Shown here: in pieces, positions 1 through 64,000 of the stretch
How the letters are laid out: each line of letters starts with the position of its first letter
How positions within the stretch are numbered: position 1 is the stretch's first letter
Assembly (NCBI GenBank): GCA_026003475.1
Contig: BPHJ01000001.1
Coordinates: 320,545 to 384,544 of the forward strand
DNA length: 64,000 bases
Direction: 5' to 3'
Origin: Candidatus Kapaibacterium sp.
GTDB taxonomy: Bacteria > Bacteroidota > Ignavibacteria > Kapaibacteriales > NICIL-2
Notes under the pieces: model-generated
Database searches by the model: none
Seen by the model: the letters and a program-made list of their open reading frames with translations, nothing else
Told to the model about the DNA's origin: nothing
Program-made: the position numbers and the translations under genes

Positions 1-1
1 C

Positions 2-982
2 TACACACAAGCCCTTGAGTACAAACGTCGCATGGAAGGCACCGGCGGCATCGTTGCTCTCTACAGCTTTTCGAGCAATATGACCATTCGTGCCGGCGAC
101 CTCCACACCGACCCCGATGTTACGCTCATTGGTGGCGACGAGGCGTTTTTCCCGCTTCGAAATTTCCAGCTTGCTGCCGGACGTCCACTGGTTGCAGAAG
201 ACATCTCCCACGCACGGATGGTCGCTGTCATCGGCAACGACGTTCGGCAGGAGTTGTTTCCCGCCGGCACAGATCCAATCGGCAAGGAAATTCAGATTCG
301 GAACTATCGCTTCGTTGTCGTCGGTGTGCTCGCACCAAAGGGAGGAGTTTTCGGGCAGAGCCAGGACAATATGGTCGTTGTCCCGATCCCTGTTTTTGTT
401 CGCACCTACGCTGAGGAGTGGCGGTATTCGGTGACGATCTTTGTTGGTGCCGAAAGTCAGCCGCACTTGGAACAGCTCTTCGATGAGAGCATCGGTATCA
501 TGCGCAGTATCCGGAACGTTCGTCCCACCGAGGAGAACGACTTCGAGATTGAGCAACTTGCTTCGATCGTTGCCCAGATGAATTCGTTTTTGCGCTTTGT
601 TGGGTTGTTCGGTGCGTTTTGCGGAGCCATTGCGCTGGTTGCTGCTGGTGTCGGGATCATGAACATCATGCTCATCAGCGTCAAGGAGCGCACGCGCGAG
701 ATCGGCATCCGCAAAGCGATCGGTGCAACGGTGCGTTCGATCCTCTGGCAGTTTTTAATCGAGGCAGTTGTGCTCTGCCAAGTTGGGGCGCTCGGAGGCA
801 TCGTGTTAGGCATTGGATTGAGCGTGCTGCTAACGACGGTTGTTGGGGTTGGGTTTGTTATCCCGCTTGGTTGGGCAGTCGGCAGTATGGCGGCATGCAC
901 GCTTGTCGGCGTTAGTTTTGGAGCGTACCCTGCGTGGAGAGCAGCCAAACTCAGCCCTATCGAAGCGCTGCGGTACGAGTAG
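2..982 (+). CDS. MacB/FtsX-type ABC transporter permease, 5'-truncated
   Basis: The reading frame is open to the left edge of the window, so the start and the first membrane helix lie outside; about 326 residues remain. The first ~170 form a periplasmic MacB_PCD-like domain. Then come three hydrophobic segments typical of an FtsX domain. The conserved cytoplasmic motif VKERTREIGIRKAIGA lies between the first and second of them. Such permeases pair with a LolD/MacB-type ATPase to drive lipoprotein release or efflux by a mechanotransmission mechanism. The partner ATPase is not visible here and probably lies upstream. The family assignment is solid; the substrate cannot be told. The stop is 16 bp before the likely start of the next gene, so the two may be co-transcribed. 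Confidence 0.88.
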   Translation, partial: YTQALEYKRRMEGTGGIVALYSFSSNMTIRAGDLHTDPDVTLIGGDEAFFPLRNFQLAAGRPLVAEDISHARMVAVIGNDVRQELFPAGTDPIGKEIQIRNYRFVVVGVLAPKGGVFGQSQDNMVVVPIPVFVRTYAEEWRYSVTIFVGAESQPHLEQLFDESIGIMRSIRNVRPTEENDFEIEQLASIVAQMNSFLRFVGLFGAFCGAIALVAAGVGIMNIMLISVKERTREIGIRKAIGATVRSILWQFLIEAVVLCQVGALGGIVLGIGLSVLLTTVVGVGFVIPLGWAVGSMAACTLVGVSFGAYPAWRAAKLSPIEALRYE

Positions 983-998
983 TACTCACCACTTTCCT

Positions 999-2507
999 GT
1001 GACTGTGACACCCATTGCCCGGCGCATTATCGCACGCATCCATCCAGCACGATTTACCCGCGACGGTGACTATCGCGTTTCGATCGAACAATTGTTGCTC
1101 CGAGGGGTCGGTGGTTTTTGCCTTTTCGACGGAACCATCGAGGATGCGGTTGAAACGATTGGGACACTCCGTTCTACGGCAGACTATCCGCTGGTGTTTG
1201 CTATCGATGCCGAAACTGGTTTGGGCATGCGGCTCGAAGATGCTGTTGAGTTCCCCCATGCATTCGCAATTGGACGGCAGCCACCTGCCGTCACCGAACA
1301 GGTCGCAGCAGCAATCGCTCAGAGCCTTCGCGGGCTGGGCATCGCCTGGAACTTTGCACCTGTGGCAGACATTGCCACAAACCCAAACAATCCCATCATT
1401 GGAATTCGCGCGTTCGGGACCGAGCCACAGCAGGTTGTCGAACATGTGCAGGCATGGATCCGTGCACAGCAACGCGAAGGTGTTGCTGCCTGTGCCAAGC
1501 ACTTCCCTGGCCATGGCGATGCTGCAACGGATTCCCACGCCGAGCTCCCGACGATTACCGCCTCGCTTGAGTTGATTACGCAACGAGAGCTTGTTCCCTT
1601 TTATGCCGCTATCAAAGAGGGGGTGGCATCAGTCATGGTCGGACACCTCTCGGTTCCTGCCATCGGTGTTCCGGTAGGAGAGCTGGCCTCGCTGTCGCCT
1701 GCAGCAATACGCGAATTGCTCCGCCAACGCTTGGGATATGACGGCGTCATTGTTACCGATGCACTCGATATGCAGCCGGTCACCGAGCGCTATGGGAGTG
1801 GTCACGCAGTAGTTGCTGCCTTTGCTGCTGGAGCTGACGTTGCCTTAGTACCTGCCAATCCGATCGAGGCAATTGAAGCGGCAGAACATGCCCTAACCAA
1901 TGGGGAACTGTCTCTGGACGAGCATCGCAAAGCCATTGAGCGCCTCGAGCAAATAGCAACACAAAAGACTAACCATCAGCCAGGCATCATTGCACAAGAT
2001 TCGATTGCGCAACTTGCGCTGAATGTCGCCAGCGGTGCCCTTCGCATTGCGGGCAATCAGGCTGTGCTGCCGCTGACCCAATATGCGCACATTGCGGCGT
2101 TTGCGGTCCTTCCCGAGGACGAACCGCTGGATGCACCGACAGAATTTTTTCGCTACCTTGCCGAGCTTTATCCAGGGAACATGGACGTTGCTTTCCTAAC
2201 ACCCTCGCTCGATCCAGATGATGCAGCCGCGCACGTAGTTGGGACTGCCGATGCAGAGTGCGTCGTTGTTGCCGTCTTCGAGCGGCCGCGTGCTTTTGCT
2301 CGACGGTTACGCCCTTCGGCAGTGCTCGAGCGTGCAGTCGAACAGGTATCAGAGGGCAAGCGGCGCGTGCTCCTCATTGCCGGTACGCCACAGACGGAGC
2401 TGCAGTATCGGGCAGATGTGGTTGTGTGGACGTTTTCCGATCGGAGTCCGTCGTGTGCAGCCGCGGCATTGCTGCTTACGCGCGGGATTGCTCAGGACCA
2501 GTGGTGA
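999..2507 (+). CDS. Glycoside hydrolase family 3, NagZ-like beta-N-acetylhexosaminidase
   Basis: About 502 residues. The NagZ signature KHFPGHGDAATDSH lies near residues 167-180, with the loop Asp/His dyad that acts as acid/base in this subfamily. VIVTDALDM near residues 251-258 holds the likely nucleophile Asp254. Residues ~360-502 form an additional C-terminal domain. NagZ-type enzymes release N-acetylglucosamine from muropeptides or other glycans. No convincing signal peptide is visible, suggesting cytoplasmic action, but the N-terminus is uncertain. I chose GTG at 999; GTG at 1005 is equally possible, and the frame stays open further upstream inside the permease gene, where the translation looks like shadow sequence. 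No clear Shine-Dalgarno is present. Role in peptidoglycan recycling is inferred from the family. Confidence 0.88.
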   Translation: MTVTPIARRIIARIHPARFTRDGDYRVSIEQLLLRGVGGFCLFDGTIEDAVETIGTLRSTADYPLVFAIDAETGLGMRLEDAVEFPHAFAIGRQPPAVTEQVAAAIAQSLRGLGIAWNFAPVADIATNPNNPIIGIRAFGTEPQQVVEHVQAWIRAQQREGVAACAKHFPGHGDAATDSHAELPTITASLELITQRELVPFYAAIKEGVASVMVGHLSVPAIGVPVGELASLSPAAIRELLRQRLGYDGVIVTDALDMQPVTERYGSGHAVVAAFAAGADVALVPANPIEAIEAAEHALTNGELSLDEHRKAIERLEQIATQKTNHQPGIIAQDSIAQLALNVASGALRIAGNQAVLPLTQYAHIAAFAVLPEDEPLDAPTEFFRYLAELYPGNMDVAFLTPSLDPDDAAAHVVGTADAECVVVAVFERPRAFARRLRPSAVLERAVEQVSEGKRRVLLIAGTPQTELQYRADVVVWTFSDRSPSCAAAALLLTRGIAQDQW

Positions 2508-2668
2508 TGTGGTTGCCGCATCCAACGGCGCAAAAAAAATTCCCCTCACCTGTTACAATGGAGCTTGTTTTTGACTGTACTATCTGTGAGGAGGTGCACC
2601 AATCCTGTGCAGTGCCTTTTGGTCCCTGTTCATCCTTCTGGGTGCTCAGCCAAGTCGTGGGTTGTTGT

Positions 2669-3436
2669 TCACTGGTCGGTTGCTTTCGGTGGAGACCACC
2701 CAGGACGTTTCCAACTGATTAGCTCGATGTCGGCGCTTCCCAAGTAAAGCTTCATTTTCGCTTTGATGGGGATGCGGGCATCGTCGTCGCTGAACCACCC
2801 TTCGAATGAACCTGTTACGCCATAGACGCCGGTCCAGTTTGCTTCGCCGTCGAAGTACACCGTCCGCACTGGATACGAAACAGCATCAATCGTTGTGGGG
2901 ACGACCTTGCCAGTAAAGTTGATTTTGGTCCAGGCGGTGTCTTCGCGGACGATGGTCGGAATCCATGCAGTTCGTTTGCTGTAGAGGAGCTGCCGCGCGG
3001 CATAGAGGATCGTCAGCCCGTCGGTGTACTTGCGCTTGATCTCGAAGACGCGTTCATCGGTTTTCTGGCGATCTTTCCAGGTAGCAGTAGTGATGCGGCG
3101 CTGGTCGTAGTCGAAGGTGTATTTGGTGTACTCACCGTCGAGTTTGTTCTGTGCGACAAATTGCAACGATGCCAGCGCGGTTGGTTCCATCCATGACTCA
3201 TACACCACGTGGAGGGCCAAAAACGGAATGCCCTCGCGCGAATCAATGTAGGCAGTGCACTTGAACGCGGGTTTGCCGAGAGCTTCGTGGCGACCCTCGT
3301 TGACGATGCGAATGGTGCCCAGTTGGATGCCTAAGTACGAGACGCTGTAGGTGAGTTCTTCACCGGGCACAAGGACTTGAGCGCGTGCGCTGGCAAGCAG
3401 AACAAGCAGCCAGCAAATCAATGCAGGACGAGACAT
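2669..3436 (-). CDS. DUF3108 family periplasmic protein
   Basis: About 255 residues, starting with an apparent signal peptide (MSRPALICWLLVLLASARA) that supports the ATG at 3436 over an in-frame TTG at 3475. The mature part begins VLVPGEELTYSVSYLGI and is rich in beta-strands, matching the DUF3108 pattern of an exported beta-barrel-like or lipid-binding-like fold. Its function is not established. It lies 35 bp downstream of the CtpA-type protease on the same strand and probably shares its transcript. It faces the GH3 gene tail to tail across a 161-bp gap in which I see no clear terminator. DUF3108 members in FCB bacteria are often near cell-envelope genes, but no specific role can be read here. 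Confidence 0.8.
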   Translation of the reverse strand: MSRPALICWLLVLLASARAQVLVPGEELTYSVSYLGIQLGTIRIVNEGRHEALGKPAFKCTAYIDSREGIPFLALHVVYESWMEPTALASLQFVAQNKLDGEYTKYTFDYDQRRITTATWKDRQKTDERVFEIKRKYTDGLTILYAARQLLYSKRTAWIPTIVREDTAWTKINFTGKVVPTTIDAVSYPVRTVYFDGEANWTGVYGVTGSFEGWFSDDDARIPIKAKMKLYLGSADIELISWKRPGWSPPKATDQ

Positions 3437-3471
3437 ACCGATGTGATGGAAGGGTAGAGTACGGGAAACAA

Positions 3472-5082
3472 TCAATTCAAGCGCGCGATTCTGGCTGCCT
3501 CTGGAAGCAGCTCGATCGCTTTCCGAAGCTGCCGGTCGAGTGGGAGGTACATCAGCGATGATCCGTTGCTGCCGAAGAGTCCGTAGGCAACGCGTGCCTT
3601 CAGTTCGGTGCGGATGAAATCAGCATCTTGTCGGTAGAGCTCCTCGTTCCACTCGATCCCTTTCTTGGTGGCAAGCGCCTTGAGTCCGGCAACCATATCG
3701 TCGCCGACGCTGAACTCCTGCGCGAACTTGTAGATGTCGTCGCCATAGCGCTGGTGGAGTTGGGTGCTATGGGTTTTGAGGTATTCGTTGGTGACGTATT
3801 CGAAGAATATCCCTTTGCTGCGAAGTTGGCGGCTGAGCGTATTGATCGTATCGCTTTTGACGAAATAGTCCGGCGTGATGCCACCGCCACCATAGACTTT
3901 CCGCCCGCTGAGGGTCTTGAAGACTGGACGGGTAGTGTCGATTTTCTCCGACTCGTGGGAGATGTTGTTTTCTTCGTCGAGTTCGAGACGTCCCTCGCCG
4001 CGGTAGTACTTGTCTTTGTCTTTGTAGGGGCGTTGGATGAGGCGTCCCGATGGGGTGTAATACCGGGCGATCGTGAGCCGCAAGCCGGAGCCATCACCGA
4101 GTTCGTACTGCCGTTGGACGAGCCCCTTGCCAAAGGATGTCTCGCCGACAATCAAGCCACGATCGAGGTCCTGGAGAGCGCCCGAGACGATTTCGCTGGC
4201 AGAGGCAGAGCCGCCGTTGATGAGGACCACTACTGGCGTTTTTTCCAACGATCCACCGCTGGTGGATGTATAGACTTCCTCAAACTCCGGACGGCGTGCT
4301 TTGGTGTACACGATCTTGTAGCCAGCGGGAATGAACTCATCGGCAATAAGGCGGGCTTGGTCCATGTAGCCGCCAGGATTATTCCGCAGGTCCAGCACCA
4401 AACGCTTCATGCCTTGCTCACGAAGTTTGGCAACGCCATCCATGAACTCGCGGTAGGTTGTTGCCGCAAAGCGATTGAGGGCAATGTAGCCAATGTCGGT
4501 GCCAGGAACCATGTAGGTTGCCGAAACGCTGTAGAGCGGAATCTTGTCGCGCGTGATGACAAAGTCCAACAGCTTTGGCTCTCCTTCTCGTTTGATGCTG
4601 ACGGTGACAATTGTCCCTTTGGGACCGCGCAGTTTCTTGGGGACGTCCTCGCGGGTGAGACCGACGGCATTCTCACCGTCAATCTTGACGATCTTGTCGC
4701 CCGGCAAAATACCCAACCGTTCCGAAGGTCCGCCAGCAATCGGTGAAACAATGGTGATGGTGTCGTTGATGATGTCGAACTCAACCCCGATTCCCTCGAA
4801 GCTGCCGCGGAAATCTTCTTCGACGCGCTTCATTTCCTTCGGCGGAATATAGACCGAGTGTGGGTCCAGCTCCGAGAGCATGCCTTTGATGGCTGCTTCG
4901 GTGAGCTTTTGGGTGTCCACTTCCTCAACGTAGTTCTTCGCCGCCATGTTGAGGATAGTGCTGAACTTTTCGACTTGGTCGTAGATGCTATCACCGGAGA
5001 CCAAGCGCGGTGCAACAACAGTACCGATTGCGATGCCAAGTATGACCGCGCTACTGAGGTAGAGCAACAGATGGCGTTTCAT
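3472..5082 (-). CDS. Carboxy-terminal processing protease, S41 family
   Basis: A 536-residue periplasmic serine protease of the CtpA/Prc family. Residues ~5-25 are a signal or anchor helix. A PDZ domain covers about residues 95-175 and includes GILPGDKIVKIDG. The peptidase domain contains DLRNNPGG (231-238), the nucleophile Ser294 in GSASASEIVSG and the general base Lys319 in GETSFGKG, the spacing of 25 expected from E. coli Prc. These enzymes cleave C-termini of exported proteins and hydrolases. A tail of some 180 residues follows the catalytic core. The start is an ATG (MKRHLLLYLSSAV). The gene precedes the DUF3108 gene with a 35-bp spacer. The substrate is unknown. Confidence 0.95.
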   Translation of the reverse strand: MKRHLLLYLSSAVILGIAIGTVVAPRLVSGDSIYDQVEKFSTILNMAAKNYVEEVDTQKLTEAAIKGMLSELDPHSVYIPPKEMKRVEEDFRGSFEGIGVEFDIINDTITIVSPIAGGPSERLGILPGDKIVKIDGENAVGLTREDVPKKLRGPKGTIVTVSIKREGEPKLLDFVITRDKIPLYSVSATYMVPGTDIGYIALNRFAATTYREFMDGVAKLREQGMKRLVLDLRNNPGGYMDQARLIADEFIPAGYKIVYTKARRPEFEEVYTSTSGGSLEKTPVVVLINGGSASASEIVSGALQDLDRGLIVGETSFGKGLVQRQYELGDGSGLRLTIARYYTPSGRLIQRPYKDKDKYYRGEGRLELDEENNISHESEKIDTTRPVFKTLSGRKVYGGGGITPDYFVKSDTINTLSRQLRSKGIFFEYVTNEYLKTHSTQLHQRYGDDIYKFAQEFSVGDDMVAGLKALATKKGIEWNEELYRQDADFIRTELKARVAYGLFGSNGSSLMYLPLDRQLRKAIELLPEAARIARLN

Positions 5083-5197
5083 GCGATAGAAAACTCAAAG
5101 TGATCACACGGGAGCGTGCAGCAGTGATTTGCGTTTTGCAACGAGTCTGCACGCGCGCTCGCGCATGCAAGACGGACAGAAGCCGTGCTCGATTGCA

Positions 5198-5560
5198 TTA
5201 GCGCTGCCGGTGGACAACTATGGCATACTGGACTGGCTTTGCGGTTGCATTCGTTTCGATCGCAAGTTCGACTGTGCCAACGGTATCTTGCCAGGCATTG
5301 GTGTTGACCTGCACAGCAATCCGTCCCACTTCGAGCGGATAGATCGGATTGTTGAGCACCGTTGCTGCAGCACACTTGCATGATGGTACGATGCGACGAA
5401 TCTCCACGGGCTCACCACCATGGTTGAGAACTTGCACCGTGCCATGAGCAAACCCACTGCTATCGGCATGCAACACCAGCCGTGGCGGAAGCAACCGAAG
5501 CTCTGGTGGCGCCTGTTGGATCGTTAGCGCACTGAACACGGCAAATAGGAGCAGCATCAT
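5198..5560 (-). CDS. DUF1573 domain protein, exported
   Basis: About 120 residues. ATG at 5560 gives a signal peptide starting MMLLLFAVFSALTIQQA; a TTG further upstream would add 12 non-typical residues. The mature part matches DUF1573, an immunoglobulin-like beta fold common in Bacteroidota, with the motif VPSCKCAAAT (the Cys-x-Cys is characteristic) and a preceding segment about gene/backbone phrases such as VQVLNHGGEPVEIRRI. Members are periplasmic or surface proteins of unknown function. It sits 115 bp upstream of the CtpA-type protease on the same strand, so shared transcription is possible. The residues between position 5561 and 5792 hold no other gene that I can support. Confidence 0.78.
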   Translation of the reverse strand: MMLLLFAVFSALTIQQAPPELRLLPPRLVLHADSSGFAHGTVQVLNHGGEPVEIRRIVPSCKCAAATVLNNPIYPLEVGRIAVQVNTNAWQDTVGTVELAIETNATAKPVQYAIVVHRQR

Positions 5561-5699
5561 GGGCTGTACCGCGGAGGTCCTACACGCACGGTGCAAATCT
5601 ACAATACACCGTTGACCAATGGCGATAGAATTCCAAAAAAGGTTGGTTTGGTATTTTCGCTTGCGTCGTGTTCAACAATCGCTTTCGCGGTAATCTGCG

Positions 5700-5710
5700 A
5701 AAGGAGGTGA
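5700..5710 (+). promoter_or_regulatory. Perfect Shine-Dalgarno-like sequence without an obvious start codon
   Basis: AAAGGAGGTGA matches the full anti-Shine-Dalgarno tail expected of 16S rRNA. At normal spacing downstream there is no ATG, GTG or TTG. It lies 83 bp upstream of the GTG chosen for the HNH gene, whose frame is open through it back to a stop at 5691. In a window where most genes lack visible Shine-Dalgarno sequences this is notable. It may mark a non-canonical start of the HNH protein or be chance. Confidence 0.35.
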
Positions 5711-5792
5711 ATCTGCCTTCGGCTCACGCAGCTTTACACCAATTGCCAATGGGTATCACCAGCATCTGGCACCACCGATCAGCAGTGGGCGG

Positions 5793-6284
5793 GTGTTGGT
5801 CCTCAACCAAAGCTACGAGCCAATTTCGATCTGCAGTGTCAAGAAAGCCCTGACGCTGCTGTTTCTGGACAAAGCCGAATTGGTCGAATCGCGCAATGGG
5901 AGCGTTGTGCGGTCGGTGCGTGCGGTCTATCCCTTCCCCAGCGTCATTCGTTTGCAGGCATATATTCGGGTGCCATACAAGAAAATCGAGTTGTCGCGAC
6001 GCAATATCCTCCGACGGGATGGCTTTGCCTGTCAGTACTGCGGCACGCGGTCGGTGCCACTGACCATAGACCACGTCATTCCACGATCGCGCGGTGGAAC
6101 TGATTCGTGGGAAAATTTAGTGACCGCCTGCATTCCCTGCAACAACCGCAAAGGTAATCGCACACCCGACGAAGCGGGGATGCGATTGCGTTCGATTCCC
6201 CGAAAGCCCAATCACATCATCTTTCTGCGTAACTTCATGGGGTCGGTCGAACTGGAATGGCGTCCCTACTTGTTTGCAGACTGA
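5793..6284 (+). CDS. HNH endonuclease family protein
   Basis: About 163 residues beginning VLVLNQSYEPISICSVKKA, the usual N-terminus of a family of small HNH proteins widespread in Chlorobiota, Bacteroidota and cyanobacteria. The HNH core lies at about residues 86-125: CQYCG, then TIDHVIPRSRGG, then CIPCNNRKG, so a zinc site of two CxxC pairs surrounds the catalytic His-Asn-His region. Biological role is not known; it is not linked to a restriction or mobile system here. GTG at 5793 is the only standard start in frame near the conserved N-terminus. Its last 19 bp overlap the 3' end of the convergent oxidoreductase gene. Confidence 0.85.
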   Translation: MLVLNQSYEPISICSVKKALTLLFLDKAELVESRNGSVVRSVRAVYPFPSVIRLQAYIRVPYKKIELSRRNILRRDGFACQYCGTRSVPLTIDHVIPRSRGGTDSWENLVTACIPCNNRKGNRTPDEAGMRLRSIPRKPNHIIFLRNFMGSVELEWRPYLFAD

Positions 6285-8443
6285 ACGGCTGGATCGAGCT
6301 CATGAAGCCGGACGAGCGCACCGCCGCGGCGGAGTGATTCCACGATGGCAAAGGTTGCCAGCGTAACTGCCCGTGCGTGCTGGTAGGGGATGGGCATCGG
6401 TTTTCCCTGCGCGACAGCCTCGACCGTTGCAGCTAATTCCTCCCTGTGGCCTTTGTCCCCACCAAAACGCAGCCGCTTGATGCGTCCTCCGCGTGCGAGT
6501 GTGACGCGGCGAAAATTGTCCATCACCGCGCTCGATTCCTGCGAGTAAACTTCGCACCATTCTTTGTCAAGCGAGCGATCGCCATTGCTCCAGTAGTGCA
6601 GTGTGCCGATGGAGCCGTCCGAAAAACGGATCAATGCCGAGACGGTGTCATGAGGAACACCCGGTGCTATCGGTGGAAGCGCCTGTGCACTCACTTCGAC
6701 CGGTAGTGCTCCTGTAAGTGCCACCATCACATCAATGCCATGGCATGCTTCGCCTATGATGCGTCCACCCTGCGCGGGGTCCTGAATCCACGAAGTCGGC
6801 GGCAGCGCACCAGCATTGAAACGATATGCGATCACCATTGGCGACTGCCGGTGGGCAAAATGATCAACGATGGCCTGAATAGCCGCGCTGAACCGACGAT
6901 TGAAACCAACCATGACACGCTCGCCAACGGCAGCAACCCGATGGTCAATGGCGGCAAGCTCATCAGGATGAATACATAGTGGCTTTTCGACGAAGACCGC
7001 CTTTCCTGCATCGAGTGCAGCCCAGACGTAAGCGGCATGGCTATCGTGGCGGCTGGCGCAAATGACCAGTTCGACAGCTTCGTCGGCGATTACTTGGTAG
7101 GCATCGGTTGTGCTGCGACGAAAGCCGAAATGACGGGCAGTGCTATGCGCCGATAGGGAGGATCGCGTGGCGACCGATTCAAACCGGACGGGAAGCCGCT
7201 CCAGCAAAGGCAACAGCGTGCTCTGCGCAAAGCTTCCCGCTCCGATGAAACCGATACCAACCGCACCGCTTCGGCGTCGGGATGGAGCAGGGTATTCAAC
7301 AACGCGCGATGGAATGCCCTGCTGGTCGGGATAGCAGAGAAGGACACCAACGACGCGCTCGCTCTCTGGCGATGCAATCAACTGGTATGCGCGTGTTGCT
7401 TCCGCAATGGGGAAACGGTGCGTCGTCAAATGCTCGATCCGGATGGCCTTGCGGGCAAGTGCATCCAGGAATGCCGCCATGTTTCGCTGTTCGGTCCAGC
7501 GTACGTACGCAGGCGGATAGTCTATGCCGTGCTCTTCGTAGAGCGGATCATAACGCCCTGGACCATAGCTACATGCAATGCGAAGCTCGAGTTCTTTTTC
7601 GTAGAACGGCGAGCGGGGAACGTTCATCCCTGTTGCGCCGACGATGACGACAGTGCCTTTTTTCCGCGCTGCCGCCAGTGCCAACTCTAACGGTTGATTT
7701 GATGGCGTGGATGCAGTGATAACGACAGCATCGGCTCCTAAGCCATGAGTCAACGACATGAGCGCAGGCAGACTGCTACGGTCGCTGGGCAGCACGACAT
7801 CGCAACCACTCAATCGAGCAAGGTCGAAAAGCTCTGGCCGTACATCCATTCCAACGACGCGGCAACCGCTGGCGCGGAGCAGAGCGCATGTCAGTTGTCC
7901 AATCAATCCCAAACCGATTACGAGAACTGTTTCTCCAAGTCGTGGTGCCGCTTGGCGAACACCCTGGAGAGCAATAGCGCCAATGGTCGTGTAGGCTGCT
8001 TCGTCGAAGTGGACGTTGTCCGGAATGTGTGCTGCCAAGTGCTTGGGTACAGCGATGAACTCGGCGTGGTTGGCATGCTGCGCTCCTGCACATGCGACGC
8101 GATCACCAACATTGAACTCAGGACAACGCGATTCGACGACGATCCCTGCTGCACTGTACCCAAGCGGACGGTAGGCATCGAGTCGTGCACGAACAGTTGC
8201 GATGGTAGCCCGCACACCATTGCGGCGGAGCATGTCTATGACGGTCCGTACTTGTTCTGGGTGCTTGCGCGCGCGTTCCAGCAATGATTGCTGCCCCGAT
8301 TGAATGCTGGCTCGTTCTGTGCCAACACTGAGCAGCGAACGCACCACCCGGACGAGGATCATCCCCTCGGCACACGTGGGCGGTGGAACGTGTTCGATCG
8401 AAACCTCGCCAGTGCGAAGGTGCTGAGCTACCTGCTGCATCAT
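6266..8443 (-). CDS. Bi-domain oxidoreductase: zinc-type alcohol dehydrogenase fused to Gfo/Idh/MocA dehydrogenase
   Basis: A 725-residue two-part protein. Residues ~1-370 are a medium-chain dehydrogenase (VLVIGLGLIGQL is the Rossmann motif). After a linker, residues ~390-725 are a Gfo/Idh/MocA enzyme (IGFIGAGSFAQ Rossmann motif, then EKPLCI, and GEACHGIDV holding the usual catalytic-region His). This architecture is known, usually in polysaccharide or LPS gene clusters, and is thought to oxidise or epimerise sugar substrates. No glycan cluster is seen beside it here. It follows the OmpA-like gene by 42 bp on the same strand and may share its transcript. The tandem Met at the start (8443 and 8440) leaves the exact start open by one codon. 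Confidence 0.9.
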   Translation of the reverse strand: MMQQVAQHLRTGEVSIEHVPPPTCAEGMILVRVVRSLLSVGTERASIQSGQQSLLERARKHPEQVRTVIDMLRRNGVRATIATVRARLDAYRPLGYSAAGIVVESRCPEFNVGDRVACAGAQHANHAEFIAVPKHLAAHIPDNVHFDEAAYTTIGAIALQGVRQAAPRLGETVLVIGLGLIGQLTCALLRASGCRVVGMDVRPELFDLARLSGCDVVLPSDRSSLPALMSLTHGLGADAVVITASTPSNQPLELALAAARKKGTVVIVGATGMNVPRSPFYEKELELRIACSYGPGRYDPLYEEHGIDYPPAYVRWTEQRNMAAFLDALARKAIRIEHLTTHRFPIAEATRAYQLIASPESERVVGVLLCYPDQQGIPSRVVEYPAPSRRRSGAVGIGFIGAGSFAQSTLLPLLERLPVRFESVATRSSLSAHSTARHFGFRRSTTDAYQVIADEAVELVICASRHDSHAAYVWAALDAGKAVFVEKPLCIHPDELAAIDHRVAAVGERVMVGFNRRFSAAIQAIVDHFAHRQSPMVIAYRFNAGALPPTSWIQDPAQGGRIIGEACHGIDVMVALTGALPVEVSAQALPPIAPGVPHDTVSALIRFSDGSIGTLHYWSNGDRSLDKEWCEVYSQESSAVMDNFRRVTLARGGRIKRLRFGGDKGHREELAATVEAVAQGKPMPIPYQHARAVTLATFAIVESLRRGGALVRLHELDPAVQSANK

Positions 8444-8485
8444 GGTGGCAAAATTAGGTGTCCGATGGTTGGGGGATGCCGCCTG

Positions 8486-10327
8486 TTAGCGCCGCTCAAT
8501 GCGGACGAAGACCCCGCGGTTGGCAATACGCCCGTAGAGCGTGCCGTTGTCTTCGGAGCCACCGATGCGTTCCTCGATCTGAACCGCTGCCGGTGGCACG
8601 CGGAGCACTGCCAAGGCTGTCTCAACCCGCCGTCGCGCCAGGAGCCGATTGTACGTATCGCTGCCCAGCGAATCGGTGCTACCAATGAGGGTGACGCGCT
8701 CCCCACGAGCTATAGCACGGCGAACGGACTCGACGACTACGCTATCAACATCCGACAGCGTTGCTGCATCGAAGTTGCATCGTCCTAACAGCAACAGCCC
8801 ATTGCGATTGCTTTCGAGGATGGTATCGGCAACGACGTACTGTGGCACGACAACGCCACGGATGTGGTGTTCGACTGGTTGTTGCCGATCGTCCCCCCGA
8901 GCGACGACGAGCACGCGGTATTGGGTGCGCATTCCCTCCAGCAGCGGTGACGGCGATAGCTCGATGACCTCGTCGGCACCATTCCGGAGCGGCAAGGTCC
9001 GGGTGGTTGCGTCTTGCTCGATAGTTGCATCCAGCCGGAGTCCTCCAATGGGCGAAGGAACGTGTGCCCGCAGCACTATAGCCAGCGATGGCTCGGTCGT
9101 CGTCACGGTGGTGGCAGCTTCCTCGATGAGCGGTTCGGATGCACTGATCCATGCTGCACGTAATTCGTCGGCGATGGCGGTGGCAGCAGTGTTCCGGGGC
9201 ATGGGTGCTACTGCTGGTAGGGTAGCAACAGCGACCCCCTCGCGCTCGAGAAAACTGCGGACTGCTTCAAAGCGTTCACGGCGAAGCGAGTCGTTTTCGC
9301 CAGGAGCAATGCTGGGTGCAACATGGATCACACGATGCCGTTGCCGTGCAACCTGTGCTAAACGCTGGAGGTGTGCCCGAGCTACCGAATCAAGTGTGGC
9401 ACTTGCGGGAGCAAAAAATACCACGGGCATCAGCATGGTTCGGCGAACGATCCGTCGTGCGCCGAGTTCGACGGTGGCAGTGTCGCCGTACTGATGGTGC
9501 GCACCACGAAGGCGCGATTCGACATGCAGTACTAACGGCGGCGGTGGAGGTGGCGGGGGCGGTGGAGCGGTCGCCGGCATCGGAAGGGAGCGCACAACCG
9601 ACACCCCAGCAAGGATGCGGTGTACACGCCAGGGAACATCGGCAATTGAAGTCAGCGCAAACTGCCCCCGAAGTTCGGGTCGAAGTGTCCAGACTGAATC
9701 GAGTGGTAGGCTGTAGCTGACACCGAGGTTGATTGATGCTCCCCACCCTGCATGCGTTGGGATCTCACCCGAGGATTCATTCCGCACTGTTGTGCCCGTC
9801 TCGAACACCGCACCGACCGAAGGGCTGATAAGCTGTTCTCGCTGTTGGTAGTGCGCACGTGCGATCCAATCAAGGCGAGCGCCGATGTCGAATCCGATGT
9901 CGCGGTACCATGGCAGAGGAATTCGGAGCACTGGTTCCAGCGAGAGTGCCCAGAGCGTCGCATCGAGTTGATACCGGCTGATGCCAGGATGTACCTGGTC
10001 GTCCACAATCACATTGGCGATGAATTCATCGCGCTGCAGCCGTCCACTCAGGTTCTGGAAGCCAAGCCGAAGCTCTCCAGTTGCGGGTAGTCCTGCGATG
10101 GTGCCGACGGCATGTTCGACGAGTACGCCCACTCCCCACGACAGATTCCAGCGGCTGCCATACGAGGAGCAGCAGCTCGGAATGCCCGGCAAGCTTCCGA
10201 ACGTGGCATCATAACGGCTGGCACCAATGGAACCAACCACACCCACGCGATCGGTACTGTCGAGAGAAAGCGAGCTGCACACGCTGACCGTTGCAACAAT
10301 TGCCAGCACGACCGAGGTTGCTCTCAT
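8486..10327 (-). CDS. Outer-membrane protein with polyproline linker and OmpA-like C-terminal domain
   Basis: About 613 residues. ATG at 10327 gives a signal peptide (MRATSVVLAIVATVSVCSS) and an exact ATGA overlap with the preceding gene, fixing the start. The first ~250 mature residues resemble a beta-barrel. A run of ten prolines follows, then a segment (VVFFAPASATLDSVARAH onwards) that looks like a degenerate first OmpA-like domain. The C-terminus from about residue 500 has the OmpA_C features GSTDSLGSDTYNRLLARRR, with Asp and Arg positions used to bind diaminopimelate of peptidoglycan. It probably anchors the outer membrane to the wall. Coupling to the T9SS-secreted protein upstream suggests a joint function at the surface; that is inference. 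Confidence 0.85.
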   Translation of the reverse strand: MRATSVVLAIVATVSVCSSLSLDSTDRVGVVGSIGASRYDATFGSLPGIPSCCSSYGSRWNLSWGVGVLVEHAVGTIAGLPATGELRLGFQNLSGRLQRDEFIANVIVDDQVHPGISRYQLDATLWALSLEPVLRIPLPWYRDIGFDIGARLDWIARAHYQQREQLISPSVGAVFETGTTVRNESSGEIPTHAGWGASINLGVSYSLPLDSVWTLRPELRGQFALTSIADVPWRVHRILAGVSVVRSLPMPATAPPPPPPPPPPLVLHVESRLRGAHHQYGDTATVELGARRIVRRTMLMPVVFFAPASATLDSVARAHLQRLAQVARQRHRVIHVAPSIAPGENDSLRRERFEAVRSFLEREGVAVATLPAVAPMPRNTAATAIADELRAAWISASEPLIEEAATTVTTTEPSLAIVLRAHVPSPIGGLRLDATIEQDATTRTLPLRNGADEVIELSPSPLLEGMRTQYRVLVVARGDDRQQPVEHHIRGVVVPQYVVADTILESNRNGLLLLGRCNFDAATLSDVDSVVVESVRRAIARGERVTLIGSTDSLGSDTYNRLLARRRVETALAVLRVPPAAVQIEERIGGSEDNGTLYGRIANRGVFVRIERR

Positions 10328-13300
10328 CGGACTACTACCAGCAGTGTGCGAATTGTCCACTCCGACCCGCGGACAACAACCGCGTACGTACCGGGCTCAA
10401 GCGAAGCGCTCGACAGGATTGCTGTTGTTGTGCCAGCAGCGATCGCCAATGGTTGCGTAGAGACCAGCTCTCCGCGTGCGGTGTAGAGCGACAAGGTTGC
10501 ATCGAAGGCTACATCCGATTCAATCACAACGGTAACGGTTGGATCGGAAGTTGGGGTTGGATAGACACTCATTCGGACCGTGCTGGACTCGATGGTGCGC
10601 CGGTCGCCGCAGAGTCCTTCCAATTGCAACAGCCCAGGTTCGGTAACGACCGTGACAGCCCGCCCCCAGTAGGGAGCAGCCGCGAAGGTGATCTCCGATG
10701 TATCCTGCTCGCCGAGCGCAGCGTAGCCAGCAAGGATTGCCAGTGTGTCGTTAGTGACCAGATGACGGCGCACCGCAATAGTTGCCATGCGGCGATTGTT
10801 TTCACGCATCATGCCAAGCAGGGTCGCCGTTCCCGTTGCTGCAGTGGCGGTATCGGGCAGAAAGAGCCGCGGATGCGTTGCAATGCGAAGTGTGCAGAGC
10901 AGAGGGTCGCCATAGTCGTAGTTCGGCACCATCTGGACCAGGATCGGGATTGCAGCACGTCCACGGACGTCGGCGCGTACGGTGGGAATGCGAAGGCGTG
11001 CTTGCGCGCTGAAGCGTACCAGCGGTACACGAAGCTCGCTTCCGCATGGATCAGTTTGCAGGATCAACGTTGCAGCGCTTGAGTCCTGGTTGATCCATTC
11101 GATCGCGATGGAAGCAGAATCCCCCGGCTCGATAGCTGCTGGCACCGAGCCAAGAATGCGGAATCCACCCGGCGGCTCAATCCATGCATCAGCGATCTGA
11201 AGCGTGCCCGCTTGTCCATTACGCAATCGGAGCCGGCGGATTGGTTCTTCCGGAATGAATGGCAGTGGCGATACGTGCGGTTGCAGTGTGCCGCCAACTC
11301 CCATTCCTCGCAGGGCAATGGTGGCGGTATAGTCGCGCCAACCGTAGTACACGTAGAGGGTCCCTTCGGCGGGCCCGCTGGTGCGAGGCACAAATTCAAT
11401 CGTCAGAAGCAGGGCGCTTTTGCCCTCGATGAGGGTGTCGCGCGGTGGTGCAACCAATCGGAACGGTGAACGCATGGCATCGTAGATCGTCGCGCCCCCA
11501 ATGGGGAGCGGTGCCGGGTCGTTATTGGTCAGCACGACCACGCGCGCAGATGAGGCGACGCCAACGCACGCAACACCCAGATCGAGTGTATCCGGAGTGC
11601 TCACGCTGCGGGGCAGTGCGCTCCCTTGCAAGGGAACACGCAATAGTTGATCACAGTGATGCACCACCAGAAAGCCGGTGGAGGTTCGTGCTTGCCTCGG
11701 GGAAAATCGAAGCACAATGTCGGTGCATTCTCCCGGCCGCAAGGTGTCGGGGGCTATGCGCTCGAGCAGTTGAAATGTTGGCTCACCTTCGATCCAGTAC
11801 TCCGTCAGAGGAAGCGGAATAGTTCCATTGTTGCAGATACGTCCGCGGAAAACTGTATCGCTGCTTGCATAGGCATAAATCGGTGCAAAGGTGAGCGTGT
11901 CGGTTCGAACGCTGAACGCACCGATAGTCAGTGCCGGACTAACCGTTGTCGCTGGGAACAGAAAGGTTCGGAGAACAAGCTCCAGTGGCGGTGTCGCCGA
12001 TGAGGATGCAACGTAGCGTTGGTCAGGCGAAAACTGCACATCCGCCAGTGTTCCCTGGTGTGTGCTGGCTTGCCCGATAAACATGTTCGTTGCCAGATCC
12101 CACAGCGGCGACTGCGGTTGACCGCGAAACCCGAAGACAAGATACCGTGCATCGGCGCTCGAGGTGACTGCTACCGGTGTGGATGCAGTGTGCCGGTCGG
12201 AGCGGATCATCTGGCCGCTTGGCAAATCAAGGACAAACACAGGTGCAGAAAAACCCTGCACAACGGACGTCTGAGATACAAAGCATCCCAGCGCCAGACG
12301 CTTACCGTCCGGCAGCAGATGGAGCAGGGCAACATGGGGCACGAAGGGGAAGGCATACTCACGTTGGAGCGACCATTCTGGCAGGCGATATTGCTGGATG
12401 CGGCTATCGCGCAGCGCAACCAATGCCATGCCACTGCTGATGGCGATGGATGTTGTCAGCACAGGCATCGGAACTGATCGGAGCGGGGAAATTGCCGCCT
12501 GCTCAATGCGGAACAGCTCCACCGATGGAGCCAGGACGCCAAGGATAGCAAGTGTTCTGGCACTGGTATCGAGTGCAGCGCTCTGGATGGCCTGCCCTAG
12601 TATCTGGCCGTTCCACACCGGCGCGCTCTGCCCGATGCGAAACAGAGCAGCATATCCACGACCGAACGCATTGTAGATCGAGACAACCGTCGCCGAATCC
12701 ACGTACGCCAGCAGAACCGGTTGAAGCTGTCCAAGGTCGGGCGGCATGCTTCGCCAGAGGATTTGGCGTGTGGCGATGTCCCACTCGACCACTTCACCGT
12801 TGACGGCATGTTGAGTGAGCAAGCGTTTCCCATCGGAACGAAACGTAATGCGGGTGACTGCGCTTGGATTTTGGTCGCTCAAGGAGTAGGTGCGGTTCTG
12901 CGCATCAATCTGTCGCAGGCGTAAGCGGAGCTGCGACGTTGGTGCATTGGGAACTGTCCACGGAGCGCTGCTATCGCTGGTCATCGCAATCGGGACCCAG
13001 CTGGAGCCATCATCGAGCGAATAATCGAGCACAACGCGTGCGTCGGGCGCCATTCCGGTCCAGCGAATTGTCACCTGGTTGCAGGGACTGAGCAGCTCTC
13101 CACCTTGTGGCCACACAAAACGCAGTGGCTGCGGTGCTGGCAGTGCAAACTGGTTGCACGAAATCGGGATCGAGTGCGAGAGTGCACCGTCGTAGTAGAT
13201 CGTCACCGTGCCGCTGTAGAAGGCAGTATCGGGTGGAGTACAGTGCACCCTGATCAGGTAGAGCAAAGGCGAATACACTGTTGCCGGCAAGGTGGACTGT

Positions 13301-13890
13301 TGCCCGCTCCATCCTACCCACTCAACGCGGAAGATGGGCGAACTCGAAACAATGGAGTCCACAGTGATTGGCAGCTCGTTGGTGCCGTCGGGGTTATAGC
13401 GTCCGGTAAACAGTTGCAGGTAAAATCGCGTCGTGGTCGTCACTGCAGGGGGAATGATCCCGAGATTGAGTTCTTCGACTGGTTCGCCCCGCTGGTTGGT
13501 TGTCCGGATGATGGGGAGTCGTGGTAATCGAACGCTATCGCGTGCACCAATCGAGCCTTTCCATGCGATGATCTGGGAGGAAGGCTCGGTCTGGAGGCGT
13601 GGATCAGCAAGCCAGGTAATCCGGACCAAACCACGAGCTGCATCGAGCGTTTCAACGCGCAGCGGTCGGATGCTATACCGCGATGATGCGATGAGCACCC
13701 CGGCATCGTCGAGCGTTGTGGGAGCGCCATCGAGGGTGCATTGGACTGTTACCGCTAGCGCTGGATATGCCGCCGAGTCCACCGCTGATGCAACCCGCAG
13801 TTGGAACTGCCCCCAGGCAGTGGCTGCTGAAAGGAGGAATGATGCTCCACTCAGAAGGAGGAGCGCACGAGCCAGTCGAAGTGTGTTCAC
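10324..13890 (-). CDS. Large T9SS-secreted protein: Ig-like module, WD40-like propeller, choice-of-anchor repeats
   Basis: About 1188 residues. GTG at 13890 starts a signal peptide (MNTLRLARALLLLSG, cleaved near AWGQ). Around residues 250-330 there is a module with YSLDDGSSWVPIA and a closing TVPNAPTS. A beta-propeller-like part follows with repeats such as VTRITFRSDGKRLL and LADVQFSPDQRYVASSS. Then come Ig-like segments (VLRFSPRQA, IEFVPRTSG) resembling choice-of-anchor domains. The last ~80 residues (VYPTPTSDPTV ... GTYAVVV) fit a type A T9SS sorting domain. It should be exported across the outer membrane and retained at the surface. Function unknown. The downstream OmpA-like gene overlaps its stop by ATGA. 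A shorter paralogue lies at 39386-41338. Confidence 0.85.
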   Translation of the reverse strand: MNTLRLARALLLLSGASFLLSAATAWGQFQLRVASAVDSAAYPALAVTVQCTLDGAPTTLDDAGVLIASSRYSIRPLRVETLDAARGLVRITWLADPRLQTEPSSQIIAWKGSIGARDSVRLPRLPIIRTTNQRGEPVEELNLGIIPPAVTTTTRFYLQLFTGRYNPDGTNELPITVDSIVSSSPIFRVEWVGWSGQQSTLPATVYSPLLYLIRVHCTPPDTAFYSGTVTIYYDGALSHSIPISCNQFALPAPQPLRFVWPQGGELLSPCNQVTIRWTGMAPDARVVLDYSLDDGSSWVPIAMTSDSSAPWTVPNAPTSQLRLRLRQIDAQNRTYSLSDQNPSAVTRITFRSDGKRLLTQHAVNGEVVEWDIATRQILWRSMPPDLGQLQPVLLAYVDSATVVSIYNAFGRGYAALFRIGQSAPVWNGQILGQAIQSAALDTSARTLAILGVLAPSVELFRIEQAAISPLRSVPMPVLTTSIAISSGMALVALRDSRIQQYRLPEWSLQREYAFPFVPHVALLHLLPDGKRLALGCFVSQTSVVQGFSAPVFVLDLPSGQMIRSDRHTASTPVAVTSSADARYLVFGFRGQPQSPLWDLATNMFIGQASTHQGTLADVQFSPDQRYVASSSATPPLELVLRTFLFPATTVSPALTIGAFSVRTDTLTFAPIYAYASSDTVFRGRICNNGTIPLPLTEYWIEGEPTFQLLERIAPDTLRPGECTDIVLRFSPRQARTSTGFLVVHHCDQLLRVPLQGSALPRSVSTPDTLDLGVACVGVASSARVVVLTNNDPAPLPIGGATIYDAMRSPFRLVAPPRDTLIEGKSALLLTIEFVPRTSGPAEGTLYVYYGWRDYTATIALRGMGVGGTLQPHVSPLPFIPEEPIRRLRLRNGQAGTLQIADAWIEPPGGFRILGSVPAAIEPGDSASIAIEWINQDSSAATLILQTDPCGSELRVPLVRFSAQARLRIPTVRADVRGRAAIPILVQMVPNYDYGDPLLCTLRIATHPRLFLPDTATAATGTATLLGMMRENNRRMATIAVRRHLVTNDTLAILAGYAALGEQDTSEITFAAAPYWGRAVTVVTEPGLLQLEGLCGDRRTIESSTVRMSVYPTPTSDPTVTVVIESDVAFDATLSLYTARGELVSTQPLAIAAGTTTAILSSASLEPGTYAVVVRGSEWTIRTLLVVVR

Positions 13891-13926
13891 AATGCAATTC
13901 CATCGTAAACTGGGACAACGGACGTA

Positions 13927-13957
13927 CTTTGCCGTCCCGATCCTGTGGGCGGCAAAG
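13927..13957 (-). other. Bulged inverted repeat in the upstream region of the T9SS protein gene
   Basis: Arms CTTTGCCG-T-CCC and GGGCGGCAAAG pair over 11 bp with a single bulged base and an 8-nt loop. It lies 36-66 bp upstream of the GTG at 13890, between rtcB and the T9SS gene. Neither strand has a T-tract after the stem, so an intrinsic terminator is unlikely. It may be a 5'-UTR structure or an operator. Confidence 0.4.
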
Positions 13958-14019
13958 ACGTTGAACGTGTTGATGAATTGATTGCACTCTGGCAGGGGCT
14001 GCTCCAGTGCAGCAGGCGG

Positions 14020-15225
14020 CTAATCTTTGTAGGGGTCGAAGTCGTGTTCGCCCGCCATGGCAACACCGAGCGGATAGAGCGTCCAGAGAATGCGAATGGT
14101 GCCCTCGTGGCGAGCCAATACTTCGCCGAGTGGTTTATAGCATTGCGGTGCTTCGTCGGCGCCACCTCCGCGAAGCTCGATACCTTGTGCTCTGAGGCGT
14201 GCGCGGACCTGCTCGAAATCCACAATGCCGGGCGATACCTGCACCCAGCGACCGTTTCGCCATCGGCGTTTGCCGGCAGCTTGCGTTCTGCTCATCGTGC
14301 GTCCGGCGCCGTGGACAGTGGTGTACAGCGCAGCACGGGATCGTTCAGAATCAACCCCTTCGACAATGACGGCGCAATCGCCCATCGTTGAACCGATGAA
14401 GGAAGCCTGCCCGGGAAATGCTGGCGTACATCCTTTGCGGACAACCCACCACCACTGCCCAAAGTGCTGCTCACGCCAAAGGTAGTTGTGGTGATTGTGG
14501 ACGGTATAGGTTGCCTGTGCACCCAGAATATCCAGGACGGTTTGTACAACGATGTCGCGGCCAGCATAGGCGTATTCACCGGCAAGCTCGATGGCTGCGC
14601 AATAATCCTGCCCAAGAGCGGAGTGTGCGTCAAACAGAATCGGCGGCGCATCCATTGCACCCTCGCTGACACGGTCCTCGAAGGAGTGGCCTTGCGACAG
14701 TGCAATGAAGCCCATCGTTGTCCGGTGGCCGAAGCCACGCGATCCAAAGTGAACGGCAACCCACAGCCAGCCCTCGTCATCGCGGAAGAGGTCCACGTAG
14801 TGATTGCCGCCACCGACGGTGCCGAGTTGCTCTGCTGCCAACTGGTAGAGCTTCCGCTGCGGCTTGAACTCTGCATGCGCAATCCGATCGAGAACGGGGT
14901 GCTCAACTGGCGTTTTGCTCGTTCTGCCAACCCCGAACGAAATCCGCCGGACGATTTCATCCATGACGCGGGGGATGTCCACATCGGCAGCCTGCACGTT
15001 GGTTCGCACAGCCTTGTTGCCGCAGGCAATATCGAAGCCAACACCCGAGAGCGAGATTTTATCGCGGTAGGCAACTGCTCCGCCAATGGGATGACGGTAG
15101 CCGTGGTGTGCATCGGCATTGAGAACGCCAATGTCGCCTGGTCCGACGCAGCGTTCGAGTTGTTCGATTGCTGCTGGGTCAATTAGTTCACGTCCGAAGA
15201 TGGTAATGGTTGGGGTATGTTTCAT
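14020..15225 (-). CDS. rtcB: RtcB-family RNA ligase
   Basis: A 401-residue RtcB protein, which joins 2',3'-cyclic phosphate (or 3'-phosphate) and 5'-hydroxyl RNA ends using GTP and manganese. Visible motifs are GVGFDIACGN (60s; the metal-binding Asp region, divergent from the more common DIGCGM), GTVGGGNHYVDL (135-146) and HGAGRTMSR with His305 as the expected guanylylated residue. The gene has a reasonable Shine-Dalgarno (GAGGA, about 8 nt before the ATG on the minus strand). No archease, RtcA or RtcR lies next to it. It is separated from argH by 111 bp and is probably transcribed separately or at the tail of the arginine operon. Role in tRNA repair or RNA healing is inferred from family. 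Confidence 0.92.
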   Translation of the reverse strand: MKHTPTITIFGRELIDPAAIEQLERCVGPGDIGVLNADAHHGYRHPIGGAVAYRDKISLSGVGFDIACGNKAVRTNVQAADVDIPRVMDEIVRRISFGVGRTSKTPVEHPVLDRIAHAEFKPQRKLYQLAAEQLGTVGGGNHYVDLFRDDEGWLWVAVHFGSRGFGHRTTMGFIALSQGHSFEDRVSEGAMDAPPILFDAHSALGQDYCAAIELAGEYAYAGRDIVVQTVLDILGAQATYTVHNHHNYLWREQHFGQWWWVVRKGCTPAFPGQASFIGSTMGDCAVIVEGVDSERSRAALYTTVHGAGRTMSRTQAAGKRRWRNGRWVQVSPGIVDFEQVRARLRAQGIELRGGGADEAPQCYKPLGEVLARHEGTIRILWTLYPLGVAMAGEHDFDPYKD

Positions 15226-15336
15226 CGTGACTGTTCCTCGAATGTGACCATCAACGGATGAAGACGAATCAGCGCTGCCGTGTGCATACTGCTTTGGCTA
15301 TTCCCGCCCGTGCGTACCGGGGAGGAGATGTTCTGC

Positions 15337-16629
15337 CTACAAACCGTTGACGATCGTCTGCAGGCGACGTTCGATTTCGGCGCAGGCTTCATCTTCGAGC
15401 GCGTAGAGGTAGTCAGCGTTGCCGCCGATGGTCTCATTGGGTGAGGATTCGATGGCGTGCGCGATGGTACGGTACGCACTGCGAAAGCTTTCGCCGCTTG
15501 TCCGCATCTGTGCGTGGATGCGTTCGACGCTCCAGATCGCGCGGAATTCGGGACGGTCGAGCGCGCCCTCCACTGGCTCGATGTTGGGAAGAACGAGGCT
15601 TGCAATGCTGAGGCACTCGTCGAAATCATCCCAGGCTGGAAGAAGCAGCTCCTTGAGAAGTTGGTAATCCCGGTGATAGCCCGAGGGTAAGTTCGTCGTC
15701 ACGGCAGAAATGTCGTGGGGGAGGACTTGGAGCCTGTTGAAGCGTGCGCGGAGCAGTTCGAACACGTCGGGATTTTGCTTGTGTGGCATGATGCTCGATC
15801 CGGTCGAGAACTGCGATGGTAGCCGCAGAAGCTGGTAGCCCGGCGATAGGGAGAGCACCACATCCATCGCCAGTCGGGCGAGCGTTGCCGATACAGATGC
15901 CAGTGCAAACGCCACGGCACGTTCGAGCTTGCCGCGGAGCAATTGCGCTGCAGCGGGACTTGCAACAATCTGAGAAAATCCGAGCAGCGCTGCTGTTCGC
16001 CGCCGATCAATGGGAAAACTACTCCCGTAGCCAGCGGCTGTGCCGAGGGGATTCTTGTCGGTCAACCGTGCTACAGGATCAAAAAATGCGATGTCCTCGA
16101 GCAGCGATTCCGCAAACGCGAGCATCCAGAGACCGAACGTTGTTGGCATTGCGGCTTGCATGTGTGTCATGCCGGGCATGAGGATGCGGCGGTGCTTCTG
16201 TGCCCAGGAGAGCATGGATTCGGCAAAAGCAGCAATTTGCCGGGTCGTTTGGGAAATGCGATCGCGGATGAGCAGCGCCAATGCTGTCAGCACCTGATCG
16301 TTGCGGGAGCGTGCCGTGTGGATGTTTTCGCCAATGGTGCCGAGTGCGTTGATTAGTTCCAGCTCGAGCTGCGAATGGACGTCCTCGATGCCGTCGGCGA
16401 TGCGAAATCTGCCAGCCTCGATCTGCTCGGTAATGTGCTGCAATTGTGCGACAAGTTGTGCTGCATGGTCTGCTGGAATGATGCCGCATTCCCCGAGCAT
16501 CTGGGCATGGGCGATGGATGCGCGCACGTCGTAGGGAGCCAATGCTATATCGAGTTCACGGTCGCGCCCGATCGTGAATGCTTCAATGCGCCGGTCAAGG
16601 GCGGTTGTCTGCTTTTCCCAGAGTTTCAT
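15337..16629 (-). CDS. argH: Argininosuccinate lyase
   Basis: A 430-residue member of the fumarase/aspartase superfamily that splits argininosuccinate into arginine and fumarate, the last step of arginine synthesis. The signature GSSIMPHKQNPDV carries the flexible-loop catalytic Ser, and the ENIHTARSRNDQV stretch is the other classical ArgH motif. Length is close to the usual 450-470, slightly short. Its ATG (16629) overlaps the stop of the upstream deacylase gene as ATGA, making it the last gene of the seven-gene arginine operon running from 22183. It starts MKLWEKQTTALDRR, typical for Bacteroidota ArgH, which begin with a LWxK segment. Confidence 0.96.
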   Translation of the reverse strand: MKLWEKQTTALDRRIEAFTIGRDRELDIALAPYDVRASIAHAQMLGECGIIPADHAAQLVAQLQHITEQIEAGRFRIADGIEDVHSQLELELINALGTIGENIHTARSRNDQVLTALALLIRDRISQTTRQIAAFAESMLSWAQKHRRILMPGMTHMQAAMPTTFGLWMLAFAESLLEDIAFFDPVARLTDKNPLGTAAGYGSSFPIDRRRTAALLGFSQIVASPAAAQLLRGKLERAVAFALASVSATLARLAMDVVLSLSPGYQLLRLPSQFSTGSSIMPHKQNPDVFELLRARFNRLQVLPHDISAVTTNLPSGYHRDYQLLKELLLPAWDDFDECLSIASLVLPNIEPVEGALDRPEFRAIWSVERIHAQMRTSGESFRSAYRTIAHAIESSPNETIGGNADYLYALEDEACAEIERRLQTIVNGL

Positions 16630-17699
16630 GGTTGGTATGCAAGGTGTTCAACAGGTTCATCTGCGAGTGCCATCAGAAGCCGGCGGTAGCCTTCGATGCC
16701 CTCGCGGAGCTCCGACAGCAGGACGTATTCATCGGCCGTGTGGGAACGCTGCGTATCGCCGGGACCCATCTTGATGCTTGGCATCGGAAGAAGGGCTTGG
16801 TCAGAAAGTGTCTGCGATGCAATGCACTCAACTCCTAAGCGCCGAGCTACCCGTAGGAGCACGTGCCCATCAGGCAAGCGGGACGGCCGCAGCCGCAGCG
16901 AGATTCGCTCAATGCGCGACTGCAAGTGCTGCTCGAGCAGGCGGGCAATCTCCTCGTGCGTGTAGGCATCGGTGGTGCGAATATCCACGGTAAAACGGCA
17001 GCGATCAGGAATCACGTTGTGCTGCGAACCGGCCGCAATCACCGTTACAGTTGCACGCACCAGACCAAGCACACTGCTGGCGCGCTCGAATGGCTGGGAA
17101 TGTAACCACGCAATGTCGGCCAGTGCAATGTCAATGGCATTTGTTCCCATGCCGTGCGCTGCATGACCGGTGACGCCCTCGGCAACGCAATGCACGACCA
17201 TCAATCCGCGCTCGGCAATTGCCATGCGCATCGAGGTCGGCTCGCCGACGATTGCAGCATCAATCGGGGGCAAGTGAGAAAGGACGAGCGCGATACCACC
17301 GTCACCGCTGATTTCCTCTTCAGCGCTGGCTGCGAACACAAGATTGAAGGGCAGTTGTTGCTCTCCGAGTTCGGTGAACACAACCGCCAATGCAACCAGA
17401 CTTGCACCTGCATCGTTGCTTCCAAGACCGAAGAGTTTTTCCTCTTCGATGGTCGGCTGATGTGGATCGCGCGTCCATCCTTGCGATGGCTGGACAGTAT
17501 CCAGATGCGAATTCAGCAGGAGCGTGGGCTTGGATGGATCAAACGCTGGTGACCGCGTCCAAACGTTATTGCCCACGCGGTGGGGTGGAAATCCGCGCTG
17601 GGCCAGAAAATCGGCGAGGATATCGGCACGGGCACCTTCCTGGCGACTTGGTGCAGGCGTGGCAATCAGACGACACAGAAGGTCGAGCGCATCGTTCAT
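16626..17699 (-). CDS. M20 family deacylase, probable N-acyl-L-citrulline deacylase (ArgE-like)
   Basis: About 357 residues; ATG at 17699 is fixed by an ATGA overlap with argB. Metal-site motifs of M20 peptidases are visible: LLNSHLDTV (first His/Asp), GLGSNDAGASL (bridging Asp), SAEEEISGDGG (catalytic and ligand Glu) and KMGPGD near the end. The GLGSNDAGAS form is the one I associate with Bacteroidota ArgE-like proteins. Because the operon carries an N-acylornithine carbamoyltransferase instead of OTCase, the expected substrate is N-succinyl- or N-acetyl-citrulline, giving citrulline for ArgG. That substrate is inferred from context; classical acetylornithine deacetylase activity is the alternative. 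It lies between argB and argH. Confidence 0.88.
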   Translation of the reverse strand: MNDALDLLCRLIATPAPSRQEGARADILADFLAQRGFPPHRVGNNVWTRSPAFDPSKPTLLLNSHLDTVQPSQGWTRDPHQPTIEEEKLFGLGSNDAGASLVALAVVFTELGEQQLPFNLVFAASAEEEISGDGGIALVLSHLPPIDAAIVGEPTSMRMAIAERGLMVVHCVAEGVTGHAAHGMGTNAIDIALADIAWLHSQPFERASSVLGLVRATVTVIAAGSQHNVIPDRCRFTVDIRTTDAYTHEEIARLLEQHLQSRIERISLRLRPSRLPDGHVLLRVARRLGVECIASQTLSDQALLPMPSIKMGPGDTQRSHTADEYVLLSELREGIEGYRRLLMALADEPVEHLAYQP

Positions 17700-18472
17700 G
17701 GTCGTTCGGTTGCATGGGTGATGATGCGTGTTCCTCTGCGGTGCGGCAATGCCTGCGCTGAAATGACACGAACGCAGACCCCGCACTCAGCAGCGGAGAA
17801 TGCTGCATCGAGCTTGGGGAGCATACCATCGCGGATAACTCCGCTGGTGCTCAGCGCCGCGTAGCTTGTGCGATCGAGTTCGCTCAGGAGTTGACCGTCA
17901 GCACCGAGAACGCCGCCGCTGGATGTGCAGAAGGAAAGTTCAACCGACCATCCGTGGGCGGTGAACATTACTGCAACCGTTGCGGCAATGGTATCGGCGT
18001 TTGTGTTGAGCAACTGCCCCCATCCGTCGTAGGTCAGCGGAGACATCACCGGTGTATAGCCATGCTCCAGCAAGCGCATGAGCATGGTGGCATCGGTACG
18101 CGTCGGGTCGCCCACCAGACCGAAGTCAATGCTGCCTGTGCGACGAGTGGCACAAATTGTTCCTCCATCGAATGCTGCAATGCCAACGGCACGGATACCG
18201 GCTGCCAGTAGTGCCGCGACCAAGCGTTTATTGAGGATGCCAGCCGTTGTCATCACCAGAACGTCGAGCATTGCGTGGTCGGTGATGCGGCGTCCATTGT
18301 GGAAGTGTGGGGATAGTCCGAGCCGTTGTGCGAGCTCAGTGGTTTGTCGTCCGCCACCATGGACAATCACCAGAGGTTGTGGCAGCAGTGCAATGCGCCG
18401 TGCAAGCACTCGAATGTGATCATCGTCGCCGAGCAACTCACCGCCGATTTTGAGAACGTGGACCGACTTCAT
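17696..18472 (-). CDS. argB: N-acylglutamate kinase (ArgB family)
   Basis: About 258 residues, start ATG at 18472 fixed by an ATGA overlap with argF'. The protein begins MKSVHVLKIGGELLGDDD, with the amino-acid-kinase glycine loop KIGGE, followed by VIVHGGGRQTTELAQRLG and, later, the LLNTNADTIAATVA nucleotide-site segment. It phosphorylates N-acetylglutamate or, in Bacteroidota with N-succinyl intermediates, N-succinylglutamate. It lacks the N-terminal helix found in arginine-inhibited hexameric kinases, suggesting it is not feedback-inhibited through that helix; control may instead lie in the operon leader. Substrate choice (acetyl versus succinyl) cannot be read from this protein. Confidence 0.93.
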   Translation of the reverse strand: MKSVHVLKIGGELLGDDDHIRVLARRIALLPQPLVIVHGGGRQTTELAQRLGLSPHFHNGRRITDHAMLDVLVMTTAGILNKRLVAALLAAGIRAVGIAAFDGGTICATRRTGSIDFGLVGDPTRTDATMLMRLLEHGYTPVMSPLTYDGWGQLLNTNADTIAATVAVMFTAHGWSVELSFCTSSGGVLGADGQLLSELDRTSYAALSTSGVIRDGMLPKLDAAFSAAECGVCVRVISAQALPHRRGTRIITHATERP

Positions 18473-19416
18473 TGGGCTTCCAGGATGGTTCGCAAGACTG
18501 CTTGTGCTGCCGGAACGCGGTTGGCAGCTTGCTCGATGATGATGGACGAAGGAGAGTCCAGCACTGCATCGCTGGCAATCATGTTCCGCCGAATCGGAAG
18601 GCAATGCATGAAGTAGGCGTTGCGTGTTCGCGCCATCTTTTCGGGGGTGATTTGCCAGCGCATGTCTTGGCAGAGGATTTTGCCGTAGTCGTGATAGCTT
18701 GACCAGTTTTTCGCATAGACAAAGTCAGCGCCGTCGAATGCTGCATCCTGGTCGTGTGTGATCGTTGCGCCTGCGGTGAAGCGTTCGTCCAGCTCGTATC
18801 CTGGCGGGTGAGTGATGACCAGTTCGTACCCCATCGCGATTGCCCACTCTGCAAATGAATTCGGCACTGCCTGCGGAAGTGCTTTCGGATGAGGAGCCCA
18901 GCTAAGGACAACGCGCGGCCTGCTTGTGCGTTTGAAATGCTCAATGGTCAGCATGTCCGCCAAGGACTGCAAGGGATGGCGTGTGGCCGATTCCAAGCTG
19001 ATGACGGGTACACCAGCACACGCGACGAAGCGCTCCAGTATGGTTTCGGCATAATCCTCGTCGCGGTTGGTAAGCTGTGCAAAGGAACGAATGCCGAGAA
19101 TATCAACGTACCGACCCAGCACAGCAGCAGCTTCGCGAATGTGCTCTGCAGCAGCACCATCCATGACGACGCCATCGCGCGTTTCCAAGAGCCACGTATC
19201 GCTACCGGGACTCATGCTCACAACATCCATCCCCAGCAGCGTCGCGGCACGATGCGTGCTGACTCTGGTTCGCAGACTCGGATTGAAAAACACCATGCCG
19301 AGCGTGCGTCCGCGCCCGAGCGATGACCAAGCGTTGGGAGTGCGCTTGCATTCGGCTGCACGCTCGAGGAGCAGCGCAAGGTCAGGAACGTCAGCAAGTG
19401 CGGTAAAATGGTTCAT
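18469..19416 (-). CDS. argF': N-acylornithine carbamoyltransferase, predicted N-succinyl-L-ornithine type
   Basis: A 315-residue transcarbamylase. FFNPSLRTRVST (43-54) is the carbamoyl-phosphate site and FMHCLPIRRN (269-278) the second signature. SWAPHPKALPQAVPNSFAEW (172-191) and YAKNW (234-238) match the Bacteroides fragilis N-succinylornithine enzyme as I recall it, and the two align without gaps to residue 90. Ordinary OTCase has a different ornithine loop. At position 90, Pro in B. fragilis and Glu (residue 92) in the Xanthomonas acetylornithine enzyme, this protein has Ala (MDGAAAEH). Published mutants E92A/P/S/V turn the acetyl enzyme into a succinyl enzyme, so succinylornithine is predicted here. 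Its gene lies 18 bp after argC and overlaps argB by ATGA. Confidence 0.93.
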   Translation of the reverse strand: MNHFTALADVPDLALLLERAAECKRTPNAWSSLGRGRTLGMVFFNPSLRTRVSTHRAATLLGMDVVSMSPGSDTWLLETRDGVVMDGAAAEHIREAAAVLGRYVDILGIRSFAQLTNRDEDYAETILERFVACAGVPVISLESATRHPLQSLADMLTIEHFKRTSRPRVVLSWAPHPKALPQAVPNSFAEWAIAMGYELVITHPPGYELDERFTAGATITHDQDAAFDGADFVYAKNWSSYHDYGKILCQDMRWQITPEKMARTRNAYFMHCLPIRRNMIASDAVLDSPSSIIIEQAANRVPAAQAVLRTILEAQ

Positions 19417-19434
19417 GGGTTATCCAGCTCCGTG

Positions 19435-20373
19435 TTACCATCCGATTGCACGCATGGGAAGCCCAGCGCATTCATCAATGCCGAGCGCGAGATTCATGTT
19501 CTGCACAGCTTGCGCTGCAGCACCTTTGAGCATGTTGTCGAGAACGCAAACAATAGCAGCAGTCTTGCCGTCGGTGCTGCAGTGGAGGAGTGCACGGGAA
19601 GTACCGACGATGCGTTTGAGGTCGGGACTGTCGTCAGATAGCTGCACCAGCGGATGCGACTGGTAGTACTGCCGGTAGAGTGCCGTCAGCGACTCCTGAT
19701 CGAGTGGCAATGCCACAACGACCGTCACGATGATGCCACGGGTGAACGGTCCGCGATAGGGCACAAAGTGTAGCTGCGCATCGGTGTTGAGTGCGGTGAG
19801 AACCTCGCGCGCATGGCGATGGCGAAGAATGCTGTAGGCCTGGACGTTTGCATGGCGCCAGGAAAAGTGGAGCGTCGGGCTCAGCTCTGCGCCTGCGCCT
19901 GTTGAACCGGTGATGCCGCTGGCATGGATCGTTGATGGCAGTAGCTGGTTTGTGGCCAGTGGTAGCAGTGGAAGGAGCAGCGCCGTTGCAAAGCATCCGG
20001 GATTGGCAATCCGGCGTGCACGGCCGATTCGATCACGATTGAGCTCTGGCAAGCCGTACACAAAGTCGGGGTCAGCACGATGGTCGCTGCTTAGGTCAAT
20101 GATCACGCTGCGACGGAGATGCGGGTACTGCTCCAGGATGTGATGTGTCGTGCCGTGCGGTACCGCCAGAAAGACAACCGCCGCGTCGCCCGGTTCGGCA
20201 TGCAGTTCCAGATCAACGATGCCAGCAAGGTCGGGGGCCACTGCGCTTAGCGGTTTGCCAGCGTGTGTGCGGCTTGTTGCATAGGCAAGCTTGGCGTGTG
20301 GGTGGAACGCCAGGATGCGCACCAGCTCCGTTCCAACAAATCCCGATGCTCCGATGATGCCAACCTGAGTCAT
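19435..20373 (-). CDS. argC: N-acyl-gamma-glutamyl-phosphate reductase
   Basis: About 312 residues; ATG at 20373 is fixed by an ATGA overlap with argG. The Rossmann motif GIIGASGFVGTEL is at the N-terminus, the catalytic Cys lies in ANPGCFAT near residue 143, and the conserved HxxE-like region (THHILEQYP) and FVPYRGPFTRGI follow. It reduces the N-acylglutamyl phosphate made by ArgB to the semialdehyde. The next step requires an aminotransferase (ArgD), which is not in this operon or elsewhere in the window. Downstream argF' starts 18 bp after its stop, the only real gap inside the operon. Confidence 0.95.
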   Translation of the reverse strand: MTQVGIIGASGFVGTELVRILAFHPHAKLAYATSRTHAGKPLSAVAPDLAGIVDLELHAEPGDAAVVFLAVPHGTTHHILEQYPHLRRSVIIDLSSDHRADPDFVYGLPELNRDRIGRARRIANPGCFATALLLPLLPLATNQLLPSTIHASGITGSTGAGAELSPTLHFSWRHANVQAYSILRHRHAREVLTALNTDAQLHFVPYRGPFTRGIIVTVVVALPLDQESLTALYRQYYQSHPLVQLSDDSPDLKRIVGTSRALLHCSTDGKTAAIVCVLDNMLKGAAAQAVQNMNLALGIDECAGLPMRAIGW

Positions 20374-21566
20374 AGTTGATCGGCGTTGATGGTGTGGTAG
20401 ATGCGCAATTGCTGAGCTGCGATGCGTGCAAATCCGCGGACGTCGGCAGCGCTCCAATCGCTGGATTGCTCGCCGTACATCCCAAAGCGTGGATGCATCA
20501 GATCGTGGGGGGAAACGATTCCCTCGACTTCGAATCGCTTGGGTTCAAGGCAGACGAAGACATCGCCAGTGACGGTCTGTTGCGTTGTCTCGAGCATCGC
20601 TTCGATGGCACGTAGAGCGGGTTCTTCGAACATTCCCTCGTGGAGAAGTTGCCCGTACCACTGCGCGATCTGCTCTTTGAGGATCAATTGCCATTTGGTG
20701 AGGGTGTGCTTTTCCAGCGCGTGATGTGCTGCGATCATGAGCAGTGGTGCTGCAGCCTGGAAGCCGACGCGTCCTTTGGTGCCGATGATGGTATCCCCGA
20801 CGTGCATACCTCTGCCAATGCCGTACGGTGCGGCGATATCTTCCAGTCCGCCGATCGCCTGCACCGGATGCTCGAACAGTGTTCCATCAAAGCCGACAAG
20901 CTCACCGCAAGCGAAGTGGAGCGTCACGCGACGGTTGTCAGTAGCAGTGATCGGTGTCGGGAAGGCATCATCTGGCAGCGGCTTGTGCGAGGTCAACGTT
21001 TGATGCCCGCCGATGGTTGTACCCCACAAGCCACGGTTGATCGAGTAGGGCGGGCGATTGTACTCGAGTGCGACGCCGTGCTTATGGAGGAAGGCCAATG
21101 CCTGTTCACGGGTGATGTTGTGGTCGCGGATCGGAGTGACAATCTCCATTTCAGGCGCCAGCACACTCCAGGAGGCATCGAAGCGGATCTGATCGTTGCC
21201 TGCGCCGGTGCTTCCATGCGCTAAGGCCTGTGCACCGAGTGCTCGTGCATGCTGAGCGATAAGGCGTGCTTGAATAGCGCGTTCAGCACTGACCGAGAGT
21301 GGATAGGTACCGTACCGGAGCACGTTGCCAAAGACCAAGTACCGCACACACAGCTCGTAGAGCGGACGCGTTCCATCCAGTGTCGTGTGGGAGGTGGCTC
21401 CAAGCTCGAGGGCACGGTGTTCGATTGCGGCTCGTTCATCGGCGGTGAATCCACCGGTATCCACGGTGACGGTGTGGACTTCCTCCCAACCATACTCGGC
21501 GCGGAGTGCCAGCAGACAGTACGAGGTATCCAACCCACCGCTGAAAGCAAGGACGATGCGTTTCAT
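20370..21566 (-). CDS. argG: Argininosuccinate synthase
   Basis: A 398-residue ATP-pyrophosphatase that condenses citrulline and aspartate. The P-loop LAFSGGLDTSYCL is at residues 6-18, with AHGSTGAGNDQIRFD near 115-129 as the citrulline/aspartate-binding segment. The sequence is of the shorter Bacteroidota type. Start ATG at 21566 overlaps the stop of the GNAT gene as ATGA, and its own stop overlaps argC in the same way, so translation should be coupled across the start of the operon. Confidence 0.95.
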   Translation of the reverse strand: MKRIVLAFSGGLDTSYCLLALRAEYGWEEVHTVTVDTGGFTADERAAIEHRALELGATSHTTLDGTRPLYELCVRYLVFGNVLRYGTYPLSVSAERAIQARLIAQHARALGAQALAHGSTGAGNDQIRFDASWSVLAPEMEIVTPIRDHNITREQALAFLHKHGVALEYNRPPYSINRGLWGTTIGGHQTLTSHKPLPDDAFPTPITATDNRRVTLHFACGELVGFDGTLFEHPVQAIGGLEDIAAPYGIGRGMHVGDTIIGTKGRVGFQAAAPLLMIAAHHALEKHTLTKWQLILKEQIAQWYGQLLHEGMFEEPALRAIEAMLETTQQTVTGDVFVCLEPKRFEVEGIVSPHDLMHPRFGMYGEQSSDWSAADVRGFARIAAQQLRIYHTINADQL

Positions 21567-22183
21567 AGGTGCACTGAGTCAGTGGTGTCTAGTGCTAAGG
21601 GAAGGCTGTACTCCATGTGTTCAGCCGGATCATAGAGCATCCCGGTACAAAGGCACATGGTGCGACCGGTGCGCTGGAGAATGTCGTAGTTGCGGCAGGA
21701 TTGACAGCCGCGCCAGAACTCCTCGTCGGTGGTCAATTCGGAGAAGTGGACGGGACGGTAACCCAGCTCGGAGTTGAGCTTCATCACGGCGGCGCTGGTA
21801 GTAATGCCGAAAATTTTTGCGTTCGGGTAAAGCTGGCGCGACCGTTCAAAGGCAGCACGCTTGATTCGCCGTGCGATGCCAAGTTTGCGGTAGTCCGGCG
21901 CGACGATCAGCCCAGAATTGGCAACGTATCGCCCGTGCTCCCAGGTTTCGATGTAACAGAATCCAACCAGCCTACCCTGCCAGTGTGCAATGATAGCTTT
22001 TCCTTCGCGCATCTTCTGGCGAATGTAGTCCGGTGGGCGCTTGGCAATTCCTGTCCCTCGCTGGAGCGCTGATTGCTCGATGAGCGCTGAAATCTCCTCG
22101 GCAAAATGCTCGTGCTCGGCGGTGGCAACCTCGACGGTGATTGCCTCCGCAGACAGGGGCGGTTGGAGCGTTGCAGTGTCCAT
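21563..22183 (-). CDS. GNAT-family acyltransferase, likely N-acylglutamate synthase of the arginine operon
   Basis: A 206-residue GNAT protein and the first structural gene of the arginine operon. The acetyl-CoA pyrophosphate loop appears as VAPDYRKLGIARRI near residues 94-107. A C-terminal Cys cluster, WRGCQSCRNYDIL then MCLCTGMLYDP, is conserved in Bacteroidota proteins found next to argG and may bind metal. Such GNATs are proposed to be the acetyl- or succinyl-glutamate synthase that starts the pathway; here that role is inferred from position and from the absence of argA or argJ. Start ATG at 22183 follows the attenuator U-tract by about 17 bp. Its stop overlaps argG by ATGA. Confidence 0.82.
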   Translation of the reverse strand: MDTATLQPPLSAEAITVEVATAEHEHFAEEISALIEQSALQRGTGIAKRPPDYIRQKMREGKAIIAHWQGRLVGFCYIETWEHGRYVANSGLIVAPDYRKLGIARRIKRAAFERSRQLYPNAKIFGITTSAAVMKLNSELGYRPVHFSELTTDEEFWRGCQSCRNYDILQRTGRTMCLCTGMLYDPAEHMEYSLPLALDTTDSVHL

Positions 22184-22200
22184 GGCAGCTGGATACGGTT

Positions 22201-22248
22201 GAACAAAAACGCAAAACGCCGCTTCCCGATGGCACAGGAAGCGGCGTT
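22201..22248 (-). terminator. Intrinsic terminator (attenuator) ahead of the arginine operon
   Basis: On the minus strand, AACGCCGCTTCC and GGAAGCGGCGTT form a perfect 12-bp stem (22215-22226 with 22237-22248) around a 10-nt loop, followed at once by a U-rich tract (TTTTGCGTTTTTG). It stands about 17 bp before the first gene and after the Arg-rich leader ORF, so it can only act on transcripts of the operon itself. The plus strand has no T-tract after the stem. Read-through would be needed for arg gene expression, as in classical amino-acid attenuation. Confidence 0.85.
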
Positions 22249-22270
22249 CAGTGTTGAATGTGTCGGTTGC

Positions 22271-22381
22271 TCAGGGGTCTTCGATCTGCGAAACGTTCCG
22301 TCCCGACAATACGCGCGCCTTCCCATGCCACAGGAGGCAGGGTCGTCGCAACGTTCGTCGTCGGCAATTTCCGCAGAACAT
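22271..22381 (-). CDS. Arginine-rich leader peptide of the arginine operon
   Basis: A 36-codon ORF, ATG at 22381, stop TGA at 22271-22273, lying between a plausible promoter and the attenuator. The peptide begins MFCGNCRRRTLRRPC: codons 7, 8, 9, 12 and 13 are all CGA arginine codons, and two more Arg follow at 23 and 28. Such a run directly upstream of arginine genes is the mark of a leader peptide at which ribosomes stall when Arg-tRNA is scarce. Just after the Arg codons, GGGAAGGCGCGCG (22312-22324) can pair, with bulges, with the 5' arm of the terminator, giving a possible antiterminator. No strong Shine-Dalgarno precedes the ATG. The identification is from sequence pattern only; translation is not shown. 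No other gene is seen in the 380 bp between the GNAT and thiolase genes. Confidence 0.75.
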   Translation of the reverse strand: MFCGNCRRRTLRRPCLLWHGKARVLSGRNVSQIEDP

Positions 22382-22418
22382 GGAAGCGTCTATTGATTCA
22401 TCGGAAAAACAAGCGGCG

Positions 22419-22450
22419 CGAAAATACAGCGCCAGCTGGATATGTGCAAA
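22419..22450 (-). promoter_or_regulatory. Candidate promoter of the arginine operon leader
   Basis: On the minus strand TTTG is followed after 20 nt by TATTTTCG, one mismatch from the Bacteroidota -33/-7 consensus (TTTG, 19-21 nt, TAnnTTTG). The same stretch also reads as TTGCAC, 17 nt, TATTTT for a sigma70-type promoter. Transcription would start some 30 nt before the leader-peptide ATG. Not tested; inferred from pattern and position. Confidence 0.5.
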
Positions 22451-22563
22451 ACGTTTTTCTGTCGAGCATGTTCCAAAGCCAACGAGGATGGTTGCAGGTG
22501 TACCCTGTCGGAGGTGCCGTATTTTTGTTCGGTTTGTTCTGTACACCAGCACAACGATTTGCT

Positions 22564-23742
22564 ATGTCATCAACGGTCATTCTCTCGGCAGCGCGGACAC
22601 CGATCGGTGCGTTTATGGGTTCGCTGTCGTCGCTAACGGCACCGCAGTTGGGTGCTGTGGCAATCAAGGCAGCACTTGAACGCGCCGGCGTTGCGCCGGA
22701 TCAGGTCAGCGAAGTCATTATGGGCAACGTCCTCACTGCTGGCGTTGGGCAAGCTCCCGCGCGGCAAGCAGCAATCGGTGCGGGGCTACCAGTTACTGTT
22801 CCCTGCATGACGATCAACAAAGTTTGTGGCAGTGGTCTCAAATCGGTCATGCTCGCCGATCAGGCGATACGGTGTGGTGATGCCGAGGTCGTCGTCGCCG
22901 GCGGGCAAGAGTCCATGAGCAATGCACCCTACCTGCTACCCAAAGGGCGTACCGGCTATCGGTACGGGCATGGCCAGGTGCTCGACTCTATGCTGCTCGA
23001 TGGCCTCACCGATGCCTATCAACCTGAACCGATGGGCGTTTTTGCTGATCGCTGTGCTGCTGCCTGTAACATTGGGCGCGCCGAACAGGACGAGTATGCC
23101 ATCGAAAGCTATCGCCGCGCGATCCGTGCACACCAGGAAGGATACTTCGCCGATGAAATTGTACCTGTTGTGGTCCGCAGCGGAAAAGAGCAGACAACAG
23201 TCACACTCGATGAAGAGCCGCAGAAAGTCAAGTTCGAGAAAATACCGCAGCTCAAGCCAGTCTTCACCGCCGACGGCACCGTGACGGCTGCCAACGCCAG
23301 TTCGATTGACGATGGTGCTGCTGCACTGGTACTGGCAAGCGAGCAATGGGCGGCTGCGCACGGGAAGAAGCCCTTGGCACGGATCGTTGCGCAAGCAACC
23401 TATGCTCATGCGCCAGAGGACTTCAATACCGCGCCGATCTACAGCATCGAGCGGCTGTTGGCAAAAGCTGGGATGAGCGTTGATCAAGTTGACCTGTTCG
23501 AGATCAACGAAGCGTTCGCGGTAACGGCACTGGCAGCAAAGCAGCAACTTGGTATTCCCCACGAAAAGCTCAATGTGCATGGCGGTGCTGTGGCCTTAGG
23601 CCATCCAATTGGTGCCAGTGGTGCGCGCATTCTGACCACCCTGCTCTACGCACTCGGTCGGTATGGGAAGCGCTACGGCGTTGCCGCGCTGTGCATCGGC
23701 GGCGGGGAAGCAACGGCAGTCTTAGTCGAGCGGATCGGCTGA
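22564..23742 (+). CDS. Acetyl-CoA C-acetyltransferase (thiolase)
   Basis: A 392-residue thiolase. The acylated Cys is in NKVCGSGLKSV (near residue 88), the His in NVHGGAVALGHPIGASGAR, and the second Cys in ALCIGGGEATAVLVE at the C-terminus. These are the three catalytic elements of type II (biosynthetic/acetoacetyl-CoA) thiolases. ATG at 22564 gives the conserved start MSSTVILSAARTPIG; the frame is open further upstream, but that stretch is the arginine leader region on the other strand. Stop and the start of icd share a base (TGATG). Whether it serves beta-oxidation, polyhydroxybutyrate or acetoacetate metabolism cannot be decided here. Confidence 0.95.
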   Translation: MSSTVILSAARTPIGAFMGSLSSLTAPQLGAVAIKAALERAGVAPDQVSEVIMGNVLTAGVGQAPARQAAIGAGLPVTVPCMTINKVCGSGLKSVMLADQAIRCGDAEVVVAGGQESMSNAPYLLPKGRTGYRYGHGQVLDSMLLDGLTDAYQPEPMGVFADRCAAACNIGRAEQDEYAIESYRRAIRAHQEGYFADEIVPVVVRSGKEQTTVTLDEEPQKVKFEKIPQLKPVFTADGTVTAANASSIDDGAAALVLASEQWAAAHGKKPLARIVAQATYAHAPEDFNTAPIYSIERLLAKAGMSVDQVDLFEINEAFAVTALAAKQQLGIPHEKLNVHGGAVALGHPIGASGARILTTLLYALGRYGKRYGVAALCIGGGEATAVLVERIG

Positions 23743-25124
23743 TGGGTGATCGGATGCATGCTCACCGTCGCGTAACGCTCATCCGCGGCGACGGGATTGG
23801 TCCAGAGATTACCGATGCAGTGGTGCGCATTGTTCATGCTGCGGGTGTTCCCATCGAGTGGGAGGAAGTGCCAGCGGGCTTAGCTTGCTTCGAACAGTGT
23901 GGCTCACCGCTTCCGGCAGAAACGCTCGACTCAATCCGCCGCAACGGCGTTGCTCTCAAAGGTCCGACAACAACACCGGTGGGCACAGGCCATCGGAGCG
24001 TCAACGTCGCAATTCGAACAGCGCTCGACCTATTTGCCAATGTCCGCCCAGCCAAATCCCTGCCGGGAATCGTGACCCGCTTTGGGAATGTGGACCTCAT
24101 CGTTGTCAGAGAGAACATCGAGGATACCTACAGCGCGATCGAACACCAACAAACAGCCGACGTCGCACAGACACTCCGCATTATCACACGGCAAGGGAGC
24201 ATGCTCGTCCACCAGTACGCGTTTGCGCTGGCACGGCAGCTTGGCCGTCGTCGCGTGACGTGTGTACACAAGGCGAATATTCACAAGCAGAGCGACGGCC
24301 TGTTCTTGGAGTGCTTCCGCCAAGTTGCACAGGACTATCCCGACATTGTTGCCGACGACATCATCGTGGACAATGCCTGTATGCAACTGGTCGTTCGTCC
24401 AGAAACGTTCGATGTGCTTGTCCTACCGAACCTGTTTGGGGATATTGTCAGCGACTTGTGTGCAGGGCTTGTCGGTGGCTTAGGGGTTGCTCCTGGTGGA
24501 AATATTGGCCGTCGGCATGCAGTCTTCGAGGCAGTCCACGGTTCAGCCCCAGACATCGCTGGTAAAGGAATCGCCAATCCGACAGCATTGCTGCTGTCAG
24601 CGATCCAGATGCTCGAGCACATTGGCATGGGGCGCTATGCGCGTCGGATAGAGCATGCCCTTTTTGCAACACTGAAAGCCGGTATCATGACGCGCGATTT
24701 GGGGGGCACTGCATCAACCGACCAGTTCTGCCATGCGATCATTGCGCGGCTCGGCGATACTCCATCCGACGAGGGTGCTCGAGACCAGCAACCGGTTGTA
24801 ATACCCGATCCGCCTTTACCAACACCGAGCACGGTGTCGAACTGGCGCGGGGTTGATGTCTTTGTCGAATGGAACCAGTTCGACCGACTCCCTCCCGTGC
24901 CTGAACGGAGCGGTGGCTTGGCGCTGACAATGATTTCAAACCGAGGTACGAAACTGTTTCCCGGGCCGCCCCCACCAGTGACGATGGTCAACTGGTATCG
25001 TTGCCGATATACCGCCGATGCGCCCATTGATTCATCCGAAGTGCTGACGCTGCTTGCCCAGCTCAGTGCCAATGGAATACGGTGGATGCACGTCGAATTA
25101 CTTCCCGAGACCATGGTTTCCTAA
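23742..25124 (+). CDS. icd: Isocitrate dehydrogenase, Thermus-type with C-terminal domain; predicted NAD-dependent
   Basis: About 460 residues. The first ~340 form a decarboxylating dehydrogenase domain: RGDGIGPEI, the substrate segment GHRSVNVAIR, VVRENIEDTY, and EAVHGSAP (263-270). Residues ~366-460 are an added C-terminal domain of the kind seen in Thermus thermophilus IDH. Directly after HGSAP comes Asp271-Ile272, the pair found in NAD-using relatives; NADP enzymes have Lys-Tyr there. NAD dependence is therefore predicted. Start ATG at 23742 overlaps the thiolase stop (TGATG); an in-frame ATG at 23754 is also possible. It feeds the TCA cycle or glutamate synthesis. Alternative: another beta-decarboxylating dehydrogenase, but the C-terminal domain argues for IDH. 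Confidence 0.9.
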   Translation: MGDRMHAHRRVTLIRGDGIGPEITDAVVRIVHAAGVPIEWEEVPAGLACFEQCGSPLPAETLDSIRRNGVALKGPTTTPVGTGHRSVNVAIRTALDLFANVRPAKSLPGIVTRFGNVDLIVVRENIEDTYSAIEHQQTADVAQTLRIITRQGSMLVHQYAFALARQLGRRRVTCVHKANIHKQSDGLFLECFRQVAQDYPDIVADDIIVDNACMQLVVRPETFDVLVLPNLFGDIVSDLCAGLVGGLGVAPGGNIGRRHAVFEAVHGSAPDIAGKGIANPTALLLSAIQMLEHIGMGRYARRIEHALFATLKAGIMTRDLGGTASTDQFCHAIIARLGDTPSDEGARDQQPVVIPDPPLPTPSTVSNWRGVDVFVEWNQFDRLPPVPERSGGLALTMISNRGTKLFPGPPPPVTMVNWYRCRYTADAPIDSSEVLTLLAQLSANGIRWMHVELLPETMVS

Positions 25125-25140
25125 CTGCTTATTCTGCACA

Positions 25141-26865
25141 ATGACAACACATCAACCCTTCAGCAACTTTGAGAACCTGCCCTACGTTCGACCCGACCTG
25201 GCAGCGTTCGAGCGTGAATGGGAACAGTGCTTGAATCGTTTCCGAACCGCAACCAGCGCGGAAGAGCAATCAGAGCTTCTTGCGCAAATGAACGCGTACC
25301 GAATCGAGCTCGATACCGCAGCGACGATCGTCTCGATACGGCATTCGTGTGATACCAGCGATGAATTCTACAGCGCCGAACAGGAGTACATGGACACCAT
25401 CCGTCCGATAGTTGCCGAGCGGGTCAACGATCTCTACCGTGCGTTGATCAGCTCGCCCTACCGTGCGGCGCTTGAGCACCAGTGGGGAGTGCAGCTCTTC
25501 CGCATTGCGGAACTGTCGGTGCGGAGTCAGTCGCCTGCGGTGATCGAATTGCTCCAGCGGGAAAATGCGCTCGCGACCGAGTACCAAAAATTGCTCGCCT
25601 CGGCAGAGATTCCCTTCGACGGCAAGACGCTAAACCTTTCGAGCATCGTTCCGTACCTGCAGCACACCGATCGGGCAATTCGCCGCGCAGCATCGGAAGC
25701 AAAGTGGCAGTACTTCCGCGACCATGCTGCCGAACTCGATCGGCTCTACGACGAGTTGGTAAAGGTCCGCACCGAGATCGCCCATCGTTTGGGGTACGCC
25801 TCGTTTACCGAGCTTGGGTATGTTCGTATGCTGCGTTCGGACTACACGGCAGCTGATGTTGCGCGGTATCGGCAGTACGTGTTGCGTCACATTGTTCCGG
25901 TTGCTGTGCGGTTGCGGCAGCGTCAAGCCCGGCGGCTTGGTTTGGAACGATTGACGTTCGTGGATGAACCGCTCCACTATCGCAGTGGCAATGCGACACC
26001 GAAAGGTTCGCCCGATTGGATCATCGCCCAAGCGCGCACGATGTATGCCGAGATGTCGCCCCAGACCGACGAGTTCTTTCAGCTCATGGAGCAACGCCAC
26101 TTGATGGACCTGCTCACCCGACCGCGCAAAGCCACTGGGGGCTACTGCACGTTTCTGGCTGCGTACGGTGTGCCGTTCATCTTCGCGAACTTCAACGGCA
26201 CCGCACACGATGTGGACGTCCTCACGCATGAGTTTGGGCACGCGTTCCAGTGCTATTCGAGCCGCCATCATCGAGCACCCGAATATTGGTTCCCCACCTA
26301 CGAGGCATGCGAGATCCACTCGATGAGCATGGAGTTTTTCGCGTGGCCATGGATTAAGCGATTTTTCGGCGAGGACGAGGACAAGTATCAATTCCAACAC
26401 CTCAGCGGGGCACTGCTTTTTCTGCCGTATGCCGTGCTGGTTGATCACTTCCAGCATGAAGTGTACAACAACCCGACAATGAGCCCTGCCGAACGCAAAC
26501 AGTGCTGGCGGATGTTGGAACAGCAGTACTTGCCCTTCCGCGATTACGATGGAGATTCCTTCCTCGACTCAGGTGTTGTCTGGCAGCAGCAACGGCATAT
26601 CTACGAGTCTCCGTTCTACTACGTTGACTATGCACTCGCACAAATTTGTGCGCTTCAGTTCTGGGTTCGCGCGAAGACCGATCGAGCTAGTGCGTGGAGC
26701 GATTACCTGGAACTCTGCCGTGCTGGCGGGACTCGATCGTTCCTGGAGCTGGTCGAGCTGGCACACCTGCGCTCACCGTTCGACGAACGAAGCTTTACCG
26801 AGATCATCGGCGACATAACCGCACGCTTGGATGGTGTGCCCGATACCCATTTCGACAACGGATAA
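25141..26865 (+). CDS. M3 family oligoendopeptidase (PepF-like)
   Basis: About 574 residues. The zinc site HEFGHAFQ near residue 365 (HExxH) and the downstream ligand Glu in EACEIHSMSMEFF, about 25 residues later, identify an M3 metallopeptidase. The protein begins MTTHQPFSNFENLPYVRPDL at ATG 25141. There is no signal peptide, so it probably trims short peptides in the cytoplasm. It lies 16 bp after icd and 12 bp before the exonuclease gene, so the four plus-strand genes from the thiolase onward probably form one operon, without an evident metabolic link between them. Confidence 0.93.
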   Translation: MTTHQPFSNFENLPYVRPDLAAFEREWEQCLNRFRTATSAEEQSELLAQMNAYRIELDTAATIVSIRHSCDTSDEFYSAEQEYMDTIRPIVAERVNDLYRALISSPYRAALEHQWGVQLFRIAELSVRSQSPAVIELLQRENALATEYQKLLASAEIPFDGKTLNLSSIVPYLQHTDRAIRRAASEAKWQYFRDHAAELDRLYDELVKVRTEIAHRLGYASFTELGYVRMLRSDYTAADVARYRQYVLRHIVPVAVRLRQRQARRLGLERLTFVDEPLHYRSGNATPKGSPDWIIAQARTMYAEMSPQTDEFFQLMEQRHLMDLLTRPRKATGGYCTFLAAYGVPFIFANFNGTAHDVDVLTHEFGHAFQCYSSRHHRAPEYWFPTYEACEIHSMSMEFFAWPWIKRFFGEDEDKYQFQHLSGALLFLPYAVLVDHFQHEVYNNPTMSPAERKQCWRMLEQQYLPFRDYDGDSFLDSGVVWQQQRHIYESPFYYVDYALAQICALQFWVRAKTDRASAWSDYLELCRAGGTRSFLELVELAHLRSPFDERSFTEIIGDITARLDGVPDTHFDNG

Positions 26866-26877
26866 GCCTTCTGCCCG

Positions 26878-27612
26878 ATGGAAAAATTTCTTGTCATTGA
26901 CATCGAGACATCCCCGCTGCCATGGGACCTGTTCGACCAGTCCCAACAAGCATATTTGCTGGCGCGAGCTGAATCGCCCGAGGAGCAGGAGGAGCGAAAA
27001 AAGCAAATGGCATTGGCGCCATTGACGGGCTTTATTGTGTGCATTGGACTCTATCTGCTCGAGCGTGATGGCGATACCGTCACCGAGCGCAAACGCGTCT
27101 GCTTGATGAACGACCAAACCGATGCCGATCGCCCTGGTGACCCGCACGAACTGGAGCAGGGAGGAAAGCTCTACCTCTACAGCGAGCGCGCCCTCTTGCG
27201 GGATTTCTGGAAGTTTCTTGTTTCGGAGGAATGCCGCGGTGCGCACTACATCACCTTCAACGGACGGATGTTCGATTTTCCGTTTCTGATGCTTCGTTCG
27301 GCGGTGTTAGGTGTGCGGCCCTCGGTCAATCTGATGGAAGGAACGCGCTACCGCTACGAGAGGCACACCGATTTGCTTGATGAGTTTACGTTCTACTCTC
27401 CCCAAAGTATCGGCGCTACCCGTCGCTACAATCTGGATTTTCTCACGAAAGCCTTCGGCATCGAGTCACCGAAAAGCCACGGCGTTGACGGGACCAAAGT
27501 CTCTGCGCTCTACGCCGATAAGGAGTACGCAACGATTGCCGACTACTGCTTGGCGGATGTAGTAGCGACCTGGCAGCTCTACCAAGTCTGGGAGCGATAC
27601 CTCAAGTTTTAG
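26878..27612 (+). CDS. Predicted 3'-5' exonuclease, PolB-exonuclease-related
   Basis: A 244-residue DnaQ-fold protein. The acidic metal-binding motifs are visible in order: VIDIETSPLP (residues 6-15, Exo I), ITFNGRMFDFPFL (around 126-138, Exo II) and YCLADVVATWQLY (around 223-235, Exo III). It matches the stand-alone DnaB-polymerase-like exonuclease group (DNA_pol_B_exo2 type). The cellular role is not known; it could be in DNA repair or RNA trimming. Start ATG lies 12 bp after the M3 peptidase stop. The final 11 bp overlap the convergent yihY gene. Confidence 0.85.
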   Translation: MEKFLVIDIETSPLPWDLFDQSQQAYLLARAESPEEQEERKKQMALAPLTGFIVCIGLYLLERDGDTVTERKRVCLMNDQTDADRPGDPHELEQGGKLYLYSERALLRDFWKFLVSEECRGAHYITFNGRMFDFPFLMLRSAVLGVRPSVNLMEGTRYRYERHTDLLDEFTFYSPQSIGATRRYNLDFLTKAFGIESPKSHGVDGTKVSALYADKEYATIADYCLADVVATWQLYQVWERYLKF

Positions 27613-28516
27613 TGTGGCGCTGCTCCCACCAGTACTCTGCGATTTCGGCTGAGACCAGCACGATGAGGGCGGTGTAATAGATCCACAGCGCAGCAATCAC
27701 AACAAGCGAAAAGGTGCCGTAGATTGCTCCCAGTGAACGAGCGTGTGCGATGTAGGCACTAAATCCCAACCGCGCAATTTCCCACAGCACCAGCGCCACA
27801 AGACTTGCCCGCACGATGATAAACAGCGGTTGCGGTCGGCTGGGCACAAAATGGTAGAGCAGGTACATCAGCACCAGTGCACTGGCAACGTGGGCGCCGA
27901 AACTGAGCCATCCGGTCAGGTGAATCTGTGCAAGCAGGGGGATTGCTTCTCCCAGGTTTGAGCCAAGCAACGACAGCAGCGGCGTCACCAGCAACATCAT
28001 GGTAACGATGAGCACCAGTACCAGTGTCAACAGCAGGTCGCGCAGCTTGTACCATACGAACGACCCAGGCGTTGGAATGCTAAAGATGGCATTGAGAGCG
28101 GTGCGGAGCGAGCTCAGTAGCGCCGATGCTGTCCACAGGAGAACAGCGCCGGCTACCAGTGTCGCCGTTAGTGCATAGGATCGTACCCGCTCGATTTCGA
28201 TCAGCAGTTGTTTGAGGAGGTCGTAAATCTGCTGCGTCGGTGGCAGTGCACCAGCAATGACATTGGTGATCGCGGTGGTAACAACCTCAGAAGGCACAAG
28301 CAGCGATGCCACAACGATGACCAACCCCAGCAACGGCAACACGCACAGCAAGACATTGAAGGCAATTCCAGCAGCAAGGAGAAAGACGTGCTGATGTCCC
28401 AACCGTTCTGCCACAGTAGCAACATGCTGCCAGAGCGTGCGAGCGTGTCTGGCCAACCTTCTACTGTCCCAAGCTCCGGAGGTAGTTGTCCTCGACCTTT
28501 TCCCAGTTGACGACAT
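27602..28516 (-). CDS. yihY: YihY/virulence factor BrkB family membrane protein
   Basis: About 304 residues with six hydrophobic segments of the YihY family: the first near VFLLAAGIAFNVLLCVLPLLG, the last near FSLVVIAALWIYYTALIVL, where the family's Y-x-T-A-L signature occurs. The family is of uncertain function, formerly mislabelled ribonuclease BN. The start is uncertain: ATG at 28516 places 56 bp of overlap inside the superoxide dismutase gene, while TTG at 28456 would avoid overlap and gives MARHARTLWQHV. The basic N-terminal tail before the first helix is variable in the family, so either is possible. It overlaps the exonuclease gene by 11 bp tail to tail. Confidence 0.85.
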   Translation of the reverse strand: MSSTGKRSRTTTSGAWDSRRLARHARTLWQHVATVAERLGHQHVFLLAAGIAFNVLLCVLPLLGLVIVVASLLVPSEVVTTAITNVIAGALPPTQQIYDLLKQLLIEIERVRSYALTATLVAGAVLLWTASALLSSLRTALNAIFSIPTPGSFVWYKLRDLLLTLVLVLIVTMMLLVTPLLSLLGSNLGEAIPLLAQIHLTGWLSFGAHVASALVLMYLLYHFVPSRPQPLFIIVRASLVALVLWEIARLGFSAYIAHARSLGAIYGTFSLVVIAALWIYYTALIVLVSAEIAEYWWEQRHTKT

Positions 28517-29162
28517 TCCACCAGGCGTTGATGTATTCTGCACGGCGGTTTTGGTACTTGAGGTAGTATGCATGTTCCCAGACGTCAATTCCCATGATGG
28601 GGACCACTCCCCATGGGGTGAGCTTGTGTTGATTTTCTGCTTGGAGGATCAGCAGGCGTCCATCGGTGGGGCGGCAGTGGAGCAATGCCCATCCGCTTCC
28701 CTCGACGGCTGCAGCAGCAGCGCTGAAGTGCTTGCGGAACGCTTCCACCGTCCCGAAATTCTCGACGAGTGCTTTCTCCAGCCGTGGAGGAATCTTGCCG
28801 CTGCCACCCTTTGCCGGTGGTGCCATGATTTGCCAGAACATCGAGTGTAAAAAGTGTCCGCCCCCATTGAACGCAGCTTTCTTCGACCAGTACTCGATGG
28901 TTGCATAATCGCCCGATGAACGTGCTTTCGCCAGCTCCGCTTCGGCTTTGTTGAGACCGTCCACGTATGCCTGATGGTGCTTAGAGTGGTGGAGCTCCAT
29001 CGTCTTGGCGTCAATGTATGGCTCCAATGCGTCGTAGGCGTAGGGCAGCGGTGGTAGGGTATGGGTTTTGGGCTTTTCGTCGTTGGCGATAGCTGCTGGA
29101 CTCAGCGTAACAAGCGAAGCGCTAGCTGCAAGACCAAGCTCAACAAACTCGCGTCGGTTCAT
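28461..29162 (-). CDS. sodA: Superoxide dismutase (Mn/Fe type) with Tat signal
   Basis: A 233-residue SOD preceded by a twin-arginine signal: NRREFVELGLAASASL, ending near AAIA. Metal ligands by comparison with E. coli SodA are His58 (ELHHSKHH), His106 (HFLHSMFW), Asp193 and His197 (GIDVWEHAYY). The glycines before HFLH and the Gln in AENQHK are the pattern of manganese rather than iron enzymes, though cambialistic use is possible. Export by Tat fits a metalloenzyme that folds in the cytoplasm and then removes superoxide in the periplasm. Start ATG is fixed by the signal. yihY follows and probably overlaps it. Confidence 0.93.
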   Translation of the reverse strand: MNRREFVELGLAASASLVTLSPAAIANDEKPKTHTLPPLPYAYDALEPYIDAKTMELHHSKHHQAYVDGLNKAEAELAKARSSGDYATIEYWSKKAAFNGGGHFLHSMFWQIMAPPAKGGSGKIPPRLEKALVENFGTVEAFRKHFSAAAAAVEGSGWALLHCRPTDGRLLILQAENQHKLTPWGVVPIMGIDVWEHAYYLKYQNRRAEYINAWWNVVNWEKVEDNYLRSLGQ

Positions 29163-29188
29163 TGTGGTTGCTCCGAAGGTGAAACATC

Positions 29189-29938
29189 TTATGCAAGTCC
29201 GACCAATTGACGGAGCGCCACGACTTCCTGCCGGCTCAGGTGGCGGTACTCGCCCCGACTAAGCCCACGGACCGTGATGATGCCGTAGCGACTGCGGTGG
29301 AGCTTGCGAACCTCATAGCCAACGTGTTCAAACAGACGGCGGACCTCGCGATTCTTTCCTTCGCGAAGGATGATCGAGACCTGGCGTGCATCCTCGGGAG
29401 AAATCAGCACCTCTGCCGGTCCAGTTTTTTCGCCATCGAGCTCGACGCCACGCGCAATCTGTGCTGCATGCCGTGGCTCGAGGGGCTTATCCAACCCGAC
29501 AATGTACTCGCGCTCAACGCCATAGCGTGGGTGGGTCAAGCGTGCTGCCAGCTCACCATCGTTCGTCAATAACAAGACACCGGTGGTATTGCGGTCCAGC
29601 CGCCCGACCGGGTAGAGACGCGTTTTGAGGGGCACCAGATCGAGGACCGTTTTCCGTCCGCGCTCATCGCTGGTGGTGGTGATGTAGTCTTTGGGTTTGT
29701 TGAGCACGATATAGGTCAAGTGCTTGGTCGGCGAAACGGGCTTTCCCTCAACGGTGACGAGATCGCCCGGATGGACTTTGGTGCCAAGTTCGGTGACGAC
29801 GCGTCCGTTGACCTTGACGACGCCGCGTGCGATAAGCTCATCGGCTTTCCGACGAGAGGCGATTCCTGCGTCTGCAAGGAATTTGTTGAGTCGAATGTGT
29901 TGTTCCCGCGCTGCGGAGGCCGATGGTGGCATTTTCAT
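29189..29938 (-). CDS. rluB: 23S rRNA pseudouridine synthase, RluB/RsuA family
   Basis: A 249-residue protein with an N-terminal S4 RNA-binding domain (IRLNKFLADAGIASRRKADELI) and a pseudouridine synthase domain carrying the catalytic Asp in GRLDRNTTGVLLLTNDG, then LREGKNREVRRLF. It isomerises a uridine in rRNA; the RluB assignment rests on the RLDxNTxGLL motif and the S4 domain, with RsuA/RluE relatives as alternatives. Its ATG overlaps the stop of the upstream GT9 gene as ATGA, and sodA follows after 26 bp. Confidence 0.92.
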   Translation of the reverse strand: MKMPPSASAAREQHIRLNKFLADAGIASRRKADELIARGVVKVNGRVVTELGTKVHPGDLVTVEGKPVSPTKHLTYIVLNKPKDYITTTSDERGRKTVLDLVPLKTRLYPVGRLDRNTTGVLLLTNDGELAARLTHPRYGVEREYIVGLDKPLEPRHAAQIARGVELDGEKTGPAEVLISPEDARQVSIILREGKNREVRRLFEHVGYEVRKLHRSRYGIITVRGLSRGEYRHLSRQEVVALRQLVGLA

Positions 29939-30963
29939 GAGGATGGGTGTTCCAAGATCGTGCGTGCGCGCTCAAAGACGACTTCTGCTGCGATCGAGTG
30001 CATACATTCGAGTGTGCCGCGTGGACACCGCCGCCGACCGTGCGCACCACACGGGCGGCAATAAAGCGGTGGTGGCTCGATGACGGCTGAACCGGGTGCC
30101 AGCGGCGTAAAACCGAAGGCAGGCACCGTTGAACCGAAAATGGTGATCGTCGGGCAGGCAGCCAATGTTGCTAGGTGTGTTGGCGCGCTGTCGTTGGCGA
30201 TGAGCAGTGCACACCGCCGCAAGAAGGCAACCGTTGCTGCCGGGTCGAGCATTCCCGCAAGGCTGACAGCACCGACATGTCCAGCCAATGCCGTGCAGAG
30301 AGCAGCATCATCGGCACCACCGATGAAGGCAACGCGTGCTCCCAACGATTGGAGCTGCGCTGCGATATGAGCAAAGCGTTCCGGCAACCATCGTTTAGTT
30401 GCCCAGACCGCACCGGGTGCAATAGCAACCAGCCGATGCCCACGGTGGACTTCGCACGCTGCCAATGCATGGGATACCTGCTCCTGCTGATGGGGAGAAA
30501 GACGCAACTCCAGCGGTAGTGCAATCGGTGACGGTTGGATGCCGAGCACTTCGAGCAGCAGCCGATTCCGTTCCACTTCGTGGAGTCCAGGCGTAGGACG
30601 AACGCGGTGGGTCAGCAGCAGCGCTCCCGCAGCCGTGGAGAAGCCGATGCGATACCGCGCTCGACTTGCCAGCGCAACCAGTGTGGTGCGAATGCTCCGT
30701 TGCAGACAGAACACATACTCGACATGCTGCGCGCGAAGCCGAGCTGCCATGCGTGCAATTCCGCTGATTCCACGATCGCGCCCGCGTTTGTCGTAGGTAA
30801 TGACCTGGCTAATTGCCGGATGTGCTGCGGCAAGGCTTGTGCCATCGGGGCGGCAGACGAAGACGATCGGCTGTGACGGGAATGCTCGGTGTACCTGTTC
30901 GGCGAAGAGCATGCTCAGCGCGGTATCGCCCAAGAAGGCTGTTTGAATGATTGCGATTGCCAT
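29935..30963 (-). CDS. Glycosyltransferase family 9 (ADP-heptose:LPS heptosyltransferase-like)
   Basis: A 342-residue GT-B protein. The N-terminus [14 protein letters not shown] holds the acceptor-site loop of heptosyltransferases; [14 protein letters not shown] and [12 protein letters not shown] are the GT9 donor-site signatures. The usual role is adding heptose to the LPS inner core at the inner membrane. The presence of lpxB and lpxK elsewhere in the window supports an LPS-bearing cell. It is divergent from nbaC with 71 bp between starts, and overlaps rluB by ATGA. Which heptose position it transfers to cannot be told. Confidence 0.9.
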
Positions 30964-31034
30964 GGGGAAGACAAGTTACAATGAGCTGCGTTGTAATTTG
31001 CGCCTGGCATGTTCCACCGTCCGAGTATTGTGCC

Positions 31035-31562
31035 ATGGCAGTCGCAGCACCGATCAACTTTTTGCAATGGATCGAAGACCATCGCGACCTGCTCAAACCT
31101 CCTGTCGGCAATCAGTGTATCTACGACGGCGGCGATTTTATCGTGATGGTTGTCGGAGGTCCGAACTCACGGAAGGACTACCACTACGATGAAGGCGAGG
31201 AACTATTCTACCAAATCGAGGGGGATATCACCGTCAAGATCATTGACGACGGCCAACCGCGAGACATTCCCATTCGTCAGGGAGAGATGTTCCTTTTGCC
31301 CGCACGCGTCCCCCATTCGCCCCAGCGCGGACCGAACACTGTTGGATTGGTCGTCGAGCGCAAGCGCCGTCCCGATGAGTTAGATGGATTCATGTGGTTT
31401 TGCGAGCAGTGTGGCAACAAGCTTTACGAGGAATTCTTGCACGTATCGGACATCGTCAAGCAACTGCCTCCCATTTTCGAGCGGTTCTATAGCAGCGTCG
31501 AGCATCGCACCTGCAGTGCATGCGGAGCAGTGATGGAGCCGCCGTCGCCCCCGAAGGCATAA
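31035..31562 (+). CDS. nbaC: 3-hydroxyanthranilate 3,4-dioxygenase
   Basis: A 175-residue cupin dioxygenase; ATG at 31035 gives the family-typical [17 protein letters not shown]. The iron ligands fit His50 and Glu56 in [12 protein letters not shown] and His94 in VPHSP. Two CxxC pairs (123/126 and 160/163: CEQC, CSAC) form the rubredoxin-like second iron site of bacterial enzymes. It opens the ring of 3-hydroxyanthranilate to 2-amino-3-carboxymuconate semialdehyde. The decarboxylase for that product is encoded 18 bp downstream. The product can otherwise cyclise to quinolinate for NAD synthesis. Upstream kynurenine-pathway genes are not in the window. Confidence 0.95.
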
Positions 31563-31580
31563 TCAGTTGGTTGCCAGGTC

Positions 31581-32663
31581 ATGCTGAAAATTGATATTCA
31601 CGCGCACATCATGCCCGAGCGCTGGGAGCCGCTCCACGAGCGCTTTGGCTATGGTGGTTTCATTGTGTTGGACCACTACCGCGACGGAGCCGCGCGGATG
31701 ATGCGCGACGATGGGACCTTTTTCCGCGAGGTGCAGCGGAATGCATGGGACCCTGCTGCAGTGATCGAAGACATGGACCGCCACGGTGTGGATGTGATGG
31801 TGCTCTGCACCGTTCCAGTGCTGTTCTACTACTGGGCGCAGCCGGAGCATACGCACCAGTGGGCGCGCTTTGTCAACGATCATCTTGCCAGTGTTGTTGA
31901 GCGTAATCCAGATCGTTTCATCGCGCTCGGAACTGTGCCGCTCCAGGACACCACGCGAGCAATTGCGGAAATGGAGCGCTGCATGCATCAGCTCGGTATG
32001 CCAGGCGTGGAAATTGGCTCCAACGTCAATGGTGCCAATCTCGACGATGAGCGACTGTTTCCATTCTACGAGGCAGCCGAAGCTCTTGGGTGTGCGGTGT
32101 TGGTGCATCCATGGAACATGGTCGGTGCAGAGCGGATGAAGCGGTACTGGGGCGAGTGGCTTGTGGGGATGCCTGCAGAAACAGCACTGGCAATTCATAG
32201 CTGCATTTGCGGTGGCGTCTTCGATCGCTTCCCCCGCTTGCGCATGCTGTTTGCCCATGCTGGGGGCGCATTCCCCTTCACGCTGGGGCGCATTTCGCAC
32301 GGGTGGCGTGCTCGACCCGATTTGTGCAACATCAACCGAACACGCGACCCCCGAGACTACGCTGGCCATTTTTGGGTTGATAGCATTACCCACGATGAAC
32401 GTGCTTTTGCGTACTTGCTCGATGTCGTCGGCGATCGTCGCGTTGTGTTGGGCAGCGATTATCCGTTCCCACTTGGTGATCTCGAGCATGGGCGCTTCAT
32501 CGAACAGATGCCACTGCCCCAGGAAACAAAAGAGCGCGTCCTCTGGAGGAACGCGCTCGACTTTTTGCAGGTGGATGTTTCGCGCTTTGCAGTCTATGGC
32601 ACCAGCGCTGCGACTGAGTCGTCCGATCGGACCGTCAGCGGCGACAAGCGCACCAACGCATAG
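31581..32663 (+). CDS. nbaD: 2-amino-3-carboxymuconate-6-semialdehyde decarboxylase (ACMSD)
   Basis: A 360-residue amidohydrolase-fold decarboxylase. Zinc ligands fit His7 and His9 (DIHAHIMP), His176 (VHPWNM) and Asp293 (GSDYPFPLGD); His226 (FAHAGG) is the expected catalytic residue. It turns the product of NbaC into 2-aminomuconate semialdehyde, diverting it from quinolinate. The last ~23 residues (after VDVSRFA) extend beyond the usual family end and are encoded in a 70-bp tail overlap with rlpA on the other strand, so the stop may have been lost and replaced during evolution. Start ATG follows nbaC by 18 bp. Confidence 0.94.
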   Translation: MLKIDIHAHIMPERWEPLHERFGYGGFIVLDHYRDGAARMMRDDGTFFREVQRNAWDPAAVIEDMDRHGVDVMVLCTVPVLFYYWAQPEHTHQWARFVNDHLASVVERNPDRFIALGTVPLQDTTRAIAEMERCMHQLGMPGVEIGSNVNGANLDDERLFPFYEAAEALGCAVLVHPWNMVGAERMKRYWGEWLVGMPAETALAIHSCICGGVFDRFPRLRMLFAHAGGAFPFTLGRISHGWRARPDLCNINRTRDPRDYAGHFWVDSITHDERAFAYLLDVVGDRRVVLGSDYPFPLGDLEHGRFIEQMPLPQETKERVLWRNALDFLQVDVSRFAVYGTSAATESSDRTVSGDKRTNA

Positions 32664-33331
32664 CGAAGTCTTGGGGTGCCATCCTGCGTGCGATCGGGGA
32701 TGATCGCCAGCGCAATGTCTGCATCGTTGATGTACATGCGGTGCAAACGCAGTGCAAGGCTGAAGTTGTCGAGTTCCTCGATGATCTCGAACGCAGTACC
32801 TTTGGCGCGGTATGGCTCATACCGATGGCCGATGAAGAGTAATGCCAGAGAGTCGGTCAGAACGTCGGCAGGGGTGAATCCTTCGGCGCGAATAGCGCCC
32901 AGCTTCACGTTGAGGGCGTTTGCTGCGGCATACGATAAATCCAGCACTCGACGCTTGACAAAGGGTCCACGGTCGTTGACTTGCACCAGCAAGCATTCGC
33001 CCGAGGATGGATTGGTCACGCGCAGAATTGTCCCGAAGGGCAACCAGCGGTGTGCCGCGGTAAACTCGTGCATGTTGAACCGCGTGCCATTGGCGGTACG
33101 GCGCCCGTGAAAGGAGTGCGCATAGTACGAGGCAATCCCCTCGAAGACAACGGGAAACGCTGTTTTCTCAACGATGTGCAAGGGTGGCTCGTCGCGGGGT
33201 ACGTCGTCGCTGGCGGCAGCAATGCTGAGCTTCGACAAAGCGATGACGAAACCGGCGATAACAGCGAGCGTCACTGCTGGGATACTCACAAGGCGCGCTG
33301 GTACCCGCATCCACTGTGTGTGTACCTGCAT
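32594..33331 (-). CDS. rlpA: RlpA-like septal ring lytic transglycosylase family protein
   Basis: About 245 residues. ATG at 33331 (preceded by a weak GAAGAG) gives a signal or anchor helix (VSIPAVTLAVIAGFVIALS); a GTG at 33358 is the alternative. The double-psi beta-barrel domain shows GIASYYAHSFHGRRTANG, then TAAHRWLPFGT, and VNDRGPFVKRRVLDLS, with the conserved Asp of RlpA-type lytic transglycosylases that act on naked glycan strands at the division site. No SPOR domain is visible; the C-terminal ~90 residues are unassigned. Its 3' end overlaps nbaD by 70 bp. No lipobox is evident, so it may be membrane-anchored rather than a lipoprotein. Confidence 0.85.
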   Translation of the reverse strand: MQVHTQWMRVPARLVSIPAVTLAVIAGFVIALSKLSIAAASDDVPRDEPPLHIVEKTAFPVVFEGIASYYAHSFHGRRTANGTRFNMHEFTAAHRWLPFGTILRVTNPSSGECLLVQVNDRGPFVKRRVLDLSYAAANALNVKLGAIRAEGFTPADVLTDSLALLFIGHRYEPYRAKGTAFEIIEELDNFSLALRLHRMYINDADIALAIIPDRTQDGTPRLRYALVRLSPLTVRSDDSVAALVP

Positions 33332-33469
33332 GGTGCGCTCTTCGATAATGGAACTCACTACGGCGTCCCCTCCAGGGACCTACAAAGGTATGGAACCGAC
33401 TCTGAACAGAAAATGAATCGGAAGAGGCACGCTTCACCGCTGCGAGCGTCTCATCGGAAGCGCTACAAG

Positions 33470-34063
33470 CTATTCAGCAAGGCGATAAATATCGGGCAGA
33501 TTCCGCCCCAGCTCGTTGTAGTCGAGACCGTATCCGACGACGAACACGGGGTCAATTTCAATGCCGACGTACTGGAGTGGAATGCGACCCTTGTGCACGG
33601 CCGGTTTGGAAAGGAGGGCTGCAACGGCAACCGAGCGGGGATTGTATTGCCGAATATGATCGGTAATGGCTGCCAGAGTGGTTCCGCTATCGGCAATGTC
33701 CTCGATGATGAGAACGTCGCGATTGCGGACTGCATCGAGCATGTTTTCCTCACCCCCATGGAACGCCACCGTTCCCGAGCTCTGCATTGCAGCGCCGTAG
33801 CTCGATGCACGGACAAACTCGAGACGAAGAGGAAGCGACAGTGTGCGTACCAAGTCCGCTGCAAAGAGCAGTGCGCCTTTGAGGACAACCAGCAAAACCG
33901 GTTCTGTCTCGGCATAGTCGCGTTCGATTGATCGGGCAATCTGCGCAACGGCGGCAGCAATGGCGCGCCGGTCAATGAACAACTCGAAGGGGCGTCCGTG
34001 CAGTATCACGCGTTCGGGTTTAGTTCCGGTGGAAGGTTGCTCGAATGATCCGTCGGGTTTCAT
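33470..34063 (-). CDS. hpt: Hypoxanthine phosphoribosyltransferase
   Basis: A 197-residue purine salvage enzyme. The PRPP-binding loop VLIIEDIADSGTTL lies near residues 116-129; VVLKGALLFAADL gives the pyrophosphate-loop segment and DPVFVVGYGLDY the purine-site segment. It makes IMP or GMP from the free base. The ATG at 34063 puts 44 bp of overlap inside tilS; a GTG at 34009 would start the protein at the conserved region without overlap. tilS and hpt are neighbours in many bacteria, and fusions or coupled pairs are known, which fits this overlap. Confidence 0.93.
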   Translation of the reverse strand: MKPDGSFEQPSTGTKPERVILHGRPFELFIDRRAIAAAVAQIARSIERDYAETEPVLLVVLKGALLFAADLVRTLSLPLRLEFVRASSYGAAMQSSGTVAFHGGEENMLDAVRNRDVLIIEDIADSGTTLAAITDHIRQYNPRSVAVAALLSKPAVHKGRIPLQYVGIEIDPVFVVGYGLDYNELGRNLPDIYRLAE

Positions 34064-36062
34064 TGGTGAGTTTGTAGTGTTCGCTTATCCGATAACCGCA
34101 GAGCCAAACGACGTCGTCTGCTGTTGCCAATACGACAGCGGTGCGGCGGTCGTGGTCGCTTGCTTTTGCATTGGTCAGGTAGTCAGCAACGAGCACGTGG
34201 TGCCCCTCCATGCCAATGGGAGCAAAACGGTCGCCTGCTTGCCAGGTTCGGAAAAACAGGCGATAAGGCAACCGATCGTAGTCGAAATACTCGACGTTGG
34301 GATCGGCTCCTAAGCGGACTTCGTTGCGGCTGACCTCCTCGAGCGTGATGGTGTAGCGCCCGATTGAATAGCTCCCCAGTTTGAAAATTGGCAGGTAGAT
34401 TGTTTGAACGGCGCTTGGCTGACTGAGCACAATGCGTTCGCGGTCGGCAAGAGCGACGATGTCTCCGACCACATTCTGCCGCGTGCCGTTTTCAGCGCTC
34501 AGCAGCGATAGGACGCGTTCGACGGCGGAGTGAGAGATGGGCTGGGTGCTGGTCAACTCTCGGAGGGCTCGCTCGACTATCTCACCCTGCATAAATGGCT
34601 GGAGCAGTGCAAGCTGTGCGCGGTCGAGCTCGACTCGACTGTCGCTAATGTGCGCAATCTGCAGGAAGGTGCTCTCGATGAGGGATTCGATGAATCCATC
34701 GGCTCCGCGGAGAAGCTGTGCTGTCCGCGAAAGTGTCTCGATGATGCGCGGGTTGAAATGCTCCTTGAGCGTTGGGATTACCTGGTGGCGGACACGGTTG
34801 CGCAGGTACGAGGTGTCGGTGTTTGTGCTGTCTTCAACCCACTCGAGCGCGCGCGCCGTTGCATAGCGTAGAATCTCCTCACGCGTCAAACCCAGCAGCG
34901 GACGGATTAGGTATGCTCGCTTGGTCAGCGGTCGCTTGGGAGGAATCGCGGCAAGGCCGGTCAGCCCGCTGCCGCGGAACAAATTGAGCAGCAGCGTTTC
35001 GGCTGTATCGTCAGCGGTATGGGCAACAGCGCAGTACTGAGCATGCACGCTTGCACTCAACTGCCGGAGGAAACGGTATCGGGTTTCCCGAGCTGCTTCC
35101 TCAATGCTGAGACGATGTGAGCGAGCATAGCGGCGAGTATCCACACGCGTTACGTGACACGGAATGTCGTACCGTTTTGCCAGCGAACGGACAAATGCTT
35201 CGTCACGCTCCGATTCATCCCCACGAAGCTGATGGTTGACGTGCGCAAGGTGGAGCGCATAGCCATGCTCGTACGAGAGAATGGTGAGCACATCCAGCAA
35301 CGTAACCGAATCAACACCACCGCTTGTTGCAAGCACAATGGTTGCGCCTGCTTCAACACTGAGTTCATCGCGGAGCATAGCTTCCACTCGTTCGATGAGC
35401 GGGATGCACTCATCGGGAATCTCCGGCATGCGGACAAGATCGCGGATGACGAACGTGCGTCGCGGCCGTTTTGGCTTGGAGTGTGCCGGCGTGCTAACCG
35501 TCTGCTCGGCTGACTGCTGGGGTGGTGTGGTTTTGTGTTTGGGTGGCTGGTGTGGTTCTTTTTGCTTTGCCGGCCGTTGCTGTTGTGTGTGGGCTGGCGG
35601 CTGTTCTGTTGCCGGTGATTGTTCATCCGCCCGTGGGCGTTCGATTGCTTCTGGAGCTGCCGGAGACGCCGTTTCCGGTTGAGCAGATGCCCGTTTGGGT
35701 CTGCGGCGACGCTTAGTTCGGGATGAACGGTGGGCTGTGCCGTTAGTGACGAGTTCGGCTTTGGTTGGCTCTGGGGAGGAGGGCGTTGGTTCTGGCGATG
35801 ATACGGGAGGAATAATGTTCTCGAGTCGCTCTTGCTGCGATTGCTTGAGCGAATGGACGAATGCAGCAATGTCCTCCGGAGGTGGAGCAGTGGCGGTTGC
35901 TGCGTTTGCTTGCGTCCTCCGCCTGTTCTGACGGCGTGGGCGTGGTGGTGATGCTGATTGCTCCGGTTCCTTCTGCGTTTCAGCCGATGCCGTTGTCTCC
36001 GGTTGGGGAGGGACCTCCTGCCGTTGCGAACGCTTCCGTCGGTTCGATGATGTTTTAGCCAC
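34020..36062 (-). CDS. tilS: tRNA(Ile)-lysidine synthase with long disordered N-terminal extension
   Basis: The core from about residue 212 is a TilS: the P-loop VLATSGGVDSVTLLD (residues 243-257), HVNHQLRGDESERDEAFV, and the RNRVRHQVIPTL and C-terminal TilS domains. It modifies C34 of tRNA-Ile(CAU) to lysidine. The first ~210 residues are low-complexity, rich in Pro, Gln, Arg, Lys, Ser and Thr (e.g. TKRRRRPKRASAQ), with one helical-looking patch, EDIAAFVHSLKQSQQERLE. GTG at 36062 starts the long form. ATG at 35429 would give a normal 469-residue TilS. The lack of stops over 210 codons argues that the extension is coding, but translation is unproven. It follows dusB by 20 bp. Confidence 0.9.
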   Translation of the reverse strand: MAKTSSNRRKRSQRQEVPPQPETTASAETQKEPEQSASPPRPRRQNRRRTQANAATATAPPPEDIAAFVHSLKQSQQERLENIIPPVSSPEPTPSSPEPTKAELVTNGTAHRSSRTKRRRRPKRASAQPETASPAAPEAIERPRADEQSPATEQPPAHTQQQRPAKQKEPHQPPKHKTTPPQQSAEQTVSTPAHSKPKRPRRTFVIRDLVRMPEIPDECIPLIERVEAMLRDELSVEAGATIVLATSGGVDSVTLLDVLTILSYEHGYALHLAHVNHQLRGDESERDEAFVRSLAKRYDIPCHVTRVDTRRYARSHRLSIEEAARETRYRFLRQLSASVHAQYCAVAHTADDTAETLLLNLFRGSGLTGLAAIPPKRPLTKRAYLIRPLLGLTREEILRYATARALEWVEDSTNTDTSYLRNRVRHQVIPTLKEHFNPRIIETLSRTAQLLRGADGFIESLIESTFLQIAHISDSRVELDRAQLALLQPFMQGEIVERALRELTSTQPISHSAVERVLSLLSAENGTRQNVVGDIVALADRERIVLSQPSAVQTIYLPIFKLGSYSIGRYTITLEEVSRNEVRLGADPNVEYFDYDRLPYRLFFRTWQAGDRFAPIGMEGHHVLVADYLTNAKASDHDRRTAVVLATADDVVWLCGYRISEHYKLTNETRRIIRATFHRN

Positions 36063-36082
36063 TGGTCAGGTGCAGAGGATGA

Positions 36083-37114
36083 TTAGTCAGTGCAAACGGA
36101 TTCTGGTTCGGACAAAGTAACAGTGTGCTGCGCCAGCGCAGGCAGCATGCGAAGTTGCTCAGCATACTGCAGCAAGGAGTCGGCGATTGCTGTATAGGTG
36201 TCCAGGGTCATCAAATGGCGTCGCACCGTCGCCGAATGGGGTAAGCCTTTCAGATAGCCAGCGTAAAACTTGCGGAACTCGGTTGTTGCACGTTGCTCAT
36301 TGCCGCGATACTCGATGAGCAAGCGCAGATGCTCCAGGCAGACGGCAATGCATTCATTGGGCGACGGTGGCGGCTCCTCAACTCCGGTGCGGAGGAGTGT
36401 TTTCGCCTGGCGAAAAATGAAGGGGTTGCCAATGGCTGCTCTGCCGATCATGACGGCATCGCAGCCAGTTTCGGCGAAGGCGCGCACGACGTCGCGAGCC
36501 GACGTCACATCGCCATTGAGAATGACCGGAATCGAGACGGTTTCTTTGACCCTTGCGACCCACGACCAATCGGCGGAGCCGCTGTGTCCCATATCGCGTG
36601 TTCGGCAGTGTATGGCAAGCGCTGCCACACCGGCATCTTCGAGCATACGCGCGACTTCGCAAATGACGATCGAGGAGCGGTCCCATCCCAGCCGAGTTTT
36701 GACCGTTACCGGTAGAGGGACGCTCTCAACCAGGGCGCGTGCCATTGCGACCATCCGCGGAGGATCTTTCAACAAGGCGGCACCGGCATTGCGCGCTACA
36801 ACATTTTTAACCCAGCATCCGCAGTTGATGTCGAGGAAATCCGGTGCACTTTCGACCGCAATGCGTGCGGCTTCAACCATGGTGGGAATGTCCCCGCCGA
36901 AAATCTGAACGGCAATGGGATGTTCTTCCGGTTCAATGCGCAGCTTGGCAAACGAACGCGCTGCATTACGCACTAACCCGTCGCTGGAGATGAACTCGGT
37001 GTACACAATGTCGGCGCCATATCGCCGGCACAGGCGACGGAACGGCGAATCGCTGACGTCCTCCATCGGTGCAAGGAGTACACCCTGCTCGATCTGAAGC
37101 GAACCGATTTTCAT
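36083..37114 (-). CDS. dusB: tRNA-dihydrouridine synthase
   Basis: A 343-residue FMN-dependent TIM-barrel enzyme. APMEDVSDSPFRRLCRRYGA is the N-terminal signature; DINCGCWVKNVVARNAGAAL holds the active-site Cys region (INxGCP-like, here with Trp in place of the usual Pro); IGRAAIGNPFIF is the C-terminal FMN-binding motif. It reduces uridines of the D-loop in tRNA. It starts the dusB-tilS-hpt-rlpA run on the minus strand, all but rlpA being about tRNA or purine use. Its start faces the BatA-like gene across 140 bp, which should hold divergent promoters. Confidence 0.93.
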   Translation of the reverse strand: MKIGSLQIEQGVLLAPMEDVSDSPFRRLCRRYGADIVYTEFISSDGLVRNAARSFAKLRIEPEEHPIAVQIFGGDIPTMVEAARIAVESAPDFLDINCGCWVKNVVARNAGAALLKDPPRMVAMARALVESVPLPVTVKTRLGWDRSSIVICEVARMLEDAGVAALAIHCRTRDMGHSGSADWSWVARVKETVSIPVILNGDVTSARDVVRAFAETGCDAVMIGRAAIGNPFIFRQAKTLLRTGVEEPPPSPNECIAVCLEHLRLLIEYRGNEQRATTEFRKFYAGYLKGLPHSATVRRHLMTLDTYTAIADSLLQYAEQLRMLPALAQHTVTLSEPESVCTD

Positions 37115-37201
37115 GCTGCATGGAGTACTGGTGTGGATGCAAAACTACGACGTCTTGAGAAGGCTGCCTGCAGAACGAACACGAAAGGCGTACATGGTCC
37201 G

Positions 37202-37229
37202 TTTGTGCGCACGCTGTGCTGTAACTTTG
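37202..37229 (+). promoter_or_regulatory. Candidate Bacteroidota-type promoter
   Basis: TTTG and TAACTTTG are separated by 16 nt; the second is an exact TAnnTTTG match, but the spacing is a few bases short of the usual 19-21. It lies 26 bp before the ATG of the BatA-like gene in the dusB divergent region. Pattern only. Confidence 0.4.
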
Positions 37230-37254
37230 AAACACGCCACCACTTCGGACCGCA

Positions 37255-39348
37255 ATGCAGTTTTTCAATCCGCTCATGCTCATCGGGCTGGTCGCAGCAG
37301 CGATTCCTATTCTGCTGCACTTGCTTAACGTGCGGAAGCTTCGCACGATCGAGTTTAGCACCCTCCGGTTTTTGCAGGAGCTGCAGCGCTCGCAGGTTCG
37401 GCGGCTCAAGGTAGAGCAATGGCTGCTGCTGGTGTTGCGGACGCTACTGGTGGTGCTTGCGGTGCTTGCGTTCGCACGTCCGGTGATTCCCACGTCGGTG
37501 CCTATTCTCGGCGGTCAGGTACGCAGCAGCGTAGTCATTGTGCTCGATAATTCGCCGAGCATGGATGCACGTGATAGTCATGGCAATCGCTTCCGCTGGG
37601 CTGTCCGCCAGGCGATGCAGATTCTCGACGCCCTCAAAAGTGGGGATGAGGTGGCCGTGGTGACAACCAGTGCGCTGCTGCAATCGAAACGTATCGAACT
37701 CACTTCAGCAATCGGAGCAGTCCGCGATGAGCTGCAAGCCCTCCCGTTAGCATACGGCCATGTCCCTCTCGATCAATTGCTCGAGGTTGCACAAGCGACA
37801 CTTGCCACCGCACAGAATGCCCATCGAGAACTCTACATCATCAGCGATTTCCAAACGAACCTGTTTCGGTGGAATGATTCGCTTGCGCTGTCGCTTCCAG
37901 CCGAGCGAGTGGTGGTTGTTCCAGCCGCTGATGGAACCACGCTCGATCAGCTTGATCTCGGCATCGATTCCGTTGGCGTTGTCACGCGCATTGTCGAACC
38001 CGGCAAACCGGTCGAAGTAACCGTTCGGGTACGGAACAATTCCGCCCGTGATGCAAACGGGGCAGTTGTTCGCATGCGCTTCAACGGCGAGCACGTCGCT
38101 CAGCGGGCGTTCGATCTTTCTGCGGGGCAGGTGCGGACGCTGTCGCTCCTTGCACCAGCACCTGCGAGTGGCTTTGTTGCTGGGAGCATTGAAGTGGAAC
38201 CCGATGCGTGCGAAAGCGACAACCGACGCCTATTCGCCTTGGTGGTGCCGCCCATGCCGAATGTGCTCATTGTTGGCAGACCCGATGCAACAGTGTACTT
38301 AGAAGCAGCCTTGACCGCGATCGGACAGCGCCAGGCGCCACGTGTTCGCGTCGTCGAACCAGCACAACTGAGTGGCCTTGCCCTTGATGGTTACGACGTG
38401 CTGATTCTCACCGAGCCCCTTTCACGGAGTGGCCGCGAACAGATTCGTGCCTACCTGAATGCCGGACGCGGAAATGTACTCCTTTTTGCCAGTGCCCATG
38501 CTTCCGCGGGCGAGCAGCAGCAATTCGCTGCCGATCTGGGTATCGGGCCACTGGTGGCGCTACCACCTCGAACGAACAGCTTCTATGAACTCCGTGGGGC
38601 TGATGAGCAGCATCCGCTCTTTGCGGGGGTATTCCGCGCAGAACGTGGTGCAGTGACGACGCTCGAATCTCCAGCAATTGAGCAAGCTCTGGCAAGCACT
38701 GCTGGGGTTGCACTCATCGGCATCGAAGGTGGCGCTTTTGCCAGCGAACACATTGTGGGTAAACGACGGGTGATGTATTGTGCGGTGCCGCCAACGCTGG
38801 AGTGGAGCGCATTTCCGACGTCGGGGCTATTCCCGGTGTTCGTAGTGCGGTCGGTGCTCTACTTGGCAGCTACCGAATCGGTTGGCGCAGACTTTGTAGT
38901 TGGCGAGCACTGTCGAGTGGAGTTATCGCCTCGTGCTGGAAGTGGAGATGCCTTTCGGTTGCGAGATGCAACCGGTGCTGAGTCGCTCGTGGGGGCAGTT
39001 CGCTTTGCCGGCACTGTGGTCGTTGATGTGGGGCGTCCGCTCCTGCCGGGATGCATGGCTATTCTGCCGCAGTCGGATCCTGAACCAATTGCTGCTCTTG
39101 CCATCAACGTTCCACCCTCGGAGGCACAGCTAAGTTTTGTTCCACCGGATCGAGCTGTGTCGTATATTGCCCAGCGGGTGGGGAAGGAGGATGTCGAGCT
39201 TGCCACTGCAGAGGCGTCCATTGGTGCGTTGGTTGCACGGGAACGGCAACGCGCCGAGCTTTGGCCCTGGCTGATCGGAGCCGCGCTTGCCTGCGCTGTT
39301 GGCGAGATGATCATTGCCGCTGGCGCTGCCCGCCGAATGGCTCCATAG
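37255..39348 (+). CDS. BatA-type N-terminal domain and VWA-like membrane protein
   Basis: A 697-residue protein. Residues 1-80 fit the BatA/aerotolerance N-terminal domain: a membrane helix (PLMLIGLVAAAIPILLHLL), the motif LNVRKLRTIEFSTLRFLQEL, and a second helix. A VWA-like domain follows with the MIDAS segment VLDNSPSMD (DxSxS). Then Ig-like segments and a region resembling glutamine-amidotransferase-like domains (VLILTEPLSRSGREQI) are seen, and a final helix (LWPWLIGAALACAVGEMIIAA) near the end. Such proteins are common in Bacteroidota and Planctomycetota; roles are unproven. It probably lies in one transcript with the T9SS protein gene that starts shortly after its stop. Confidence 0.85.
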   Translation: MQFFNPLMLIGLVAAAIPILLHLLNVRKLRTIEFSTLRFLQELQRSQVRRLKVEQWLLLVLRTLLVVLAVLAFARPVIPTSVPILGGQVRSSVVIVLDNSPSMDARDSHGNRFRWAVRQAMQILDALKSGDEVAVVTTSALLQSKRIELTSAIGAVRDELQALPLAYGHVPLDQLLEVAQATLATAQNAHRELYIISDFQTNLFRWNDSLALSLPAERVVVVPAADGTTLDQLDLGIDSVGVVTRIVEPGKPVEVTVRVRNNSARDANGAVVRMRFNGEHVAQRAFDLSAGQVRTLSLLAPAPASGFVAGSIEVEPDACESDNRRLFALVVPPMPNVLIVGRPDATVYLEAALTAIGQRQAPRVRVVEPAQLSGLALDGYDVLILTEPLSRSGREQIRAYLNAGRGNVLLFASAHASAGEQQQFAADLGIGPLVALPPRTNSFYELRGADEQHPLFAGVFRAERGAVTTLESPAIEQALASTAGVALIGIEGGAFASEHIVGKRRVMYCAVPPTLEWSAFPTSGLFPVFVVRSVLYLAATESVGADFVVGEHCRVELSPRAGSGDAFRLRDATGAESLVGAVRFAGTVVVDVGRPLLPGCMAILPQSDPEPIAALAINVPPSEAQLSFVPPDRAVSYIAQRVGKEDVELATAEASIGALVARERQRAELWPWLIGAALACAVGEMIIAAGAARRMAP

Positions 39349-39385
39349 CAGGCGCTATCAGTTTTTGACGCCCTCTGCCGATACA

Positions 39386-41338
39386 TTGCACAAAAGTTCC
39401 AGCACCGCGTTTGAAGTTGCAGTGCGACTGCTTGTTGTTTGGTTATTGGTGTGCGTGACCATTTCTGCGCAGATTCGGATTCTCTCGCCGGGATCTGGGC
39501 AGGTGCTCTATCCGGGTAGGGTTGTCCGTATCGAGTGGGAACATTCCACAGCGCTGGCAACTGACGTTCTGTATTCGACCGATCGAGGGCATACCTGGCA
39601 TCCGATTGCGACCGCACTCTCAACCAAGAGCACCGAATGGGTGATCCCGTCGCTTGATACCGTTGCTGTTCTGATCAAAGCGCAACTGGTCGCCAACGGA
39701 ACACCGACGGTGGTCGCTCAGCTCCAACTTCCTGACACCGTGGTCACGGCGTGGTGGGATGCCTCGGCACGTGTGATCGCGCTAGTACGGAAGCGGCTGC
39801 TATGCCAGGTCGAGCAGGACGTTGCGCGGGGTGTTCAGCTTGGGGATGTGGACAAGCCATCGCGCATGTGCCGGCATCCGGGGTCAACCGATTCGGTTAT
39901 CGTTGCCGATGGTTCTCGTCTGGTGGTTGTTTCTCTTCAAAGCGGTAAGGGTAGTGTGTCGTTTGGTGGCGCCTTTGCTGCGCCGATTGTTGCGATGGCG
40001 ACACATCCTGTCCTTCCCATCATTGCTGCGGGCTATGCCGATGGCTACGTTCGAATCTGGGATCTTGCGCGGCGCGAAATGGTCGGGAGCATACTCTCTC
40101 AAGCACTTGGTGCGGTGCATGCTGTGGCTTTCGACCCAAGTGGACGTCTGCTTGCCCATACTGGAGTTGATGGCGTCATCATCATCGAACCATGGGACAA
40201 TCTCGGCAGCAGCACCGAGCGCATCTACTTGCTCGGACATGGCAATGCTGGCACACAATCGCCGCGTGTTCTGGCGTTAGAGTTTTCGCCCCAGGGACGC
40301 TACCTGGCATCTGCGGGTGAGGATCAAACGGTCCGTCTTTGGGACTATGCAAATTGGCGTGCGGTGCATGTGTTCGCCGAGCTGCGTGGCCCCAGCGATG
40401 CGCTTGCATTCAGCCGCGATGGAAGCCGCCTTCTGGCAGGGGATCGAAGCGGCATGCTCTTCCAGTGGAGCATTGCCAGCGGTGATGCAGTGCATCCGCC
40501 GGTTGAGGTGCGCGATGCGATCGTCGCCATTGGGTGTCATCCCTTGAGTGATACGTTTTTTGTTGCAACCGCCAGCGGCAAACTGAGCATGTGGCGGATG
40601 GAGCGCACCCCGATTGCCAGCGATAGCGTCTGGACAGTGGTTCGGTATCCGTTCGGCTTACGCCTGGGGAGTTGCCGGGGTGCTGTTGGAGACACAGTTG
40701 CTCTCCCGATCGTGCTCGACCGTCAGTACCGAGTACCACTTTTTGAGCAATCGGAATTTCAAGCACGCTGTTGGGTCATTTTGCCACCGTCGGTTGCGGT
40801 GGTTGGTGATCGTCGGCTCTATGCAGAGCATCCGCGACAGTCGCAGTGGGACACAATCTCGGTTCGCTTGACCTTTGGGCAGAGCGACACGGTCGGCAGT
40901 GTTCCGCTGCTATTGCTGGCATCGAACCAGCAGTCCGAAACGGTTCGTTTGCTCTCGCCGGCAGGGATTGACTGGGAACGATCGGTGCAGGCATTTATCC
41001 TCGAGCGTGTCGAAAATGGGGAAATTGTTGTGGATAGTCTTTGCCGCGTCCAACAACAGCGCGTGCCGACATTTACCGAACAACGCCAGGCTTATGTAGC
41101 GCCCAACCCAGCCAGCGATGAAGCAATGCTGGTGTTTTCTGCAATCGAAGCGGGCATGTATCGCATCGAGTTGCAGAGCCTCTCTCGTGGTACTGCTGCT
41201 GTACTCTTTCAGGGATCGCTCCCACGAGGAGTCCACCAGTTGCCTCTATCGGTGGCAGCCTACGGAACGGGAGCCTATCACGTTGCTATCATCGGACCGA
41301 GTACTACTACTGCCGTAAGTTTGCTCATCATCCGTTGA
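39386..41338 (+). CDS. T9SS-secreted WD40 propeller protein
   Basis: About 650 residues. TTG at 39386 gives a signal peptide ending near TISAQ; GTG at 39422 is an equally good start. Residues after the signal (ILSPGSGQVLYPGRVVRIEW, then YSTDRGHTWHPIA and EWVIPS) form the same module as in the 1188-residue protein at 10324-13890. WD40-like repeats follow, such as GYADGYVRIWDLA, VAFDPSGRLLA and SAGEDQTVRLWDYA. The final ~80 residues starting VAPNPASDEAM and ending in YHVAIIGPS ... LLIIR are a type A T9SS sorting domain. It should be secreted to the surface. Function unknown; no catalytic motif seen. Confidence 0.82.
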   Translation: MHKSSSTAFEVAVRLLVVWLLVCVTISAQIRILSPGSGQVLYPGRVVRIEWEHSTALATDVLYSTDRGHTWHPIATALSTKSTEWVIPSLDTVAVLIKAQLVANGTPTVVAQLQLPDTVVTAWWDASARVIALVRKRLLCQVEQDVARGVQLGDVDKPSRMCRHPGSTDSVIVADGSRLVVVSLQSGKGSVSFGGAFAAPIVAMATHPVLPIIAAGYADGYVRIWDLARREMVGSILSQALGAVHAVAFDPSGRLLAHTGVDGVIIIEPWDNLGSSTERIYLLGHGNAGTQSPRVLALEFSPQGRYLASAGEDQTVRLWDYANWRAVHVFAELRGPSDALAFSRDGSRLLAGDRSGMLFQWSIASGDAVHPPVEVRDAIVAIGCHPLSDTFFVATASGKLSMWRMERTPIASDSVWTVVRYPFGLRLGSCRGAVGDTVALPIVLDRQYRVPLFEQSEFQARCWVILPPSVAVVGDRRLYAEHPRQSQWDTISVRLTFGQSDTVGSVPLLLLASNQQSETVRLLSPAGIDWERSVQAFILERVENGEIVVDSLCRVQQQRVPTFTEQRQAYVAPNPASDEAMLVFSAIEAGMYRIELQSLSRGTAAVLFQGSLPRGVHQLPLSVAAYGTGAYHVAIIGPSTTTAVSLLIIR

Positions 41339-41352
41339 AACCCAGCAGGAGC

Positions 41353-42408
41353 ATGCTCAGTGAGTGTGCCACGGGTGTCTGCATCGTGGTGGTGCAATCG
41401 GGCGTGGTAGCCACCTGGTTGTGCTGTTTGCTATCGGCAGTAGATGAGCATGTGATGCCGGTGTTGGATGGATGGTCAGTTCCATCACTGTATGCCCACG
41501 TCATGGGCAATGCTGCGATTGTCGTTCATCCAGCCGTGCTGTTTTACCGCAAGGTGATTGCGGACCTGCAGCAGCAGTTGCGGGAGGTGCTCTACCGTTG
41601 GTACGAGCTTGTGGTTGAGGAACGACCGCGCCTGCTCGATCGCTATGCCGAATTATTCGGAGAGCTGGAGCATACGCTGCAGGTTGAGACGCTGCGTGCT
41701 GCACAGGTGCAGCGCATTGTCGAGCTGGTGCACCTCTACGTTCGTCGGGGAGAACCGATCACCGCATCGCTCTTGCACCGAATTTGCCAATTGGTCGAGC
41801 GTCAGCACCGCCACTACCGTGAGCGGGTTGAAGCGACTTCCCGCGCAGAGCAATCATCCCACGGACCATCTGTCCATGGGGTATCCCGTGCACAGGCGTG
41901 CGCGCAACTGTATCGTGACCTGGTCAAGCGTCTGCATCCGGACCGCAGCGGCAATGCGGACCTATTCGAGCGGTTCTGGAGCATCGTCCAGGATGCCTAC
42001 AGTGCGGGTGATCTCGAGCGGCTCCGTGCTGTGCATGGAATCGTCTGCATCGAGGCACAGTACCGCAGCAGTGAGGAATCTTCGGTGGAGTCTCTTATCA
42101 CCATGCACCGACGATTGCTCTACCGGATCGAGTACGAGCAGCGCCGTATCGAGCGGATGCTTCGTCAGGAGCCATTTGTGATTGCAAAACTCCTCGACGA
42201 TCCATCGTGGATTGCCAGTCGCCGTGCAGCGCTGGAGCGACAGATCGAGCGGGAGCGCCGCGCAGCCCAGCGTGCAGGCGACGAGCTCCGTCGCTGTGGA
42301 GCTGAGCAGTGGGAAGACCACTTCCGCACCGCAGCTGCCGATGCAGTACCCGACGACATTTTCCAGGATGAATTCCTCAAGAATACCTACTTCTCGATGC
42401 GGGCATAG
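41353..42408 (+). CDS. J-domain-like coiled-coil protein
   Basis: About 351 residues if started at ATG 41353; ATG 41455 and 41503 are alternatives and would remove a hydrophobic N-terminal stretch (VCIVVVQSGVVATWLCCLL). The middle is helical and highly charged. QLYRDLVKRLHPDRSGN carries the HPD tripeptide of J-domains, followed by FWSIVQDAYSAGDLERLRAVH, which suits helices III-IV. The C-terminus is a long Arg/Glu-rich helix. HPD proteins stimulate DnaK-type chaperones, but without the glycine-rich region of DnaJ. Specific function unknown. The gene lies just after the T9SS propeller gene and before the ribosomal protein cluster, with a 120-bp gap downstream. Confidence 0.65.
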   Translation: MLSECATGVCIVVVQSGVVATWLCCLLSAVDEHVMPVLDGWSVPSLYAHVMGNAAIVVHPAVLFYRKVIADLQQQLREVLYRWYELVVEERPRLLDRYAELFGELEHTLQVETLRAAQVQRIVELVHLYVRRGEPITASLLHRICQLVERQHRHYRERVEATSRAEQSSHGPSVHGVSRAQACAQLYRDLVKRLHPDRSGNADLFERFWSIVQDAYSAGDLERLRAVHGIVCIEAQYRSSEESSVESLITMHRRLLYRIEYEQRRIERMLRQEPFVIAKLLDDPSWIASRRAALERQIERERRAAQRAGDELRRCGAEQWEDHFRTAAADAVPDDIFQDEFLKNTYFSMRA

Positions 42409-42475
42409 CGCGCCTGCTGCAGGGAATGGCGGAGAATTTTCGATGCTCGATGCATCAAGTATCACGGTGTCGCAG

Positions 42476-42483
42476 TATTTTTG
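42476..42483 (+). promoter_or_regulatory. Candidate -7 element of the rplM-rpsI promoter
   Basis: TATTTTTG is an exact match to TAnnTTTG and lies 45 bp upstream of the rplM start in a 120-bp gap. No good TTTG is seen at the -33 spacing, so support is partial. Confidence 0.35.
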
Positions 42484-42528
42484 CAGCCTTGAAAAATGGA
42501 TTGTTCATTTTCCTGACCTGTCCTGATC

Positions 42529-42978
42529 GTGAAACCGACCGATACGATCACTCGTTCGGTGCGCACTGGTGAGGTCGAGCGGCGCTGGTGGGTTGTTGAC
42601 GCAAGCGGACAGACCCTTGGCCGGCTCGCATCCCGGATTGCAGCACTTATCCGTGGCAAACACAAGCCGTCGTTTACTCCGCACGTGGACTGTGGCGACT
42701 ATGTCGTTGTGGTCAATGCAGAGAAAGTCGTTCTCAAAGGCAAGCGTGCCGAGAAGAAGGAGTATTTCCGCTACACTGGCTATCCCGGTGGGGAACGGTT
42801 CGAATCCTTTGCCGAACTGATTGCACGCAACCCAGCCAAGGTTATCGAGCATGCTGTCTATGGCATGCTTCCGAAAAATCGGCTTGGGCGTCGCATGCGG
42901 CTCAAACTCAAAGTCTATGCTGGTCCGTCCCACCCGCACCAGGCCCAGCAACCAGAGCCGTATCCACTCTCGAAGTAG
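42529..42978 (+). CDS. rplM: 50S ribosomal protein L13
   Basis: A 149-residue L13 (uL13). The start is GTG ([28 protein letters not shown] is the expected N-terminal region), and [32 protein letters not shown] and [13 protein letters not shown] are the universal L13 motifs. It is one of the first proteins to bind 23S rRNA. It is followed by rpsI as in most bacteria (24 bp to the rpsI start). No Shine-Dalgarno is visible. L13-S9 often have their own promoter and are autoregulated in other bacteria. Confidence 0.97.
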
Positions 42979-43001
42979 TGTTCACTCTAGTCACGTTCGA
43001 C

Positions 43002-43388
43002 ATGAAAGATTTCATTGGCACTGGACGACGCAAGGAAGCAACTGCACGCGTGCGCATTCGTCCCGGTAACGGCACTATCGTCGTCAATGGACAGCCGTTT
43101 GAGGAATACTTCCCCGTTGTCACAACCCGACTGACGGCGCTCAAACCGTTACACGTGACGCAGAGCGAAGGGAAATTCGATGTGTTCGTTCTTGCTGATG
43201 GTGGTGGCAAAAGCGGTCAGGCGGGTGCGCTCAGCCATGGATTGGCACGGGCATTGGTCGAATACGATGCAAGCTACCGAGCCGTCCTGCGGCAGCATGG
43301 CTTGTTGACCCGCGATCCGCGGATGGTCGAGCGCAAAAAGTACGGTCAAAAGAAAGCACGAAAGCGTTTCCAATTTTCCAAGCGCTAA
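43002..43388 (+). CDS. rpsI: 30S ribosomal protein S9
   Basis: A 128-residue S9 (uS9), start ATG at 43002 giving [19 protein letters not shown]. The C-terminal tail [17 protein letters not shown] is the conserved extension that reaches the P-site tRNA anticodon region. It follows rplM, the usual pairing, with its start inside the spacer after the rplM stop. A 135-bp gap separates it from rpsB. Confidence 0.97.
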
Positions 43389-43484
43389 TTCGGCGGCTAC
43401 CGACAGCGTGGCTGCCCACCGCTACCATGCTCTGGGATCCGACGTGGGTGTGTTCTGTGCCAGTGGCATGGAATGAGCGTCGGG

Positions 43485-43510
43485 GGTGAACAGAGCAGAT
43501 GTTCAACACC
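43485..43510 (+). other. Imperfect hairpin just upstream of rpsB
   Basis: GGTGAACA and TGTT-CAA-CACC can pair around a 7-nt loop with a bulge, ending 13 bp before the rpsB ATG. S2 mRNA leaders are autoregulatory in other bacteria, but this shape is short and imperfect and could be chance. Confidence 0.25.
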
Positions 43511-43523
43511 TGTAGAATGCTCT

Positions 43524-44372
43524 ATGATTTCGATCGAACAGCTCCTGGAAGCCGGCGCACACTTTGGTCACCTTCGCCGGCGGTGGAATCCCAAAATGCG
43601 TCCGTTCATCTACGGCGAGCGTGAGGGTATCCACATCATTGACTTGCGGAAAACGGTTGTGCTGCTCGACCTTGCCCGGCAAGCGGCACACGATATCGCA
43701 GCCGAGGGGAAAATCGTGTTGTTTGTGGGCACCAAACCCCAAGCCAAAGAAGCCATCAAAGCTGCAGCGCAGCGCTGCGGCATGCCGTATGTTGTCGAGC
43801 GCTGGCTTGGTGGCATGCTGACTAACTTCTCAACGATCCGGCGCAGCATCAAACGGCTGGCGTCGATTGACAAAATGGAGGCCGACGGCACCTTCGATAA
43901 GCTCACCAAGAAGGAACGTCTCCTGTTGAGTCGCGAACGCGACCGGCTGCGGTTGGTCTTCGGCGGTATCGAGGATATGACCCGGTTGCCAGGCGCGCTC
44001 TTTGTCGTGGACATCAAGAAGGAAGACATTGCCGTCAAGGAAGCCCATATCCTCGGCATTCCGGTTATTGGGATTGTCGACACCAATAGCGATCCCGAAC
44101 AGGTTGAATACCCCATTCCAGCCAACGACGACTCGATCAAGACCATTGAACTGATCGCCAACACTTTGAGCGAGGCGATCGTCGAGGGTAAGCAAATTGC
44201 CAAAACCCGTGCTGCAGACCTTGCCGCAAGTGGTGAGCGGGAATCGAAGGAAAGCCTCGATGTTTCAGGTGAAGCGCAGCCGCGTCGCCGGCTCCGCCAG
44301 CGCCGACGCACCGGCGGACGGCAGCACGCCGAATCATCCTCGACCGAGTCTGGCCAGTCCAGCGACGAATAA
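43524..44372 (+). CDS. rpsB: 30S ribosomal protein S2
   Basis: A 282-residue S2 (uS2). ATG at 43524 gives MISIEQLLEAGAHFGH, the family start. GHLRRRWNPKMRPFIYGER, the VLFVGTKPQAKEAI stretch, RWLGGMLTNFSTIR and IPVIGIVDTNSDP are S2 signatures. The last ~45 residues (from DLAASGERESK) are a basic then acidic tail (RRRLRQRRRTGG ... SSDE) beyond the normal end, common in some FCB species. It precedes tsf, the standard rpsB-tsf arrangement. Confidence 0.97.
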   Translation: MISIEQLLEAGAHFGHLRRRWNPKMRPFIYGEREGIHIIDLRKTVVLLDLARQAAHDIAAEGKIVLFVGTKPQAKEAIKAAAQRCGMPYVVERWLGGMLTNFSTIRRSIKRLASIDKMEADGTFDKLTKKERLLLSRERDRLRLVFGGIEDMTRLPGALFVVDIKKEDIAVKEAHILGIPVIGIVDTNSDPEQVEYPIPANDDSIKTIELIANTLSEAIVEGKQIAKTRAADLAASGERESKESLDVSGEAQPRRRLRQRRRTGGRQHAESSSTESGQSSDE

Positions 44373-44405
44373 GTTGGTTTTCAGTCTCACAACCACCGAT
44401 TGCAC

Positions 44406-45242
44406 ATGATTTCTGTTGACATGATCAAGCAGCTCCGCGAAAAAACAGGCGCGGGGATGGCTGATTGCAAAAAGGCGCTCGAGGAAGCCGGCGGTGATAT
44501 GGACGGCGCCATTGAGTACCTTCGAAAAAAAGGCGCTGCTTCGGCCGCCAAGCGAGCAGATCGCGTTGCCAACGAGGGCGTCGTCTGGGCAGTTACCAGC
44601 CCCGATGGCAAACGCGCTGCAATCATCGAAGTCAATTGCGAAACTGATTTCGTTGCACGCAACGAGGAGTTCGTCTCCTTCGCACATGCGATTGCCGAAG
44701 CTGTGCTCTCCACCGGTGCAACCGAGGGCGACGCACTGTGGAATTACTCGCTCGGATCAAAATCGCTGGCGAATCTCCGCGATGAAGTGCTTGCCAAGTT
44801 CAACGAGCGGATCGAGCTCCGTCGCGCGGAATTTTTCCAGACACACGGTGTGCTAACCATCTACAACCACTTCGGCAATCGGCTCTCGGTTGTCCTCGAA
44901 TCCAATGCCGACCTTCCCTCGGATCATCCGATTCTGCGCGATATTGCCATGCAGATCGCAGCCATGAATCCGCAGTATGTTTCCCGCGCGGATGTTTCCA
45001 GCGAGACCATCGCCAAGGAACTTGAGATCAGCAAGGAACAAGCAATCAACGAAGGCAAAAAGCCAGAGATTGCCGAGCGCATTGCTCAGGGACGTTTGGA
45101 AAAGTTCTTCCAAGAGCAATGCCTGCTCGAACAGACGTTCGTCAAAGACGACAGCAAAACAGTCGGCGACGTGATCAAAAGTCTGGGCGAGGGTGTTCAG
45201 ATCCTTCGCTTCCGCCGTTACGCGTTGGGTGAATCAGCCTAA
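44406..45242 (+). CDS. tsf: Elongation factor Ts
   Basis: A 278-residue EF-Ts, the guanine-nucleotide exchange factor for EF-Tu. ATG at 44406 gives [25 protein letters not shown], the UBA-like N-terminal domain. The [15 protein letters not shown] motif (around residues 78-92) and the following core domain, then the C-terminal coiled-coil part, are present. A TTG two codons upstream is less likely. It follows rpsB by 33 bp and precedes pyrH by 20 bp. Confidence 0.97.
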
Positions 45243-45262
45243 CAGTCCAGCAAGCTGTTCCA

Positions 45263-46003
45263 ATGGATGCACCGAAGTATCGCCGGATCTTGCTCAAGCT
45301 CAGTGGCGAATCCTTGATGGGAACGCAGAGCTACGGCATTGATCCGGCGATGCTCCGGCAATTTGCAACTGATATTGCCGAGGTCCATGCGCTCGGCGTT
45401 CAGGTTGGGATCGTTATCGGGGGCGGAAATATCTTCCGCGGCTCACAGGCTGCTGCCGCTGGTATTGACAAGGTCTCGGCTGATTACATGGGCATGCTGG
45501 CAACCGTTATCAATGCACTCGGGTTGCAGAACGCGCTCGAAGCAATCGGTTTACAGACACGGTTGCAGACAGCTATCCACATGGCGCAAATAGCCGAACC
45601 GTTCATTCGCCGACGCGCAATTCGCCACCTGGAAAAAGGGCGAGTGGTCATCTTTGGTGCTGGTACGGGCAACCCGTACTTTACCACCGATACCGCTGCG
45701 GCACTCCGTGCTATCGAGATCGAGGCCGAGTGCATCATCAAAGGCACCCGCGTTGATGGAATCTACGATGCCGATCCCGAGCGATTTCCTGATGCTCAGC
45801 GCTTTGAGCGTCTCACCTACCGCGAGGTGCTCGAACGCGATCTCAAGGTCATGGATTTGACCGCAATCACCTTGTGCCAGGAAAACAACCTGCCGATCTT
45901 GGTCTTCGACGCGCAGACGCCTGGCAACCTGCGTCGCCTTCTGCTCGGTGAGCCAATTGCAACCATTGTTGCCAATGGTGTGAGCACTTCGCCGGGGCAG
46001 TAG
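45263..46003 (+). CDS. pyrH: Uridylate kinase
   Basis: A 246-residue UMP kinase of the bacterial hexameric type. [15 protein letters not shown] is the N-terminal signature, [12 protein letters not shown] the glycine loop, and [15 protein letters not shown] the substrate segment. It makes UDP for RNA and nucleotide-sugar synthesis, and is essential in most bacteria. The order rpsB-tsf-pyrH-frr is the widely conserved one. Start ATG, no strong Shine-Dalgarno. Confidence 0.97.
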
Positions 46004-46048
46004 TTTTGTTTGCAGTTGTGGTGTCCCACCAACTCATGAGCTGATCCA

Positions 46049-46609
46049 ATGCCAATCGCAGCGATTCTCAACGATGCCCAACACCGCATGGCCAAAGCGG
46101 TCGAACATCTGCAACACCAGCTTGCCCGCGTGCGCACAGGGCGTGCCTCTGTTGCGATGCTCGATGGCGTTCGCGTCAACTACTACGGTACGCCGACGCC
46201 ACTGCAACAGGTCGGCAGTATCTCGATCCCCGAACCGCGATTGATCGTGATTCAGCCCTGGGAGCGAGCGATGCTTGGCGAAATCGAGAAGGCCATCAAA
46301 GCAAGCGATCTGGGGCTCAACCCAACCAACGACGGCGCCGTCATTCGCATTCCCATTCCGCCGCTGACCGAAGAACGCCGCAAAGAAATCGTCAAGAGCT
46401 GTTGGAAAATGGCGGAAGAAGCAAAAGTTGCCATTCGTCAAGTCCGACGCGATGCCATTGAACACCTCAAGAAAGCGGAAAAGGACGAAGGTTTCTCCGA
46501 AGACGAGCGTCGCCGTGCCGAAGAGGAAGTCCAACGCCTGACCGATCGGTTCATCAAAGAGGTTGACCAGGTCGCCGCGAAGAAAGAAGACGAGATCATG
46601 AACCAATAG
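46049..46609 (+). CDS. frr: Ribosome recycling factor
   Basis: A 186-residue RRF, which with EF-G splits post-termination ribosomes. The conserved MAKAVEHLQHQLARVRTGRA region and TPLQQVGSISIPEPR are present, followed by the helical coiled-coil VRQVRRDAIEHLKKAEKD. Given the many short-overlap gene pairs in this genome, efficient termination and re-initiation matter, but no link can be made. It closes the rpsB-tsf-pyrH-frr group; the next gene, for the SRAP protein, starts 25 bp later. Confidence 0.97.
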   Translation: MPIAAILNDAQHRMAKAVEHLQHQLARVRTGRASVAMLDGVRVNYYGTPTPLQQVGSISIPEPRLIVIQPWERAMLGEIEKAIKASDLGLNPTNDGAVIRIPIPPLTEERRKEIVKSCWKMAEEAKVAIRQVRRDAIEHLKKAEKDEGFSEDERRRAEEEVQRLTDRFIKEVDQVAAKKEDEIMNQ

Positions 46610-46634
46610 CGCCATTCGGGCGCGCACGATTGCT

Positions 46635-47297
46635 ATGTGCGGTCGCTTTGCCCTTGCTGCATCGGCTGAGGATATTCGCCTGAGTTTCGGCGTGGAAGTC
46701 TCCGAGCTAGAGCCACGCTATAACATCGCACCAAGCCAAGAGGTATTACTCATTGCGTCCAGCCGGGATGGTATCATCGCCACCCGAAGCACGTGGGGTA
46801 TCCGGCGCAGCGACGGCGGATTGCTCATCAACATTCGAAGTGAAACGGCAGGGGAAAAACCACACTTTCGACGCATGCTCGAGCGAGGACGGTGCATTGT
46901 TCCTGCCAGTGGCTTTTTCGAATGGGCGCAGCGTTCAACACGGCAACCCTACTACGTTTTTGCTGAGGATAGCCCGCTGATTGCATTTGCGGCTGTTTGC
47001 ACCAGCGATACCGACCCCAGCAGTGGAATGCCAATGACCCGTTGCGCCATTCTCACCCGTGCCGCCAATGAACGCATCGCCGCGCTTCACCACCGCGAAC
47101 CAGTCGTCGTGCCATTTGCGCTGCTTGACCACTGGCTCAACCCTGACATCACGGGCACGGACGCGCTCGCAATGATTCTTGCAATGCCTGCCCGTTGGCG
47201 CTATCATGCAGTCTCTTCGCGTGTCGGTCGCGTTAGCAACGACGATCCCAACCTTCTCGATCCGATTGATGAACCAGAGCCACCCTTGCTTGGCTAA
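46635..47297 (+). CDS. SRAP domain protein (YedK/HMCES-like)
   Basis: A 220-residue SOS-response-associated peptidase family protein. Cys2 (MCGRFAL) is the residue that forms a thiazolidine crosslink with abasic sites in single-stranded DNA. Other active-site elements are RYNIAPSQE (Asn), SGFFEWAQ (Glu) and ALHHREPVVV (His). It protects replication forks by covering abasic DNA. Length and motifs are standard. It is followed after 5 bp by lpxB and may be co-transcribed with the translation genes upstream. Confidence 0.94.
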   Translation: MCGRFALAASAEDIRLSFGVEVSELEPRYNIAPSQEVLLIASSRDGIIATRSTWGIRRSDGGLLINIRSETAGEKPHFRRMLERGRCIVPASGFFEWAQRSTRQPYYVFAEDSPLIAFAAVCTSDTDPSSGMPMTRCAILTRAANERIAALHHREPVVVPFALLDHWLNPDITGTDALAMILAMPARWRYHAVSSRVGRVSNDDPNLLDPIDEPEPPLLG

Positions 47298-47302
47298 GGC
47301 CG

Positions 47303-48394
47303 ATGGGACTGCGCTTGTTTATTGTTGCCGGTGATCGAAGCGGAGATGCGCATGCAGCACGGCTGATGCGAGCGCTCCGCCAGCGTGAGGCATCCGTCGA
47401 GTTCGTTGGCATCGGCGGTCCAGCAATGGAAGCAGAGGGGCTACACGCAATCCAGCCATTTGCAACAATGAACGTCAGTGGATTTTGGGAGGTACTCCGG
47501 CGCTATCGAACCCTGAAAGCAGCCTTTACGTCGGTGCTCCAACACTGCAACACAACGCCCTACGATGCCTTCATCCCGGTTGATTATCCGGGGTTCAACC
47601 TCCCATTGGCCCGGCACCTGCGTGCACGGGGAACGCCTGTTCTCTGGTACATCGCGCCGCAGTTGTGGGCGTGGGGTGCGTGGCGTGCTCGTCGTCTTGC
47701 CGAAGCCATTGATCGGCTGTTTGTGGTGTTCCCGTTCGAAGTGGAGTTCTTTCGTCGCGCTGGTATCGAGGCAGAATGGTTAGGGCATCCGTTCCTGGAT
47801 AATCCTGCATATGCGACGGAGCCCTTGGCTACCAAGCAACCGAACCTTGTCGCGCTCTTGCCAGGGATTCGGCAGCATGAACAGGCGCTCCATCTACCCT
47901 TGATGCTTCGGTTGGCAGAGCGTCTGGGGCATCGTCATCAGCAACTGCAGTTTATGGTGGCATGCGAGAAGCCTGCAACGCTGCGTGTGCCGGCGTCGGT
48001 GCGCTTTACCACCAACGTTGAACAACTTCTCCAAGACGCGCAGGTTGCGGTAGTCAAAGCTGGCACGTCTTCGCTGGAGGCATTGCTGGCAGGCACACCC
48101 GAAGTTGTTCTCTACCGTGCATCACTTGGAACGTACCTGGTTGCACGGTCGCTGATTCGTATTCCGTTTGTTGCTCTGCCGAATATCATCACTGGCCGAC
48201 AGGTTGTCCCCGAAGTGGTGCAGTGGAGTACGCGAATCGGGCGGATTGAACAGCAGCTCGAACGGTTGTTGATGAACCCAGACGAACAAGAATGCCAACG
48301 CGAGGAAGCCCGACGTATCCGCATGCTCCTGGGTGGGAGCGGTGCAAGTCAACGCATCGCCGATCGTATGCTCGCGCTGCTGGGCCGGCTATGA
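47303..48394 (+). CDS. lpxB: Lipid-A-disaccharide synthase
   Basis: A 363-residue GT19 enzyme that joins UDP-2,3-diacylglucosamine and lipid X at the inner membrane. LFIVAGDRSGDAHAARLM is the N-terminal signature (GExSGD-like, here GDRSGD), YIAPQLWAWGAWRA is the conserved central motif and KAGTSSLEALLAGTP is the donor-site segment. It makes the lipid A disaccharide that LpxK phosphorylates two genes downstream. The stop overlaps the next gene by ATGA. Confidence 0.95.
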   Translation: MGLRLFIVAGDRSGDAHAARLMRALRQREASVEFVGIGGPAMEAEGLHAIQPFATMNVSGFWEVLRRYRTLKAAFTSVLQHCNTTPYDAFIPVDYPGFNLPLARHLRARGTPVLWYIAPQLWAWGAWRARRLAEAIDRLFVVFPFEVEFFRRAGIEAEWLGHPFLDNPAYATEPLATKQPNLVALLPGIRQHEQALHLPLMLRLAERLGHRHQQLQFMVACEKPATLRVPASVRFTTNVEQLLQDAQVAVVKAGTSSLEALLAGTPEVVLYRASLGTYLVARSLIRIPFVALPNIITGRQVVPEVVQWSTRIGRIEQQLERLLMNPDEQECQREEARRIRMLLGGSGASQRIADRMLALLGRL

Positions 48395-48969
48395 AGCAGC
48401 GTGCCATTGTCGCTATTCTTGCTGCCCTTGCCCGGACGTGGCGCATGTCGGTTCGAGGACAGATTCCTGATAGCGGTGTGGTTGCATTTTGGCATGGGGA
48501 AATGCTGCCAGTCTGGGCGCTGTTTGCCCGATGTGATGCAGTTGCGCTCGTCAGTGCCAGTCGCGATGGCCAGCTCCTGGCAGCACTCCTTGCGCGGTGG
48601 GGATACTGCTTGGTTCGAGGCTCGTCGTCGCGTGGCGGTCGGCAAGCACTGGCAGCACTGGTTGAGCATGCGCGCCAAGGGCATCTCATTCTGATTACCC
48701 CTGATGGCCCTCGTGGACCGCGCGGTGTTGCCAAGCTGGGAGCATTCCGCTGCGCGCAGCAAGCAAATGTACCGCTGCTGTGGTGCCGTGTCCGCTGTCG
48801 CTGGGCGTGGCGATTCCGCCGCTCGTGGGACCACTTTCTGTTGCCTCTGCCTTTTGCGTCAATCGAAATCGAATTTCCCCAGCCGATCACTGTTCCACCG
48901 ACACTCAACGACGATGGCATTGCCCAGCTCTGTGCACAGGTGCAGTCGCAGTATGCTCCAGCCCCTTAG
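48391..48969 (+). CDS. DUF374 lysophospholipid-acyltransferase-like protein
   Basis: About 192 residues; ATG at 48391 is fixed by an ATGA overlap with lpxB. FWHGEMLPVW is the H-x-x-x-x-like acyltransferase motif region, LVSASRDGQLLAALL and RGSSSRGGRQALAALV are the DUF374 signature, and LITPDGPRGPRG follows. The family belongs to the LPLAT superfamily and is often found with lipid A genes, where it is proposed to add a fatty acid to lipid A or a Kdo-lipid precursor. Lying between lpxB and lpxK supports this; the substrate is not known. Confidence 0.88.
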   Translation: MKQRAIVAILAALARTWRMSVRGQIPDSGVVAFWHGEMLPVWALFARCDAVALVSASRDGQLLAALLARWGYCLVRGSSSRGGRQALAALVEHARQGHLILITPDGPRGPRGVAKLGAFRCAQQANVPLLWCRVRCRWAWRFRRSWDHFLLPLPFASIEIEFPQPITVPPTLNDDGIAQLCAQVQSQYAPAP

Positions 48970-49951
48970 TCTGCTCTATGGCACCGCTGTTGCCGGACGC
49001 ACGTGGTGGTATGATCGTGGTTGGAGCGTTCGTCGCTTGCCAATTCCGGTTGTCAGTGTCGGGAACATTACCACTGGTGGAACGGGGAAAACGCCCATGG
49101 TGATTGCCCTTGCTCAGATGCTGGCAACCAGTGGTGTGCGTGTCGCTGTGGTGAGTCGGGGATATGGTCGGAAGGGGCGTGGTGTTGCCGTTGTTTCGGA
49201 TGGTGACAGGTATCGAGCGCCGATTGTGGCAAGCGGTGATGAGCTGGCTGTCGTTGCCGAGCGTGTGCCCCGTGCGATCGTCATTGCTGCGCGACGCCGC
49301 TACGACGGCGCCCGCGTGGCACACGAGCGATACGGCGCTGAACTTGTGCTCCTCGATGATGGATTCCAACATCGCCAGCTTGCTCGCACGCTCGACATTG
49401 TGATGGTTGATGCAGCAACGCTCGCCCCGCAGAACGCAATGCTTCCGGCAGGTACGCTCCGCGAGCCGCTATCGAGCTTGCAACGCGCGCACATTCTCTG
49501 CGCCCTGGGAGTGGATGCCGCCGCCGCGCGACAGTTTGCTGCTACTGATGCCCGCATTGTAGAAGCTCGGCAGCGGCTCGTTCAGTGGAATTCTCTTCAC
49601 GGAGAGAGCATCGAAACGCCACGTGGGGAAGCCATTGTGGTATGTGCAATTGCTCGACCTGAGCGCTTCCGTGCATTGGTTGAACAGGCCGCAAGTCTCT
49701 CCGTTCGAGACATGCTCTGCTGGCGCGATCATCACTGGTACAGCCGGCGCGATGTCGAGCGTATCATCGCGTCGGCACAGAAAGCGCCGGTACTTGTGAC
49801 GACAGAGAAGGATGCCGTCAAGCTTCGGAACTATGCCGAACAATTCACGCGCGCAGGATGCGTCGTTGCTGTTGCCCGGATGGCGTTGGAATTCCCACCG
49901 CCCGATGAAGAATGGCTCCAGAGTGTGATGGTGAACCTTCGTGGATTGTGA
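48953..49951 (+). CDS. lpxK: Tetraacyldisaccharide 4'-kinase
   Basis: A 332-residue inner-membrane P-loop kinase. Start ATG at 48953 (MLQPLSLLYGTAV, a membrane-associated helix) overlaps the DUF374 gene by 17 bp. The Walker A is VGNITTGGTGKTP and later DDGFQHRQLARTLDIVMVD carries the catalytic Asp pair. It adds the 4'-phosphate to lipid A disaccharide. Together with lpxB and the DUF374 gene it forms a lipid A block; other lpx genes are not in the window. Confidence 0.95.
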   Translation: MLQPLSLLYGTAVAGRTWWYDRGWSVRRLPIPVVSVGNITTGGTGKTPMVIALAQMLATSGVRVAVVSRGYGRKGRGVAVVSDGDRYRAPIVASGDELAVVAERVPRAIVIAARRRYDGARVAHERYGAELVLLDDGFQHRQLARTLDIVMVDAATLAPQNAMLPAGTLREPLSSLQRAHILCALGVDAAAARQFAATDARIVEARQRLVQWNSLHGESIETPRGEAIVVCAIARPERFRALVEQAASLSVRDMLCWRDHHWYSRRDVERIIASAQKAPVLVTTEKDAVKLRNYAEQFTRAGCVVAVARMALEFPPPDEEWLQSVMVNLRGL

Positions 49952-49953
49952 CG

Positions 49954-50742
49954 ATGAAAATTGCGCTATCGAAAGGCAGCGGTTCTCCCAAGTACCAGCA
50001 TTATGCGGATTGGCTCTTGCGTCATGACCCTACAGCCGAGATTATTGACCTTGCCCGCGACGGTGACTATAGCATCGAACGTGCAGTTGCTGAGCTTCGG
50101 CAGTGTGTGGGGATCGTGTTTACTGGTGGTAGCGACCTTGATCCGGCGCTCTATGGACGTGGGCAGGACGTGGAGCGGTGCGGCCCGATTGACCGCGAGC
50201 GGGATGATTTCGAACTCGAACTTTTCCGCCGCGCGCAGGAATGGTCGTTGCCGGTGCTCGGCATTTGTCGCGGTGCGCAGCTCATCAATGTGGCCCTTGG
50301 TGGAACCTTGATTGTTGATGTGCCCACTGAGTGTCCATCGGAATATGTCCACACCAAGACCGAGCGCGGTGATAGCGAGCACGAGGTTGCCATTGAAGCT
50401 GGCACTACACTGGGGAAAATGCTCCGCAAGTGGAACGGAACGGTCAACAGTGCGCATCATCAAGCAGTCTCCCGCGTCGGTAGCGGTCTGCGTGTTGCTG
50501 CGACTGCACCGGATGGAATCGTCGAGGCAATCGAGTCGGATGCACCAGAGGAGCGCGGATTTTTGATAGCGGTGCAATGGCATCCAGAGCGAATGCGGGA
50601 TGCTACTGAATCCCCCTTTTCGCGGGTGCTGGCCGAGCGGTTCCTTTTCGAGTGCCGCAGCTACGAGATCCTATTGCACGGACGCTCCTACGATCGCGAA
50701 CAGTTTATGGCAGCACCCGATGAGTTCAATGGTGGCGTGTAG
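49954..50742 (+). CDS. Peptidase C26, gamma-glutamyl-gamma-aminobutyrate hydrolase-like
   Basis: A 262-residue class-I glutamine amidotransferase fold. ATG at 49954 lies 2 bp after the lpxK stop. Catalytic Cys is in LGICRGAQLINVALGG and the His/Glu pair in IAVQWHPERM, giving a complete triad. VFTGGSDLDPALYG is the C26 signature. Relatives hydrolyse gamma-glutamyl-GABA or related gamma-glutamyl amides; substrate is not clear here as no putrescine genes adjoin. The last ~35 residues, after the active site, are an unusual extension. The next gene overlaps its end by 23 bp. Confidence 0.88.
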   Translation: MKIALSKGSGSPKYQHYADWLLRHDPTAEIIDLARDGDYSIERAVAELRQCVGIVFTGGSDLDPALYGRGQDVERCGPIDRERDDFELELFRRAQEWSLPVLGICRGAQLINVALGGTLIVDVPTECPSEYVHTKTERGDSEHEVAIEAGTTLGKMLRKWNGTVNSAHHQAVSRVGSGLRVAATAPDGIVEAIESDAPEERGFLIAVQWHPERMRDATESPFSRVLAERFLFECRSYEILLHGRSYDREQFMAAPDEFNGGV

Positions 50743-51433
50743 CAACTGGAAGGAATGGCTCCGTGCTGCCCGAGAAGGTAAGCTCATTCCCTTGCAAGAA
50801 TGCTCGACAGTTGCGCGGGTTCAATTGGTGTTTGTGGCAGCATTGCTGGCAGCACTGCTCGATGTGCTGGCAAGTTGGATGGGGTGGTCGAATGCTTCGC
50901 TGCGTGCGCAGCATGCAGCCATCAACCAGATCGTTGCCACGCGCATGGGATACCAACCACCAGCGCCGCTGCACTTTTCTGCGCTTGGCGTTCTGAGTTC
51001 GTCGCTTTTTGTTGGGACGCTTGCTACATTGATGCTCTGGAGCATCGTTGGTGCAAGTGTCGTTAGCGGAGTGTTGCGTCGGCGGGTGCCAATCGGCGTG
51101 ATTGCGACGGCGGCGGTGCTACCCCTACCCCTGACCAGTGCGCTTGGTGTACTCAGTGTGGTGGTTCAGCTTGTGGTGGGATCGGCACGAGCTATTCCAT
51201 CGCTTGGTGCGTTTGTGGATCCATCGGTTGCAGATGTGCGGGTGTTCTCGATTGCGTCGAAAATTGAGCTGGGTTCTTTGGTGCATGCGTTGGTGATGAT
51301 GCGCTTGCTGTTGCTCTCGGAACGATGGAGCCTGGTTGCTCTCGGGGCTGCTGTTGCGTTTGTCCTGCGCAGCGTGCTGATTACGGGGGCGATTCTGTTG
51401 ATTGCATCGGTAAGCGGTTTAGCGGCGCCGTAG
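50720..51433 (+). CDS. Five-helix integral membrane protein, Yip1-like
   Basis: About 237 residues from ATG 50720 (ATG 50729 also possible). After a short cytoplasmic N-terminus there are hydrophobic segments near VFVAALLAALLDVLASW, LFVGTLATLMLWSIVGASVV, GVIATAAVLPLPLTSALGVL, LVHALVMMRLLLL and LVALGAAVAFVLRSVLITGA. This pattern resembles Yip1 domain proteins but I see no diagnostic motif. Function unknown. It overlaps the C26 gene by 23 bp and the convergent rsmB by 15 bp. Confidence 0.65.
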   Translation: MSSMVACSNWKEWLRAAREGKLIPLQECSTVARVQLVFVAALLAALLDVLASWMGWSNASLRAQHAAINQIVATRMGYQPPAPLHFSALGVLSSSLFVGTLATLMLWSIVGASVVSGVLRRRVPIGVIATAAVLPLPLTSALGVLSVVVQLVVGSARAIPSLGAFVDPSVADVRVFSIASKIELGSLVHALVMMRLLLLSERWSLVALGAAVAFVLRSVLITGAILLIASVSGLAAP

Positions 51434-52810
51434 CCGTGCGATGAAAAATCCATCGGTGCCGTGCACATTCGGTAAAAGCTGCAGTTGCCACTGAGTAGAT
51501 TCTACCACAAGACCAATGCCCCACCGTGCAAACGAGGGTGCAAGCCGATCGGGGACAAAGTCCGGATGGTGATCGAGGAAACGTTCGATGATGCATTCGT
51601 TCTCGCCAGGAAGGATCGAGCATGTTGCATAAAGCAGCACTCCCCCCGGTCGAACATACGGTGCATAGGTGTGGAGAATGCGTTCTTGTTTTGCGATAAT
51701 GCGTTCAAGTTGGCGCGGCCCCAAACGCCATTTGATTTCGGGTGCACGGCGGAGCGTCCCCGTACCACTACAGGGCACATCCAGCAGCACAGCATCGAAA
51801 CGTGCGATAAGTGTGCGTTGCTCCGCGGGTGAAAGGCGGGGAAGCATCTCGACCTGAATCGAACGAAAGCGATGCCGGCGGAGGCGGCGCCGAAGGTTCT
51901 GCAGACGCGCTGGGTCAACGTCGGATGCAACAATGCTACCGCGATCGTTTTGAAGGCGTGCGATGTGGAGCGTTTTCCCGCCGGCACCAGCGCATGCATC
52001 GAGGATGCGCCACTCGGGCTCTGGATTGAGCGCGAAGCTGATGAGTTGGCTCCCCTCGTCCTGGACTTCGAGAATGCCATTGCGGTAGAGCGGATGCTCC
52101 AGAAGCTGCACGCGCCGTTCGAGAACAACTCCATCGGGAGAATAGAGCGTCGGATGAGCCGCGATACCCTCGCGCTCGAGGGACTCCAGCACTGCTTGTC
52201 GCCCCACCATTGGCGGAGCAATGCGGAGTGTCACTGGTGCTGGGCGAAGCAGCGCTCGACCGAGCTCTTTGATTGCAGCCGTTGTTCTGCCTTGCTGCTG
52301 CAGAGGTTCGACAATCCACGGTGGCAGGCATGATGCCAGTGCGAGGTTGCTGGTGCTCCTTTCATCGGCAGCATCGAGATCAGCAAGTAACCGGAGAAGG
52401 TGCTCGGGCCAGTTGTCGGGCAGTGCTGCCTGTGTTCGCGCATGGTACAAGTGTGCGAAGGCGTCGGTAAGGCTGGTTGGGGAATTTGCTGCTGCATCCA
52501 GCAATGCGTTGGGATCGAAATCAGCCCACTGTGGCCCAACGGCGGCGGTGGCGCCAATGAGTGCCGCAAGTGCTGGTGCTGGCAGTGGCACGTGAGACTG
52601 CTCCAGGAGCGAGACGGTGATGTGTTCGGCGGTGTTTTTTGTGCGGAGTGTGGTGAAAACAATCTCCGACAATGCCCGGCGCTCTTTGGCACCGAGGTAT
52701 TTGCGCGAGCGTGTGTAGTGACTCACCAACGCGTCGGCGGGAGTTGAGCGTGAACGCTCAATCTGCGTGAGTACCTCGGCGCAATGCCCAAGGAGCGATT
52801 GTGGATTCAT
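51419..52810 (-). CDS. rsmB: 16S rRNA m5C967 methyltransferase family protein (RsmB/Sun)
   Basis: A 463-residue NOL1/NOP2/Sun protein. ATG at 52810 gives MNPQSLLGHCAEVL. The first ~150 residues are a NusB-like RNA-binding domain. The methyltransferase has ILDACAGAGGKTLHIA (SAM motif I), LLDVPCSGTGTLRRAPEIKWR (motif IV with the PC) and YATCSILPGENE (motif VI, TC nucleophile). It puts a 5-methyl group on C967 of 16S rRNA. Its start faces lolD across only 48 bp, so divergent promoters must overlap or be very close. The 3' end overlaps the Yip1-like gene by 15 bp. Confidence 0.92.
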   Translation of the reverse strand: MNPQSLLGHCAEVLTQIERSRSTPADALVSHYTRSRKYLGAKERRALSEIVFTTLRTKNTAEHITVSLLEQSHVPLPAPALAALIGATAAVGPQWADFDPNALLDAAANSPTSLTDAFAHLYHARTQAALPDNWPEHLLRLLADLDAADERSTSNLALASCLPPWIVEPLQQQGRTTAAIKELGRALLRPAPVTLRIAPPMVGRQAVLESLEREGIAAHPTLYSPDGVVLERRVQLLEHPLYRNGILEVQDEGSQLISFALNPEPEWRILDACAGAGGKTLHIARLQNDRGSIVASDVDPARLQNLRRRLRRHRFRSIQVEMLPRLSPAEQRTLIARFDAVLLDVPCSGTGTLRRAPEIKWRLGPRQLERIIAKQERILHTYAPYVRPGGVLLYATCSILPGENECIIERFLDHHPDFVPDRLAPSFARWGIGLVVESTQWQLQLLPNVHGTDGFFIARLRRR

Positions 52811-52858
52811 CGGTAGCTCGGATGCGGTAATTTTGCCTCCAACGATCGACAAGCAGCA

Positions 52859-53554
52859 TTGGTTATCCTGACAGCAGAGAACCTCCACAAGGCGTATTCG
52901 CTCCGCTCGACCAACGATACCGTTGTCTTACGCGGTGTTTCGCTCAACGTTGCACCGGGTGAGTACGTCGCTCTTGTGGGGCCATCGGGTGCGGGCAAAA
53001 GTACGTTGCTGCACATTCTCGGTGGACTCGACATGCCTGACCAAGGGGAAGTCTGTTACCAACTCGACGGACAGCAGCAGAGGCTTTCGCAGCTCGACGA
53101 AGCAGGACGCGTCTGGCTCCGATCGTATGGGATCGGCTTTGTGTTTCAGTTCCATCACCTGCTGTCAGAGTTCACAGCACTCGAAAATGTGATGATGCCA
53201 CTCTTGCTCCGTGGGGAGCGCCGAAGGGATGCTGAAGCGGCAGCATACGCAATGCTCGATGCTGTCGGCCTTGGGCATCGGACTGACCATGCACCAGCAG
53301 AACTCTCCGGCGGCGAGCAACAACGTGTAGCACTGGCACGCGCACTGGTGATTCGTCCACGGATTCTGTTAGCAGACGAACCGACGGGGAACCTCGACTC
53401 AGCCAATACTCAGCAGATGCTCGAACTGATTGTTGCTCTGCGAGCGGAATATGGGCTAACGGTGCTCATGGCAACCCATAGTCCCGAACTTGCGCGTCGT
53501 GCTGATCGTGTCATCGTGCTGCGCGATGGTCGGATTACCTCGGAGCAGCAATGA
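52859..53554 (+). CDS. lolD: LolD-like ABC transporter ATP-binding protein
   Basis: A 231-residue ATPase starting with TTG at 52859. Walker [12 protein letters not shown], signature [15 protein letters not shown], Walker [14 protein letters not shown] and the [12 protein letters not shown] region are those of the LolD/MacB-type family, which work with FtsX-fold permeases to release lipoproteins or act in cell division. No LolC/E gene is adjacent; the permease at the left end of the window is a plausible but distant partner. It overlaps the next gene by ATGA. Confidence 0.88.
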
Positions 53555-53895
53555 ACCCAATGCAGTTGCATCGCCTTGTGCTTGGATACGCTGCGGTGCT
53601 CTTGGTAGCGGGACTTGTCGTGTACGGGGTGGGCGAGCGTCATTCGCCGATAGCGTTACTTGGTGGTGTCGGGGGAAGTGTGATGGTTGCTGTCTTGAGC
53701 TTTCTTTGGCGTCGGCGTGTACTCTGGAGTCGGCCAGCGCTGACGACAGCAGTTGGGATTTTTGCGCTCTCGTTTTTGTGGCGGTCGGTCGAGGCATGGG
53801 TCCAGACCGAGATGCTGGCTGGAATCGTGCTCTCGGTGTTGGCAGTGCTTTCATTACCGTTGTTTGTTGTACTTCTTCGATGGTGGAACCGGTGA
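53551..53895 (+). CDS. Small membrane protein, TMEM14/UPF0136-like
   Basis: A 114-residue protein with three to four hydrophobic segments. [20 protein letters not shown] followed by a Gly-rich helix ([17 protein letters not shown]) resembles the small TMEM14 family, though this is a weak likeness. Its start is fixed by ATGA overlap with lolD and its stop overlaps the hslV start as GTGA. Function unknown; it may be only a passenger between lolD and hslVU, coupling their translation. Confidence 0.6.
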
Positions 53896-54440
53896 AACAT
53901 CGTGCAACCGTTCCGTATGGGACCACAGTCGTTGCGGTCCTCCGCGATGGCAAGGCATGTGTTGGAAGCGACGGCCAGGTTTCGCTCGATACAACCATTC
54001 TCAAACGCACAGCACGGAAGGTGCGGCGGCTCTACAATGATACCGTCTTGGCTGGTTTCGCGGGTGCGACGGCTGATGCCTTCACGTTGCTGGAACGGTT
54101 CGAGGAGCAACTGGATGCTCACCGCGGCAACTTAGCCCGAAGTGCTGTCGAGCTTGCCAAAGCATGGCGGACCGATCGCTACCTTCGTCGGCTTGAAGCG
54201 ATGCTGGTTGCTGCCAGCAAGTCTGAACTTGTACTCATTAGCGGCAATGGGGATGTCATCGTTCCCGACGACAACATTGTCGCGATTGGTTCCGGTGGAA
54301 ATTATGCGCTTGCAGCAGCACGGGCATTGATTCGTCATACATCATTGGATGCACGCCGCATCGTCGAAGAATCGCTTCGGATCGCGGCGGAGATTTGCGT
54401 TTTTTCCAACGATCACTTTACCATCGAAGAACTCGGATGA
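53892..54440 (+). CDS. hslV: ATP-dependent protease HslV, catalytic subunit
   Basis: A 182-residue N-terminal-nucleophile protease. GTG at 53892 gives a GTGA overlap with the previous gene, matching the rule in this genome; ATG at 53880 is the alternative. The catalytic Thr is the first Thr of [20 protein letters not shown], at about residue 11, so a propeptide of roughly 10 residues must be removed, unlike E. coli where only Met goes. [16 protein letters not shown] is the later signature. It pairs with HslU, encoded directly downstream, in ATP-dependent protein degradation. Coupling with hslU is by ATGA. Confidence 0.93.
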
Positions 54441-55801
54441 GTATTCCCAACCCAACAGTTCTAACGCCACGCCAGATCGTTGCCGAGCTGGATAAGTACG
54501 TCATTGGTCAGCACGAGGCAAAGCGTGCACTTGCCATTGCATTGCGGAATCGCTGGCGCCGGCAGCATGTCCAGGGCACATTGCGTGACGAAATCATGCC
54601 GAACAACATCATTTTGATTGGCCCGACCGGCGTTGGGAAAACCGAACTGGCCCGACGACTGGCGCGGCTTGCCAGTGCGCCATTTATCAAGGTCGAAGCG
54701 ACCAAGTTCACCGAGGTTGGCTACGTCGGGCGCGACGTCGAGAGCATGATTCGCGATTTAGTCGAAATTGCTGTGGCACTGGTCCGCCAGGAAAAAACAG
54801 CAGAAAAGCGTCGGGATGCTGCCACCGCCGCTGAAGAGCGATTGCTCAGCATTCTTGTACCCACGCCACCGAGTGGTGTGTCGTTCGAAATGGGTTCACC
54901 AGCGGAGATGGAGCGCTACCACGAACGGCGTGCGGAGATGCGGCAACGTCTTCGCAGCGGTCAGCTCGATGAACAGCTCATCGAGATTGAGGTGAGCGCA
55001 TCGCAACTACCTATCATGCAGGTTATGGGTCCCATCGGGCTCGATGACCTTGGGATCAACCTTCAAGACATGCTCGGCCGCTTTATGCCGAAGACCACTA
55101 AACGGCGCAAGGTAACCGTTGCCCAAGCGCGCACACTCTTCGAGCAAGAAGAAGCCGAAAAGCTCATTGATATGGATGCCGTCGTTCGCGAAGCAGTCAC
55201 GCGCGCTGAAACAATGGGCATCGTCTTCATTGACGAAATTGACAAGATTGCCTCGCGCGGACAGTCGAGCGGTCCGGATGTCTCGCGTGAGGGCGTCCAG
55301 CGGGATTTACTCCCAATCGTCGAAGGCTCGACGGTCAACACCAAGTACGGCCCCGTGCGCACCGACCATGTGCTCTTCATCGCCTCGGGTGCCTTCCACG
55401 TGAGCAAACCGTCGGATTTGATCCCGGAGCTGCAGGGACGATTCCCCATACGCGTCGAACTGCATTCGCTTTCCGAGCAGGATTTTGTGCAGATCCTGAC
55501 CCTGCCGGAAAATGCGCTCATCAAGCAGTATCAAGCACTCCTTGCCAGCGATGGCATTGAGCTGGAGTTTACCGATGATGCGATCAACGAAATAGCTGCT
55601 ATTGCCGCACGAGTCAATGAGACAGTCTCGAACATTGGCGCACGCAGACTCCACACAATTTTGACGACACTGCTCGATTCGGTGCTCTTCGACGCTCCCG
55701 ACCAAATGCCTCAGCAACGGATAGTGGTGGATGCGTCGTATGTTCGCTCTCGACTGGAACACATCGTTCAGGATGTTGACATCAGCAAATACATGCTCTG
55801 A
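54437..55801 (+). CDS. hslU: ATP-dependent protease ATPase HslU
   Basis: A 454-residue AAA+ unfoldase; ATG at 54437 is set by ATGA overlap with hslV. Walker [16 protein letters not shown] near residue 60, the pore motif [11 protein letters not shown], a long I domain, and Walker [11 protein letters not shown]. The C-terminal tail (VDISKYML) inserts into HslV to activate it, and is present intact. It unfolds proteins and feeds them to HslV. The VWA gene follows with a TGATG overlap. Confidence 0.96.
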
Positions 55802-56895
55802 TGTACCTGCTCCGCTACACAGCCTGGCATGCTGACGCCGAGACCGCCGAGGATGCTGTCCGGCGTCTGCTCCAGCTTTTCCGCATGGTGCTGCTCACGG
55901 TGGACATGGATGCCGAGGATGCACTGCGGCTCATCGAGCTGCTCGATGAGCAATACGGCGTGCTCGGACAGATGAGCATGGATGAGTATATCCGCTTGCT
56001 CCTTGCAGAAGGGCTCCTCCGGGAAGAAGAGGGCAAGCTGCGTCCGACACCAAAGACAGAACGTCTCATCCGCACCGATGCGCTCAACGAAATTTTCCGC
56101 ACGCTCAAGAAAGGAGAACTGGGCAATCACGAGGTTCCCCACAACGGCGGTGGCCACGAGCCACTCCCAGAAACACGCCCCTACGCTTTTGGCGATCCAA
56201 CAACGTTGATGGATCTAACCGAGACATTTCAGAATGTGCTGCTCCGCGATAGCACGCTGGAGCAATTCCCCCTGCGCGAGGAGGACATCAGCATCCACGA
56301 AACCGAGCACACCACCAGTTGCGCGACGGTGCTGGCAATCGACATCTCCCATTCGATGGTGCTCTACGGTGAAGATCGCATCACGCCGGCAAAACAAGTG
56401 GCGTTGGCCTTGACCGAACTCATCACAGCCAAGTATCCCAACGATACACTCGAGGTCATCGTATTCGGCGACGAAGCGCGACGGATTCCACCAGCTATGA
56501 TACCCTACATCACCGTCGGACCATTCCACACCAATACTCGCGATGCCTTGCGGCTGAGCCGACAACTGTTGCGTCGTTCCCAAAGCACCAACAAACAAGT
56601 GTTTTTGATCACCGACGGCAAACCATCGGCAATCTTCGACGATAGCGGACGGCTCTACAAAAATCCCTTCGGACTCGATCCACGCATTGTCAACAAAACG
56701 CTTGACGAAGCCGTTGCATGCCGCCGTGATGGTATCACAATTAGCACGTTTATGATTGCACGCGATCACTACTTGCGCAGCTTTGTCGAGGAGCTCACTT
56801 GTGCCAACCGCGGGAGGGCGTTCTACTGCGATCTTGAGCAACTGGGGAAAGTTCTCGTGGTTGACTACATCCGCAATCGTCGGATGTACCGATGA
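55801..56895 (+). CDS. VWA domain protein downstream of hslVU
   Basis: A 364-residue protein. The N-terminal ~170 residues are acidic and helical with no recognised domain. The VWA domain starts near ATVLAIDISHSMVLYG with an intact MIDAS (DxSxS), then VFLITDGKPSAIFDD, and IVNKTLDEAVACRRDGITISTF. No signal peptide or membrane helix, so it acts in the cytoplasm. Such proteins in some bacteria accompany MoxR-type or other AAA+ ATPases; here the only AAA+ neighbour is HslU, with which its start overlaps by one base. Function unknown; the pairing is suggestive only. Confidence 0.8.
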   Translation: MYLLRYTAWHADAETAEDAVRRLLQLFRMVLLTVDMDAEDALRLIELLDEQYGVLGQMSMDEYIRLLLAEGLLREEEGKLRPTPKTERLIRTDALNEIFRTLKKGELGNHEVPHNGGGHEPLPETRPYAFGDPTTLMDLTETFQNVLLRDSTLEQFPLREEDISIHETEHTTSCATVLAIDISHSMVLYGEDRITPAKQVALALTELITAKYPNDTLEVIVFGDEARRIPPAMIPYITVGPFHTNTRDALRLSRQLLRRSQSTNKQVFLITDGKPSAIFDDSGRLYKNPFGLDPRIVNKTLDEAVACRRDGITISTFMIARDHYLRSFVEELTCANRGRAFYCDLEQLGKVLVVDYIRNRRMYR

Positions 56896-56939
56896 AAATG
56901 CAGTATATTGGCAGTGTGTAGTTGCAATCAGCATGCGGT

Positions 56940-58724
56940 ATGACACCACTGGTTCGTGTTGAGCATTTGGTCACTGAGTTCCGCACCGAGGAACGCATCG
57001 TCCGTGCCGTTGACGATGTTTCGTTTGTCATTCCCAGGGGAAAAACTGTTGGGATTGTCGGGGAATCGGGATCAGGCAAATCGGTGACGGCGCTTTCGAT
57101 TATGCGGTTGATTCCATCTCCGCCGGGTCGGATTGTCGGTGGTTCGGTGATCTTCCGCGATCGCGATGGCACCGAACGTAACCTGCTCGAGCTGCCCGAA
57201 GAGCAGATGCGCCGTTATCGCGGCAATCGTATTGGGATGATCTTCCAAGAGCCGATGACCTCGCTCAATCCTGTGTTCCGGTGCGGCGACCAGGTGATGG
57301 AAGCGCTTCAGCTCCACTTGGGAATGAGCCGCCAGCAAGCCCGCGAACGGACGCTGCAACTGTTCCGCGAGGTACAGCTCCCCCGACCCGAAGTGCTCAT
57401 TGATCAATACCCACATCAACTCTCCGGCGGACAGAAGCAGCGCGTGATGATTGCAATGGCGATGGCGTGCAATCCGGACCTGCTCATTGCCGATGAACCA
57501 ACGACCGCGCTCGATGTCACCGTCCAGGCGACGATCCTCGATTTGCTCAAAACACTGCAACGGGCACATCATATGAGCGTGCTCTTTATCACGCACGACT
57601 TAGGTGTCGTTGCTGAAATCGCTGACTACGTGGTTGTTATGTACCGCGGTCACATCGTCGAACAGGGAACAGCGCTCGATATTTTCACCGACCCGAAACA
57701 TCCCTACACAAAAGGTTTGTTGGCATGCCGTCCACGGCTGGATGTCCGTATGCGCCAGTTGCCGACTGTCCATGATTTCATGGAGGAACAGCCCGATGGT
57801 ACGATCGTCGAGCGTGCTGCTGACAGCCTCCGGCACATTATCGCTGCCCGTGCTGAAACACCCCAGGAACGCCAAGACCGCAAAGCGAAGATTGAGCAGA
57901 GCGACGTTGTTCTTCGCGTGGAGGACTTGAAGGTGCACTTTCCTGTTCGGACCGGTGTCTTCACGCGCGTATCGAGTTGGGTGAAGGCTGTTGATGGTGT
58001 CAGTTTCGAGGTTCGCCGTGGCGAAACGCTTGGACTTGTCGGTGAATCCGGCTGCGGGAAAACGACAACAGGCCGCGCCATTCTACGCTTGATCGAGCCT
58101 ACCGGTGGGCGTGTCGTCTTCGAGGGAAAGGATGTTGGCGCGCTACCGCGATCGGAGCTGAAAGTGCTGCGACGCCATATGCAAATCATTTTCCAGGACC
58201 CCTATTCATCGCTGAACCCACGCTTGACCATTGGCAATGCCATCATGGAAGTTCTCAAGGTCCACAATCGTTTTTCCAGTGATGCCGAGCGACGTGACTA
58301 CATCGAAGAGTTGCTCATCAAGGTTGGGCTGGAACCGCGGCATTATACGAACTACCCGCATGAGTTCAGTGGCGGTCAACGGCAGCGTGTCTGCATTGCG
58401 CGGGCATTGGCACTGGAGCCGACGCTGCTGATCTGCGATGAATCCGTCTCGGCACTCGATGTGAGCATCCAGGCACAGGTACTCAACCTTCTGGTCCGGC
58501 TCCGCGAGGAATTAGGGCTTACCTACATTTTCATCTCGCACGATTTGAGCGTTGTCAAATTCATCAGCGATCGCATTGCGGTCATGCAAGCTGGTCGTAT
58601 TGTCGAGCTCCAGGATGCCGATGAACTCTACCGCAACCCGCAGCAGGAGTACACGCGCCATCTTATCAGTGCCATTCCTGCTCCCAGCATCGAGGCAATT
58701 CGCCACCGGCTCCAAGCAGCATAA
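56940..58724 (+). CDS. Fused double ATP-binding subunit of a peptide/opine-type ABC transporter (OppDF-like)
   Basis: A 594-residue protein with two ABC cassettes. First: [39 protein letters not shown]. Second: [41 protein letters not shown] (Ser replacing the more usual Thr in the Walker B extension). The order and the HPYTKGLLA and [11 protein letters not shown] segments fit OppD and OppF fused. Such ATPases drive uptake of peptides, nickel or opines. No permease or binding-protein gene is next to it, so its membrane partners are elsewhere. The start ATG at 56940 is preferred over a TTG at 56922. Confidence 0.92.
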
Positions 58725-58727
58725 GCA

Positions 58728-59519
58728 ATGATCAGTATCGAAAACGTCCACAAAGCATTCGGCCCCAAACCGGTGCTCCGGGGGGTGAGCCTTTCCATCC
58801 CCAACGGACAAACCATGTGCGTCGTCGGTAAATCGGGCTGCGGCAAAAGCGTTCTGCTCAAAATCATCGTCGGGCTTCTCCGGCCCGACAGCGGAACGGT
58901 GCGCATTGATGGTGTCTCCATCGGAGACTTACCACGCTCACAGCTCTATGCGATACGACGACGGATTGGGTACGTGTTCCAGGGCGCTGCGCTGTTTGAT
59001 TCTCTGACGGTGTGGGAAAATATCGCCGTCAGTCTCTACGAACATGGCCAGCGGAGCTTCGACATCCTCGATAGTGAAGTGCGTCGCGTGCTGGAAGCAG
59101 TCGGATTAGTTCCTTCGCCAGCCGAGGTCGGCACGGCGGCCTACGAGCGAGAGTACACGTTACTCTGCGCGAAAAAACCATCCGATCTATCGGGCGGTAT
59201 GCGCAAGCGGGTTGGTGTCGCACGAGCATTGGTCGGCAGCCCGGAGTACATTTTCTACGACGAGCCAACGACCGGACTCGACCCGGTGACCTCGGAGCAG
59301 ATAGACCACCTTATCAGCGATCTCCAACGGAGACTCCATGTCACCAGTGTTGTTATCACGCATGATATGTTCTCGGTGTTCACTGTTGCCGACCGCGTTG
59401 CCATGATCCATGATGGCGTGGTGTGGTTCGAGGGAAACGTCGAGGAGTTTCGAGCCTCACCAGATCCGATCGTACAGGAGTTTCTCGAGCGCTTTGTTGC
59501 ACCCTACCAGCAAGCATAG
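58728..59519 (+). CDS. mlaF: MlaF-type ABC transporter ATP-binding protein
   Basis: A 263-residue ATPase starting 3 bp after the fused OppDF gene. Walker A GKSGCGKSVLLKIIVG, signature LSGGMRKRVGVARAL (with the MRKRV form typical of MlaF/YrbF), Walker B FYDEPTTGLDPVTS. It would supply energy to a phospholipid-transport system keeping the outer membrane asymmetric. MlaE/D genes are not in the window. Its stop is 1 bp before the adenosyltransferase start. Confidence 0.85.
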   Translation: MISIENVHKAFGPKPVLRGVSLSIPNGQTMCVVGKSGCGKSVLLKIIVGLLRPDSGTVRIDGVSIGDLPRSQLYAIRRRIGYVFQGAALFDSLTVWENIAVSLYEHGQRSFDILDSEVRRVLEAVGLVPSPAEVGTAAYEREYTLLCAKKPSDLSGGMRKRVGVARALVGSPEYIFYDEPTTGLDPVTSEQIDHLISDLQRRLHVTSVVITHDMFSVFTVADRVAMIHDGVVWFEGNVEEFRASPDPIVQEFLERFVAPYQQA

Positions 59520-59520
59520 C

Positions 59521-60081
59521 ATGGCGCAGCGAATCTACACCAAAACCGGTGATCGCGGCACAACAGCGCTCTTTGGAGGGCAGCGCGTTCCTAAGCACCA
59601 CGTCCGTGTGGAAGCATACGGCACCGTTGACGAGCTCAATAGCGCGCTTGGTATTGCAATTGCCCACGAACAACTGCCACCGACGCTCCGCAGCGTGCTC
59701 ATCGAACTCAGCCACCGTTTGTTCACGCTGGGCAGTGACCTTGCCACGCCATTGGAACCCTCGCCACGCGTGACAGTGCCTCGCATTGACACAGCCGATA
59801 TCGAGTGGCTCGAGCACTGGATAGATCAGTGGGAAGAACAGCTCCCGCCATTGAAAAACTTTATCCTTCCGACCGGTAACATGCCGAGTGCATTGCTCCA
59901 TTATGCGCGAACGGTGTGTCGCCGTGCCGAGCGCATTGCGACGGTCCTTGCCGAACAGGATCACGTTGGCCCAGCGATTATCCCGTTCTTGAATCGCTGT
60001 TCTGACTTCCTGTTCGTTGCCGCACGTGTTGCCAATGCAGCGTGCGGGGTTCCCGACGTGCCGTGGTCACCACAGCACTGA
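59521..60081 (+). CDS. Cob(I)alamin adenosyltransferase, PduO type
   Basis: A 186-residue helical-bundle adenosyltransferase; ATG at 59521. RIYTKTGDRGTTALFGG is the N-terminal ATP-binding motif, and RCSDFLFVAARVAN the C-terminal one (R/D pair that binds ATP and cobalamin). It makes adenosylcobalamin, used for example by methylmalonyl-CoA mutase or ribonucleotide reductase. No cobalamin gene adjoins. It ends 5 bp before the stop of the convergent regulator gene. Confidence 0.93.
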   Translation: MAQRIYTKTGDRGTTALFGGQRVPKHHVRVEAYGTVDELNSALGIAIAHEQLPPTLRSVLIELSHRLFTLGSDLATPLEPSPRVTVPRIDTADIEWLEHWIDQWEEQLPPLKNFILPTGNMPSALLHYARTVCRRAERIATVLAEQDHVGPAIIPFLNRCSDFLFVAARVANAACGVPDVPWSPQH

Positions 60082-60086
60082 GAGAG

Positions 60087-61460
60087 CTACGAGCGGAACT
60101 GGCTGGGGGTGATTCCATGCTTGCGCATGATGTTGTAGAGCGTCTCGCGGCTGATGCCGAGCAGAGCTGCTGCTTTAGTCACGTTCCCTCTCGTTTGGGT
60201 GAGAGCATTGGAGATTGAGTCTTTTTCGGCGGCAGTTTTGGCATCTTCAAGTAAGGAGGCGCTTACCACTGCCCCATTGCGGGCGTTGCCATGTTTGCGT
60301 TGGGTTGCTTCGATGAGGTCGGCATCGGTGATGAGTTCACGGTCAGCGGCAGTGGCAAACCCTGCCCGCACCGCACTGAGAAGTTCGCGCACATTCCCAT
60401 GCCATGGCTGGGACCGCAGGTACTCCAGCGCTGCTGGGGTGAAGGCTTTCGGGTTTTGGAGTCCGCGGTTGTGTTCCTGCAGCGCATGCTGTGCGATAAG
60501 TTCGATATCCTCGCGTCGCTCGCGGAGCGGAGGGAGCGTGATTTCAACCTCGCGCAAGCGGTAGTAAAGCTGCTCACGGAAGGTTCCATTCCGAATAGCG
60601 GTTGTCAGGTCGCGGTCCGTGGCGGCAAGAAAGCGAATGTCCACTGTTTCTTCATCGGTCGAGCCGACTCGATGGAAGCGCTTTTCTTCGATGGGGACCA
60701 ACAAAATAGTTTGCAGCTCTGGCGATAGGTCGCCGATTTCGTCCAGAAACAGCGTGCCCCGATTTGCAGCATGGAAGAAACCTCGGCGATCTTGGTGCGC
60801 GCCGGTAAATGCACCTCGCACATGCCCGAACATTTCGCTTTGGAACAGCTCTGGCCGGATACTGGGAATATTCACAGCAATAAAGGGATGCTTGCTGCGG
60901 TTGCTGGCGGCATGGATCGCTTGCGCCACCAGACGCTTGCCTGTTCCTGTCTCTCCTGTGATCATGACGTTGATCGTATAGCGTGCGATGCTCAGGATTT
61001 TTCTGGCGACCTCGATCATGACCTTGCTCTGTGCAATGATGCCATTGCTGGCAAGGAAGTCGAGCAGCTCTTGTGCTTCTTGGGTTGGACGTTTGGTTGC
61101 TGCTGCTTGGACAACCTCGACGAGTCGTTCGGTGGTGATGGTGGCTTTGTCAATGAAATTTTCTGCCCCGAGCTTAGTGGCGCGGACTGCCATTTCGAGC
61201 GTACCGTGTCCGCTAATCATGATGACCGGCACCAGAGGATAGTGCTTCCGTGCATAGGCAAGAACATCCATGCCGGTTTGCTGCTCACCGTTGAATTCAA
61301 TGTCGAGCAAGATCAAGTCGAGCGCTTCGGCATAGCGATCGAGAGTGCCAAGCGCATCTGCCGTCGAATGCGCCAGCAGCGCATCCCACTGCATGCGGGC
61401 AAAGCTTTCCTGGAGTGTGTAGCAGTACTCGACGTGGTCGTCAGCGATCAGGACTTTCAT
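60087..61460 (-). CDS. Sigma-54-dependent response regulator, NtrC family
   Basis: A 457-residue activator. Receiver domain with phospho-acceptor Asp53 (LILLDIEFNG). AAA+ domain with Walker A GETGTGKRLVA (169-179), GAFTGA (216-221) that touches sigma-54, and Walker B FLDEIGD. C-terminal Fis-type helix-turn-helix (TKAAALLGISRETLYN). It should drive genes transcribed by sigma-54 RNA polymerase under control of a sensor kinase, which is not encoded nearby. Start ATG 61460 overlaps the preceding lipoprotein gene by 20 bp. Its targets are not known and I did not find a convincing -24/-12 promoter. Confidence 0.94.
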   Translation of the reverse strand: MKVLIADDHVEYCYTLQESFARMQWDALLAHSTADALGTLDRYAEALDLILLDIEFNGEQQTGMDVLAYARKHYPLVPVIMISGHGTLEMAVRATKLGAENFIDKATITTERLVEVVQAAATKRPTQEAQELLDFLASNGIIAQSKVMIEVARKILSIARYTINVMITGETGTGKRLVAQAIHAASNRSKHPFIAVNIPSIRPELFQSEMFGHVRGAFTGAHQDRRGFFHAANRGTLFLDEIGDLSPELQTILLVPIEEKRFHRVGSTDEETVDIRFLAATDRDLTTAIRNGTFREQLYYRLREVEITLPPLRERREDIELIAQHALQEHNRGLQNPKAFTPAALEYLRSQPWHGNVRELLSAVRAGFATAADRELITDADLIEATQRKHGNARNGAVVSASLLEDAKTAAEKDSISNALTQTRGNVTKAAALLGISRETLYNIMRKHGITPSQFRS

Positions 61461-61902
61461 CGGAACCGATCAAGTGGTTCAACCACCGAAAAATAGCACG
61501 GAAATGCCGACTTCCGTATGTCTGATAGCGCGCGTCCCAGACTGCCCGCATTGTCGCTGTCGCGGTGGCGTATTCGACGTAGTGGGAGAGCGGGCCAATC
61601 ACCACATACGTTTGGTTCTGCAGGAATGCATCTCGCAGTGAGGTTGCTACGCTGCAGCGGACGGTGCTTTCGATGGAGACGGGAAGTGTATCAAGCGTGG
61701 AGATCGTGGCAGACTGAGTGCTCTGGCGATAGCGAACGACCGTTCCATTCGGCTCGAGTTGGTAGCCGTCGAGAACACCGAGCGAATCGTTCCAGGTGCC
61801 CCAGCGAATGCGAAGATCAGCCGGAAGAGTGCACGGCAGCGATTCCGTGCTGCGGCAGGCACCAATCAGGAGGAGTGCAATGCTAAGCAGACGACGGTAC
61901 AC
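61441..61902 (-). CDS. Putative lipoprotein
   Basis: About 153 residues. GTG at 61902 yields MYRRLLSIALLLIGAC, a clear lipoprotein signal with a lipobox ending at Cys16. The rest has no recognised domain; an aromatic C-terminus (TYGSRHFRAIFRWLNHLI) is notable. The frame is open further upstream inside gltX, but the lipobox fixes the start at GTG. It overlaps gltX by 20 bp and the regulator by 20 bp, so all three likely share one transcript. Confidence 0.7.
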   Translation of the reverse strand: MYRRLLSIALLLIGACRSTESLPCTLPADLRIRWGTWNDSLGVLDGYQLEPNGTVVRYRQSTQSATISTLDTLPVSIESTVRCSVATSLRDAFLQNQTYVVIGPLSHYVEYATATATMRAVWDARYQTYGSRHFRAIFRWLNHLIGSDESPDR

Positions 61903-63358
61903 GTCCGGCGACCCAGTGACAGAACATCTCGATACGGCGAAGCGTTTCCTCTTTGCCCAGCAGAGCAATGGTATCCATCATGCCTGCACCAACGCTTACA
62001 CCGGTGATGACAAGCCGGAGGAGTGTTCCTATTCGGCGAAAGGGTAAGGAATGCTCACGGGCAAATGCCGACAGCCGCTCTTGCAGCGCAGCGGCAGTGA
62101 ATGGTTCGGTTTGCTCGATGAGCGCGCTCAACGCATCGAGGAGGGTGTGGCTATCGTTGGTCCAAACACTGTTGAAAAACGACTCGTCATAGTCGGGTGC
62201 TGTGAACATGTAGCGCGCAAAGTCAACCAATTCAGGCAAGCGGTGGATGCGCTCGTGGAGGAGCGTGATCACTTGGCCAATGTAGATATCGGGTGCGGAC
62301 CATCCCCGCTCGGCAAGCAGTGGGCGAAGCTGGGCAATCAACCGTGGCAGATCGCTCTGGACAAAGCGCTTGAGGTATTGTGCGTTCATCCATTCGAGCT
62401 TCGATAGGTCGAAGACCGCGCCTGCTTTATTGACGCGCTCGAGCGTAAATGCTTCGACGAGTTCTTCGAGGGTGTACAGCTCCCGATCCGCGGACGGATT
62501 CCACCCCAGGAGAGCAATGAAATTCACGATTGCTTCGGGGAAGTAGCCCTTGGCGATGTAGTCGCGGACAGCAACGTCGCCATGACGCTTGCTAAGCTTC
62601 GATCGGTCCGGGTTGAGCAGGAGCGGCAGATGGGCAAACGCGGGTGGTTCCCAACCGAAAGCTTCGTAGAGCAACAAATGCTTCGGCGTCGAGGGCAGCC
62701 ACTCCTCGCCACGGATGACATGTGTGATGCCCATCAGATGGTCGTCCACAACATTTGCCAAATGGTAGGTGGGGAAGCCATCGCTTTTGAGCAGGATTTG
62801 GTCGTCAACATCCTTGCAGGGAACAACGATCGTACCACGAATGATGTCGGTGAACTTGACCTCGCCATGGAGGGGCACCTTCAAGCGAATGGTTGCGGGT
62901 TCGCCGGCTGCAAGAAGTCGGCGTGTTTCTTCCTGTCCGAGCGTGTATTGGTTGCGCATCGAGCTGCGATCATAGTGAGGAGCGATGCCGGCAGCTTGCT
63001 GCCGCTGTCGCATGCGGTCGAGTTCTTCGGGTGTGTCGAAGGCATAGTAGGCTGTACCGCGCTCGAGCAGCAGTTGAGCATGCTGGCGATACAGCTCGGT
63101 ACGCTCACTCTGAACGTAGGGACCGGCCGGACCGCCATGGACGGGTGACTCGTCGGGTTCGATGCCAGCCCAACGAAGCGAATCGAGGATGTCCTCGACC
63201 GAGCCAGGGACATATCGTGTGCGGTCGGTATCCTCGATGCGGAGAATGAACCGCCCGCCGTGGTGTCGTGCAAACAGGTAGTTGTAGAGCGCCGTCCGCA
63301 AACCGCCAATGTGGAGGTAGCCTGTCGGGGACGGCGCAAACCGAACGCGGACACTCAT
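61883..63358 (-). CDS. gltX: Glutamyl-tRNA synthetase
   Basis: A 491-residue class I synthetase; ATG at 63358 gives MSVRVRFAPSPTGYLHIGG with the HIGH-type motif (HIGG), and SKLSKRHGDVAV is the KMSKS-type motif. It charges tRNA-Glu (and possibly tRNA-Gln, to be amidated). ATGA overlap with queD fixes the start. It lies between queuosine genes and the lipoprotein. Confidence 0.95.
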   Translation of the reverse strand: MSVRVRFAPSPTGYLHIGGLRTALYNYLFARHHGGRFILRIEDTDRTRYVPGSVEDILDSLRWAGIEPDESPVHGGPAGPYVQSERTELYRQHAQLLLERGTAYYAFDTPEELDRMRQRQQAAGIAPHYDRSSMRNQYTLGQEETRRLLAAGEPATIRLKVPLHGEVKFTDIIRGTIVVPCKDVDDQILLKSDGFPTYHLANVVDDHLMGITHVIRGEEWLPSTPKHLLLYEAFGWEPPAFAHLPLLLNPDRSKLSKRHGDVAVRDYIAKGYFPEAIVNFIALLGWNPSADRELYTLEELVEAFTLERVNKAGAVFDLSKLEWMNAQYLKRFVQSDLPRLIAQLRPLLAERGWSAPDIYIGQVITLLHERIHRLPELVDFARYMFTAPDYDESFFNSVWTNDSHTLLDALSALIEQTEPFTAAALQERLSAFAREHSLPFRRIGTLLRLVITGVSVGAGMMDTIALLGKEETLRRIEMFCHWVAGRVPSSA

Positions 63359-63804
63359 GCTTTTGTGGAAGGAAGTGAAAGTGATAGCTCGCACTCAGCG
63401 TAGGCAGTGGCAGTCTCGTAGAGCCGCACTTGCAGCCGCTCCAAATTCTCGTACCGCCGAAGCTGCTGGGCAAGGTGATCGGCGATCCATCGGCAGATGT
63501 TCTCGACCGTTGTGGTGAAGGGAACGTGGACCACTTTGAAGTCCGGGTGATCGCGGAAAAAACGCTGCATGACTTCATCGCCGCTGTCGCACAGGAACGC
63601 ATGGTCGAGCATCGCAACGATGGGCTCGACTGCTGCTGCCAGGTCGTAGAAATCCATGACCATACCATTGGCATCGGGTGTGCCGACAATGGCAACGCGC
63701 ATGCGGTAGGAATGGCCGTGGATGTTGGAGCAATGCCCGGCGTGGAAGGGGAGGCGATGCCCCATTTCCCACCGAAACTCTTTGGCGATGGTCAGCGTGC
63801 TCAT
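63355..63804 (-). CDS. queD: 6-carboxy-tetrahydropterin synthase (QueD)
   Basis: A 149-residue PTPS-family enzyme; ATG at 63804 is set by an ATGA overlap with queF. Zinc ligands are His in MGHRLP and the pair in NIHGHSY; Cys in HAGHCSN is the catalytic position used by QueD-type enzymes. EAxAY-like (YETATAYAE) is the C-terminal signature. It makes the pterin precursor of queuosine. With queF next to it the queuosine role is secure; no PTPS-III folate variant is indicated. Confidence 0.93.
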   Translation of the reverse strand: MSTLTIAKEFRWEMGHRLPFHAGHCSNIHGHSYRMRVAIVGTPDANGMVMDFYDLAAAVEPIVAMLDHAFLCDSGDEVMQRFFRDHPDFKVVHVPFTTTVENICRWIADHLAQQLRRYENLERLQVRLYETATAYAECELSLSLPSTKA

Positions 63805-64000
63805 TGACTTGTAGGGCGTTTGTAGGTTGCTTCGATGATCGAGTGAATGCCGCCGCGGGTGCGCCACTCAGTTGTAACGGTCATTTCGTCGGGGTCGCAG
63901 GCAGCTACCAAGTCGTCGAGAATTTTGTTGGTGACCGCTTCGTAGAAAATGCCTTCGTTACGGTAGCCGAGGAAGTAGTACTTGAGCGATTTGAGCTCGA
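63801..64000 (-). CDS. queF: NADPH-dependent 7-cyano-7-deazaguanine reductase, C-terminal part
   Basis: The frame reads from the right edge of the window to a stop at 63801-63803. The 65 or so residues seen begin ELKSLKYYFLGYRNEG, followed by EAVTNKILDDLVAACDP and RGGIHSIIEA, characteristic of QueF, which reduces preQ0 to preQ1. The N-terminal part, with the catalytic Cys, lies outside. Its stop overlaps queD as ATGA, giving a queF-queD pair for queuosine tRNA modification. Confidence 0.9.
   Translation of the reverse strand, partial: ELKSLKYYFLGYRNEGIFYEAVTNKILDDLVAACDPDEMTVTTEWRTRGGIHSIIEATYKRPTSQ

Follow-up and report, generated by a model that had tools for sequence, protein, structure and literature searches.

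A candidate ribosome-mediated arginine attenuator ahead of the arginine operon in a Candidatus Kapaibacterium lineage

Leader peptides and the control of arginine genes

The textbook amino-acid attenuators are those of the his, trp, leu, ilv, thr and phe operons, and arginine operons are usually assigned to the ArgR repressor or to T-boxes. A short peptide upstream of an arginine gene is known from fungi, but this arginine attenuator peptide (arg-2/CPA1) is eukaryotic and translational and causes arrest through the peptide together with arginine, unlike the leader described here. In the Salmonella orf34/speF leader, arginine is sensed through pausing of the ribosome at a pair of adjacent Arg codons in a short ORF, but the gene controlled is that of ornithine decarboxylase rather than an arginine biosynthesis operon, and Rho, a structure that sequesters the ribosome-binding site and RNase G are involved (PMC6386406). 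The Arg codons in the uORF of Staphylococcus aureus rbfL sense arginine limitation, but there the ribosome-binding site of a biofilm regulator is blocked and low arginine lowers expression (PMC13009471). Pseudomonas aeruginosa carA has a leader peptide ahead of a carbamoyl phosphate synthase gene that is under arginine and pyrimidine control, but the attenuation is described as pyrimidine control, and arginine as acting at the transcriptional level (cited in PMC4997734). A survey of Actinobacteria saw no arginine attenuator in that group and named arginine T-boxes elsewhere (PMC1262725), and a transcriptome study of Flavobacterium psychrophilum describes leader-peptide attenuation before amino-acid operons in a passage that does not name arginine, which might be among them (PMC9723704). 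In the open-access literature searched, we found no bacterial arginine attenuator acting on an arginine operon, and the first-pass annotation of this DNA knew of no described case in this lineage; a precedent may have been missed.

The locus described here is in a window of 64,000 nt, the whole stretch of DNA analysed, which is part of a single 2.16-Mb contig from the Candidatus Kapaibacterium lineage of Bacteroidota. Like the trp/his-type attenuators of Proteobacteria (also leu, thr, ilv and phe), it combines a run of codons for the operon's own product in a leader ORF with three competing helices and an intrinsic terminator before the structural genes. It differs from them in the amino acid sensed and in its Bacteroidota host, and is unrelated to them in sequence. 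From the parts and their order, their conservation, the exclusive pairings, the placement of the Arg codons relative to those pairings and the absence of ArgR, all of which were computed directly, we infer that this is very probably a ribosome-mediated transcription attenuator that senses arginyl-tRNA, with leader translation, stalling, termination and read-through taking place in the cell. The evidence supports an arginine-specific attenuator that would be new in its amino acid and lineage and known in its mechanism.

The arginine operon and its leader

The leader precedes seven close or overlapping genes in the order GNAT-argG-argC-argF'-argB-argE-argH (Table 1). The first three had been recognized as the operon in the first-pass annotation, which stopped short of the remaining four. 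The product of the first gene, a GNAT acetyltransferase, likely supplies N-acetylglutamate. The only gene upstream of the leader, a thiolase named by its sequence, is divergent and points away from it.

Read directly from the minus strand, the 36 leader codons encode MFCGNCRRRTLRRPCLLWHGKARVLSGRNVSQIEDP, with CGA at codons 7, 8, 9, 12 and 13, as the first-pass annotation had described. It had also asked for a count of CGA use: CGA accounts for 12.6% of Arg codons in the 43 window genes that were counted, and under that usage alone five CGA codons out of five would be expected with p ~3e-5. A candidate promoter was likewise found where one had been proposed, and the TAT(A/T)TTCGCGCC at this position is common to all five congeners and to a same-family genus, though the match to TTG/TAnnTTTG, which we take to be the Bacteroidota consensus, is imperfect. 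A sigma-70 promoter scan returned no site at the leader, as is expected in Bacteroidota.

Table 1. Positions of the predicted attenuator parts and operon genes in the window, and of hairpins at other loci
Feature	Position	Strand	Remarks
Candidate Bacteroidota-type promoter	22419..22449	minus	TTG 22449-22447, 20-nt spacer, TATTTTCG 22426-22419
Leader peptide ORF	22381-22271	minus	ATG at 22381, stop ends 22271; 36 codons; sequence reading
Arg codons 7-9 (CGA CGA CGA)	22355..22363	minus	kept in all five species
Arg codons 12-13 (CGA CGA)	22343..22348	minus	kept in every one of the five species, two of which have three codons
Arm 1: Arg codons and CCCTGCC	22336..22363	minus	consensus fold with two-sided changes; folding
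Arm 2, GTGGCATGGGAAGGCGCGCGT, antiterminator strand	22311..22331	minus	duplex with arm 3; contains Trp-His codons
Arm 3: 5' arm of the terminator with some of its loop	22230..22247	minus	sequence, folding
Predicted intrinsic terminator hairpin (arms 3 and 4)	22214..22249	minus	perfect 12-bp stem; -27.3 kcal/mol
U-rich tail, TGCGTTTTTG	22204..22213	minus	sequence reading; terminator scan
GNAT acetyltransferase, first operon gene	21563..22183	minus	relative of GNAT PA4794, E 2e-8; conserved across Bacteroidota
argG	20370..21566	minus	best match; below curated cut-offs
argC	19435..20379	minus	above curated cut-off
N-acetylornithine carbamoyltransferase (argF')	18469..19416	minus	above curated cut-off
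argB	17696..18472	minus	above curated cut-off
argE-like deacylase	16626..17786	minus	ArgE/DapE family match
argH	15337..16629	minus	best match; just below curated cut-off
UA(C/U)GU-loop hairpins at L038, L051, L053, L057, L068, L072, L082, L102	~60-155 nt before GNAT match		

ArgR and arginine T-boxes are the common controls of arginine genes, and the searches found no ArgR in this genome and no T-box in the window. The ArgR model PF02863 had no match in the genome itself or in 60 of the 61 genomes searched, with matches in 8 of 14 control genomes, and the model of the ArgR DNA-binding domain gave a sub-threshold match only. Thus, the genome does not encode the repressor that an ArgR-controlled operon would presuppose. 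Searched against Rfam, the window and 14 relatives gave nothing relevant and no family above its gathering score, and the window had no T-box match. Cells of this lineage would probably sense arginine shortage through a stalled ribosome and not through the usual ArgR.

The tRNA-Arg(UCG) that is cognate to CGA is encoded in the genome, as are the ACG, CCG, UCU and CCU species; 12 of the 42 tRNA places listed in this survey have no locus of their own. The earlier suggestion that one tRNA-Arg species may be the sensor stands insofar as the cognate tRNA is present, which makes a single isoacceptor possible. It is weakened by the possibility that CGA is read by tRNA-Arg(ACG) as well, and the need to pair with UUGUCG downstream, rather than codon sensing, may have imposed the all-CGA choice. 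The system permits a direct test of tRNA-Arg(UCG) as the sole sensing isoacceptor.

Sister attenuators of his and leu genes were sought, and the hisG and bacterial leuA models had no match in the genome itself or in two congeners (G000, G003, G005), where other enzyme types are possible. The arginine operon is complete although these models have no match, and the lineage may import histidine and leucine.

Predicted competing helices and their conservation

The predicted terminator, a perfect 12-bp stem with a U-rich tail as first annotated, is the top terminator-like site in 20 kb (15 pairs, nine of them GC, end pairs counted). It ends 30 nt before the GNAT start codon, with ~20 nt between the U tail and that codon, and not ~17 bp before the first gene as had been stated. 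The arm said to pair partly with it (22312-22324) is real but was drawn too short, as its true extent is that of arm 2, which pairs with arm 3 and so takes the entire terminator 5' arm. Arm 1 has as its partners arm 2 and the UUGUCGG that follows (22309-22303). The end-product codon cluster in a short leader ORF and the terminator before the first structural gene complete the usual parts list of an attenuator.

In the window, the duplex of arms 2 and 3 has an energy of -29.8 kcal/mol, which none of 1000 dinucleotide shuffles reached. Across five species, the energies are -32 to -39 kcal/mol for helix 1:2 (arm 1 with arm 2 and UUGUCG), -29.8 to -34.7 kcal/mol for helix 2:3 (arm 2 with the whole terminator 5' arm) and -22 to -32 kcal/mol for helix 3:4, the terminator. 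When dinucleotide shuffles of the leader were folded against arm 3, 0-2 of 1000 matched the helix 2:3 energy in four species and 36 of 1000 did so in G002, where the antiterminator pairing to the terminator 5' arm, mutually exclusive with the terminator in each species, is weaker. As predicted by folding, the three helices are mutually exclusive and make up a trp/his-type switch. At the stage preceding arm 4, the free window RNA contains both pairings (12.1 pairs of 1:2 and 6.6 pairs of 2:3). Once arm 4 is included, equilibrium folding mostly favours the terminator, and the choice must therefore be a kinetic one, as it is in known attenuators.

In the nascent leader RNA, arm 1 would fold onto arm 2, and with arm 2 occupied arm 3 would be free to pair with arm 4, halting the polymerase on the U tract ahead of GNAT. 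Under a shortage of charged tRNA-Arg, the leading ribosome would stall on the CGA codons and open arm 1, allowing arm 2 to capture all of the terminator 5' arm while arm 4 is still to be transcribed; with this antiterminator formed, the polymerase would enter the seven-gene operon. With ample arginine, the ribosome would cross arm 2 and the rest of the leader and the terminator would form. Unlike in the trp/his type, this leader continues for ~18 codons past the start of arm 2, so at high arginine hairpin 1:2 probably reforms and no ribosome would be parked at the stop over arm 2.

Ribosome positions were modelled by removing the RNA upstream of and beneath the ribosome codon by codon and folding the remainder without arm 4. 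With the A site on the Arg cluster, 15-19 arm 2:3 pairs formed in all five species (in G002 with the second cluster only), that is, the control codons are placed so that a ribosome stalled on them would free arm 2. The number fell to ~0 with the ribosome at or just after the Trp-His codons, and the terminator formed with it at the leader stop codon. In most species arm 2 is likewise released by stalls upstream of the Arg cluster; the model thus demonstrates compatibility with Arg sensing, and the fold alone is no proof of specificity.

Comparison of the upstream regions of relatives, which the first-pass annotation had proposed as a check, revealed that hairpin, Arg codon runs and competing pairings are kept, with some changes compensated. 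Four of five congeners have the operon head and all four have the leader, the antiterminator arm and the terminator, so the case that would have told against the attenuator, relatives with the hairpin but not the Arg codons, was not encountered. Their leaders, MLFSIRRRQVRRPCQQWHRVA..., MRLFCSIRRRHVRRSCHQWHRIA..., MTSLLRRRSLRRRPCQQWHGTA... and MASVLRRRSLRRRPCQQWHGTA..., all have GCCGCTTCCT...AGGAAGCGGC and then a U run after them, and lie in comparable open ORFs of 33-36 codons. The Arg codons of the clusters are CGA throughout the genus, the distance between the clusters differs by a whole codon among species, and codons and pairings are kept together in five species. GNAT, argG and the leader are all missing from the fifth congener, whose genome is 99% complete. 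Of the fetched loci, only those of the window and G004 have the thiolase upstream, the leader being kept elsewhere, and the element therefore goes with the arg operon. In the window's own genome a covariance model returned this site (E 6e-32), its shadow on the reverse strand and nothing else; in each of four congeners it gave a single strong site, before the arg operon. Beyond the genus it gave weak matches, none of them at arg genes by tblastn save one weak carbamoyltransferase match, which indicates that this RNA form of the attenuator is genus-specific.

Two-sided changes occur at five consensus-fold pairs, of which four belong to helix 1:2, and in G002 and G005 an A to G change in arm 2 is matched by U to C in arm 3. 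With five sequences and nearly invariant arms, the RNAalifold covariation term is slightly unfavourable, and we regard covariation in the genus as modest, supportive of the predicted fold but not strong. Two other genera of the family have an Arg-rich leader and a CCGCUUC hairpin with a U run, in G006 and G007 a few hundred nt from GNAT; the antiterminator signal is absent in G006, which has leader and hairpin (z 0.02), and weak in G007 (z -2.2). At L024 (1373-1465) a second short ORF, MDTISRIIARRRVVRYSEIIISNIIITSYY, lies between terminator and GNAT, with an equivalent of similar ending in L023, and is possibly a tandem leader.

These comparisons bear on other explanations of the leader. Action through Rho-dependent termination or translation instead of an intrinsic terminator is improbable here given the strong, conserved hairpin and U tract of this genus, even though in family f2 and most other Bacteroidota the hairpins after the Arg leader lack a clear U tract. 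An arginine riboswitch binding the small molecule, or a protein-binding leader, with an incidental coding look, could account for the long, stable hairpin before the terminator (helix 1:2) and its conserved apical sequence. We consider it quite unlikely, as no Rfam family matched, the spacing of the clusters shifts by whole codons, and it is the Arg codons and not a common RNA shape that recur across Bacteroidota. Arrest by the nascent peptide with free arginine, similar to that of the fungal peptide, in place of codon starvation would fit the segment RR(R)PCxxWH, which is alike across the genus, but this segment overlaps RNA arms that need conservation anyway and Arg residues alone are shared phylum-wide, which leaves that explanation very doubtful. 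The least credible explanation is that the hairpin merely terminates a small RNA or an adjacent gene and that the Arg run is a chance product of CGA-rich sequence: intrinsic terminators are common and CGACGA occurs 108 times in the window (both strands counted), but conservation largely refutes it, since the sole upstream gene points away and is replaced in other congeners where the leader stays, and leader and hairpin are kept together, lost together and mutually matched in pairing. The first-pass reading as an attenuator is thus upheld by the conserved parts and pairings of relatives and by the absent ArgR, with leader translation, termination and the response to arginine as its predicted steps in the cell.

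Arg-codon leaders elsewhere in Bacteroidota

Judged from sequence, leaders with Arg codons occur widely ahead of this operon in Bacteroidota and their output structures differ, which goes beyond the first-pass annotation. Counting ORFs with an ATG start that have three or more Arg among six residues and lie within 320 nt upstream of GNAT, we found one at 37 of 80 Bacteroidota loci, against 5.8 in shuffles, and no other amino acid gave an excess of comparable size at the same 80 loci. When only gene starts with at least 150 nt free upstream were considered, 27 of 54 had such an ORF, against 27 of 226 other genes at the same loci (p = 6e-9, an optimistic value as the loci are phylogenetically non-independent); the latter rate means that single Arg-rich ORFs do arise by chance. 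The leader peptides are kept in close relatives (...PERRRPVRL in Siphonobacter; ...DFRRRCYRE or CFRE in Labilibaculum) and across the phylum have Arg residues in common but no shared peptide. The Flavobacterium loci and most of the Bacteroidales loci from the 80-locus set showed no Arg leader.

Most of these leaders have no obvious intrinsic terminator. In family f2, of the same order, leaders such as ...RSDRRRLPLREPGQ... with CGACGACGA occur at the eleven aligned loci. The loop segment GCUGCG(A/G)GA, immediately behind the Arg codons, shows covariation with UC(U/C)CGCAGC further downstream, the changing pair being A-U in four and G-C in seven (alignment A3, columns 51-59 and 113-121; L007, L009, L010 and others). 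This hairpin has no U tract after it, and the loop pairing together with helix 1:2 would form a pseudoknot.

On balance, we favour the view that the Arg-codon leaders of the GNAT-headed arginine operon represent an old type of arginine control, widespread in Bacteroidota, that stands in for ArgR where it is absent. One sensor logic would then serve varied outputs, namely an intrinsic terminator in this genus and apparently in Labilibaculum, a covarying hairpin without a U tract in f2 and UAYGU-loop hairpins in Cytophagales. If true, a conserved arginine attenuator without ArgR would explain how arginine synthesis is controlled in those lineages, enlarge the scope of leader-peptide control over amino-acid operons in a phylum that is little studied, and provide a case of one sensor kept while the output structure changed.

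In some f2 genomes (L011, L017, L021, L022), GNAT lies directly behind a purE-like gene, recognized by eye, with no room for a leader. At the Labilibaculum loci L041, L044 and L058, the last part of the Arg leader ORF overlaps with a terminator-like hairpin that has a U run (GTGCTTAACAGCAGTAGCACTTTTTT in L041). Cytophagales-type loci have UA(C/U)GU-loop hairpins with 7-8 bp stems of varying sequence between the Arg leader, or its place, and GNAT; these were present at 12 of 80 loci and in 47 of 1775 control stretches.
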